32,463 nt of DNA from positions 1-32,463 of the forward strand of contig SDNY01000032.1 of assembly GCA_004524535.1 (NCBI GenBank), in the 5' to 3' direction. The notes under the pieces are model-generated. The model had not been told where the DNA came from, ran no database searches, and saw only the letters and a program-made list of their open reading frames with translations. Made by a program: the position numbers and the translations under genes. Source of the stretch: Promethearchaeota archaeon (GTDB lineage Archaea; Asgardarchaeota; Lokiarchaeia; Sigyniarchaeales; SOKP01). This document shows positions 1-32,463 of the stretch, in pieces (positions within the stretch are counted from its first letter, which is position 1; the number at the start of each line of letters is the position of its first letter).

Positions 1-153
1 AATTTAAAAAAATATTGAGAAATTTATACTACAAATGCATACAAGATAATCTTTCTTAATCTAGATTTACAAATGAATATATATATTTGTTTTTTATATT
101 TAGTTTTCTTCATTATATTTGTAAAGAAAAACGAAAATTGAGATTAAAAAATT

Positions 154-477
154 ATGGAAATTTCAGAAAATGAGATATTGGCAGTTGAGTTAATAAACAA
201 GAAGCATTCTATTGTAATTGAATCCGATAACCAAATAGAAGAAATTGTAAAAGCATTATCTAGTCAAACTAGACGCCAAATTTTACGACAAATCCAAAAT
301 GAGCCCATGGATGTAAGTAAAATTGCGGCGAAATTAGAAATGACTGAGGCAAATATATCTGCCCAAATAAAGAAATTGGAGAAAGCAGAATTAGTCTTAT
401 GTGAATACAAATCAGGACAGCACGGTGTAAGAAAAATTAGTCAATTACAATACGATGAAATAAAAATAAGATTTTAA
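154..477 (+). CDS. ArsR-like winged-helix transcriptional regulator
   Basis: This 107-residue protein looks like a small ArsR/MarR-type DNA-binding regulator. Residues about 28-85 have the winged-helix pattern: a first helix starting near ALSSQTRRQILRQI, a helix-turn-helix around VSKIAAKLEMTEANISAQIKKLE, and a short beta wing ending near the C terminus. The LSSQTRRQIL stretch is typical of ArsR proteins. I see no cysteine or histidine metal site, so metal sensing is not supported. It stands alone, and the gene after it is on the other strand, so its target cannot be read from context. The fold is fairly sure; the ligand and regulon are unknown. Confidence 0.75.
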   Translation: MEISENEILAVELINKKHSIVIESDNQIEEIVKALSSQTRRQILRQIQNEPMDVSKIAAKLEMTEANISAQIKKLEKAELVLCEYKSGQHGVRKISQLQYDEIKIRF

Positions 478-549
478 TGTTTCAATATTCTTGATTACGA
501 TAAAGAACCAAATATTAATTAAATTTAACTTTCTTAAACTATTCAAATA

Positions 550-2103
550 TTATTTTTCTGAAGTTAATATAACTTCTTCCTGTGGAGTCGATATTGAAAT
601 GTTATTAACAATATTTTCTATATTTTTTTTATAATTATTCATTCCTATTAATTCCTCAGAAATTATACGGTGTGTCATTCCATTCATATGGAGCATGCTA
701 AGACCACCTTTAATTCCTTGCGTACCCAATCGTAATATACATTTAAGCATCCAATTGAATTTACCAAAAGGATTGAGATATTCCTTAAGCCTTTTTTTGA
801 ACCAGACGCTGTCTAAATAATAATAAGAATATGCTTCCGCTACTAAACGATACAATTCTATATTTGTTAATTGATCAGTTCGCATCATAGAATGAAAAAG
901 ATCATAATGCTTGTAATTGTGGCTTGTAATCATGCCTTTAGCTTTCATCTCGTCGTAAAAAGGAGTTCCAGGGAAGGCAGTTATTGGAGTAAATTGTACG
1001 CAATCCATATCAAGTGATTTAGCGTATTGGATATTTTGTCGTACCATTGTCTTTGTTTCTCCTGGAAAGCCAATTATTACCCCTCCGAAAATTGAGATTC
1101 CTCTGTCTCTCAACATTTGTATAACTTTTCTTACCATGATAGGAGTTAAGTTTTTTTTATTCATGGCATTAAGACTTTGTTGATGAACAGATTCAACCCC
1201 TAAGAAAACTTGCCTAAAATTCGCTTTTTCCAAAAGATCTATTAGCCATGGATTGCGATATAGAGTATCAACTCGAGATTGACAACTAAATTGAATTTTA
1301 TTATTAACTCCTGAGCGTATGATTGTGTCTAATATTTTATGAGTACGTTTAACATTAATAGTAAAATTATCCTCGCAGAAGAATATAAAATCATTTTTCC
1401 AATCAATATCATAGATTTCTTTCATAATTCTTCGTAGGCTCTTTGTTCGATATACAATATGTTGAGTTGGATCTTTCCACATTTTAATTATACAACAGAA
1501 TTTACAATTATGTGGACAACCCCTTGAGGTCTCTATTTGTTGGGTTGTTGTACCCAAATAAGTGTAGAGTTTACCTTTTAAAAGATCTCGGTTTGGCATA
1601 GGAAAATTGTCTAAATTAGATTCTAATTTTCTGTCGTTGTTATGAATAACGTTCCCTTCTTTATTTTTATAAGAGACACCATCAATATCCTTTATAGAGA
1701 CGTTATTTTTATTACCATCAATAAAATCTATAATTTCTTTAAATGTGTGTTCACCCTCTCCTCGAACTGTATAATCGATATCGGGATTTTTAGCCACAAA
1801 TTCTGGTACCAAGGTTGGGTGATATCCTCCTAAAATTGTAGTACACCCCTGTTCCTTAGCCATTTTTGCCACTTCAAAAGCATGATAAATTTGAGGTGTC
1901 ATACTAGTTATCGCAATTACATCATATCGATTTAATTCACGACGGAATCGCTTTTCTCGATATTTATCAACTTTAAAGTCAAATAATTTTGCTTCGTGTT
2001 CAGGAACCATAGCTGCAATTGAAATGAGACTTAATGGAGCCCCTTTAATGATAGCATCCATTCCTGATTCTATTCTCGCAGGATTAATATATAATATTTT
2101 CAC
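550..2103 (-). CDS. B12-binding-domain radical SAM protein
   Basis: The 517-residue product has the layout of class B-like (cobalamin-domain) radical SAM enzymes. Residues 1-140 form a Rossmann-like B12-binding domain, with GGYHPTL near 92-98 and TVRGEGEHTF near 112-121, both hallmarks of the group. The radical SAM motif is C196-x3-C200-x2-C203 and would bind the [4Fe-4S] cluster that cleaves S-adenosylmethionine. A GVIIGFPGET segment around residue 342 matches the usual later strand of the TIM barrel. The C-terminal ~100 residues are helical and unassigned. The family includes methyltransferases, cyclases and lipid-modifying enzymes; the substrate cannot be told from sequence. The ATG start directly begins the B12 domain, so the start is well placed. 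Confidence 0.88.
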   Translation of the reverse strand: MKILYINPARIESGMDAIIKGAPLSLISIAAMVPEHEAKLFDFKVDKYREKRFRRELNRYDVIAITSMTPQIYHAFEVAKMAKEQGCTTILGGYHPTLVPEFVAKNPDIDYTVRGEGEHTFKEIIDFIDGNKNNVSIKDIDGVSYKNKEGNVIHNNDRKLESNLDNFPMPNRDLLKGKLYTYLGTTTQQIETSRGCPHNCKFCCIIKMWKDPTQHIVYRTKSLRRIMKEIYDIDWKNDFIFFCEDNFTINVKRTHKILDTIIRSGVNNKIQFSCQSRVDTLYRNPWLIDLLEKANFRQVFLGVESVHQQSLNAMNKKNLTPIMVRKVIQMLRDRGISIFGGVIIGFPGETKTMVRQNIQYAKSLDMDCVQFTPITAFPGTPFYDEMKAKGMITSHNYKHYDLFHSMMRTDQLTNIELYRLVAEAYSYYYLDSVWFKKRLKEYLNPFGKFNWMLKCILRLGTQGIKGGLSMLHMNGMTHRIISEELIGMNNYKKNIENIVNNISISTPQEEVILTSEK

Positions 2104-2249
2104 TTATATCCTCACATAATCAATTTTAAATTTTTAGGGTTAATTAAATGTATCAAAAAATTTAATAGGTAAAAATTAAATTTCCATAAAAAACAATTGT
2201 TAAATATATTGAATTTAAATTACTTTATAAACTTGTAGATAATAGAATA

Positions 2250-3395
2250 CTAAGTTTCTAAGAAGTTAGAAATTAAAGTATTTTTAATTTCTTCGAAGTG
2301 TCCTAAATTTACTTTCAGTAAATCGACTAAAGTCTCTTGAAGACCAATTTTATCAATTTTTTTAGTAATTTTAAGATATGGCGTTTGTTTTAACGCTTTA
2401 ACTAATAATTTATTTTTTTCGCAATCTTTTAAAAGGAATTCAATAGAATTTATTTCTTGGAAATTTATCAATTTTTGAAGGAAAGACAACAGCATTGTAT
2501 CAAATGTTATCCTCATTATATCCTCTTTATCGAAATCGGTTTTTTTAGAAATTAAATAAGTTTTCAGCAAGTTTATAGATTCTTTAAACAATTTAATAGA
2601 GTCAACACCGAGCTCTTTTATTTTCTCATTGTAAGCTCGATCTTTAGAAACTGTTAAGCATAATGCGGCAACGGTTTGATATTCAGCAACAAAATGTATA
2701 AATCGGGCTTTAGCATTAAGCATTGAATCTTTAGATTTTTCCTCATCAATAATTTCTCCCAAATTTTTTAGGGATTTTCTAAAATAAGTAGCAATATCGT
2801 AAAATTTGTTTGCTGCAGCTCCAAATTCTTCCATAACTAATAAATTATGTGCCCGCTTTTCCTCTAATTCATAGAGCTCGTCAAATTCATTCATTTTCAT
2901 TACCGCTTTCAAAATCAAACGTTTTCCATATTTCTTTTTAGAATGAGATTTTTCAAAGACCTGCCCTGCTTTCAACAGAAATAGAGAAGAGACGTTCTTA
3001 AATTCCTCAGAGTCCTCCTCTTGAAGGTGCTCAGAAGCGCGTTCCCAACTTTCACCCGCTGTTTCCCAATCGTTCATTTTATAAGAAATATTGCCTAATT
3101 GTATTAACAGTTTAGCAGAGATTTCATTAAGTTTTAATTCTTCTGTTTTTCTTAAGATTAGTTTTAATCGATTTACAGCATGAATGTTATGTTTGAATCT
3201 TGAGATTATTTCAGCAATTCTTATATATAAATCATCTAACTCGAGATATGAACCTAGATCAAGATAAATTTGAGCTGCTTGTTCGTAAAATTTTATTGCT
3301 TCCTCGCCATTCCCGGAATCTGCAAGATCTTCAGCTTTATCTATTAGTTGAATTGCTTCGATTTCTTTTTGTTCTCTGTCGTAGTTATTAATCAT
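2250..3395 (-). CDS. TPR/SNAP-like all-helical repeat protein
   Basis: This 381-residue protein is almost entirely helical, with TPR-like helix pairs in its first half. Repeats of the kind A-x-x-L-x-x-x-G-x-x-x-x-A-x-x-x-Y/W-x-x-A are visible near residues 15-50 (IKFYEQAAQIYLDLG) and 105-125 (WETAGESWERASEHL). The arrangement resembles alpha-SNAP or TPR adaptor proteins, which bind other proteins. No catalytic motif or membrane segment is seen. It lies in a same-strand run with the radical SAM gene downstream and an MtrH-like gene upstream, each about 75-145 bp away, so the genes are not tightly coupled. The SNAP resemblance is a pattern impression; any vesicle-related role in an Asgard archaeon would be speculation. 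Confidence 0.6.
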   Translation of the reverse strand: MINNYDREQKEIEAIQLIDKAEDLADSGNGEEAIKFYEQAAQIYLDLGSYLELDDLYIRIAEIISRFKHNIHAVNRLKLILRKTEELKLNEISAKLLIQLGNISYKMNDWETAGESWERASEHLQEEDSEEFKNVSSLFLLKAGQVFEKSHSKKKYGKRLILKAVMKMNEFDELYELEEKRAHNLLVMEEFGAAANKFYDIATYFRKSLKNLGEIIDEEKSKDSMLNAKARFIHFVAEYQTVAALCLTVSKDRAYNEKIKELGVDSIKLFKESINLLKTYLISKKTDFDKEDIMRITFDTMLLSFLQKLINFQEINSIEFLLKDCEKNKLLVKALKQTPYLKITKKIDKIGLQETLVDLLKVNLGHFEEIKNTLISNFLET

Positions 3396-3469
3396 TTGCT
3401 CTATTTAGAATTTTTTCAATAATTGTTTTTAAAAAATTTATTATTATAATATAGTTAAATTTAGTTTTT

Positions 3470-4354
3470 TTATAGTTTATCAAGTAGTTTAATATTCTTA
3501 TTTTTCAGTAAATTTTTGAACTCTAAAGCTTGATAAGTTGAAGCAAAACTTTCTTTGGCGTCTTCAATGGCTCCGTAAAAAATAAAATTTGAAAACCATG
3601 AAGCTATAAACATTATACTTGCCCTTCTATAGCGAGTATGGAATTTTACATTTAATCGAGGTGAAGAATATTTGAATAGAAAAAGGTTTGGTGCGGTGCC
3701 AACCGGGAGTTTTAATGAGGTACAGATTAACTGTTGAGTCTCTAATATGTGAGCTAAACTCTCTAGAGTGATAACACCTCCATCAATCCATATTTTCTCA
3801 ATACCTAAATTGTTTAATCCTTCTAATAAATTATTATTAGTAGATTCGTTTTTCTTAGTTATATATGCATACCTTTGAGTGGATGTCATATTTTCTGAGC
3901 CAAGAATCAATACTACAACAGAGTTAATTTTATATTTTTGAAGAATTTCAATTTCTTTTTTATTTTTAAGGTTTGAAATCGCATTATATATATATTCTTC
4001 TGGGTTAATACCCCTTTCTCTAAGATATTCAATTCCTGCAACCCGTGCGTCAAATGATCCCCCTAAAACGAATGGAGTTTCAAAATGATCTAAATAAAAT
4101 TCCAGATATTTTATCATCGCTTTTGGCGTGGTTCCCGAGATTTCTATTAAATCTGGCAAATTATATTTTTTGGCTAAAGATTTTTGTGTTAAAATTCGTT
4201 TTTTTGCCTTCTCTTCATTAAAAATTTCTTCATTTTTTCGATCTAGTAAAGTTTGTCCTTGATAAAAAAGAGTTCCTATCAATATAGGGGGAAGTTCAAA
4301 ATTTCCTCGACCCAATTTTATATTACCGTATAGATATGGACTAAAATCTGTCAT
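3470..4354 (-). CDS. MtrH-like methyltetrahydromethanopterin methyltransferase
   Basis: The 294-residue protein resembles MtrH, the subunit of tetrahydromethanopterin S-methyltransferase that moves the methyl group from methyl-H4MPT to a corrinoid cofactor. Family-like stretches are PPILIGTLFYQGQ near residues 22-34, a Glu/Gly-rich segment near 71-79 (EISGTTPKA), and DHFETPFVLGG near 90-100. The length is close to the ~300 residues I recall for MtrH. No MtrA or other Mtr membrane subunit occurs in the window, so this is more likely a standalone methyltransferase working with a separate corrinoid protein than part of a methanogenic Mtr complex. The C terminus (YRRASIMFIASWFSNFIFYGAIEDA) keeps a hydrophobic helix. 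The methyl acceptor is unknown. Confidence 0.78.
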   Translation of the reverse strand: MTDFSPYLYGNIKLGRGNFELPPILIGTLFYQGQTLLDRKNEEIFNEEKAKKRILTQKSLAKKYNLPDLIEISGTTPKAMIKYLEFYLDHFETPFVLGGSFDARVAGIEYLRERGINPEEYIYNAISNLKNKKEIEILQKYKINSVVVLILGSENMTSTQRYAYITKKNESTNNNLLEGLNNLGIEKIWIDGGVITLESLAHILETQQLICTSLKLPVGTAPNLFLFKYSSPRLNVKFHTRYRRASIMFIASWFSNFIFYGAIEDAKESFASTYQALEFKNLLKNKNIKLLDKL

Positions 4355-4471
4355 CTTCCAACTGGCTTTTAATAGTTTTTAATTTTGATCTGTTATCATT
4401 AAAATTATGAAGCAATATTTAAGAATTAATAATTACATACAAAAATAATTAAACTTTTTTATTATATAAGC

Positions 4472-5671
4472 TTAATAAAGGTGCAATTTAACTCCACATC
4501 TCTTGCATCGTCCATTCTCTAAGTTTTGAAAGCATTCTACATGATATAGCGTTTCACATTCCGGGTTACCGCATTTAACAACTTGTTGATTTTCTTCAAA
4601 GATATAAGAACAAACTGGACAAGATTTATAAATCGCATCAGCCCCTAACTCTGAGATATTCTCTAGACGTGCGGGAACAACTTCAGATTTTTGAGAACCT
4701 TCTTGCTTTTGATACTTGGTTCCTGATAAGGAACGTAGTTTTTGTGCTTGAGTTACCTCTGAGGGAATTTTTAATAAATAAAAGCAGTGAGGGCATCTAC
4801 ATGTTCCTGATTCTATCAGCGAATTATCTGATTGAGACATTGCCCATCCGCCTAGACAATGAATATGGTATGGCGTTTGACAATTTGGGCAATATCGACC
4901 AGTAAGAAAGAAATTACCTTTGGTTGTGGGATCCTCTTCTTGAAAACAGATAGAACACTTTTTAAAATCCCCCTCACCTCTTAGTTGTTTTATTCTTAAT
5001 TCTTGTGATTCAGTTAAATCTTGAACTCTTAATAGATTAGCAGCGATTTTTCTAAGAAAAGTTGGATTTTCAGAAAGAGATTCCATTCCTAATCCTGAAA
5101 CTTTAATATTTGAAGCAGCAAAATCTTGAGCAGAATCGATTAATGATTTATAATTATTTCCGTAATAATATCTTCCTTTGGTAAGATCAGTTAATCTTTT
5201 CAGAATATTAAGTTGACCTATCACACCTATTCTGAAAGCGTCAATTTTTATACTAAGCCCTCTCGCAAGTTGAGCCATTTTCATAGGATCAATAGCGGAT
5301 TGAGTATAATTACCATCAGAAATTATAAGAATTCTAGGAATATTAGCCATAACTTTTCGTAATTCTGCGATTAAGACTTTAATCGAAATTCCTAATCCAT
5401 CTGCCATATTAGACTTTCCTCCAATAGTAAGCGAGTCTAATATCTCAATGATTTGATCTTCAAAATTGGTAAAATCTAAAACCTTCTGAGCGCTATCTGA
5501 AAATTTTACAATTGCAAAAGCACTTTTACTATCTTTTTCAAATCTTGTCTTAATTAGTTCTTTTATGGCATTTATGCAACAGGAGAACCTATTGGGTTCA
5601 TAATCAGTTCTAAACATACTTCTGCTTGTATCTAAGCAAATAACAACATTTTCAGAGACTCTACTTGGCAT
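4472..5671 (-). CDS. VWA-domain protein with two C-terminal RING-like zinc modules
   Basis: This 399-residue protein joins a von Willebrand factor A domain to zinc-binding modules. Residues 8-190 are the VWA domain. The metal-ion-dependent adhesion site reads D14-T-S16-R-S18, with a later Asp at 119 in IISDG. Residues 239-296 contain C239-x2-C242, C261-x2-C264, H269-x2-C272 and C293-x2-C296, a RING-like cross-brace pattern. A second Cys/His set (C351-x2-C354, C367, C372, H377-x2-C380, C389-x2-C392) lies at the C terminus. VWA plus RING occurs in eukaryotic ubiquitin ligases, and RING proteins occur in Asgard ubiquitin systems, but no E1, E2 or ubiquitin gene is present here. A role in protein-protein assembly or ubiquitin-like transfer is inference. 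Confidence 0.8.
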   Translation of the reverse strand: MPSRVSENVVICLDTSRSMFRTDYEPNRFSCCINAIKELIKTRFEKDSKSAFAIVKFSDSAQKVLDFTNFEDQIIEILDSLTIGGKSNMADGLGISIKVLIAELRKVMANIPRILIISDGNYTQSAIDPMKMAQLARGLSIKIDAFRIGVIGQLNILKRLTDLTKGRYYYGNNYKSLIDSAQDFAASNIKVSGLGMESLSENPTFLRKIAANLLRVQDLTESQELRIKQLRGEGDFKKCSICFQEEDPTTKGNFFLTGRYCPNCQTPYHIHCLGGWAMSQSDNSLIESGTCRCPHCFYLLKIPSEVTQAQKLRSLSGTKYQKQEGSQKSEVVPARLENISELGADAIYKSCPVCSYIFEENQQVVKCGNPECETLYHVECFQNLENGRCKRCGVKLHLY

Positions 5672-6025
5672 GTTCTCAGAAACTTTTAGTAAACTATCTT
5701 TTTTATATATCTTAATTTATAAAGATAGATCCTTTAAGGTAAAATAATGCTTTTAATTATAATTCTTTTATTATAAAAAATTTTTTGCGAAATTTTTATT
5801 TATAAAATAAACAATTATAGTTTATCTAAGTAATTACTTTACATTAATTATCAAACAATAGATTGAAATCCATAAGGCTCAAGGAACATTATTAACCAAT
5901 TTATTTCGTGTAATAATTAAGAAGAAAAATTTGTAAGATTTGTGAAATTTAAATAATTAAATAGATAAATGTAAGTAAAGACAAAAATAAAATTTATTAT
6001 GAAAGAATTCAAGGTAAATTAGTGT
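5672..6025. promoter_or_regulatory. Divergent intergenic region holding repeat copy 1
   Basis: This is a 354-bp AT-rich spacer between two divergently transcribed genes. It holds the first copy of the ~100-bp repeat described separately and several TATA-like stretches. An AAGGT element lies about 10 nt before the ATG at 6026. I see no RNA gene or convincing ORF in it. Confidence 0.5.
5710..5817 (+). repeat. Dispersed ~100-bp direct repeat, copy 1
   Basis: This stretch matches 8151-8249 in the same orientation. Shared blocks, in order, are TCTTAATTTATAAA, then AGG-AAAATAATGCTTTTAATT with one base differing after AGG, then CGAAATTTTTATTTAT, then ATAAACAATTA. Roughly four of five positions agree by eye, with a small gap in the middle. 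The two copies flank the B-box/SWIM/LRR gene, and each lies upstream of a plus-strand gene. It may be a shared promoter region or a small non-coding element copied with its gene. Confidence 0.75.
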
Positions 6026-8104
6026 ATGAACAGAGAAGAATTTGAGCTTATATCCAAAGTGATTGAAACAGGTAATATCGCAAAAATCCAAGAAACGATC
6101 ATATTGGAGGGAGACTTTTTGAAACTAAAGGATTTACACATTCTAAGGGAAAGATTAGATTCTAAAGTTGAAAGCTTTGTATTTCTTGACGCAGAGCATC
6201 CAAACAAACTAAATTTGATTAGAGACCCTAATGTTATTTTGTTTCTGGGAGAAGACAAACTAATTGAGATCTTTCGTAGACACTTAATTATTGAAGATGA
6301 TAATAGAAGGCGGGTAAATTGGGAAATCATTAAGAATATAGAAGCAATTTATTATGAAGCACCAGAGATCCTTAAACAGATTGATTGTCCAGATAAAGAA
6401 TTAAAGCTCAAGAAAATTGAAGAATTGGGAAGAAAAGCCATTGATTTGATAAAACCAATCTTTATTGAACTTATGGATGATAAAGAATTTCGAATTGATC
6501 TTGATGGACACAAAGTAATTTACAATCTATATTTTTTTATTGGAAAAAAGGCTGTTATAGAAGCACTTAAGACAATGAGAGCATGCAAAGGAATTATATT
6601 ATATGGAGATTCTTATTATATTGAATCAAATTTAGGTGACGATATTAATATCGGACTAGGTAGCGATGATTATGATTATCAGAAATTATCAGAAAGAGTA
6701 TTTATGAATTTTTTCAACATTTTTAAAAATATAATCAGCAAAAAGGATGTTGAATTTTCATGGTTCGACAGGATATTTAGCATATTAGGACCGACTTATT
6801 ATGGTCATAAAAAGAATTTTATACTTCAGTACCTAGATGAACTCTTAAATCAAGAAAAGAAAAGATTTATTGAATTAATTCAGGAAGCAGATTATATATT
6901 TAAAAATAGAAATTCAATTAAATTTGCTCATTCTATAGCAAAGCATTTTAAAATAGAAATTGATATTGAAGATAAATTTTCGGACGAAAAGAAAGAACCT
7001 TGGACACCAGAATTCTTTTATTCTTCAGAAATTAATGTATGTAAAAGATGTGGGAAAAAAAGGTGGACTTCCGAATGTTATAGATGTAAAGTATGGATAT
7101 GTAAGGCTTGTGAAGAAGACCATATTAATGAATATCACACAGAGATATGTGAGGAGGACATCAGTTTCTCCAATAATATCGAAGTCTTTAAAGTAAAATT
7201 TTATGAGAATGGTTTATGGGAGTGTACCTGCCCGACATGGGTAAATACAAAAGAAGATTGTGATCATATTGCACAATATAAGAGCCACTTTTTCGATCCT
7301 TCCTTCATTCCTGATAGTTACGACCATTATGATGAATATTCTGATCTTGAACCTCAGATGTTTAAGTTTTCTGAATTGATAAAAGAATATCCCAGATGGA
7401 TTTTGAAATATCTATTCGATAAATGGCGTCGGTCTTGCTCTAAAAGCCAGCTAGCAGAAATACTTGATACAAGTGTATATATGATAAACAAACTTTTGAA
7501 GAAAATAGATGAGTTTCAGGAAAACAGAATTAATTCTATTTACCGTGATGTTGAATCAAATCTTCAAAATAAAGATTTAGAAATTTTATGGCTACCAACT
7601 GAGGCAACATTTGGAGAACTAACCTCACTTCCAGAAATCCCAGAAGATGTTAAATCTATAAAGTTCATAAATCTGGAAGGAAATCGCTTAGAATCCTTGC
7701 CTTCTTCAATTGGTAATTTCACAGCAGTAGAAAAAATTCAATTAAGATTTAATAAATTAAGATATTTACCAGAAGCCATTGGCAAACTTATAACTCTTAA
7801 AAAATTATATATGCAGTATAACCAACTAAGAGAACTTCCAGAATCGTTTGGAAATTTAACTCAATTAGAAAAACTAAAATTAAATAATAATATAATAAGG
7901 ATACTTCCGGAATCATTTGGTAATTTAAAATCACTTAAATATCTTAATCTTTCTAATAATAAATTAATTCGACTTCCCGATTCATTTCATAATTTAAAAT
8001 CACTTGAATATTTAAACTTAAGTTCTAATAAAAACCTCTATATAGAACATCTTATGGAATTCTTTAAAGAGTTAAAAGACAAGGGAGCTAAAATAAAATA
8101 TTAA
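6026..8104 (+). CDS. B-box/SWIM zinc-finger protein with leucine-rich repeats
   Basis: The 692-residue product has an unusual domain order. Residues 1-330 are helical and unassigned. A B-box-type zinc finger follows, with C339-x2-C342-x8-C351-x2-C354-x4-C359-x2-C362-x3-H366-x4-H371. A SWIM-type finger comes next (C400-x-C402-x9-C412-x-H414). Residues about 458-492 look like a helix-turn-helix (SKSQLAEILDTSVYMINKLL). Residues about 540-680 carry leucine-rich repeats of about 23 residues with the L-P-x-S/A-F/I-G-N-L spacing. These are all binding modules and no catalytic motif is seen, so a scaffold or sensor role is likely. The ATG is preceded by AAGGT about 10 nt upstream. The fingers are clear from Cys/His spacing; the overall function is unknown. 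Confidence 0.8.
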   Translation: MNREEFELISKVIETGNIAKIQETIILEGDFLKLKDLHILRERLDSKVESFVFLDAEHPNKLNLIRDPNVILFLGEDKLIEIFRRHLIIEDDNRRRVNWEIIKNIEAIYYEAPEILKQIDCPDKELKLKKIEELGRKAIDLIKPIFIELMDDKEFRIDLDGHKVIYNLYFFIGKKAVIEALKTMRACKGIILYGDSYYIESNLGDDINIGLGSDDYDYQKLSERVFMNFFNIFKNIISKKDVEFSWFDRIFSILGPTYYGHKKNFILQYLDELLNQEKKRFIELIQEADYIFKNRNSIKFAHSIAKHFKIEIDIEDKFSDEKKEPWTPEFFYSSEINVCKRCGKKRWTSECYRCKVWICKACEEDHINEYHTEICEEDISFSNNIEVFKVKFYENGLWECTCPTWVNTKEDCDHIAQYKSHFFDPSFIPDSYDHYDEYSDLEPQMFKFSELIKEYPRWILKYLFDKWRRSCSKSQLAEILDTSVYMINKLLKKIDEFQENRINSIYRDVESNLQNKDLEILWLPTEATFGELTSLPEIPEDVKSIKFINLEGNRLESLPSSIGNFTAVEKIQLRFNKLRYLPEAIGKLITLKKLYMQYNQLRELPESFGNLTQLEKLKLNNNIIRILPESFGNLKSLKYLNLSNNKLIRLPDSFHNLKSLEYLNLSSNKNLYIEHLMEFFKELKDKGAKIKY

Positions 8105-8150
8105 AATAATTGAAAAGAAATATTATAAGTAAAATGACTTAAATCTATCT

Positions 8151-8249
8151 TCTTAATTTATAAATATATATCTTTTTAGGCAAAATAATGCTTTTAATTT
8201 TATTAAAAAAATTTTTATACGAAATTTTTATTTATGAGATAAACAATTA
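8151..8249 (+). repeat. Dispersed ~100-bp direct repeat, copy 2
   Basis: This is the second copy of the repeat at 5710-5817, same orientation, ending 91 bp before the ATG of the HhH-GTPase gene. It begins about 46 bp after the LRR gene stop. The 236-bp gap between these genes otherwise holds only AT-rich sequence. Confidence 0.75.
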
Positions 8250-8340
8250 CTACTTAAAGCAATATTAATAAACATATTTTTAAAGAAGAAATTTATATCC
8301 TCATTTAATTAATAAAGAAAACAAAAAAGTCTGAGTTCCA

Positions 8341-9534
8341 ATGTCAAATATTCAGAAGATTAAAGATTTTTTTAAATCAAATGTTATTATTAATGAAATT
8401 AGAGAAGTTTTAGATTTTAAACCGGATACATTATTTGGTATTGATAAATATAATGCCGAAAAGCTTAAAGATTCAAATATTAAAACTATTTCAGATTTAG
8501 CGAATATAGACATCGATAATCCTCCTAAAGTAGATGTTCTACCTCAAATTTTAATTAAATGGATCAAGGTCGCTAAGGTTCTTGAAAAAGCAGTAAAAGA
8601 ACAATTAAAGGCACAAAAGAAACTTTTACTCATAGGATTGGATAACGGTGGCAAAACATCAATTTTAGCCGTTCTCCAAGATAAATTCTCAATTATTAAA
8701 GATCTATTACCTACAAGAGGTGTTTCGAGAGAGAAACTTGACTTCTTCGGATACCCTATCATCAGTTGGGATCTTGGAGGACAGGCGCAATACAGAGAAA
8801 AACTTTACTTTAACAAACCTGAATTATTTTTTGGAGAAGCAGATCTTATTCTATACGTTCTTGATGTACAAGATATTACAAGACTTGAAGAAGCGGCTAA
8901 TTACTTTAGTCAAGTATTAGACATTTTATTGGATTTAAAGGAGTTTCCCCCAATTTTAATAATTTTAAATAAATCAGATCAAGATGTTAGGCGAACCTTG
9001 ACGTGGCAGAAAAATGTAGATGTTATTAAAAGTAAATTTGATGTTATTCTTGACAGACATGAAAAGTTCAAAGCTGAATATTGTGATACTTCAATTTTTC
9101 AAAAAGAGACAATAATGCAAATGTTCAGTAATGCATTAATGAAAGTTTCCGAAACTTCTGAAATCGTAGAAAACATTCTTGAGGATTTTTCAACTCAAAT
9201 TGAAGGGAGAGCATTAAGTTTGATCTCAATGGATGGATTAATTTTTGGAAATTATTTTAAAATAAAAACAGATGAGATATTAGTTAATAATTCAGCCTTG
9301 TTATTACAAACGCTTTCCAACTTTCATAATTCTCTTGGTTTACTCAGGGAAAAGAGTATATCTTTAGAACTTCCTTTAAATAATTTAACAATTCGCGGAG
9401 AAAAGTTATTTGAATATTCTGAGTTAGAGATTCCAGTTTACCTATGGCTCCTCTCGGATAACCCAGAAAAATTAGATGAAAAATTAGATTTTTTTAGATC
9501 GCAACTGCTACCATTAATTAATTTGTTCATTTAA
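8341..9534 (+). CDS. ARF-like small GTPase with N-terminal helix-hairpin-helix region
   Basis: This 397-residue protein has an ARF/SAR-type GTPase core inside a larger chain. Residues about 28-60 look like a helix-hairpin-helix unit (FGIDKYNAEKLKDSNIKTIS), similar in style to the N-terminal domain of RadA. The GTPase core follows: P-loop GLDNGGKTS at 99-107, a switch I region PTRGVS near 124-129, WDLGGQ at 143-148, and NKSD at 210-213. Residues about 275-397 form an alpha/beta region that may be roadblock- or longin-like. Canonical ARF proteins are ~180 residues, so both ends are extra. Ancestral membrane or signalling GTPases of this kind are abundant in Asgard archaea. The partner is unknown. 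Confidence 0.85.
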   Translation: MSNIQKIKDFFKSNVIINEIREVLDFKPDTLFGIDKYNAEKLKDSNIKTISDLANIDIDNPPKVDVLPQILIKWIKVAKVLEKAVKEQLKAQKKLLLIGLDNGGKTSILAVLQDKFSIIKDLLPTRGVSREKLDFFGYPIISWDLGGQAQYREKLYFNKPELFFGEADLILYVLDVQDITRLEEAANYFSQVLDILLDLKEFPPILIILNKSDQDVRRTLTWQKNVDVIKSKFDVILDRHEKFKAEYCDTSIFQKETIMQMFSNALMKVSETSEIVENILEDFSTQIEGRALSLISMDGLIFGNYFKIKTDEILVNNSALLLQTLSNFHNSLGLLREKSISLELPLNNLTIRGEKLFEYSELEIPVYLWLLSDNPEKLDEKLDFFRSQLLPLINLFI

Positions 9535-9571
9535 ATTTTAAATTAAAATTTCTTCTAATTTCAATTTAAAT

Positions 9572-9791
9572 TTATTCTAAATCCTTTTGAGCATCGAGCA
9601 AATATTTACTAGATTTCTCCATCATTTCTATTGCTTTATCTAAATTTTCAACGACGCTTTTTAATCCTTTAACTTCTGCGATATTCCGCCATTTTAGAAA
9701 ATTTTCTTTATGCGAATCATTATGATTTGCCCAATGTTGGCATAATTTCGATAATTTTAAAATATCTTTATCTTTTTTAGTAAAAATTCAT
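9572..9791 (-). pseudogene. Small helical His-rich protein gene with a 1-nt frameshift near its start
   Basis: Reading the minus strand, ATG at 9791 opens MNFY and hits TAA at once. Removing one T from the T5 run right after the start gives a continuous 72-residue protein that begins MNFTKKDKDILKLSKLCQHW and ends YLLDAQKDLE before the stop at 9572-9574. It has an H-W-x2-H-N-x2-H motif followed by helices, a pattern I associate with small conserved archaeal proteins of unknown function. The total length of 220 nt equals 73 codons (stop included) plus one base, as expected for a single inserted T. The frameshift may be a sequencing or assembly error in a homopolymer, a real mutation, or the gene may use ATT directly after the in-frame TGA. 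It follows cdhA on the same strand. Confidence 0.6.
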
Positions 9792-9833
9792 CACTTTATC
9801 TTTAATAGATAGTAAAACTCGTAAATTAATTAA

Positions 9834-9859
9834 TAAAAAAAAAATAAAAAAAATAAAAT
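9834..9859 (-). terminator. U-tract terminator after cdhA
   Basis: Directly after the cdhA stop codon, the minus strand reads a run of T with few interruptions over about 25 nt. Archaeal RNA polymerase terminates at such U-tracts without needing a hairpin. This would partly separate cdhA from the small downstream gene. Confidence 0.6.
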
Positions 9860-12241
9860 TTAGCCTTCTCGGCACAATCTTTTCAGTAAGGTAGGATCAA
9901 TTATCTCTTTTGGTTCCCAATTTTTACTTTTCAAATATTCCTGTATTTCAGACTTCAAATTGATTGGAATGTCAGCTTCAACGCGAATGTATTTTTCTAA
10001 ATCGGTTGGAAGGTCAACGCCTTTATATTTTCGTTCTAAGTCAATCCAATGAGATAATTTTATCATACGTCCTTTGGAATTATCAGCTGGCCTCAAACAC
10101 ATTTTAGCAACTAAACAAATTGCCTGTTCGATAGATTCGGCGGTTGTTAATAGGTGTTCAGGACAAGGACTAACTAAATGGTCGCCAGTGCCATCTCGTG
10201 CATTCCATACTTTCCATGTATCCTCATCATCAGTTCTACCTATATACATACGTCTGTATTCAGCTGAATGGGGTCCACATACTGCTGGAATACCCATTCC
10301 ATTACAACTACTTGCTATACTTGCTGCTTTTTGCGACATTGCGCCCCAGGCAACTCCACAAGCTCCAACTCGATTTAAGATATAATCCGCTATTTCTTCA
10401 TAATTACCTCTTAAAGGACGTCGAGCAAATATATTTGCAACTTTAATTGCCGCACCATTTATATGTGGATTTGAGACACATGAGCCTACATTAACTAACC
10501 CTCCTCGGTCGAAATCACCAGGATATCTATCATATAATGTCTTACCTTCTTCGTCTTTTACAAGACCTATATCCATAGCACCACAGCCAGACACTACAAC
10601 AATATAATTCCTATTGCAGAATTCTTCAGCCATTGTATATAATTCTTGGATTTCTTTTCCATAATTGGCACAACCGATAATGGCTACAATTCCAGGAATT
10701 TCTCCTAAGACGATCGGAGCCCCTACATTTCGAATTTCAGTATCCTGAATGGGACCACGCCCTACTCTTAGGTTGAATTTTTCGTTTCTAATCTTTTCAC
10801 GCCCTGCATACATAATTAGAGTGAGAGGTGAAACATCTTTCATGCATTCGGCTTCACATCTACCACAATCTAAGCATGCATCAAATGTGTCTGATAATAT
10901 GGAAAAATCTCCGTCCTTTGCAGCATTTACACCTGCAACTAGTGGAAGATCATTAGGACAATTTCTCTGGCAATTTCCGCAGCCATTACATCTCATTGCC
11001 ATATCTATACATCCTTGCTCATCTGGAACTGCGCTTTTACTCTTTCTAATTGGCCTTACCTTTATTGCCGTTTCTACTGCAACTTGCCCCGCTTTTACGG
11101 GATCTAAAATTAATACACCTTTAGCTTTTCCACTAACTAAATCGTCTACAATTTCATCAACCGGATCATCAGTTCTATCTGGTAATCCATTCATATTTTT
11201 CTCATTTGAAGCGATAAATGGTGCATTTACTAGTTGCGCTTGTTCAAAGCTTCTCAAGTTAACGCATTGCTCATCGACCATCACTACATCTGCTAACCCA
11301 GAACGAATGAAATGCATTTGACGGGCGAGAGAACCAACAACTTTAGCTCCACTGTAATATCTTGTTAAATCCAAAGCAGTACAACAGATTGCTCCTACAT
11401 CAACTTTGCTTTCATATCCCTTCTCCCGCATATAATCAACTAATTCGATTCCAGGTGCTACATTATGGCCAATCATTAAAATTGTAGCCTTATTTTCCGT
11501 ATCTAAAGTACCCATTCCCAATTCAACAATAGGTACATCAGGATCTCCTACAGGAAAACCATATGCAGCAATTTGAACGGCATCAGCTATTTCCATTCCA
11601 ACAGCATCACATAATCCCGCTAAGAAACTTTTTGATTCATAATCTAAATAACTTGATTCTTGACCAGTATGACCCGCCGCAAGAAGATGAGTAATATTGA
11701 ATTGAACCCATTTCATTGCTTCTTCCAAATCTTCTAACGTTTCTGGTTTCATCCCTACTATCAATCGTGTACATGGCATTTCTACAGCAATATTGTTTCC
11801 AAAATTTATTGGGACATTTCCGTATTTTTCTTTGAGCCAGTGAAGCAAGTGATCTCCGTGAGCGCTGTGGCACGAGGCCCCGATACAGCACGCAATCTCT
11901 ACTATCTTTGCACATGCCGTTTCTATATTAATACCACAAGCCCCTGTTCTTCCCTTTGAGAGGTTGCATTTACCGAAGGTACAAAGGCAACACATATCAC
12001 AAATTTACCCAATTATTCCAACAGAATAATTGTTTGGCATGTAATATGGCTTGTACCTCTCCATTAATTTGAAAAACCAATTTCGCAATGTTGGAATATG
12101 GGGCATTGGAGTTGGACCCATTGGCTCCCATTCAGTCTCGTCTCCGAAGCTTACTTTTCCTGTCGTTAATTCGAAGCCCTTAATACTTCCTAGTGGGCCA
12201 GAGTAAGAATCTATTTTTATTTTTGCGCCTTTTTTACTCAT
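9860..12241 (-). CDS. cdhA: CO dehydrogenase/acetyl-CoA synthase (ACDS) alpha subunit, gene interrupted by a 30-nt insert
   Basis: CdhA is the Ni-Fe-S CO dehydrogenase subunit of the archaeal acetyl-CoA decarbonylase/synthase complex in the Wood-Ljungdahl pathway. The chain shows the N-terminal cluster motif CCLCTFGKC, HSAHGDHLLH, two ferredoxin-like sets (CNGCGNCQRNC and CLDCGRCEAEC), and the C-cluster region around IGCANYGKEI and SGCGAMDIG. As read directly, an in-frame TAA at 12005-12007 splits it into 78 codons and a 711-codon remainder in the same frame. Dropping 12004-12033 joins 208 nt to 2144 nt and gives 783 residues, the usual CdhA length. The junction then reads YYMP-ICDMCC, matching the P-x-C-D-x-C-C pattern I recall in homologs. 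No other cdh gene lies in the window. The start MSKKGAKIKI has no clear Shine-Dalgarno sequence. Confidence 0.93.
12004..12033 (-). other. Candidate 30-nt BHB mini-intron inside cdhA
   Basis: On the minus strand the insert carries a perfect hairpin: CAATTATTC (12032-12024), loop TGTTG, GAATAATTG (12018-12010). Next to it, exon bases TGCC (12039-12036) pair with insert bases GGTA (12009-12006), giving four pairs including one G-U. An AAA bulge (12035-12033) separates TGCC from the hairpin. AATT (12005-12002) separates GGTA from the outer helix. The outer exon-exon helix is CATATTACA (12048-12040) with TGTGATATG (12001-11993), nine pairs including one G-U. Cutting AA^A and AA^TT, after the second nucleotide of each bulge, removes exactly 30 nt and restores the frame. 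This is the archaeal BHB layout, with the second bulge at 4 nt (or 3 nt plus a one-base bulge). Ends are ambiguous by 2 nt because AA/AAA flanks both sides. Confidence 0.8.
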
Positions 12242-12511
12242 TTTTACATCAAATTAATTTTTATTTTGTTTTTTTTTAATAATATTTAATCAAATTTTTG
12301 ATTTTATTAAAGTTATTCTATGGAGAATATATCTTTGAGAATTTAAAAGATATTTATTATATTCAAAAGCTTAATAGAAGAAATTTCAAATAATTTATGA
12401 GTGTGAAATTTCACTCAATGCGAAATTATAGTGAGTCAAATTAAAAACAAAAAGTTAAAAAAAATTGATTAATTTGGAAAAAGAATTTGCGTAAGATTCG
12501 ATTAAGCTAAC
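12242..12511. promoter_or_regulatory. Upstream region of cdhA with inverted repeats
   Basis: This is a 270-bp spacer between the V4R-like gene and cdhA, both on the minus strand. It is AT-rich and holds GAAATTTC near 12380, a longer inverted repeat at 12398-12417, and a partial TGAGTC-like copy near 12431-12437. I see no ORF or RNA gene. Confidence 0.45.
12398..12417. promoter_or_regulatory. Inverted repeat, possible operator for cdhA
   Basis: TGAGTG (12398-12403) and CACTCA (12412-12417) form a 6-bp inverted repeat around TGAAATTT. The centre also contains the 12-bp palindrome GTGAAATTTCAC. It lies about 157 bp upstream of the cdhA start and lacks a following T-run on the minus strand, so an operator is more likely than a terminator for the V4R-like gene. 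Confidence 0.4.
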
Positions 12512-13117
12512 TTATACGTTATATCTTTCCATATAATTTGAAATTGGGCCTGAATCTATCTCTGAATCAATATCCTTTGCGTCAAACTCATCTATTAACA
12601 AGTCAAATTTAAATATATCTGCTTCATCGTCTTTTAAAAAACACTGAACTTCTTCACCATCAGCATCGATTCCTATTTGTTCTAAAACCCCATTAAAAAT
12701 GCCTTGATAAAGAATACATATATTTTTTGCCATGATATTATCTTTTTCTTCTTGAGAGATAGGATTTTCTACAGAAATAAAGATTTTATCTTTTAAAAAG
12801 GCAGATGTTAAAATACCATATCCTAAATGCTCGAATGCGTCTAAGACGTTGATAATTACTTCCTTTTTATTAGATAAAGTTTCTTCACTCCAATTTGCGT
12901 CACCATATAATTTTTCAATAAAGTATTTTGCCACCGTTTTTCCAACCCATATGACTATATCTTCTGAATTTGCGCCTGCAAACTCTGAAAATTCAATTAA
13001 ATCAATTGGTCTTAACATTAATAACCTTAAATCTAAATCTCTAAAGAAAAGATGTCCTATACTATCATCGATGGTTATTTGCTCTTCTTTCTTAGATTTT
13101 TTAAATCTCTTAGACAT
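12512..13117 (-). CDS. Possible V4R-domain (Bet3/heme-NO-binding-fold-like) protein
   Basis: I do not recognise this 201-residue protein with certainty. After a Lys/Arg-rich first 12 residues it has the feel of a V4R domain: RPIDLIEFSEFAGANSEDIV, then VGKTVAKYFIEKL near residues 58-70, and a beta-rich C-terminal half with ICILYQGIFNGVLEQIG near 132-148. V4R domains bind small molecules or hydrocarbons and share a fold with TRAPP Bet3. The last 40 residues are acidic. It sits between cdhA and a longin-like/GTPase gene, all on the minus strand, with 100-270 bp gaps. No catalytic residues can be named. Confidence 0.4.
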   Translation of the reverse strand: MSKRFKKSKKEEQITIDDSIGHLFFRDLDLRLLMLRPIDLIEFSEFAGANSEDIVIWVGKTVAKYFIEKLYGDANWSEETLSNKKEVIINVLDAFEHLGYGILTSAFLKDKIFISVENPISQEEKDNIMAKNICILYQGIFNGVLEQIGIDADGEEVQCFLKDDEADIFKFDLLIDEFDAKDIDSEIDSGPISNYMERYNV

Positions 13118-13218
13118 AATTACTCTCTTTTATACTATTTTATTCAATAATTATTATTTATATCCTTAAAAATTTAACTTTTTTTTAAAAAAATAATTTA
13201 TAAAAATTTTATAAGAGA

Positions 13219-14241
13219 TTAAATTAGGTCAAATATCATTTCAGTTACGTTGTTAATATTGAAATTCGTCTTAACTGATGTAAATAGTAACTTCCATTCT
13301 CTATTGTCGATTTTTTCGAATTCAAAATATTCAATAATTTCCTTGGTAAGTCTACCAATTTTTTCTTTATTATTCTGAACGGAATGATCAAATAAATCGA
13401 TTTTATTAGCTAAAATCAATAAGGGAATTCCAAATAATTCGTATCTATTTATAATTTTCCAAAATTCTCTTTTTGACTCTTCGAATCTTATTTGATTTGC
13501 GACATCAATCATAAATATTATAATATTAGATTCTTGAAGTCCGATTAACCATTTATTCCTGAAAGAGAGTTGTCCTGGCATGTCCCATAAAGCTAAAATC
13601 CCTCTAGATTCATCCTGAATGTATTCTATATTAAATTTTCTCGTCGGAACAAAATAATTATCATTATATTTGCCCGTTTTTATCCTTCTTATTAAAGATG
13701 TCTTTCCTACTTCATCTAAACCAAAAAGAAATACCTTATTGAACGAATCATGGTAATGAAATTGAATTTCAGGATGTCTTTCCACATATTCATCTCCATA
13801 TCTACGAATATCAATAAACACTGTAATTAAGAAATTTTCGATTTCAATTTCATCTTTAAATGTACATATTTTTTCGATATTTAACAATTCGTTTAATAGT
13901 TCTTCAAATATGTCTTTATAATCGTAGGGATTATCTTCTTTATCAAGAATTAATCCAATAATGATCTTCCCGTTAATGCAAGTTGTATAAATATTTAAAC
14001 CGTCCATTATTTGAGGGACTGGAGTATCAATTAAATAAAGATAATTAGCGTTGTTGGACTTGCTAATTGATTTACGCGTTCTATATCTATGGATAAGATC
14101 GCCATGATCATGTCCATAAATTATTTTGCTGAGTTGATCTTTATCATCTATCGTAATAATGTCATTTGGATAACTGTAAATATTGAGTTGATCCAAATCT
14201 TGGAAATTTTTACCCTTAAGAAGAAAAATGTTGTATAACAA
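13219..14241 (-). CDS. ARF/Rag-type GTPase with N-terminal longin-like domain
   Basis: This 340-residue protein has two parts. Residues 1-155 alternate beta strands and helices (YNIFLLKGKNF, NYLYLIDTPVPQIMD, GKIIIGLILD) in a longin/roadblock-like manner. Residues 168-340 are a small GTPase: GLDEVGKTS at 174-182, PTRKFN near 199-204, WDMPGQ at 229-234, NKID at 279-282 and TSVKT at 321-325. The Gly-Leu-Asp P-loop and Pro-Thr switch I are ARF-like, while the size and fusion recall Rag/Gtr proteins paired with roadblock or longin partners. In eukaryotes such pairs act on membranes. Here one chain may carry both GTPase and its platform. No lipidation motif or membrane segment is seen. Confidence 0.8.
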   Translation of the reverse strand: MLYNIFLLKGKNFQDLDQLNIYSYPNDIITIDDKDQLSKIIYGHDHGDLIHRYRTRKSISKSNNANYLYLIDTPVPQIMDGLNIYTTCINGKIIIGLILDKEDNPYDYKDIFEELLNELLNIEKICTFKDEIEIENFLITVFIDIRRYGDEYVERHPEIQFHYHDSFNKVFLFGLDEVGKTSLIRRIKTGKYNDNYFVPTRKFNIEYIQDESRGILALWDMPGQLSFRNKWLIGLQESNIIIFMIDVANQIRFEESKREFWKIINRYELFGIPLLILANKIDLFDHSVQNNKEKIGRLTKEIIEYFEFEKIDNREWKLLFTSVKTNFNINNVTEMIFDLI

Positions 14242-14387
14242 TTATTATTTCAAGATTGTTAATTTCTTTAAGTGGGTAAATAAAAAATGTTTAAAAAATG
14301 TTTTGAATAAGATTTCTTATAATATGTTAAATCTTAATTAAGAAAATCATCGTAGATTTTTTTCAATTTAAAGGTTTCGCTTTATTT

Positions 14388-15839
14388 TTAAGAGGAGGAA
14401 TTTTCATTTTTTTTTGATCCACTATTTTTTGAAGATTCTAAGGATTCTGAAGGTTCTGTTTTATCACCTACCTCTTCTTTTGTATCTTTATCTTTGTCTG
14501 CCTTATCTTCTGGAGGGGGACTTGGTGTTGCAGAGGACGCAGATGACACAGGAGTGTTGCAAATAGGGCATTCAGACCACCCCTTCCTAAGACTATAACC
14601 GCATTTTACGCATTCTGTTAGGTCATTATCTGCTTCCCATTCAGGAATATCTGAAACACCTCCTTTTCTTTTACGAGCTAATTCCTCTAAATCTTCTTCA
14701 GTCCAGACTTCCATACCTTGAGGTATTCCGTCGGTTCTTTTTTCGGCCATCATTCTTAAATTTTCTTCAGTCCAAAATTCCATTCCTGGAGGAGGTGCTC
14801 CACCTCTTTGTTGGGCTGCTTCAGCAAGCTCTTCTACGGTCCAAGCTTGCAGTTCTTGACCTCCTGGGGTTCTTACAGTTCCTGTTGGCTGTGAAGGTAC
14901 TTGAGTTTGTATTCCGCCTGCTTTTTGAGAAGATGGGATCTCACAACACGCTGCTGAAAATTTTATCAATGCTTCAAAACATATTGCAAATCTATCTTGA
15001 TCATTTCCCTCGTCTATAATTAAAATTAATGAAGTATTATCATTAATTAAAGGAATTCCTATTCCACATACTGATGCATTAGAGTCGCGACTAGATTCTA
15101 ATCCACTGCGAATTTTCCCCATTGATGTTAATAAATCCCTTTTACTCATTAAAAAATCGCATATCGGGTCGCCGTGCCTCTGATACCCCTCATGATATTT
15201 TTCTAATTGGGTACTTGTCAATTTAGAATCCAAAGCCTTTATTATCGCACTTACGTAAGAATAGATTTGAGATTTTGGCTCTTTTTGAGAATCATCTAAT
15301 TTATACCCTTCTAAATCAAGATCACCCATAAAAGGCGCGAATAATGGCTCAGCATCCTTCATTTTACCGTAAATGATTGTTTTAGAAAGTAAACACTTGA
15401 TTTCTCCATAATAAGCTATTGAATTATCTAAAAAATTAACATTTTTTTTATCTATTACTAGTCGAGGCACGCTCCGAAATATAACGTCCACCCAAGGCAT
15501 TTCCTTAACAGGTATTATTGCTACACACGTTTTTTCAATTAGTTTACGTAACGCTTTCGAATACTCCTTAAACATCTGTTTTAATTCCTTTTGAACATCC
15601 TTGTATTGTTCTCCCTCTAATTCTTTCTCTGCTTTGACTAAGAAACTTTGAAATTTTTCTTTATTTTTTTTGAGATTTCCGCCTAATTTCTTAATTTCGC
15701 CAATAATATTATCTTTAAAAATGAAAGTAGCGTCTTCAATCAAATTATTTTGAAATTCAGTAAGTTCTGAATCTAAATACTCAGAAACATCAATCTGAAG
15801 ACTATTTATAAATTTTTCAAATAATTTTTGTTCTGCCAA
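14388..15839 (-). CDS. Unrecognised protein with 23-residue repeats, zinc ribbon and disordered tail
   Basis: I do not recognise the 483-residue protein as a whole. Residues 1-105 are helical and charged. Residues about 105-300 form a mixed domain that begins CVAIIPVKEMPWVDV and includes SLILIIDEGNDQDRFAICFEALIKF, perhaps a roadblock-like fold. Three tandem repeats of 23 residues follow, each starting W-T-x-E-x-L (W333, W356, W379). A zinc ribbon comes next: C410-x2-C413-x10-C424-x2-C427. The last 55 residues are rich in Ser, Pro, Glu, Asp and Lys and are likely disordered. This looks like an adaptor. The gene upstream is on the other strand, after a long spacer. Confidence 0.6.
   Translation of the reverse strand: MAEQKLFEKFINSLQIDVSEYLDSELTEFQNNLIEDATFIFKDNIIGEIKKLGGNLKKNKEKFQSFLVKAEKELEGEQYKDVQKELKQMFKEYSKALRKLIEKTCVAIIPVKEMPWVDVIFRSVPRLVIDKKNVNFLDNSIAYYGEIKCLLSKTIIYGKMKDAEPLFAPFMGDLDLEGYKLDDSQKEPKSQIYSYVSAIIKALDSKLTSTQLEKYHEGYQRHGDPICDFLMSKRDLLTSMGKIRSGLESSRDSNASVCGIGIPLINDNTSLILIIDEGNDQDRFAICFEALIKFSAACCEIPSSQKAGGIQTQVPSQPTGTVRTPGGQELQAWTVEELAEAAQQRGGAPPPGMEFWTEENLRMMAEKRTDGIPQGMEVWTEEDLEELARKRKGGVSDIPEWEADNDLTECVKCGYSLRKGWSECPICNTPVSSASSATPSPPPEDKADKDKDTKEEVGDKTEPSESLESSKNSGSKKNENSSS
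14640..14850 (-). repeat. Three in-frame 69-nt repeats
   Basis: These encode three copies of a 23-residue unit with the pattern P-x-G-M-E-x-W-T-E-E-x-L-x-x-x-A-x-x-R-x-x-G; the first copy is more diverged. The regular 23-residue spacing (W333, W356, W379) indicates tandem duplication within the gene. Confidence 0.7.
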
Positions 15840-16448
15840 TTATATTACCAATTTTAAATAGTTCATTTTTATTTCTAATTGTTCATAATTATATCAACGA
15901 GAACTATATAAAAATTTAATTAAAATAGATGAGCAATAATATTTTAATAAGTAGGGGTTGATTTAATTAAACGAATTTTTGATTCGTTTCGAGCTCCTTT
16001 CTAACAAACTTCTCTAAAAATAGTGTTCAATGGTATTTAAATATTATAAAAAAGATTTTCAACGATATATTAGAGAGTATCCCTAATATTTTTAATAAAT
16101 TATTAAGAGCAATAAAAATAATTAAAAAAAAATTTAAATTTTGAACTTCACTTTAAATTTGAGGAGAAGAGAATCTTTTAAAAAACATTAATCCAATAAT
16201 ATAAAACATTAATAAGAGAAAACATTTATAGGGGAAAAACAAAATTCACATATTAACCCGAAAAAAAAAACATTTAAATATCAATTTATAATAAATATTA
16301 TTATAATAAAATTTATCAAGAAGGCGGTTGTAAGTACCTTTCTGCAACAATTAATGTTTTTTAGTCCTATTTTCATATCAGTTTAAATTAGGCAGGCGTA
16401 AATGGACTATTTTCATTGGTTGTAGCAATAAAAAAATGGTGTTATAGA
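15840..16448. promoter_or_regulatory. Long intergenic region with hairpins and an RHH leader
   Basis: This 609-bp region separates divergent genes. It holds a perfect 8-bp hairpin at 15969-15989 and a weaker hairpin at 16327-16348 (GTTGTA with TGCAAC). The sequence GGTTGTA occurs at 16326-16332 and again at 16418-16424 just before the RHH gene, which would suit autoregulation. I searched by eye for tRNA arms and found none. A short non-coding RNA cannot be excluded. Confidence 0.4.
15969..15989. other. Perfect 8-bp inverted repeat with 5-nt loop
   Basis: AAACGAAT and ATTCGTTT pair perfectly around TTTTG. It lies 130 bp upstream of the 15839 start. The flanks do not form a BHB-type 4-bp helix on either strand, so I do not call it an intron. 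A regulatory site is the simplest reading. Confidence 0.4.
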
Positions 16449-16736
16449 ATGAAAATTGTAACTGTAAACGTTCCAGAATCTTATATAGACGCAATCGAAA
16501 AATTAGTAGGAGAAAATGGTCTCTACCCATCGAGGTCAGAATTAATAAGATGTGCCGTGCGCGAATTCTTGTTAAAAGAGTTAAGAATGGCAAAAAACAT
16601 GACCAAATATGATGAGACTAAAATTGACGATTTTGACAGCGAACATTTTGTGAGGATTCCAATAGAAAGTAAAGATAAAGAGGAACCCGTGCGTTCATTT
16701 AAAACCTATAAAATTCTCAGAAGGCTTGAAATTTAA
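16449..16736 (+). CDS. Ribbon-helix-helix (CopG-type) regulator
   Basis: The 95-residue protein opens with the RHH fold: a strand (KIVTVNVPESYIDAIE), then helices through YPSRSELIRCAVREFLLKEL at about residues 27-46. The P-S-R-S-E-x-I-R turn is the family hallmark and the N-terminal strand would enter the DNA major groove as a dimer. The C-terminal half is charged and probably contacts partners or a ligand. I chose ATG at 16449 because the fold begins there; an upstream TTG at 16416 would add residues unlike the family. A long leader with repeated GGTTGTA elements precedes it, and a hairpin plus T-run follows, so it is likely a single-gene unit. Confidence 0.85.
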   Translation: MKIVTVNVPESYIDAIEKLVGENGLYPSRSELIRCAVREFLLKELRMAKNMTKYDETKIDDFDSEHFVRIPIESKDKEEPVRSFKTYKILRRLEI

Positions 16737-16789
16737 AATTCTCAAAATTAAGGATTTGCATAAAAATATATAGTGTATGGCCATCTATT

Positions 16790-16817
16790 AGGGAATATCT
16801 CCCTTCTTTTTTTATTT
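16790..16817 (+). terminator. Hairpin plus T-run terminator after the RHH gene
   Basis: AGGGA (16790-16794) pairs with TCCCT (16800-16804) around a 5-nt loop. A run of T follows at 16807-16813, and a further T-run ends about 16822. It sits 53 bp after the RHH stop codon. Confidence 0.65.
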
Positions 16818-16822
16818 TTTTT

Positions 16823-17077
16823 GAAACTGACGCCTCAAATTTTCTGTTCAAAAAAAGGTTTTTTTTTTACATCAATATAAAATTTTTTCATTTTTTTATT
16901 TGTATTATTGTTGTTTTTTCACAAAATTTGAGTTAAGTTAAAAGAAATTAGAAGCTAATATTTATTAAATACAATTGTTAAATTAATTCTGATAATAAAA
17001 TAAAAACAGAATAACCCTAATAGATTTAATTTATAAAAAGATATAATTGAAGAGGTCCATAAAAGGAGGTTTTTTTT
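16823..17077 (+). promoter_or_regulatory. Promoter and ribosome-binding site of the GalT-like gene
   Basis: TTTATAAA at 17030-17037 is a good TATA box. AAAGGAGG, with core GGAGG at 17065-17069, is the strongest Shine-Dalgarno sequence in the window. It is followed after 8 nt by ATT at 17078. The TATA-to-SD distance would give a very short leader, which favours a start near 17078 over the ATG at 17129. Confidence 0.6.
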
Positions 17078-18346
17078 ATTTCGGTTAACAATGAAAAATC
17101 CGCTAAAGGAAGGTATACTCCTAAGTTTATGGAATGGGGGATTATTACTAATGAAAATTTCAAGTCAACTTACGATGTTCCGATAAAGAGATGGGATCCC
17201 TTATCTACAGTTTCTATTACTACAAAAGATTTTGGCCTTCGAAAAGAGCGAGTAAGATACTATGGTCATTATTCTTATATCTCCCCAATCCGGGGTGAAA
17301 GACCTAAGGGATTTAAGAGAGGAGAAATTAGCTATGAACATCTAGATTGTACAGAATATCCAATTGATGAAGTTAAAGACATATTTATGAGTATTTCTGA
17401 GGGAAAAAAAATATATTATAATGATGGAACTCCGATTGGAGATGGATTTACGATTATTGTAGCTGAGGATGAGAAAAGAAGAGATTCGCCTTTTTCAAAA
17501 ACACCTCATAAGATTGAAAAGATTCCTGATTCTTGTAAAGCAATTACTTTGATAAATCGATATCCTTCAATGGCTCGTATTGTGTCTCCTGAGATTAAAA
17601 CTTCAATGGAAGAAATTTTACCTGCTCATATAAAACTTGCACAGGGTATAAATTTGGTTACCATTTCAAGACATTTTTATCCTTCCCTATGTTTTAACTT
17701 AATTCCGGAAAATGTTTTGTTGGGCATTTTAATTTCAATGAAAGCTGCAATTCTTTACTCTGTTGAAGAGGCTATAGAAAGAGATTATTACGATATTCCT
17801 GTTTCACCTTTTTTTAATATAGGGACAAAAGCAGGGGGTTCACAACCTAGAATCCATGGTCAAGTTTATATAGATTTGAATATGGATGGTCATGGGTCAC
17901 GATTAGAGGGATATCTTAGAGCATTTAAAGAAATGGGTGATAACTGTCATCTATGTGAAACTACTCATGGAGATAGCGATCGAATCATTTTAAAAACTAC
18001 ATATTGGACTTTTTATACTACAGGAAGTCCCGTAAGAAATTATCACATAAGATTTCATCCAAACGAGCATATTAGAAGATTTAGCCAATTAAATGTCAAC
18101 CAATTACTTGATTTGGCAAAATCTTTAAAGATCATATTTGTAGCGTTAGACGATATTGAAGTTGATAAAAATCGAAATATTTTATTCAATTGCTGTCCTT
18201 TTGGATACAACGCGAATTTCCATTTATTTGCTGACATTATCCCACATGAGATAATTGGGGGTCTTGAGATGGCTGAGGATATGCGCGTTGCAAGAAAATT
18301 ACCTAATGAAGCAGCAAAAGAAATAAGGAGAGCAATTTCTGGATGA
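17078..18346 (+). CDS. Galactose-1-phosphate uridylyltransferase-like (HIT superfamily) protein, probable ATT start
   Basis: The 422-residue product resembles GalT, which swaps UMP between UDP-glucose and galactose-1-phosphate through a uridylyl-histidine. The GGSQPRIHGQVY segment matches the GalT active-site S-x-P-x-x-H-G-Q block, with the His as nucleophile. NCHLCE supplies a possible zinc C-x2-C pair, and NYHIRFHPNEH fits the second HIT repeat. It heads a sugar-metabolism stretch. The strong SD at 17065 with 8-nt spacing points to ATT at 17078, giving 17 residues (I/M-S-V-N-N-E-K-S) before the first in-frame ATG at 17129. The sugar specificity is not certain; an ADP- or NDP-sugar phosphorylase relative is possible. 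Confidence 0.72.
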   Translation: MSVNNEKSAKGRYTPKFMEWGIITNENFKSTYDVPIKRWDPLSTVSITTKDFGLRKERVRYYGHYSYISPIRGERPKGFKRGEISYEHLDCTEYPIDEVKDIFMSISEGKKIYYNDGTPIGDGFTIIVAEDEKRRDSPFSKTPHKIEKIPDSCKAITLINRYPSMARIVSPEIKTSMEEILPAHIKLAQGINLVTISRHFYPSLCFNLIPENVLLGILISMKAAILYSVEEAIERDYYDIPVSPFFNIGTKAGGSQPRIHGQVYIDLNMDGHGSRLEGYLRAFKEMGDNCHLCETTHGDSDRIILKTTYWTFYTTGSPVRNYHIRFHPNEHIRRFSQLNVNQLLDLAKSLKIIFVALDDIEVDKNRNILFNCCPFGYNANFHLFADIIPHEIIGGLEMAEDMRVARKLPNEAAKEIRRAISG

Positions 18347-18459
18347 GGAATTTACGATGGAATAATATTAATAAATAATGGATTATAAATTAAAAGAAGC
18401 TTGAATAAAATCCTTAGTTTTAAATCTATAAATTTTCTTATTATTAATAATAATAGAAT

Positions 18460-19623
18460 ATGGTTTCAACAATGACAAGAGAATGGTCTGCAATAATCCT
18501 TGCTGGCGGTAAAGGTTCTCGATTAATGCCATTAACATCGGAAATTCCAAAACCATTAGTGAAAGTAACTAATAAACCAATGATTGATTATTCTATAGCA
18601 CACTTGATATATGCAGATATAAAGCATATCATTCTCGCATTAGCATATATGGGCGAAGATATTAAAAAGCATGTTAAAAATACATGGACTCCCGATAAAC
18701 TCGGTGATGTTGAGTTAGAATGTGAAATTCATGATAGTAAAGGTACTGCGGACGCCTATAGATTACTAGCAGATAATATTGACTCGGAAAATGTTGTTGT
18801 CAGTATGGCAGATATAGTTACTTCTCTTCCAATGAAAGATTTTATGAGCTTTCATAAAGAAAAGAACGGTATTGCCACTATTTCAATGAAGATGGTTGAA
18901 AGCCATACTTCTCAATACGGGGTTGTTTTATTAGATAAAAATAGAAAAATTTATTTATTTTTGGAAAAGCCAATGCCTATGGAACTGTATTTAAGCAGCA
19001 TGGCACAAAGGACTGATTTGTTCCTACATACGAACATAATCAATACAGGAATTTACTGTTTTAAAAAAGATATTGGAGATATTCTTCATGAAACAGGATT
19101 AATAGATTTTGGCGGTGAAGTTTTTCCATATCTTCTTGAAAATAAATATGATTTGTATGGTTTTGTCAGAGATTATTACTGGATGGATGCTGGTAATTAT
19201 CAAACCTATATGTGGGCGAATTGGGATTTATTGAGGAAATATGCATGGCCAATTTCGCCAAATGGGGAGGAATTTGATGGAGTTTATGTCATGGGAATAA
19301 TTAATTCGGGTAAAGAAATAACTATTGAGAAACCAACTTGTTTTGGAGATTGTGTTAAGCTTCACAACAATGTAAAAATACGCGAATTAACTTCGATTGG
19401 AAGCAAGGTGACCATAGGAGAGGATGCTATAATAGAAAAAAGTGTTATATGGGATAACGTGAAAATAGGTCCTGGATGTTATATTAACGAATCAATAATC
19501 TGTAACGATTGTACAATCGGAAATAATGTTGTTTTAGAAAGAGTAATAGTACCTCCATATTGTAAGATTTCAAGTAATAACCAATTGAGAGATATGACAC
19601 TAGAAGTTGGAAAACATATATAA
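18460..19623 (+). CDS. Sugar-1-phosphate nucleotidyltransferase with left-handed beta-helix tail
   Basis: The 387-residue enzyme would join a sugar-1-phosphate to an NTP, releasing pyrophosphate. The signature ILAGGKGSRLMPLT near residues 12-25 and PKPLVKVTNKPM near 30-41 bind the nucleotide. VVSMADIV near 112-119 occupies the metal-binding position. Residues about 290-380 contain hexapeptide repeats (VTIGEDAIIEKSVIWDNVKI) of a left-handed beta helix. Mannose-1-phosphate guanylyl- and glucose-1-phosphate thymidylyl-transferases share this layout. A phosphomannomutase-like gene follows two genes later; together they match the two halves of fused bacterial guanylyltransferase/PMM-like proteins. 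An internal ATG at 18472 is an equally good start. Confidence 0.87.
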   Translation: MVSTMTREWSAIILAGGKGSRLMPLTSEIPKPLVKVTNKPMIDYSIAHLIYADIKHIILALAYMGEDIKKHVKNTWTPDKLGDVELECEIHDSKGTADAYRLLADNIDSENVVVSMADIVTSLPMKDFMSFHKEKNGIATISMKMVESHTSQYGVVLLDKNRKIYLFLEKPMPMELYLSSMAQRTDLFLHTNIINTGIYCFKKDIGDILHETGLIDFGGEVFPYLLENKYDLYGFVRDYYWMDAGNYQTYMWANWDLLRKYAWPISPNGEEFDGVYVMGIINSGKEITIEKPTCFGDCVKLHNNVKIRELTSIGSKVTIGEDAIIEKSVIWDNVKIGPGCYINESIICNDCTIGNNVVLERVIVPPYCKISSNNQLRDMTLEVGKHI

Positions 19624-19654
19624 TCTGATTTTTTCCGAATTACCTTTAAAAACG

Positions 19655-21370
19655 TTATTTTTTGGCAAACGGTTCAAGATCCAAATCCATAAACACGCCA
19701 TCGTTGGATTCGAGTGTTCCTAAAAAGTTCCATTCACCCTCATCTACATTTTGCCCACTTCCGTATTTTGAAGCCATATTATACAATCTCTTAAAGTTTT
19801 CGTAATGTAGCGCCACTCGATTTTCAGAGTAATCTCTTGCTGACCAAGTCGTTATTAAAAATTGCCAATCACTACTTTCCAAAAGTAATAGCTCTCGCAC
19901 CAATTGTTTTAATATTTTCGATAGATTCTCATCAGCCGAGTCTTTATATTTTGCAATTATCTCTTCACTTTTAGCTTCACACTCATAAATCTTCTCCCAC
20001 GTCCAAGTTGTCCATTCATTCAACCATACCCAATGACTAGAAGCCTGCCCCCACGAGCCTTCAATGATCTGTACAACTTTATTTGGCGGATTTTCTTCGA
20101 GATAAAGCCTGGTGTTAGTTAATTCTATCTCATCATCATCTTCTATCCATCTTAATACTCTCGCTAACCACCAATTTCCTTCAAACCACCAATGCCCAAA
20201 TAATTCACAATCATAAGGAGCAACAATAATTCCGTTGTTTCCAAAATTATTTTTATAATCTCTCAAGATATCCTTAACGAGATTAACATAATGACTTGCA
20301 TTTTCGTCAAGTTTTCCTGGAACATCCTCTGGCCAATACAACATTTTCGAACCCAAATCAATTTTAGGGCTAGTACACTTCCAATATCGTAAACCCCCAG
20401 GATAGTGCTTTTTATGAAAATCTAAATATTCAGCACAGCCAGGATAACCATGTTCACCTGACCATACAACAATCCCTGTCTTTTCATCCCTTGTAAAGAA
20501 TCCAACAGGGGCTGGGGTGGATGGATCTGTAGATACTAAATAGGCTTCATATTGTGATTTTTCAAAAGTAGTGGGAATTTCTTCATATTGCGATTCAAAT
20601 TGTTTCCATAATTCTGCAAGCAAAGGAAATCGCGCTGCATAAACACCTTGGGACTTTCCACCTAATAAAAGGGTAGTATCAACAAAAAAATATTTAAGAC
20701 CATTTTTAGCAACAAAATATTCAACACCAGGTCGTTCATACTCCTCGCCTGAAATAGGGTTTTTCCATCGATACCCAGGACGATACCCACATTCTGGAAG
20801 CCAAACTCCTGTAGGTGCCCTCCCAAAATGATGTTTATAATTATCAACTGCCGTTTTAAATTGAGCATCAATTGAAGTATCTTTGGATAATAACGGGCAA
20901 TATCCATGAGTAGCACCACATGTGATAATATCGATCAAATCCATATCTTGGAGTTTTTTAAAAGCACCAATGATATCTCTATTAAATCTATGAAGAAAAT
21001 CATCTCTTGTTCGTTCGAAGAATTCCTCCCACCATTTCGTAAGTCTAATCCTTCCTTCCTCGTATTTATTTTTCGTAAAATCGTCAAAATCATGGAGAGC
21101 AGCCCCTACTTTCTCGTCTAAGTAGTCGAGGAACCCATTAATGAAAGAGGGGTGTCTAAGCATTTCACATAATACTGGTGTGAGTCCAATAGTTAATTTA
21201 GGATGATAATCATCATCAATCAATTTATATAATTCTTGAAGCAGGGGGATATATGTCTCTGCAGCAGCTTCATTTACCCAACTAGTACCATGTGGCCAAA
21301 TACCGTGTCCCAAGACCCAGGGAAGGTGAGAATGTAATACAAGACAAAATGAGCCCAATATCTCTGGCAT
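19655..21370 (-). CDS. GH57 family 1,4-alpha-glucan branching enzyme-like protein
   Basis: The 571-residue protein starts PEILGSFCLVLHSHLPWV, the usual opening of GH57 branching enzymes. GVWLPECGYRPG around residue 210 of the chain carries the catalytic Glu nucleophile, and IVAPYDCELFGHWWFEG around 390 carries the Asp acid/base. The C-terminal DUF1957-like helical region has the aromatic ESSDWQFLITTWSARDY block. The enzyme adds alpha-1,6 branches to glycogen-like glucans. I chose ATG at 21370 because the family begins there; an ATG 45 nt upstream would add a basic, non-conserved stretch. It is convergent with the nucleotidyltransferase gene, 31 bp away. The branching activity is assigned by motif only. 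Confidence 0.85.
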   Translation of the reverse strand: MPEILGSFCLVLHSHLPWVLGHGIWPHGTSWVNEAAAETYIPLLQELYKLIDDDYHPKLTIGLTPVLCEMLRHPSFINGFLDYLDEKVGAALHDFDDFTKNKYEEGRIRLTKWWEEFFERTRDDFLHRFNRDIIGAFKKLQDMDLIDIITCGATHGYCPLLSKDTSIDAQFKTAVDNYKHHFGRAPTGVWLPECGYRPGYRWKNPISGEEYERPGVEYFVAKNGLKYFFVDTTLLLGGKSQGVYAARFPLLAELWKQFESQYEEIPTTFEKSQYEAYLVSTDPSTPAPVGFFTRDEKTGIVVWSGEHGYPGCAEYLDFHKKHYPGGLRYWKCTSPKIDLGSKMLYWPEDVPGKLDENASHYVNLVKDILRDYKNNFGNNGIIVAPYDCELFGHWWFEGNWWLARVLRWIEDDDEIELTNTRLYLEENPPNKVVQIIEGSWGQASSHWVWLNEWTTWTWEKIYECEAKSEEIIAKYKDSADENLSKILKQLVRELLLLESSDWQFLITTWSARDYSENRVALHYENFKRLYNMASKYGSGQNVDEGEWNFLGTLESNDGVFMDLDLEPFAKK

Positions 21371-21606
21371 AAAAACAAAAATACGTAATTTCTTAATAAT
21401 TTTGCCACATGCCAAAAATCTCTAGAAAAAACACAATTAATCGATTTAACTAATTCAAAATTGGATTTTTCATTAAACATTTGATTTCTTAAATACAGGG
21501 AAATTTTCTTTTTTTTTTAAAATAGAAAAATTTAAGAACTTAAACTATATGAAATTAGTAATACTTTCCAATTGAAATTGAAAAGAAAATATAAATATTT
21601 GATTAA

Positions 21607-22989
21607 ATGGTTGAAAATCTTAAAGAACTTACAAAGGACGGACGTATCATCGGAAGAGCTAATTATGTATTCACGCCAGAGATAGCAAGCAGCATCGGTT
21701 CAATTCATGGTAGTTTATTTAAGCAAAACGAATCTGTAGTCATGGGGAGGGATTATCATAACGATTCTCGAATGCTTAAGCGAGGATATACGTCAGGTTG
21801 CATGAGTACTGGAGTAAATCTGTTAAATTTATCAGATTGTGCATATCCTTTATTACAATTCACAATTAGAAGATTTGGAGCGAGTGGCGGTGCTTATTTT
21901 TCGGCAGGACATTTATATAGTGAAGATGTTGGAGTAAGATTTGTTGATGCTGGGGGAATTGAATTATCTTCTTTAGAAATTCAAAAAATAATTAATGCTT
22001 ATAATAATTACCCCGAACAAATACGTAGAGTAGATCCAAATGAAATAGGTCAAATAACCTCAATCCCTCAGACTAAAGAAATTTATATTAAATCTTTACA
22101 GCAATTTGTTAACAAGAAAAGAATACGAAATGAGGATCTTAAGATTGTAGTTGATTGTTCTTATGGTCCTAGCGGGAAGATTACGCCATTGTTATTAAAT
22201 GAGATTGGGGTAGAGGTTATTGCATTAAATACACATTATCGTCAGAGATCGAGTAATCCAGTTCCTAACATTCATACTATTAGAAACTGTGCAGATATAG
22301 TGAAAGCATCCAACAGTCATCTTGGTGTATGTTTTGATGTCGATGGTTCCAGAATTCTAGTATTAGACGAAAGTGGATTAGAAATAAATTTTGAAGATTT
22401 ACTAATGCTATTTATATCCTACGACGAAAGAATAACAAAATCTAAATCAAATACCATTATAACTACTCCTACAATTTCTTCAACCGCAAAAGAATTTATC
22501 AAAGAATCTGGATATCCATTAAAGGAAGTTCAAAATGATCCTGGAGAGATTTCAAGGCAAATTAGAGAAGAACGGGCGTGTTTTGCCGCAGCGGATACAT
22601 TAAAATTTTATTTTCCAGAATATGCTCCATTTAGCGATGGAAACTTCATTCTCTTAAAGCTGCTTGAAATTATGACGATTCAGGAGGATTTATTAAGTTC
22701 ATTAACTAGAGGGTTCCCTAAAGGGATAAAGATTAATAAATCAATTACAGTCTCTCAAGATATAATTGAAAATTTTCACAATCAATTAAGAAAGGTTGTT
22801 GAGGAAAATGGTTTTAAATATCATGACATCATAAATGAGTTAAAGATTATTGATAAGGAGCAAAAAATTTTTACTCAGGTAAAGATTTCTTTATACAGAA
22901 ATGCGATACTTCTTTCTGCAGAATCTGATGACGTTAACGCAGCAAAAACTATGATAACCGAGCTTGAGGAAATTATTACTAATTTATAA
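21607..22989 (+). CDS. Phosphomannomutase/phosphoglucomutase-like protein with degenerate active site
   Basis: The 460-residue chain follows the alpha-D-phosphohexomutase fold. VVMGRDYHNDSRML near residues 44-57 and the GASGGAYFSAGH region near 91-102 mark domain 1. In active enzymes this second site reads T-A-S-H-N-P, with Ser as the phosphate carrier; here it is S99-A-G101-H102, so the nucleophile position is Gly. The metal loop D-G-D-G-D-R is D244-V-D-G-S-R, with the third Asp replaced by Ser. The usual C-terminal R-x-S-G-T-E-P loop is absent. Mutase activity is therefore unlikely. Such degenerate PMM domains are fused to guanylyltransferases in some bacteria, so it may regulate or stabilise the enzyme encoded at 18460-19623. 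Confidence 0.78.
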   Translation: MVENLKELTKDGRIIGRANYVFTPEIASSIGSIHGSLFKQNESVVMGRDYHNDSRMLKRGYTSGCMSTGVNLLNLSDCAYPLLQFTIRRFGASGGAYFSAGHLYSEDVGVRFVDAGGIELSSLEIQKIINAYNNYPEQIRRVDPNEIGQITSIPQTKEIYIKSLQQFVNKKRIRNEDLKIVVDCSYGPSGKITPLLLNEIGVEVIALNTHYRQRSSNPVPNIHTIRNCADIVKASNSHLGVCFDVDGSRILVLDESGLEINFEDLLMLFISYDERITKSKSNTIITTPTISSTAKEFIKESGYPLKEVQNDPGEISRQIREERACFAAADTLKFYFPEYAPFSDGNFILLKLLEIMTIQEDLLSSLTRGFPKGIKINKSITVSQDIIENFHNQLRKVVEENGFKYHDIINELKIIDKEQKIFTQVKISLYRNAILLSAESDDVNAAKTMITELEEIITNL

Positions 22990-23119
22990 ATCAATTGTTA
23001 TAAAAAATATTCCTATTTTTTTAAATTCCTTTATAGAAGAATTAAAAGTTTAAAAATATGTGAGATTTAATAATAATAATATAAACTATATTAAATTAAA
23101 AAATAAAAAGATGTGAATT

Positions 23120-23821
23120 ATGGCATTAGATGCAGCTGGAATGATCTTATTAGTATCATTTTTTATAATATGGGGAGTCTTCCTGGCATGGGATTTCTTT
23201 CGTAGAATTTCATGAATCTCTCATGAAGTACGCAAAGGAGAAAAATATGGCTTCCTAGCTTACATATTGGCTGTAATTCCAGTTAATATGTTATGGGGCT
23301 ACGGTTTTAATATTTTAGGGGTTTATATTGTCCTTTTTGTATTATGGATAATTTGTCTTTTTCGTGATTTAATATTAGTATATGGCAAAACAAAAGAATA
23401 TGATGATATTTTGCTATTTTTAGGAATTGCAATTCTAGTTCAAGTAATTTTAACAGGAATATTGCCATATATGAATGAGCAAATGCAAAGTAATTGTGTG
23501 GCAGCCTGGGTCTTTTGGTTTCCTGATGTTTATAATCCAAATACAAATGCTATAAAAAGTTGGGTTAATGCTAACTATCTATTAGGATTTAGAGTAGCAG
23601 CAACAGGCATGGTAATATTAGCTATTTTACCAATGATCTTAGATTTATACTACACGGAAGAACATGTTAATCTTTTAGCAATAATTTTTATCGATTGTAT
23701 TTTTGTGGCCCCTTTTCTCTGGCTGGCATACGTTTGGATGGGAGGCATCGGTTGGCCATTGACTTTCTTGTTTGCGGTGCTTTTATTTATAGTTTTATTA
23801 CTATTAACAAGGGAGAGATAA
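23120..23821 (+). CDS. Multi-pass membrane protein interrupted by an in-frame TGA
   Basis: ATG at 23120 (GTGA-type SD upstream) opens MALDAAGMILLVSFFIIWGV, a first membrane helix, and runs 31 codons to TGA at 23213-23215. The same frame then continues without a stop to 23821 through about five more hydrophobic segments, for 233 codons in all. I do not recognise the family. The TGA lies inside a hairpin: TTTCATGA (23208-23215), loop ATCTC, TCATGAAG (23221-23228). Losing 27 nt (23207-23233) would give FFRR-KGEKYGFLAY; losing 30 nt (23206-23235) would give FFRR-GEKYG. A CGA-to-TGA nonsense change is the plain alternative. Translation from TTG at 23267 alone would lack the first helix. Confidence 0.6.
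23201..23235 (+). other. Candidate BHB-like element around the in-frame TGA
   Basis: CGTA (23201-23204) pairs perfectly with TACG (23229-23232). GAA (23205-23207) and CAA (23233-23235) are 3-nt bulges on opposite strands. The inner helix is 8 bp (one G-U) with a 5-nt loop. That is a canonical 3-4-3 BHB core. However, cutting at the standard GA^A and CA^A points removes 28 nt and breaks the frame, so a one-base-shifted cut (27 nt) or a shifted pairing (30 nt, one mismatch) is needed to keep the protein. The outer helix is weak (T-A, T-G, T-G). Confidence 0.45.
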
Positions 23822-23830
23822 TTAAATATC

Positions 23831-23850
23831 TTTTTTTTTATTTTTTTTTT
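23831..23850 (+). terminator. U-tract terminator after the membrane-protein gene
   Basis: Twenty bases, all T except one A, begin 10 nt after the stop codon. This fits an archaeal U-tract terminator. The 121-bp gap to radA shows no GC-rich hairpin, so no SECIS-like element is visible. Confidence 0.65.
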
Positions 23851-23942
23851 GGTTTGTTATTAAATTTTTTATGCTTATTTTTATATATAATTATAGGTTA
23901 AAGAGTGATAATCTATATTTTAATTAAAAAAGAGATTGTATA

Positions 23943-24938
23943 ATGGCAAAAAAAAAAGGTCAATTAGATACGGATGATAAGAGCAAGGAGTCAAATCTTA
24001 ATAAAACATACTCTTTAAAAGATTTACCGGGAGTAGGAGAAGCGACTTTAAAAAAATTAAAAGAGGCTGGAATTACATCTATTAGATCCCTTGCGATGGT
24101 TCCCAAACAATCATTAATGGATGATGCATCTATTGGCGAAAAGACAACTGAGAAATTAATTAAACTTGCCCAAGATATTGAAAAAATGGGATTTAAATCT
24201 GCGAGTGAAATTTGGGAAAAAAGAAAAGTATTGAAAAAATTGACTACGGGAAGTCAAAATTTGGACGAATTATTGGCTGGGGGTATAGAAACAGGGGCGG
24301 TAACAGAGGTTTTTGGGGAATATAGAACAGGTAAAACTCAACTTGCACATCAGATTTGTGTTAATGTACAACTGAAAGAAGAGGAAGGAGGGCTTGAAGG
24401 TAGCGCTCTATATATCGATAGTGAAGGAACTTTTAGACCTGAAAGAATAATTCAAATGGCAGAAGCAAGGGATTTGGATTATAATAAAGTATTAAAAAAT
24501 ATTACAATTGGGCGAGCTTACAATAGTGACCACCAGATTCTCTTAATAAAGGATGCTCCAAAAGTCATAGAAGAAAAAAATATTAAAGTAATTATAGTTG
24601 ATTCGCTAATTAGTCATTTTCGCGCCGAATATATTGGAAGGGGTACACTCGCCTCTAGACAGCAAATATTAAATAGCCATATTCATGATTTATTAAGATT
24701 AACCGAAACTTTTGAATTAGCCGCCGTTTTTACAAATCAAGTCTCATCTAGACCAGATGTATTTTATGGGAATCCTATAATCCATACTGGAGGTCATATA
24801 GTCGCCCATGGTGCTACAATTAGAATTTATTTGAGAAAAGGAAAAGGAGAGCAGAGAGTTGCTAAAGTTGTTGATGCTCCTCATTTGCCGGAAGAAGATG
24901 CTGTTTTTTCTATAACAGAAGATGGGATAACAGATTAA
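23943..24938 (+). CDS. radA: DNA recombinase RadA
   Basis: This 331-residue protein is the archaeal RecA/Rad51 homolog that forms filaments on single-stranded DNA and drives strand exchange. Residues 25-75 form the helix-hairpin-helix DNA-binding domain ([20 protein letters not shown]). Walker A is GEYRTGKT at 125-132. Walker B is VIIVDS near 214-219. Loop 1 contains the [18 protein letters not shown] stretch, and [11 protein letters not shown] is the conserved strand before loop 2. The length is normal and all motifs are intact. A weak SD (GAGAT) lies upstream of the ATG, and a U-tract separates it from the membrane-protein gene. Confidence 0.97.
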
Positions 24939-24949
24939 AAATTAAGTTA

Positions 24950-25501
24950 TTATGTGTCCACTGCGATATAATCCCACTCTTCATTCTCTTTAATTACCCA
25001 TTCTAATGCATAATGCCACTCATAAATAATAGAAGGATGATAGCCAGCTGGGAGTTCCTTATCATTAATTTGAGCATCTCTTAATTCCCAGTTGATTTTA
25101 TAAACACGTTCAAACATATCTCGAATCTCCTCTGGATCTCTTAACTGAACATTATCTGAATCAATTTTTGAATAAAAATCATCAGCTTTTAATAACTCTT
25201 TGATCTTATCTAAATTAGTTTCATCTTTAGGAAGCTCCGAGAAATTAAAATAATTCAAAGCCCATAACAAAATATACACTGCTTCTGCTCGCCAACCTAA
25301 TTGCAGAGCAATAAATCGTGAGTCCTCTTCCGGACTGAGAAGAAAGTTTTTTTCATTTTCAGAAACTTCAGACCAAAGGCCCTTATCTTTGAAAATTTTT
25401 ATAACTTCTTCTTTTTTTCTTCCAGTTGCAGATTGGAATACTCCAATTAAAGTCTTTACTCTTCGGGCAACTTCTTGGGGGTTTCTTATATTGAATCTCA
25501 A
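24950..25501 (-). CDS. DUF4272-like protein
   Basis: This 183-residue protein matches the DUF4272 pattern as I remember it: an N-terminal helical region, LSPEE near residues 55-59, then the W-R-x-E-A-x-x-x-L-L-W-A-L core at about 71-83, LRDPEEIRDMF near 121-131, and Y-x-x-x-W-E-L-R followed by a Trp/Asp-rich C terminus (EWDYIAVDT). The function of this family is not known to me. It is convergent with radA, 11 bp away, and divergent from the MBL-fold gene, so it is probably a single-gene unit. No signal peptide or membrane segment is present. Confidence 0.75.
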   Translation of the reverse strand: MRFNIRNPQEVARRVKTLIGVFQSATGRKKEEVIKIFKDKGLWSEVSENEKNFLLSPEEDSRFIALQLGWRAEAVYILLWALNYFNFSELPKDETNLDKIKELLKADDFYSKIDSDNVQLRDPEEIRDMFERVYKINWELRDAQINDKELPAGYHPSIIYEWHYALEWVIKENEEWDYIAVDT

Positions 25502-25636
25502 CTCATTTTTTTTAGGAATTTTCTTAATAAATTCAAAAAATTTTTAGTATTTTTACTTAAGGATTATATTATATTAATTAATCTTTTAGATTTTTCTTAA
25601 TTAGTTCTTATTAAGATAGAGAGAGAGTAGATAATC

Positions 25637-26356
25637 TTGGTAAAATTGACAATTCTTATTGATGATATTGATGATTCAGAAGTCGGGTATAAAAAATCAT
25701 TTGGTTTTGCCGCGCTGATTGAAAAAGATAACAAGAAGATATTGTTTGATACGGGAACATATTCAGAGCCATTATTAGCAAATCTGAGAACACACGGCAT
25801 TTCTCCATCTTCTTTGGATGCAATCATTTTATCACATAATCATAATGATCATACTGATGGACTTCCAGGTATTTTGAAAGAGAATAATGATATCCCGACA
25901 TATGTGAATAAAGATTGGGATGTTCCAGTAAGTTTTCAAGGTAAACGAATTCCTAAGAGGAATTTAGTCGTAAATAATGAAGCTCGTGAACGTAAAGATA
26001 TAGCATCCGGAATTTATTTGACTAATTCTCATTATTCTTCTGATTATGGACGGATATATGAGCATGCCTGCTATATTGATACTGGAAACTCTTATATATT
26101 AATATGTGGGTGTTGTCATCCGGGATTAACAATATTTTTACAAGACCGAACTCAACTTGGTATTCCCTTAGATTTCGATTTACATCTAATTGGGGGGATG
26201 CATGGGTTTAGGTTTTCTGACAGTGAAGCTGAAGAATTGGATTCAATAGTGAAATCAGTCATCTTATGTCATTGTACATCTTATGCAAGCGATTATAGAA
26301 GACAATTTGGAAAAAGATGTACTCTAGGGATAGTCGGTCATACTTTAAAATTTTAA
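25637..26356 (+). CDS. MBL-fold metallo-hydrolase
   Basis: The 239-residue protein is a metallo-beta-lactamase-fold enzyme. After LFDTG near residues 35-39 it has the metal motif H-N-H-N-D-H at about 67-72 (LSHNHNDHTDG), then a CCHPGLT segment near 156-162 and a late VILCHCT strand near 212-218. The layout matches the group that includes methyl-ribofuranosyl-aminobenzene phosphate (tetrahydromethanopterin) synthase-like proteins, but the true substrate is uncertain. The start is TTG at 25637, since no ATG lies between it and the conserved first strand KLTILIDD. It stands between two minus-strand genes. Confidence 0.82.
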   Translation: MVKLTILIDDIDDSEVGYKKSFGFAALIEKDNKKILFDTGTYSEPLLANLRTHGISPSSLDAIILSHNHNDHTDGLPGILKENNDIPTYVNKDWDVPVSFQGKRIPKRNLVVNNEARERKDIASGIYLTNSHYSSDYGRIYEHACYIDTGNSYILICGCCHPGLTIFLQDRTQLGIPLDFDLHLIGGMHGFRFSDSEAEELDSIVKSVILCHCTSYASDYRRQFGKRCTLGIVGHTLKF

Positions 26357-26454
26357 TAGTTTTCCATGACACACTTTAGAAAAATATGGATATTATACTT
26401 TGACATCCACACATATTTTAATTCCTTCTATGATAGATACAGTAATTATGCAAG

Positions 26455-26916
26455 TTATTTTGCTATTTGTAAATTTATTTCAATAGCAGGAGCTTCTCTA
26501 TTTTTTGAACAACTCTGCTTAAAGAAATTGATACAATTTTTAATCTCCAATATTCGTTCCGCTTTAATCTTCTTCGGATCAAATTTTAGCGTTATTGAAT
26601 TAATTCTCCAAATTCCCATAGAATCCTTTTCTACATGAAATTCTGCTTCCTTATATACATCTGATACTTTAAAATCGTCGTTTTTAACACATATAGATAA
26701 ACCATAGTCAAGACAGTTTAAAATAGAGGATGTTAATAATCTTGAATAAGGATCTTCGGAAATCAAATCCTCCTCTGATTTACCAGCTTTTTCCACAATA
26801 CAATCTTTTAATTTATTTTCCGATAAATCACAACTAAACCTAATTTCCTCTTTACCTAACCTTGAGTCAATTAATTCTTTTAATTCTTCATACATCGCAT
26901 TTAATCTATCGATCAT
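26455..26916 (-). CDS. OsmC/Ohr-like protein (tentative)
   Basis: This 153-residue protein resembles OsmC-family proteins, which reduce organic peroxides with two cysteines. Features in favour are a P-x-x-x-L-L-T-x-S-x-x-N-C-L segment near residues 56-69 with the first Cys on a long helix (ILNCLDYGLSICVKN), a beta-rich middle (DVYKEAEFHVEKD), and a late SCSKNRE near 137-143 where the second Cys would sit before the final strand (APAIEINLQI). The N-terminal 25 residues are helical. Similarity is weak, so function is open. It is convergent with the MBL-fold gene. Confidence 0.5.
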   Translation of the reverse strand: MIDRLNAMYEELKELIDSRLGKEEIRFSCDLSENKLKDCIVEKAGKSEEDLISEDPYSRLLTSSILNCLDYGLSICVKNDDFKVSDVYKEAEFHVEKDSMGIWRINSITLKFDPKKIKAERILEIKNCINFFKQSCSKNREAPAIEINLQIAK

Positions 26917-27024
26917 TCTAATGTTTTTCTCGTTTTATATATCTAATTAACAGATCTATTAGCTTTTTTTTAAAGTTTAATGAAATATTTTATAAATTTC
27001 ATATTCACCTCAATTCTCATTCTA

Positions 27025-27615
27025 TCAGCTCGATTCAATTTTTTTCAAATGAAAGTGGCGTGATAGATGAAAATATAAACCTAAAAAATATAATAGAGTA
27101 ATAAGTATATATTCAAATGCGAGAAGAAGAATCAATATCATCATTAGTATAAATAAAAGTATTTCAATTGTAACGCTTATTTTACTTTTATAATATTTAA
27201 AATCAAAAAAACTCGCTGGACTTTTATATTGATCTAAATATTGGGGCAATTTTTCCTCCTCTTCTTTAGATATAAAAAATCTTGGACCGAATGTTTTTTT
27301 TGGAAAATATAAAACATTTGTACCCCAATCAAATAAATCAACAAAAATATGTATAAAATATGAAAAGCCACTGATTATTAATGCAGGCCAATAAAATATT
27401 ATTCCAAATACAAATATAATGATGCTTGGTATTATAGAATGAGTAATCAAATTTCTATGATTGTGATCTTTTGCATATTTGGAAAAAAAAACGTCAAAAT
27501 CACTTATAACAGAAGCTAAAACAATCATAATAAATTCAAACAAGGAAAAGCAGAAATAATAATGAAAGACAGACGCAATTATAACCCCAATTGCGAAATG
27601 ACTATTAATATGGAT
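27025..27615 (-). CDS. Membrane metal-dependent hydrolase-like protein, probable ATC start
   Basis: This multi-pass membrane protein resembles the YdjM/DUF457 group of membrane metal-dependent hydrolases. Conserved His/Asp residues occur as SDFD, D-H-N-H-R-N-L-I-T-H-S and HIFVDLFDWG. Counting from the usual TTG at 27543 gives 172 residues, but the frame runs upstream through HINSHFAIGVIIASVFHYY, the His-rich first helix of this family. AAGGTGA (27628-27622) with 7-nt spacing points to ATC at 27615, giving 196 residues. It follows pfkB by 16 nt, so it is likely in the same operon. The activity is unproved. Confidence 0.68.
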   Translation of the reverse strand: MHINSHFAIGVIIASVFHYYFCFSLFEFIMIVLASVISDFDVFFSKYAKDHNHRNLITHSIIPSIIIFVFGIIFYWPALIISGFSYFIHIFVDLFDWGTNVLYFPKKTFGPRFFISKEEEEKLPQYLDQYKSPASFFDFKYYKSKISVTIEILLFILMMILILLLAFEYILITLLYFLGLYFHLSRHFHLKKIESS

Positions 27616-27631
27616 AAGATATTCACCTTAA

Positions 27632-28609
27632 TTATAAAATATAATTTTTACTTTTTACTCTCTCTAAAACCTTTTCTTTTATTTCAAATCCTGCTGGACC
27701 AGTCTTTTCGACATTAAAAGAAGCAGCAGAGGATGCTAAATAAGCTGCTTTTTCAATAGATTGCCATGTTTTATCAGACTTTATAAATTCATATAAAAAT
27801 ATGGCAAAATAAACATCGCCCGCGCCAGTTTCGTCAACGACACCCCGAGATTTGAAAGCCGGTATCTTTAATATCTTTTTTCCTTTTTTAACAATTAACG
27901 ACCCAGCTTCTCCCAAGGTCATTATAAATATTCCTTTTAATTCCATGAAGTTAAAATATTCCATAGCTTCATATATATCATCTTTTTGAGACAATATCTT
28001 CATTTCTTCTTCGGAACCTTTTAAAATCAGTTTATCTCCGATTAAATTTACTATTTTTTCAATATTTGAGAGAATTTTTTCATCCCTTATGATAGAAACA
28101 TGACCATCTTCAATATTTCTAATAAACCCTTGAAGTTCTACGGCGATATAAGCATTTGGGAAATAATTTAAAATATCAGTAATGTACTCGTAAGAAATTT
28201 CATTACATAATGGTGCTAAAACAATTACATCTGGAGGGTTATTAAGATAGTCCTCAGGAATATCCTTAATTTCAAGATTAGGACTCTTTGATTTAAGGGT
28301 TAAAGTTCTTGAATGATTAAAATAATTTAAGATAAAATTAGTATTATTTTCTTCAGACCATTTTAATCCTTTTAAATCAATATCTTTATTTTTAATTAAT
28401 TTTAACAGACTTTTATCGAAATTTAAGCTACCTAAATTGGAAATAATTTTGATTTTAATATCATTCGTATAGAAAGAGAGAGATAAAGAGCCAAAAGAAA
28501 CGCTTCCCCCCAGAGAGGGTTTGTGTTTTTTTTGAAATCTTATAATAGTATCAATTGCGATGTGTCCAATAAAAAATATTGAGGGACGATTTCTTATATT
28601 ATTCCTCAT
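27632..28609 (-). CDS. PfkB-family sugar kinase
   Basis: This 325-residue protein is a PfkB/ribokinase-family kinase. It opens FFIGHIAIDTII followed by a Gly-rich LGGSVSFGSL. The family's second signature is complete: D-E-T-G-A-G-D-V-Y-F-A near residues 263-273, where the second Asp is the catalytic base and the Gly-Ala-Gly loop forms the anion hole. The sugar or nucleoside phosphorylated is not evident. The ATG directly follows the stop of the coiled-coil gene (28610), and the next gene starts 16 nt downstream, which supports a three-gene transcription unit. Confidence 0.9.
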   Translation of the reverse strand: MRNNIRNRPSIFFIGHIAIDTIIRFQKKHKPSLGGSVSFGSLSLSFYTNDIKIKIISNLGSLNFDKSLLKLIKNKDIDLKGLKWSEENNTNFILNYFNHSRTLTLKSKSPNLEIKDIPEDYLNNPPDVIVLAPLCNEISYEYITDILNYFPNAYIAVELQGFIRNIEDGHVSIIRDEKILSNIEKIVNLIGDKLILKGSEEEMKILSQKDDIYEAMEYFNFMELKGIFIMTLGEAGSLIVKKGKKILKIPAFKSRGVVDETGAGDVYFAIFLYEFIKSDKTWQSIEKAAYLASSAASFNVEKTGPAGFEIKEKVLERVKSKNYIL

Positions 28610-29452
28610 TTATTTTTTCTGTAATTCTTCAATTTTTTTATTCTTTTCCTTTAATGCTAGTTTTAACTTATTAATTTTACCTTGTAAGTCATCGATTAAT
28701 CCGGACATAGGACCGCCGCTAGGTGTTGACGCTTCGTCTGCCTTAGAAATTTTCAACTCATTTATCATTTTATCCTTTTCTTTCAATTGCTCCTGAAGTT
28801 CTTCTATTTTACTTTCGGATGCCTGTCCTTCGGTAGCTGCTGCAGGTTTTTCTTGGAGTTCTTCCTTCAATTTTGAGATTTCGTTATTAAGCATCTCGTT
28901 TTCTTTCTTTAATTCCTTAATTTCCTCAGACATTCCTGAAGTATCACCTGATTGGGTCTGTTTAAGTGTTTCATTCTCTTTTTTTAATTTTGCTACAGCT
29001 TTCTTATATTTATTTATTTTGCCTTGTAATTCATCGACTAATCCGGACATAGGACCGCCGCTAGGTGGTGATGCTTCTTGTGTTACAGGTTCTTCAACAG
29101 GTGTTACAGAATCAGCCGAAGGTTTTTCTTTCATTTCTACTAATTCTTTATTTAACGAAACATTTTCTTCGGTTAAGTTGGTAATTTTAGCTTGAAGATC
29201 ATTTTTATCATTTTCTAAATCTGAAATTTTATTTGTTAAATCTTTCTTTAAATCATCCTTCTCTCCCATAGTTTGTTCAAGGGTTTTTTCTAAACCTTGA
29301 AGCACTTCATCTCTTTTTTCTATTTTCTCTTTCAATTCCTCATTTTGTTTTTCTAGTGCTTCAATTTTTTCTAGTGTATCGCCGATTATTGAAGGTGATT
29401 TACCATCTGATTTCATCTTTTTCAACTTACTTATAAAATCTTCCTTTGACAT
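28610..29452 (-). CDS. Long coiled-coil protein with duplicated Gly/Pro-rich segments
   Basis: The 280-residue product is almost all coiled coil, with heptad-spaced Leu, Ile and Lys/Glu. It has no catalytic motif. Two copies of S-P/T-P-S-G-G-P-M-S-G-L-V/I-D-x-L-Q-G-K-I-N-K interrupt the helix at about residues 130-150 and 240-260. These may be flexible joints or a binding site. ATG at 29452 (MSKEDFISK) is preferred to TTG at 29461 because only the sequence from SKEDF is echoed in the nearby duplicate fragment. It is probably cotranscribed with pfkB. Function is unknown. Confidence 0.7.
   Translation of the reverse strand: MSKEDFISKLKKMKSDGKSPSIIGDTLEKIEALEKQNEELKEKIEKRDEVLQGLEKTLEQTMGEKDDLKKDLTNKISDLENDKNDLQAKITNLTEENVSLNKELVEMKEKPSADSVTPVEEPVTQEASPPSGGPMSGLVDELQGKINKYKKAVAKLKKENETLKQTQSGDTSGMSEEIKELKKENEMLNNEISKLKEELQEKPAAATEGQASESKIEELQEQLKEKDKMINELKISKADEASTPSGGPMSGLIDDLQGKINKLKLALKEKNKKIEELQKK
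28667..28733 (-). repeat. Internal gene repeat, copy 1 (pairs with 29012-29077)
   Basis: Both copies share the unbroken block CCGGACATAGGACCGCCGCT and close flanks, at 28700-28719 and 29043-29062 (plus-strand reading). The block is GC-rich compared with its surroundings and encodes the S-G-G-P-M-S-G-L repeat of the coiled-coil protein. Near identity at third codon positions points to recent duplication or gene conversion. Confidence 0.7.
29012..29077 (-). repeat. Internal gene repeat, copy 2
   Basis: This is the second copy of the coiled-coil gene repeat described at 28667-28733. It encodes the upstream of the two Gly/Pro-rich segments. Confidence 0.7.
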
Positions 29453-29640
29453 TTTTCTCAATTAATTTATTTTTTAGAATTCATTTACTAATACTTATAA
29501 TTCCAGAACATTTCTCAATTAATATATTTTTTCAGAATCCATTTACTTATAATTTCGGAATCTGATTTCATCCATTTCAACTTACTTATGAAATCATCCT
29601 TTGATATTTTACTTAATTTATTTTTCTATATGGGTGAAAT
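29453..29640 (-). pseudogene. Tandem duplicate of the coiled-coil gene 5' end, degraded
   Basis: The 188-bp gap upstream of the coiled-coil gene contains two tandem copies of a ~57-bp block (29449-29507 and 29508-29562). A second copy of the gene's beginning follows (29561-29610, minus strand). That copy encodes S-K-x-D-F-I-S-K-L-K-x-M-K-S-D as in the intact gene, but its start codon is ATA instead of ATG and the frame soon ends. It is a remnant of a tandem duplication that included the promoter region. Confidence 0.65.
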
Positions 29641-29648
29641 TTGTTTGT

Positions 29649-30557
29649 TTATTTTATAATAAGACCAGAAAAGTATCCCACCGAATATTCACAGGGTCCA
29701 GTGCCCCCTCCTTTATCGTAAGACATATAATACTTTAAGGCTTTATTTTTACATTGATTATTAGTTAATTTATTACAAATTAGCATTAACGATGTAATCG
29801 TTTGTGGTCCACATACTGAGGTATTTTGAGCGGTTTTAAAAGTCTTTTTCGGGTCACCCTCTACAAATGCATCTATAACCGCTTGATCTTTTTTACGCAT
29901 ATCATCTAAATCATTTTTTGGATTTGAAATGTTTCTAGGCTGTTTATGTGTCATATCAGAAGATGCTACAATAACGCAATCTTTTTCACAAGATTTAATC
30001 GCATTTGAGATATCTGTTGATAATTTTTCCATCGTTTCATAATTTTTCGAAGAAATTTTTATTGGAACTATTTTAATATCTTTATCTTGAGCACAATATT
30101 TAATAAATGGTAATTGAACCTCTATGTTGTGCTCTCTCCCAAAAGGAAAACCTATAAATGCCGAATTGTCTGAAATAATTATGTCACTATTTTTAACAAT
30201 TTCCTTTGATAATTCTGAATCTATACTTAAATTTCCTAATGGCGTTTCCCAGATTCCTTCTTCCATCAAACCGACTTTTCCATACCCTACATGATCGGTA
30301 CCTAACACTATAACTGTATCAGGAATTTTTTCTTTAAATAAATTTAAATAAGTAAATGCCGAAGCACATCCTGAATAAATATATCCTGCGTGAGGAGATA
30401 CTCCACCAATATTAGTTCTTTGTTCTTGGTTTAACGTACTAAATTCCTTTCCAGGACCAAAATCTTTATTTAAGAAAGATTCGTTTAGGATTCTAAGTAA
30501 ATCTGGTTTATATCGTGGATAAAAACTTCCTGCGACTGCAGCTTTTCTTACAATCAA
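29649..30557 (-). CDS. MEMO-family protein (AmmeMemoRadiSam system protein B)
   Basis: This 302-residue protein is a MEMO1-family member. It opens VRKAAVAGSFYP, the family signature, with GGVSPHAGYIYSG near residues 50-62 and GREHNIEVQLPF near 123-134. These contribute conserved His residues at a metal- or dioxygenase-like pocket. SSDMTH near 195-200 and a C-terminal GGGTGPCEYSVGYFSG complete the pattern. Archaeal members usually go with AMMECR1 and a radical SAM protein; neither is next to it here. The start is TTG at 30557, since the family motif begins right after it. The biochemical role is not settled. Confidence 0.92.
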   Translation of the reverse strand: MIVRKAAVAGSFYPRYKPDLLRILNESFLNKDFGPGKEFSTLNQEQRTNIGGVSPHAGYIYSGCASAFTYLNLFKEKIPDTVIVLGTDHVGYGKVGLMEEGIWETPLGNLSIDSELSKEIVKNSDIIISDNSAFIGFPFGREHNIEVQLPFIKYCAQDKDIKIVPIKISSKNYETMEKLSTDISNAIKSCEKDCVIVASSDMTHKQPRNISNPKNDLDDMRKKDQAVIDAFVEGDPKKTFKTAQNTSVCGPQTITSLMLICNKLTNNQCKNKALKYYMSYDKGGGTGPCEYSVGYFSGLIIK

Positions 30558-30775
30558 TTTTTTTCTATTATTTTATGTATATAATATTAAAATTATTCAC
30601 TTAGTAATTTAAATAATTTCATATTAAATAAAGAGATTGCAGATTCATTATTTTAAATCAGACATTGATATTTAGACCAAAAAGGCTATTATATTGAAAA
30701 ATTCACATATTTGAATAAATAAAAGTTCTTAAGTTATTCAAAGGGTTAATAAATTATCCAAGATAATTCTACTTG

Positions 30776-31378
30776 ATGGAAAAAAAGGAAAACATTCAGA
30801 TTTCGCTTGATGATATAAACGAAGATGATATACCAGCCAAGATTCCAGCTAAATTTATTAATTCGAGAATTGTTATTTTTAATCCTCTTTATGCCTCTTA
30901 CTTATATGTGAAGGAAAAGTTTTTTGGCTCTCCCCTTGGAATAAGTAAGCCCCGTTTAGAATATTTCCATAAACCTTCAGAGTTGTCTGTTATTGAGGCT
31001 TATTACCTATTAGAAAAAGGTAAGATTACTATTTTTGATGTTAAAAGAGAGAAGGATCTTAATGCTAAGGAATTTTTTGAAATTGCCAAACAAATACACC
31101 ATAAATTTGAGGAAAAATACGTAATTTATAAAGATTTAAGAGAAAAAGGATATATTCCTCGACCAGGGTTGAAATTTGGAGCAGATTTTGTAGTATATAA
31201 GAAAGGCCCCGGATTAGAACACTCTCCCTTCATTGTACACGTATTACCTCATGATTCTAAAATTAGTGCAATTGATATGGTCAGAGCTGGCAGATTAGCT
31301 ACATCAGTTAGAAAAAAATTTGTTATCGCAAATCCCCAAACTATAAACTACTATTTCTTTACGTGGTTTAAGCCGTAA
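30776..31378 (+). CDS. endA: tRNA-splicing endonuclease EndA
   Basis: This 200-residue protein is the archaeal tRNA intron endonuclease, which recognises the bulge-helix-bulge motif and cuts within both bulges, leaving 2',3'-cyclic phosphate and 5'-OH ends. The catalytic domain holds YKDLREKGYIPRPGLKFGAD, the catalytic Tyr at 141 (DFVVY), His at 149 (EHSPF) and Lys at 180 (ATSVRKKF). The length fits the short, homotetramer-type enzyme, which in other archaea prefers strict 3-4-3 motifs. A TTG three bases upstream of the ATG is in frame, but ATG is the better start. Its presence makes cutting of the cdhA BHB-like element possible in the same cell. Confidence 0.95.
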   Translation: MEKKENIQISLDDINEDDIPAKIPAKFINSRIVIFNPLYASYLYVKEKFFGSPLGISKPRLEYFHKPSELSVIEAYYLLEKGKITIFDVKREKDLNAKEFFEIAKQIHHKFEEKYVIYKDLREKGYIPRPGLKFGADFVVYKKGPGLEHSPFIVHVLPHDSKISAIDMVRAGRLATSVRKKFVIANPQTINYYFFTWFKP

Positions 31379-31396
31379 ATATTAAGAAAAAGAATA

Positions 31397-32035
31397 TTAT
31401 TGATATATCAGAACTCTTATTAAATCTGCTATATCGTGAATACGATCTGAGAGTTCTTCTAATATAATAATACTGTCACGAATTCTTAGAACCTTTCTAA
31501 CATCCAAATCTTTATTATCATATATATAATTTAAACAATCTCGATATAATGCATCAATATCATTTTCGATTTTATGAATAGTTGTAGTATTATCCAAAAC
31601 AACTTTAGGATTATCTCGTAGATTTTTAATGGTTGTTTTAAGCACATCTGCCATTTTAATGATCTTATTTATAAATTTATCATATTTTTTTTTCATCTCA
31701 TCATCTATCTTGAAATCTAAGTAGGTTAAAATATCGACAAATTCGAGGGCACTATTTATAACATTGTCCATCCTTAAAACGAGCGCTACATAATCCCCTA
31801 ATCCTCCCGTTTGAGCTCCAACTTCTGCAAACTCTTGAATTACCCGTATTTTGATCTGATCTCCATCTTCCTCAGATAATATCATTTTTGTGTGTTTCTT
31901 CTTAAGCATGTCTTTATTTTTTTCGTAATTCTCTGCCCAACTGGAATAAAAGACGCCCATATCGCTAATTACGGAGTATATTATTCGAGAATGATCAATG
32001 AGCATGGTAATTATTTGTTCTTTAATTTTATTCAT
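31397..32035 (-). CDS. DUF47/PhoU-like helical protein
   Basis: The 212-residue protein is all-helical with the DUF47 (PhoU-like) pattern: long amphipathic helices, a repeated E/D-x-x-x-D metal-binding spacing such as KIENDIDALYRD near residue 163, and DSIIILEELSDRIHDIADLIRVL at the C terminus. DUF47 proteins usually sit beside phosphate or metal transporters and act as regulators. It is convergent with endA, 18 bp away. A transporter-like gene (VIT1/CCC1-like) begins on the other strand just beyond its start. The partner is not shown by sequence. Confidence 0.85.
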   Translation of the reverse strand: MNKIKEQIITMLIDHSRIIYSVISDMGVFYSSWAENYEKNKDMLKKKHTKMILSEEDGDQIKIRVIQEFAEVGAQTGGLGDYVALVLRMDNVINSALEFVDILTYLDFKIDDEMKKKYDKFINKIIKMADVLKTTIKNLRDNPKVVLDNTTTIHKIENDIDALYRDCLNYIYDNKDLDVRKVLRIRDSIIILEELSDRIHDIADLIRVLIYQ

Positions 32036-32197
32036 CAGTAACCATTACTTTTTTTTTAATTCTGCTTTTTAATATAATTTATATTTAAAAAAATAAAAAT
32101 AATATATTTTTTATAGGATTTAATTACATAATTTATTTAGTATAATTATACATTAAATCTTTGTGATGTTAAAAAAAGATAATATTGAGGGTAAAAA

Positions 32198-32463
32198 CTG
32201 GGTAAATTTAAAACTTATAACGAAATAACGGGTTACGCAAAAATAGCCAGAAGATATTTTGTAAATAACTTCTATGATGGAATGCTAACGTCGTTGGGCT
32301 TGCTTTTGGGATTCTTTGTAATTCTTCTTAGTAAACCTAGCCAACCTATCCAATCTAATTATGTTATTTTAACAGGATTAAGTACTTCAATTTCTATGCT
32401 TATCTCAGGAATTTCAGGGTCATATCTTTCTGAAAGGGCAGAACAGAAAAAAGGATTAAAAGA
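32198..32463 (+). CDS. VIT1/CCC1-family metal transporter, 5' part (cut by window end), probable CTG start
   Basis: The frame encodes KTYNEITGYAKIARRYFVNN, then FYDGMLTSLGLLLGFFVILL and further hydrophobic stretches to the window edge. The A-R-R-Y-F-V-x-N-x-x-D-G-x-L-T-x-L-G pattern is that of VIT1/CCC1-type iron/manganese transporters. There is no ATG, GTG or TTG in frame before the conserved part. GAGG at 32187-32190 with 7-nt spacing points to CTG at 32198. A short ATG frame at 32166 is in another phase and ends quickly, so a frameshift is an alternative. The 3' end lies outside the window. Confidence 0.7.
   Translation, partial: MGKFKTYNEITGYAKIARRYFVNNFYDGMLTSLGLLLGFFVILLSKPSQPIQSNYVILTGLSTSISMLISGISGSYLSERAEQKKGLK

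Follow-up and report, generated by a model that had tools for sequence, protein, structure and literature searches.

The closest described system is the bulge-helix-bulge (BHB) intron in the cbf5 pre-mRNA of Crenarchaeota (Watanabe 2002; Yokobori 2009, PMC2738675). Within coding sequence, a BHB intron had previously been reported for one archaeal gene only, crenarchaeal cbf5 (PMC2738675; PMC7714728). A 2020 study knew of cbf5 as the only gene with a BHB mRNA intron and added a BHB site in a 5' UTR, that of the HVO_1309 mRNA leader of Haloferax (PMC7714728). Relaxed BHB motifs and pre-mRNA splicing have been associated with a splicing endonuclease (EndA) of the alpha-beta heterotetrameric type (PMC2738675, PMC12397907). 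Introns in tRNA genes are abundant in other Asgard lineages (PMC11291895). Putative 12-bp introns are recorded for one archaeal virus, and as they are cited their splicing was never shown (Peng et al., cited in PMC2738675).

The Lokiarchaeial introns described here resemble the cbf5 introns in several respects. They are short (16-44 bp in cbf5), they lie in protein genes, their BHB is often relaxed, the cuts fall between bulge bases 2 and 3, an EndA heterotetramer is predicted for the host, and gain and loss are lineage-specific. They differ in phylum and in genes. The cbf5 introns sit at a conserved catalytic codon of that gene, whereas the present ones lie in other genes, with several interrupted genes per genome and up to two introns per gene. 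Further differences are a strong preference for 30 nt and foreign flanking tracts that suggest transfer. Archaeal tRNA introns share the BHB architecture, whereas cdhA-type introns break reading frames and have no tRNA context. The HVO_1309 leader is likewise an mRNA substrate of the splicing endonuclease, but its BHB site is in the 5' UTR and the cdhA-type introns are in coding sequence. The viral introns are likewise very short and in protein-coding genes. Our search of the open-access literature, with subscription papers and preprints outside its scope, returned no report on cdhA together with archaeal introns, in agreement with the original prediction that no cdhA intron had been described, and no paper that treats mRNA, introns and the splicing endonuclease together in Lokiarchaeota. 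New here are the lineage that hosts the introns, the interrupted genes, the several introns per genome, the 20-nt exon and the signs of horizontal spread; priority for the BHB intron finding cannot be claimed with certainty.

The window is the whole 32,463-nt stretch of Lokiarchaeial DNA that was analysed. Its cdhA gene encodes the CODH/ACS alpha subunit and is the only cdhA copy in the genome. The frame from 12241 to 9860 on the minus strand contains a single internal stop, the TAA in Table 1. A family-model search against TIGR00314 scored the exon-2 part at 976 bits and the gene read across the stop at 1047 bits. The stop ahead of the Cys motif, with the frame continuing in register behind it, was found where it had been predicted. 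Cutting each bulge after its second base excises 12033-12004, 30 nt, joins the codon A/TT (phase 1), and yields the correct mature CdhA sequence (YYMP-I-CDMCC) in a single stop-free frame of 783 aa; the predicted product P-I-C-D-M-C-C was thus recovered. Two small-GTPase-like genes (8341-9534 and 13219-14241) lie near cdhA in the window, as does a protein (6026-8104) with a leucine-rich-repeat-like C-terminal part, assigned from LRR effector model matches.

Table 1. Positions in the window of the cdhA gene, its BHB parts and the endA gene.
Feature	Position	Strand	Remarks
cdhA, CODH/ACS alpha subunit gene	9860..12241	-	two exons; 783 aa once spliced
cdhA exon 1	12034..12241	-	208 nt = 69 codons + 1 base
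cdhA intron ACAATTATTCTGTTGGAATAATTGGGTAAA	12004..12033	-	30 nt
cdhA exon 2	9860..12003	-	
In-frame TAA within the cdhA intron	12005..12007	-	codon 79
Exon-exon helix, 5' strand CATATTACA	12040..12048	-	9 bp with TGTGATATG
Exon-exon helix, 3' strand TGTGATATG	11993..12001	-	
Central 4-bp helix, exon strand TGCC	12036..12039	-	pairs with GGTA
Central 4-bp helix, intron strand GGTA	12006..12009	-	
5' bulge AAA	12033..12035	-	cut AA/A
3' bulge AATT	12002..12005	-	cut AA/TT; canonical length + 1 base
Intron hairpin CAATTATTC/GAATAATTG	12010..12032	-	9 bp, loop TGTTG
Exon tract foreign to sister G107	11813..12061	-	codons -8 to +64 around the intron
endA, catalytic tRNA-splicing endonuclease subunit	30773..31378	+	TIGR00324 118 bits

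The hairpin, the central helix, both bulges and the exon-exon helix had all been placed exactly by the original prediction, and the RNAfold minimum is precisely this BHB fold (-27.6 kcal/mol over 83 nt, z = -4.5, matched by none of 200 shuffles). The central 4-bp helix stands between two bulges on opposite strands. Bulges of 3 nt (5') and 4 nt (3') represent a relaxed form; related introns mostly have 3 + 3. When both strands of the window were scanned for strict BHBs, the cdhA insert came out best at -18.1 kcal/mol, with the runner-up at -11.6. None of 400 dinucleotide-shuffled windows contained a comparable BHB (-14 kcal/mol or below).

A family-model search that reads through stops was run on 228 genomes of the phylum. 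The cdhA genes of the window's genome (G000), G125 and G114 have in-frame TAA codons, and those of G117 and G128, the latter a partial gene, have frame breaks. Asgard archaea and Bathyarchaeota were among the groups in a tblastn survey of cdhA loci, about 150 in all, which found no frame-interrupting insert outside five Lokiarchaeial genomes, and all of the inserts fall within codons 43-77. Alignment with lokiarchaeal cdhA genes, which had been proposed as a check, shows that most are without an insert and that relatives from the same family have different inserts, placed at this site or at two further ones. At the codon that precedes CDMCC (site A) the insert measures 30 nt in G000, 32 nt in G125 and 29 nt in G114; G117 and G128 have 34 nt there with the junction shifted one base further. 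Site B lies one 20-nt exon downstream of site A and holds 31 nt in G125 and G114, and site C holds 32 nt in G117. The summed intron length per complete gene is always a multiple of three (30, 63, 60 and 66). The central helix at site A covaries across three genomes (TGCC/GGTA, TGCC/GGCA and TGCC/GGTG). The site A hairpins differ wholly in sequence among genomes, yet they are still paired, in the same BHB register. A blind BHB scan recovered seven of the eight cdhA introns with protein-restoring cuts; for 36 intronless cdhA genes the median was no match and the best was -11.6. Two other cdhA irregularities were seen. A Bathyarchaeota gene (bin30, L126) has a lone in-frame TAG (DLTGD*RGACG) and no insert, which is either a point stop or a recoded codon such as pyrrolysine. 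A second cdhA-like copy in another genome (L156, G085:C185) is without residues 63-135, the N-terminal Cys motif included.

Introns of this kind extend beyond cdhA, a set that was out of view for the original prediction. Five were found in the window's own genome, in four genes (cdhA, cdhC, cdhD and EF-2). Its cdhC (C32, L201) has a 30-nt intron within the Cys motif YGC-V-LCQ and a 29-nt one at DPKGP-I-YEVP, and its cdhD (C8, L172) and EF-2 (C129, L223) each carry one 30-nt BHB intron with an in-frame TAA. cdhC is also interrupted in G115, G142, G120 and G123, and cdhD in G140, G110, G123, G116 and G120. In the last of these (L227, G120:C86) cdhD is broken at codon 232/233, the intron site of G000, by about 29 nt to which no register was assigned. 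EF-2 is interrupted in G000 and at least 11 other genomes. Four sites in the gene are affected, and two of these fall within the P-loop AHIDHGKT. Interruptions of Cbf5 were found in 0 of 65 family genomes, so the search method does not itself generate interruptions.

Thirty-two introns from 19 genomes were resolved to their register, at three sites in cdhA, three in cdhC, three in cdhD and four in EF-2. Twenty are exactly 30 nt long, and the others measure 29-36 nt. The central helix in the exact splicing register has 4/4 pairs in 27 introns and 3/4 in the other five, where each intron was assigned the best of its protein-compatible registers, of which there are one to five. Among random deletions in genes of this kind, 2.4% have a complete central helix, and the binomial probability of the observed number is about 1e-19 even when five registers per intron are allowed. 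Seventeen of the 30-nt introns align gap-free. Their common 13-pair structure is 92.8% paired compared to 55.8% after shuffling, its covariation is 0.919 compared to 0.234, and double changes occur in 13/13 pairs. Sliding the registers by 1-3 bases lowers pairing to 34-43%. The exon-exon helix is weak (0-3 bp) in most of the relatives' introns, and the BHB motif is often relaxed.

Bypass elements resemble short hairpin inserts in coding sequence. The ribosome could hop over the insert, as in the translational bypass of T4 gene 60 or the byps of yeast mitochondria, with the hairpin as the hop signal and the RNA unspliced, and the present inserts are indeed short hairpins within coding sequence. 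A hop requires matching take-off and landing codons and moves in whole-codon steps, whereas many inserts permit one protein-compatible register only, some split a codon (site D of cdhC in the window's genome is unique and phase 1), and those of 29, 31, 32 and 34 nt shift the frame. Matched take-off and landing codons were absent, several inserts having unique registers and split codons. Hopping also does not predict the 4-bp helix that stands at the exact EndA register in 27/32 inserts. We regard bypass as very improbable.

Slightly less probable still is that cdhA is a decaying pseudogene, or that the insert arose through faulty assembly or sequencing. All sequences come from metagenome assemblies (of several independent projects), the stop codon sits in a MAG contig, and a palindromic insert could mimic an assembly artefact. 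The exons tell against this. Relative to the sister gene in G107, exon 1 has a dN/dS of 0.057 and exon 2 one of 0.086, and other pairs of intron-bearing and intronless cdhA genes give 0.02-0.08 where dS is unsaturated. Purifying selection acts on the two cdhA exons as on a single protein (dN/dS 0.02-0.09 on either side of the insert), and a pseudogene or a start at an internal ATG is unlikely because both parts are kept under such constraint. cdhA is, moreover, a single-copy metabolic gene, inserts of like form and differing sequence occur in independent assemblies and in the essential EF-2, and the inserts covary strongly. Decay or error is in effect refuted.

Readthrough or recoding of the stop, or a restart at the internal ATG at 11995 to give a 711-aa CdhA, is equally improbable, even though an ORF caller returns the 711-aa frame. 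Exon 1 and the remainder of the gene are equally strongly conserved, and the insert is placed at the Cys motif. Readthrough cannot explain the two relatives in which two frame-breaking introns are split by a 20-nt exon. TAA, TAG and TGA are all found among the inserts, and with the frameshifts this means that no single reassigned stop codon explains them. A group I or group II self-splicing intron was rejected, as the core needs more than 200 nt and the cdhA intron has 30.

The splicing machinery is encoded in the window's genome. The closest solved structure to the window EndA is 3p1z chain B, and the positions of the active-site Tyr, His and Lys, which we take to be the catalytic residues, are conserved in the alignment. 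3p1z is presumably the enzyme of Aeropyrum pernix, a host that splices cbf5. The window EndA is likely the enzyme that cuts the cdhA intron. A second EndA paralog on contig C84 has lost the His. The genome thus encodes a catalytic and a second EndA-type subunit, and the two paralogs suggest an alpha-beta heterotetramer. RtcB is also encoded. Several tRNAs of this genome are about 100 nt long; tRNA-Arg(TCG) and tRNA-Pro(TGG) contain BHB introns of 29 and 28 nt, respectively, each with a central helix of 4 bp and a stem of 7-8 bp, and ARAGORN accepts both tRNAs after intron removal.

The window's genome was covered by family-model searches and by sampled stretches of about 350 kb. In this sample, a strict energy-based scan for BHBs gave no further convincing mRNA intron; it misses relaxed introns and left the cdhD intron on a scanned stretch unreported. 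A de novo scan of about 385 kb for BHBs that join open reading frames recovered cdhA, cdhD and EF-2, plus seven weak, unconfirmed candidates. When 352 kb were searched with a covariance model of these introns, no new match rose above noise, and the tRNA loci of the genome gave no match. The whole-genome run of the model scored 150 of 7,904 candidates and missed known introns. Two extra covariance-model matches (L244 and L245) were rejected as introns, as they interrupt no frame.

The distribution of the cdhA introns is sporadic. The five intron-bearing genes occupy five places in the CdhA tree, their nearest relatives are intronless, and well-supported branches force at least four intron changes. 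The window cdhA is nearly identical to that of the sister G107 everywhere outside codons -8 to +64, where the two differ strongly. Over codons -12 to 24 it has 16/108 differences compared to 20/678 (p = 4e-6), and the worst 36-codon window is up to 31% different. G125 shows 27/108 compared to 53/678 differences from its own sister at the intron region (p = 1e-6), and is identical to the distant G114 over 19 codons that span the cdhA introns. EF-2 of G000 and G107 follows the same pattern as cdhA, with 30% compared to 5.4% difference (p = 1e-8). The EF-2 genes of G111 and G116 have diverged, yet they share the same intron, and the sequence next to it is identical as well. Codon patterns in cdhC are only partly usable owing to indels.

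Sporadic introns and exon tracts foreign to the sister gene suggest horizontal spread. From these comparisons we infer that the introns move between species by recombination with short exon tracts, and the cdhA tract was probably transferred together with its intron. Part of the flank similarity could instead reflect selection for RNA structure, because exon bases pair around the introns. The diverged, intronless cdhA genes of G106 and G107 (L044 and L045) share an identical 34-codon tract exactly at the intron site. This tract suggests local recombination or intron loss, and it fits the expectation if loss uses the same route as gain. A LAGLIDADG search of the genome gave six matches elsewhere, none linked to cdhA, and thus no homing enzyme for cdhA; homing as a route for the cdhA introns is speculation. 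The six matches (L163-L168) are to LAGLIDADG_3 in long ORFs, which are likely inteins or homing endonucleases.

We put the probability that the cdhA insert is an archaeal BHB pre-mRNA intron removed by the tRNA-splicing machinery at roughly 0.93. The original prediction of a BHB mini-intron is by far the best explanation, as judged by the exon selection, the introns of relatives at the same site, the 20-nt exons, and the EndA, RtcB and intron-bearing tRNAs. In the cdhA transcript, the 30 nt would fold as a hairpin on the 4-bp helix formed with the end of exon 1, EndA would cut each bulge after the second base, and RtcB would ligate the exons. The spliced mRNA would then encode an intact CdhA that includes the N-terminal Fe-S cysteine motif. 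We infer cutting, ligation and the route of spread from sequence. The cdhA intron would belong to a recurrent class of mRNA introns of about 30 nt in a Lokiarchaeial family (cdhA, cdhC, cdhD and EF-2), usually placed in conserved motifs, sporadic among species, and probably spread at least in part by recombination with flanking exons.

We consider it reasonably probable that BHB introns of about 30 nt are recurrent and horizontally moving in one Asgard lineage, where they interrupt core-gene mRNAs (for CODH/ACS subunits and EF-2) and make both central metabolism and translation dependent on mRNA splicing by the tRNA machinery. In these close relatives of eukaryotes, BHB introns would then lie in at least four genes, within function-critical motifs that include the P-loop of EF-2. 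Gene callers truncate or split these key Lokiarchaeial genes, and the Wood-Ljungdahl pathway or EF-2 can be overlooked where metabolism is reconstructed from intact ORFs. The sporadic introns with foreign flanks offer a testable case of intron gain in action. If this reading is true, pre-mRNA splicing would be routine, and probably essential, in an Asgard lineage, independent of the ancestry of the spliceosome.

Follow-up and report, generated by a model that had tools for sequence, protein, structure and literature searches.

Short inserts in protein-coding genes of a Lokiarchaeia genome are very probably BHB introns

Introduction

How can a gene that is interrupted by a hairpin with an in-frame stop codon still encode a full protein? 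The question arises twice in the window, by which we mean the whole 32,463-nt stretch of DNA analysed here, contig C100 of a genome (G000) of 3.66 Mb and 99% completeness. Among named genomes, Candidatus Lokiarchaeota MAGs are its closest relatives. A preliminary description noticed that inserts in two genes of the window share one geometry, and proposed a family of small BHB introns in mRNA that gene callers would read as split or truncated genes. The crenarchaeal cbf5 pre-mRNA has a BHB intron that is cut between bulge nucleotides 2 and 3 by the tRNA-splicing endonuclease (PMC2738675). According to Yokobori 2009, archaeal pre-mRNA splicing was confirmed for cbf5 only and other introns were predicted. 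Here we find with high confidence that archaeal BHB introns interrupt the protein-coding gene in both cases, and we describe their counterparts in this genome and in related genomes.

Results

Two 30-nt inserts with a common fold

The first insert lies on the minus strand in cdhA, whose identity was confirmed by a family search. Its frame begins at the ATG at 12241, meets a TAA at 12007-12005 and is open again down to 9860. The candidate 30-nt BHB mini-intron (ACAATTATTCTGTTGGAATAATTGGGTAAA, 12004-12033) separates exon 1 (12034-12241), placed from the spliced protein's homology with CdhA and a hand reading of the BHB, from exon 2 (9860-12003), which matches CODH/ACS subunit alpha (TIGR00314, 976 bits). 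The second lies on the plus strand in a membrane-protein gene whose frame runs from the ATG at 23120 to a TGA at 23213-23215 and is open again up to 23821. Here the candidate 30-nt BHB mini-intron (AATTTCATGAATCTCTCATGAAGTACGCAA, 23206-23235), recognised from homologs, from its identity in genomes G003 and G004 and from a covariance-model match, divides exon 1 (23120-23205) from exon 2 (23236-23821). In both genes the insert with its stop is the sole visible defect. The length first given, 27-30 nt, narrows to exactly 30 nt for both, and the in-frame stops, the stem of 8-9 bp (nine pairs in each) and the 5-nt loop are as first described.

The two inserts follow one plan. One intron nucleotide completes the 5′ bulge and is followed by the 9-bp stem with its 5-nt loop; four intron nucleotides then pair with the four in the exon that precede the 5′ bulge, and after them comes the 3′ bulge. 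In cdhA, exon 1 ends with an arm of the outer exon helix (12048-12040), the pairing element c1 (TGCC, 12039-12036) and the bulge nucleotides AA (12035-12034). The intron supplies the stem arms (12032-12024 and 12018-12010) around the loop (12023-12019), and then c2 (GGTA, 12006-12009), the partner of c1. For the cdhA region, minimum-energy folding gives this BHB structure, with a 9-bp outer exon helix and a 4-nt 3′ bulge. In the membrane gene, c1 is TCGT (23200-23203) and the bulge AG (23204-23205), and stem arms at 23207-23215 and 23221-23229 enclose the loop at 23216-23220. The 4-bp central helix claimed for both is complete in cdhA (4/4 pairs) and has three of its four pairs in the membrane gene.

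Comparison with homologs places the inserts exactly. Nearly all CdhA homologs read uninterrupted through the site (YMP-ICDMCC), where the window has ten extra codons, and the nucleotide comparison with G004 reveals a clean 30-nt insertion. This cdhA insert of the window is known from a single assembly; cdhA of G003 and G004, two genomes of the same genus, is without it. The membrane-gene insert, letter-for-letter identical in G003 and G004, corresponds to ten codons that are missing from the homologs outside these two genomes. Splicing after bulge nucleotide 2, in keeping with the rule known for BHB cuts, would restore MPICDMCC in CdhA (CCAA^TTTG) and FRRGEKYG in the membrane protein (CGTAG^AGG), whose closest uninterrupted homolog, from G002, reads FRRGEKWG. 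The same cut likewise restores the conserved protein in rpo1N, cdhD and rnhB. Stop readthrough or recoding, for instance of TGA as selenocysteine, would instead leave the ten extra residues in the protein. Selenocysteine machinery is described in Lokiarchaeota, and the membrane gene does have a TGA. However, the cdhA stop is TAA, the stops vary by gene among TAA, TGA and TAG, several inserts shift the frame, and homologs are missing the ten residues; we give recoding almost no weight.

Further probable introns in the genome

At least six further such introns occur in this genome, in cdhD, rpo1N (two), rnhB, a histone gene and the HMG-CoA synthase gene, which makes eight in total. About 1.07 Mb of the 3.66 Mb was read as stretches, and the whole genome was searched with a covariance model. 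A geometry scan that retained only ORFs closed when unspliced and open when spliced ranked the two window inserts highest in the first 508 kb, where it also found cdhD (C8) and rpo1N (C17), and then gave rnhB (C98); each of these three is 30 nt long. Comparison with relatives added the second rpo1N insert (31 nt) and the histone insert (29 nt), and the covariance model the HMG-CoA synthase intron (C165), which G003 and G004 carry as well. An unbiased genome comparison with G004 returned clean 29-30-nt coding insertions matching the BHB plan. The location in the first third of the gene, described for the window inserts, does not extend to the cdhD and histone introns. No other full copies of the introns were found in about 770 kb of the genome. 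At window position 29538 there is also a 71-nt intergenic insertion relative to G004.

The geometry exceeds chance. Under strict settings, ORF-breaking hairpins with a 3-nt bulge and a 5-nt loop numbered five in 925 kb, against about 0.3 per cell for 55 decoy geometries; in an earlier decoy table with loose thresholds, signal and noise were inseparable. Some strict-scan matches were rejected once their ORFs and the sequences known for the families were inspected. One at the end of an aRF1-like gene and one at a U32 peptidase beside a methyltransferase reflected adjacent genes; a match in an ammonium-transporter gene was in the wrong frame, and one in ValRS was normal coding sequence. Nor do we claim a covariance-model match on C30 (E about 3) or a 30-nt match at G000:C89:9219-9270 (E 0.05), where the ORF is open spliced or unspliced and which may be a stop-free intron or chance. 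A 32-nt BHB-like candidate at L108:12359-12390 joins two long ORFs of unknown family.

Complementarity between intron and exon

Spliced alignment to homologs and the covariance model together gave a set of 28 introns. Their central helices form 100 of 112 pairs, against 54.2 expected (s.d. 4.9, maximum 71 in 5000 shuffles) when the intron letters are permuted and sliding between equivalent registers is allowed for real and shuffled introns alike. This strong complementarity supports the proposed family of small, gene-splitting BHB introns in mRNA. In a gap-free alignment of ten ungapped 30-nt introns in equal 52-nt contexts, the hairpin is 95.6% paired, the central helix 87.5% and the outer exon helix just 54%, near chance; the covariation score is 0.94, compared with at most 0.29 when the partners are slid. 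Single sites can be followed across genomes. At the cdhA site the c2 variants GGTA (G000), GGCA (G031) and GGTG (G047) are kept, and at an rpo1N site the variable third position of a Gly codon (GGG, GGT, GGA) has a matching intron nucleotide in every genome. The rnhB site covaries in the same direction, more weakly. Irregular members have three of four central pairs, 4-nt bulges or imperfect stems, and for a G004 rps11 insert the register needed to restore the protein gives poor pairing.

Shape is the most strongly conserved property of these introns, and there is a sequence signature too. The 3′ bulge is mostly AA^A or AA^T among the 28. Among the first 25, the apical loop is ATTTC in seven and AATTC in three, and ATTTC is present in eight, where shuffling predicts 1.5. 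The two window inserts are unrelated in sequence, as first noted, but this does not hold across the family, where the loop is often AUUUC or AAUUC; two examples could not have revealed this signature.

Recurrence in relatives

Introns of 29-36 nt (rarely 50-65) occur in relatives too, at shared or different sites and with compensatory changes. The cdhA site (MP^I) has inserts in G031, G047, G035 and G055, and the first three have additional insert sites; most of the insert lengths in the relatives' cdhA are not multiples of three. In rpo1N, inserts lie at GHFGH^IEL or no more than a few nucleotides away in G000, G003, G033, G012 and G018, and at DEDG^L in G000 and G049, and G146, which belongs to another Asgard family, has one at a neighbouring site; introns at one rpo1N site have quite different stems in close relatives. 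There are three insert sites in cdhD and one in rnhB, the latter always with 30 nt (G000, G002, G008, G011). In G004 a BHB-type insert of 30 nt, which includes an in-frame stop, lies in a GH57 branching-enzyme gene (L309:12035-12064); the homolog in the window (19655-21415, minus strand) is without it, so that presence varies within one genus, and the rps11 insert of G004 is also 30 nt long. Group I and group II introns were set aside, as their ribozyme core takes hundreds of bases and the inserts only 29-65 nt. Apart from these introns, a TAG interrupts the frame of rpo1N in another Asgard archaeon (L327, G118) at a residue that is F in the homolog; no insert accompanies it, and it reflects an error or recoding and no intron.

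This recurrence bears on the possibility that the inserts are assembly errors or marks of decaying genes. The assembly is fragmented and MAG-like, and in-frame stops are typical of both. However, inserts recur at the same sites in assemblies made independently, three genomes share an identical membrane-gene insert, and the genes are otherwise intact and in many cases essential (rpo1N, rnhB, cdhA). We regard error or decay as extremely improbable.

A link to tRNA introns

The covariance model was trained on ten mRNA introns only. In this genome it recovered its five members and one verified new intron, that of HMG-CoA synthase; in relatives it found tRNA introns and, at a single rnhB site, three new introns. 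This genome-wide search with controls adds to the support for the family. The tRNA-gene matches are 30-nt inserts in L355, L362 (G009) and L357 (G063), around 1512-1541. When the insert is removed, ARAGORN calls a tRNA-Glu in L355, and its call in L357 changes to a tRNA-Cys of normal length; for L362, which resembles a T-loop intron, it gave no tRNA call after removal. Two of the three have the ATTTC loop, and standard tRNA calling misses or misnames such genes. Other model matches, with E between 0.0008 and 0.02, are candidate mRNA or tRNA introns (G051:C25:55269, G045:C24:35604, G059:C92:15022, G023:C37:65966, G042:C33:22257 and G053:C197:10179).

The tRNA matches matter for the choice between splicing and programmed translational bypassing, in which the insert would stay in the mRNA and the ribosome would hop over the hairpin. 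Such elements exist: phage T4 gene 60 and the byp elements of yeast mitochondria carry short hairpins within coding sequence, which the ribosome skips with the help of matched codons. Short stop-bearing hairpins in coding sequence are equally compatible with hopping and with splicing. Only in the membrane gene does the codon before the gap (CGT) resemble the last codon of the gap (CGC); cdhA has CCA before the gap and TAA at its end, and therefore no matched landing codon. Furthermore, bypassing does not lead one to expect a 4-bp exon-intron helix, the bulge positions or members of the same model in tRNA genes. With the tRNA-gene matches as the best evidence, the mRNA introns are probably substrates of the tRNA-splicing pathway, and we consider ribosome hopping very unlikely.

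The genes for such a pathway are present. The window itself encodes the catalytic subunit of the tRNA-splicing endonuclease (endA, 30773-31378, plus strand; TIGR00324, PF01974), in which the catalytic triad Y, H, K is seen by eye. Its closest solved chains are 3p1z and 3ajv, which we take to come from Aeropyrum pernix. An endA paralog without the catalytic histidine is on C84, and RtcB is on C101. Two unlike EndA subunits point to the hetero-oligomeric type, which the title of Yoshinari 2006, as cited in PMC12397907, links to archaeal pre-mRNA splicing.

Discussion

At the level of sequence, the exact insertion, the restored proteins, the BHB geometry, the covariation, the recurrence, the match to tRNA introns and the EndA and RtcB genes are all established, and from them we infer that the introns are cut out, the exons joined and the spliced mRNA used. 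In the mechanism we propose, the pre-mRNA would adopt a structure in which two 3-nt bulges flank a 4-bp helix, with an exon helix on one side and the 9-bp intron hairpin on the other. A heteromeric EndA would then cut each bulge after nucleotide 2, and RtcB would ligate the exons.

More tentatively, the mini-introns may form a moving population common to tRNA and mRNA genes, gained repeatedly at the same and at new sites with a fixed size and the AUUUC loop, a reading that we hold to be possible but doubtful. An excised 30-nt intron might, for instance, be reverse-spliced and then copied back into DNA, and either the endonuclease or a protein that works with it could keep size and loop fixed.

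In Lokiarchaeia, which are closely related to eukaryotes, core genes contain many of these introns, and the presence of an intron varies between species of one genus. The group offers a view of how mRNA introns are gained and lost by a non-spliceosomal route, and the colonisation of mRNAs by tRNA-type introns becomes a directly testable question. Since gene callers truncate or split intron-bearing genes, Asgard gene sets would be partly wrong.

BHB introns as such are known. What appears to be new is their occurrence in an Asgard archaeon as a population of uniform 30-nt introns in the coding sequence of several genes, many with the AUUUC loop. Our search of the openly accessible literature, with few subscription papers and bioRxiv preprints, turned up no BHB introns reported for coding genes of Asgard archaea. 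The Lokiarchaeia introns resemble T4 gene 60 and the byp elements in being hairpin inserts that would stop translation, but those have no BHB and no members in tRNA genes. With archaeal tRNA introns they share the BHB plan, as one covariance model matches both the mRNA introns and the tRNA introns of relatives; the host RNA here is an mRNA, however, and the splice must preserve the reading frame. Intron-rich tRNAs have been reported in other Asgard archaea, the Atabeyarchaeia and Freyarchaeia (PMC11291895). The 5′ UTR of Haloferax HVO_1309 contains a BHB intron that is likewise an mRNA substrate of EndA, but lies in an untranslated leader, unlike the coding introns of Lokiarchaeia; its 2020 report names cbf5 as the sole other archaeal mRNA BHB intron (PMC7714728). 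The cbf5 intron is alike in lying in a coding gene, in having a BHB at the junctions and in being gained and lost among relatives, and its splicing was shown by cDNA (PMC2738675); splicing of the Lokiarchaeia introns is predicted from sequence. The cbf5 case concerns one gene in Crenarchaeota; in Lokiarchaeia there are many genes, with introns of mostly exactly 30 nt and a recurrent AUUUC loop.

Follow-up and report, generated by a model that had tools for sequence, protein, structure and literature searches.

Why is a gene for a membrane protein interrupted by a stop codon that lies inside a hairpin? The question was raised by a locus in the window, i.e., the whole stretch of 32,463 nucleotides analyzed here, which comes from a Lokiarchaeota MAG (labelled G000, 3.66 Mb). 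Inspection of the sequence and its open reading frames confirmed that positions 23120-23821 (+) form a single reading frame broken by a TGA at 23213-23215, as a preliminary description of this DNA had noted. The product is a multi-helix membrane protein, and no confident match to it was obtained in Pfam.

The read-through membrane protein was used as a query against 58 genomes (G000 and its relatives), and the gene was present in 47 of them. The block ISuISHEVRK, where u is the TGA, was carried by G000, G003, and G004, all belonging to one genus. The same 10 codons were exactly absent from the 26 other genomes with an alignment across the site, where FFRR, FKR, or FRK passed directly into GEKYG or NEKYG. 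An insert length of 30 nt was also obtained by splice-aware protein-to-DNA alignment. The insert sequence was identical at the G003 and G004 loci, and in G004 the insert and its flanks (23189-23268) were identical to those in G000, while the whole gene differed at 27 of 702 positions. Judged from these alignments, the hairpin with its insert is more than chance, because it recurs in two further genomes, is unchanged in G004 despite the differences elsewhere in the gene, and is missing from homologs with codon precision. The gene was divided as follows.

23120..23205 (+), exon 1 of the membrane-protein gene, from ATG to CGT AG; homologs align to residues 1-29
23206..23235 (+), predicted 30-nt BHB intron, AATTTCATGAATCTCTCATGAAGTACGCAA; an exact 10-codon gap in 26 relatives
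23213..23215 (+), in-frame TGA within the intron
23207..23229 (+), intron hairpin with a 9-bp stem (23207-23215/23221-23229) and a 5-nt loop (23216-23220); MFE structure
23200..23236 (+), BHB motif with bulges AGA (23204-23206) and AAA (23234-23236); geometry as in the sister introns
23200-23203/23230-23233 (+), central helix of the BHB motif, TCGT/ACGC, three pairs and one U.C mismatch
23236..23821 (+), exon 2 of the membrane-protein gene

Since the whole block is missing in relatives, a nonsense mutation or a recoded codon alone is ruled out, and the earlier suggestion of a chance palindrome hit by a nonsense mutation was abandoned: 10 codons, not one, are absent from the 26 relatives. Homologs were checked for a version of the ISxISHEVRK stretch that has a sense codon and is intact elsewhere, and none was found. 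Recoding of the stop as selenocysteine or another residue, to which a TGA within a hairpin could point, is next to impossible, given that the homologs lack the block altogether and have no Cys there, and that the sister inserts described below contain TAA and TAG and in some cases shift the frame.

Excision of 23206..23235 joins CGT AG|A GGA into RRGEK (junction FFRR-GEKYG), as the homologs require. Of the removals of 27 or 30 nt that were named in the preliminary description as restoring the frame, that of 30 nt agrees with the homologs in this way, and the standard 28-nt cut also considered there is excluded by them. The stem of 8-9 bp with a 5-nt loop proved to be real, with 9 bp in the fold (MFE -14.0 kcal/mol compared with -8.8 for shuffled sequences; z -2.2). 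The helix proposed earlier, CGTA (23201-23204) with TACG (23229-23232) and bulges GAA and CAA, can pair but is one position off; the neighboring register is preferred because of the MFE fold and the comparison with the sister introns, and with its 9-bp stem it removes 30 nt in frame. The earlier idea of a second mini-intron is thus supported by the homologs, but the shifted cleavage that came with it is not needed after this correction. The MFE fold holds the 9-bp stem and a CGU/ACG helix, and its 3' bulge has 1 nt, not 3. With only three central pairs, the U.C mismatch, and this 1-nt bulge, the membrane-gene intron is regarded as a relaxed BHB motif, and its 7-pair BHB score by itself is unremarkable, being reached by 17-21% of control sites. 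At the level of single nucleotides, the homologs leave the cut some leeway, because neighboring removals yield the same or a near-identical protein, and the intron is uninformative on covariation, because it is invariant in its three genomes.

A second predicted intron is found in the same window, in the gene for the CO dehydrogenase alpha subunit.

12241-9860 (-), cdhA (CO dehydrogenase alpha), whole gene, interrupted by an in-frame TAA
12034..12241 (-), cdhA exon 1
12004..12033 (-), predicted 30-nt BHB intron with the in-frame TAA; absent in 18 relatives
9860..12003 (-), cdhA exon 2; Pfam PF03063

Exactly 10 extra codons separate MP from ICDMCC in comparison with the 18 relatives, among which the sister genomes G003 and G004 are counted. 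The BHB motif is canonical here (TGCC [AAA] hairpin GGTA [AAT]), and the fold is more stable than expected (z -3.7). Cutting each bulge behind its second nucleotide would take out exactly 30 nt and leave ATG CCA ATT TGT GAT, i.e., the MPICD of close homologs. Presence and absence of the cdhA insert in sister species could be expected of a DNA-level or self-splicing element, such as a group I or II intron or ciliate-like DNA excision. Such an element is extremely improbable, as the BHB geometry is the mark recognized by EndA and 30 nt is, to our knowledge, too short for any ribozyme intron.

The layout shared by the inserts (a hairpin with a 9-bp stem and a 5-nt loop, with a 4-nt helix strand and a 3-nt bulge, in this order, on either side) was searched for in fetched stretches of G000, and further interrupted genes came up. 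Across the inserts the stem has about 9 bp, and the lengths are mostly 30 or 32 nt. Removal of the insert in argG (argininosuccinate synthase) restores LMYSGGLDTSCM, where the split codon G|AC would become the Asp of SGGLDTS on splicing (GLDTS junction). The restored junctions are KATWEDV-IPLAV in a CdhD homolog, GHFGH-IELARPV in rpoA1 (RNA polymerase A'), and GAVGV-DMGRNIFQ in the class I aldolase (FBP aldolase gene), whose insert has 32 nt and shifts the frame. The gene first named mtrH was reassigned to the CdhD homolog on the basis of Pfam. In argG and the aldolase alike, removal of the insert rejoins the split codons precisely. The inserts contain TGA, TAA, or TAG, and those of 32 nt change the frame. 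Two 3-nt bulges on opposite strands with a 4-bp helix are found in cdhA, argG, cdhD, rpoA1, and the aldolase, and several central helices of the mRNA inserts hold G.U pairs or a mismatch.

A strict BHB scan of 1.08 Mb of fetched G000 sequence gave 11 matches, six of them solid, and decoy bulge sizes gave 9, 2, 4, and 6 matches; in 0.26 Mb of the relatives, seven matches were obtained compared with none for every decoy. With loose thresholds, chance dominates a generic BHB scan in AT-rich DNA. The six solid cases extrapolate roughly to about 20 introns per genome. Matches in genes that we take from our own reading of the sequences to be HisRS (L258, 18375) and thiolase (L200, 5302) were rejected, since the "intron" was normal coding sequence in another frame. 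On the minus strand of L218 (offset 19502), a BHB-like 32-nt element lies in a possible oxidase gene, with one frame open throughout; it could be a seventh G000 intron. A covariance model built from one intron (R1) matched only R1 itself in the genome and is therefore considered too sequence-specific, and no structural alignment of unrelated introns was obtained with MAFFT. What looked like argG exon 1 in a second copy in G000 proved to be only the end of a contig within the intron hairpin: contigs C118 (end, L291) and C8 (end, L293) overlap, and one of them ends there. Introns may be under-represented in MAGs, because short-read assembly may break at such palindromes.

For the relatives, the spliced argG, rpoA1, and aldolase proteins were searched in 58 genomes and CdhD in 39, and inserts were then defined by splice-aware protein-to-DNA alignment, which is blind to RNA structure. 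Interrupting inserts were present in at least 12 relatives (G003, G004, G006, G007, G010, G012, G015, G018, G020, G023, G030, and G033): in argG of G003, G004, G007, G010, G020, and G030, in rpoA1 of G003, G012, G018, and G033, in the aldolase of G006, G007, G010, G015, and G033 (up to three sites per gene), and in cdhD of G018 and G023. Three inserts occur in the aldolase of G007, which has one more in a gene that we read as aldehyde:ferredoxin oxidoreductase-like (AOR-like). Sites hit at the same codon across genera are residue 23-24 of argG, residues 34 and 224 of the aldolase, and residue 69 of rpoA1. The 29 inserts, which include the G000 and G004 copies of the membrane-gene intron, measured 30 nt (17), 32 nt (7), and 33, 36, 50, 61, and 65 nt (one each); that of 61 nt is probably not an intron, as it sits at an alignment end. 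At the homology-defined junctions, a mean of 6.4 of the 7 tested BHB pairs could form, and all seven were present in 20 of the 29. The mean for 15 ordinary indels was 4.2 of 7, with all seven pairs in none. By sequence comparison, inserts of one build, orthologous or independent, occur across the relatives.

Within the order, 5 of 79 genomes had an interrupted rpoA1 region, all of them in one family. No BHB insert was found in the few testable genomes outside this Lokiarchaeota family; absence in one genome can mean missing sequence, because several MAGs are incomplete. The longer rpoA1 inserts of G012 (L242) and G018 (L243), 50 and 65 nt, share a second small hairpin near the 3' end (CTTCATTTCGAAG / CCTCATTTCGAGG), which may be another kind of RNA element within the intron. 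Convincing BHB motifs were lacking in the aldolase of G012, which has stops, and in that of G023 at residue 12. In G012 (L245), the conserved GGEYEKQS motif has TAA in place of GAA at two codons, with neither insert nor BHB, which would fit an assembly error, a strain variant, or a broken gene.

Such stops outside any BHB motif, the in-frame stops in general, the metagenomic origin of the assemblies, and the G000 contig that ends within the argG intron could all be taken to mean that the genes are simply broken, by insertions or nonsense mutations in pseudogenes or by assembly errors. This explanation is highly improbable: the same inserts are common to independent MAGs, the coding frames are conserved on either side, the genes affected include those of the essential RNA polymerase and argininosuccinate synthase, and the structure is maintained by compensatory changes. 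In six argG introns, 100% of the pairs were kept with five two-sided compensated cells (0 of 500 shuffles), and pairing fell to 12-58% when the partner was slid as a control. In five aldolase introns, 96.9% of the pairs were kept with four two-sided changes (2 of 500 shuffles), one of them in the central helix (GCGT/ACGC to GTGT/ACAC). The slid control and this central-helix change weigh most, because related sequences can beat shuffles by descent alone. As far as the alignments tell, the structure of the orthologous introns in argG and in the aldolase is kept by compensatory changes between genera.

Short gaps with hairpins and stops, mostly with lengths in multiples of three, are also what hairpin-aided programmed ribosomal bypassing would produce, as in phage T4 gene 60. 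Bypassing is nevertheless very unlikely here. The take-off and landing codons do not match (AGA and AAA in the membrane gene; CCA and TAA in cdhA), the split codons of argG and the aldolase are exactly restored, and bypassing needs no central helix or 3-nt bulges, the marks of EndA that covary in these inserts.

Enzymes for splicing are encoded in G000, which has two EndA-family proteins (PF01974) and one RtcB. One of the former lies in the window.

30773..31378 (+), EndA catalytic (alpha) subunit, tRNA-splicing endonuclease; PF01974, E 7.6e-31

The best PDB match of this protein was 3p1z_B, a solved archaeal tRNA-splicing endonuclease subunit (the catalytic one of Aeropyrum pernix EndA), and the catalytic residues Tyr, His, and Lys line up between the two. 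The paralog, on another contig, is without the catalytic His, which suggests that EndA of G000 is probably an alpha-beta heterotetramer with the paralog as the likely structural beta subunit; the protein at 30773-31378 is the likely cutting enzyme. Heterotetramers of this kind have a broad specificity toward relaxed BHB motifs (PMC6379350). ARAGORN, run on about 30% of G000 (stretches L068-L107 and L199-L238; 1.08 Mb), found only a single tRNA without an intron, and allowing introns added three; introns, or disruption of some other kind, may affect many of the tRNA genes in G000.

The inserts are, with high confidence, BHB pre-mRNA introns that would be cut by EndA and joined by RtcB. The basis for this reading is the exact insertion, the restored proteins including split codons, the conserved geometry, the covariation, and the presence of the enzyme genes. 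In the proposed mechanism, the intron would fold back on itself in the transcript, placing a short central helix with a bulge on either side at the borders between exons and intron. EndA, probably the alpha-beta heterotetramer of the 30773-31378 subunit and its paralog, would cut after the second nucleotide of each bulge, and RtcB would join the exons, whereby the frame is restored and the stop removed; we infer that cutting and joining take place, by these enzymes and at these nucleotides. The membrane-gene intron would be a member of a set of introns, each of about 30 nt, that is spread over core genes of this Lokiarchaeota family. As tRNA-type hairpin inserts interrupt core genes family-wide, these archaea, which are relatives of eukaryotes, probably use their tRNA-splicing enzymes to splice mRNA. 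The wider picture, held with less confidence but still favored, is of an Asgard family with uniform, about 30-nt, EndA-spliced mRNA introns, tens per genome, in essential genes, with ongoing gain and loss and without a spliceosome.

If true, such a multi-gene set in Asgard archaea would show that introns across core protein genes can be kept up by the machinery of tRNA splicing, and their recent gains and losses would be open to study. Automatic annotation would truncate or discard RNA polymerase, argininosuccinate synthase, and CODH subunits in these genomes, and the debate on the origin of eukaryotic mRNA splicing would have to weigh a non-spliceosomal route in the sister group.

No prior report of Asgard mRNA introns was found in the literature covered, which excluded preprints and most subscription journals. 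As far as found, confirmed archaeal mRNA introns in print are essentially those of one gene, cbf5 of Crenarchaeota (PMC2738675). The cbf5 introns of Sulfolobales and Desulfurococcales are short, have a BHB motif, and show lineage-specific gains and losses; a hetero-oligomeric EndA is associated with them, and cleavage falls between bulge residues two and three (PMC2738675). In G000 and its relatives, cbf5 had no stop within its TruB_N match. The Asgard inserts resemble the cbf5 introns as short BHB elements in protein genes, and the same cut rule fits, with splicing here predicted from sequence. They differ in belonging to another phylum, in interrupting many genes (rpoA1, argG, cdhA, cdhD, aldolase, membrane protein, and AOR-like), up to three times per gene, and in their mostly uniform 30 or 32 nt. 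Putative 12-bp introns in protein genes of an archaeal virus, with splicing not shown, are similar as very short inserts in archaeal protein genes; compared with them, as far as the citation in PMC2738675 describes them, the Asgard inserts have a full BHB motif and lie in cellular core genes. The tRNA and rRNA BHB introns processed by (alpha-beta)2 EndA (PMC6379350) share the order of 3-nt bulge, 4-bp helix, and 3-nt bulge, and the alpha and likely beta subunits are present in G000; unlike in those introns, the Asgard substrate would be mRNA, and G.U pairs or a mismatch occur in several of the central helices.
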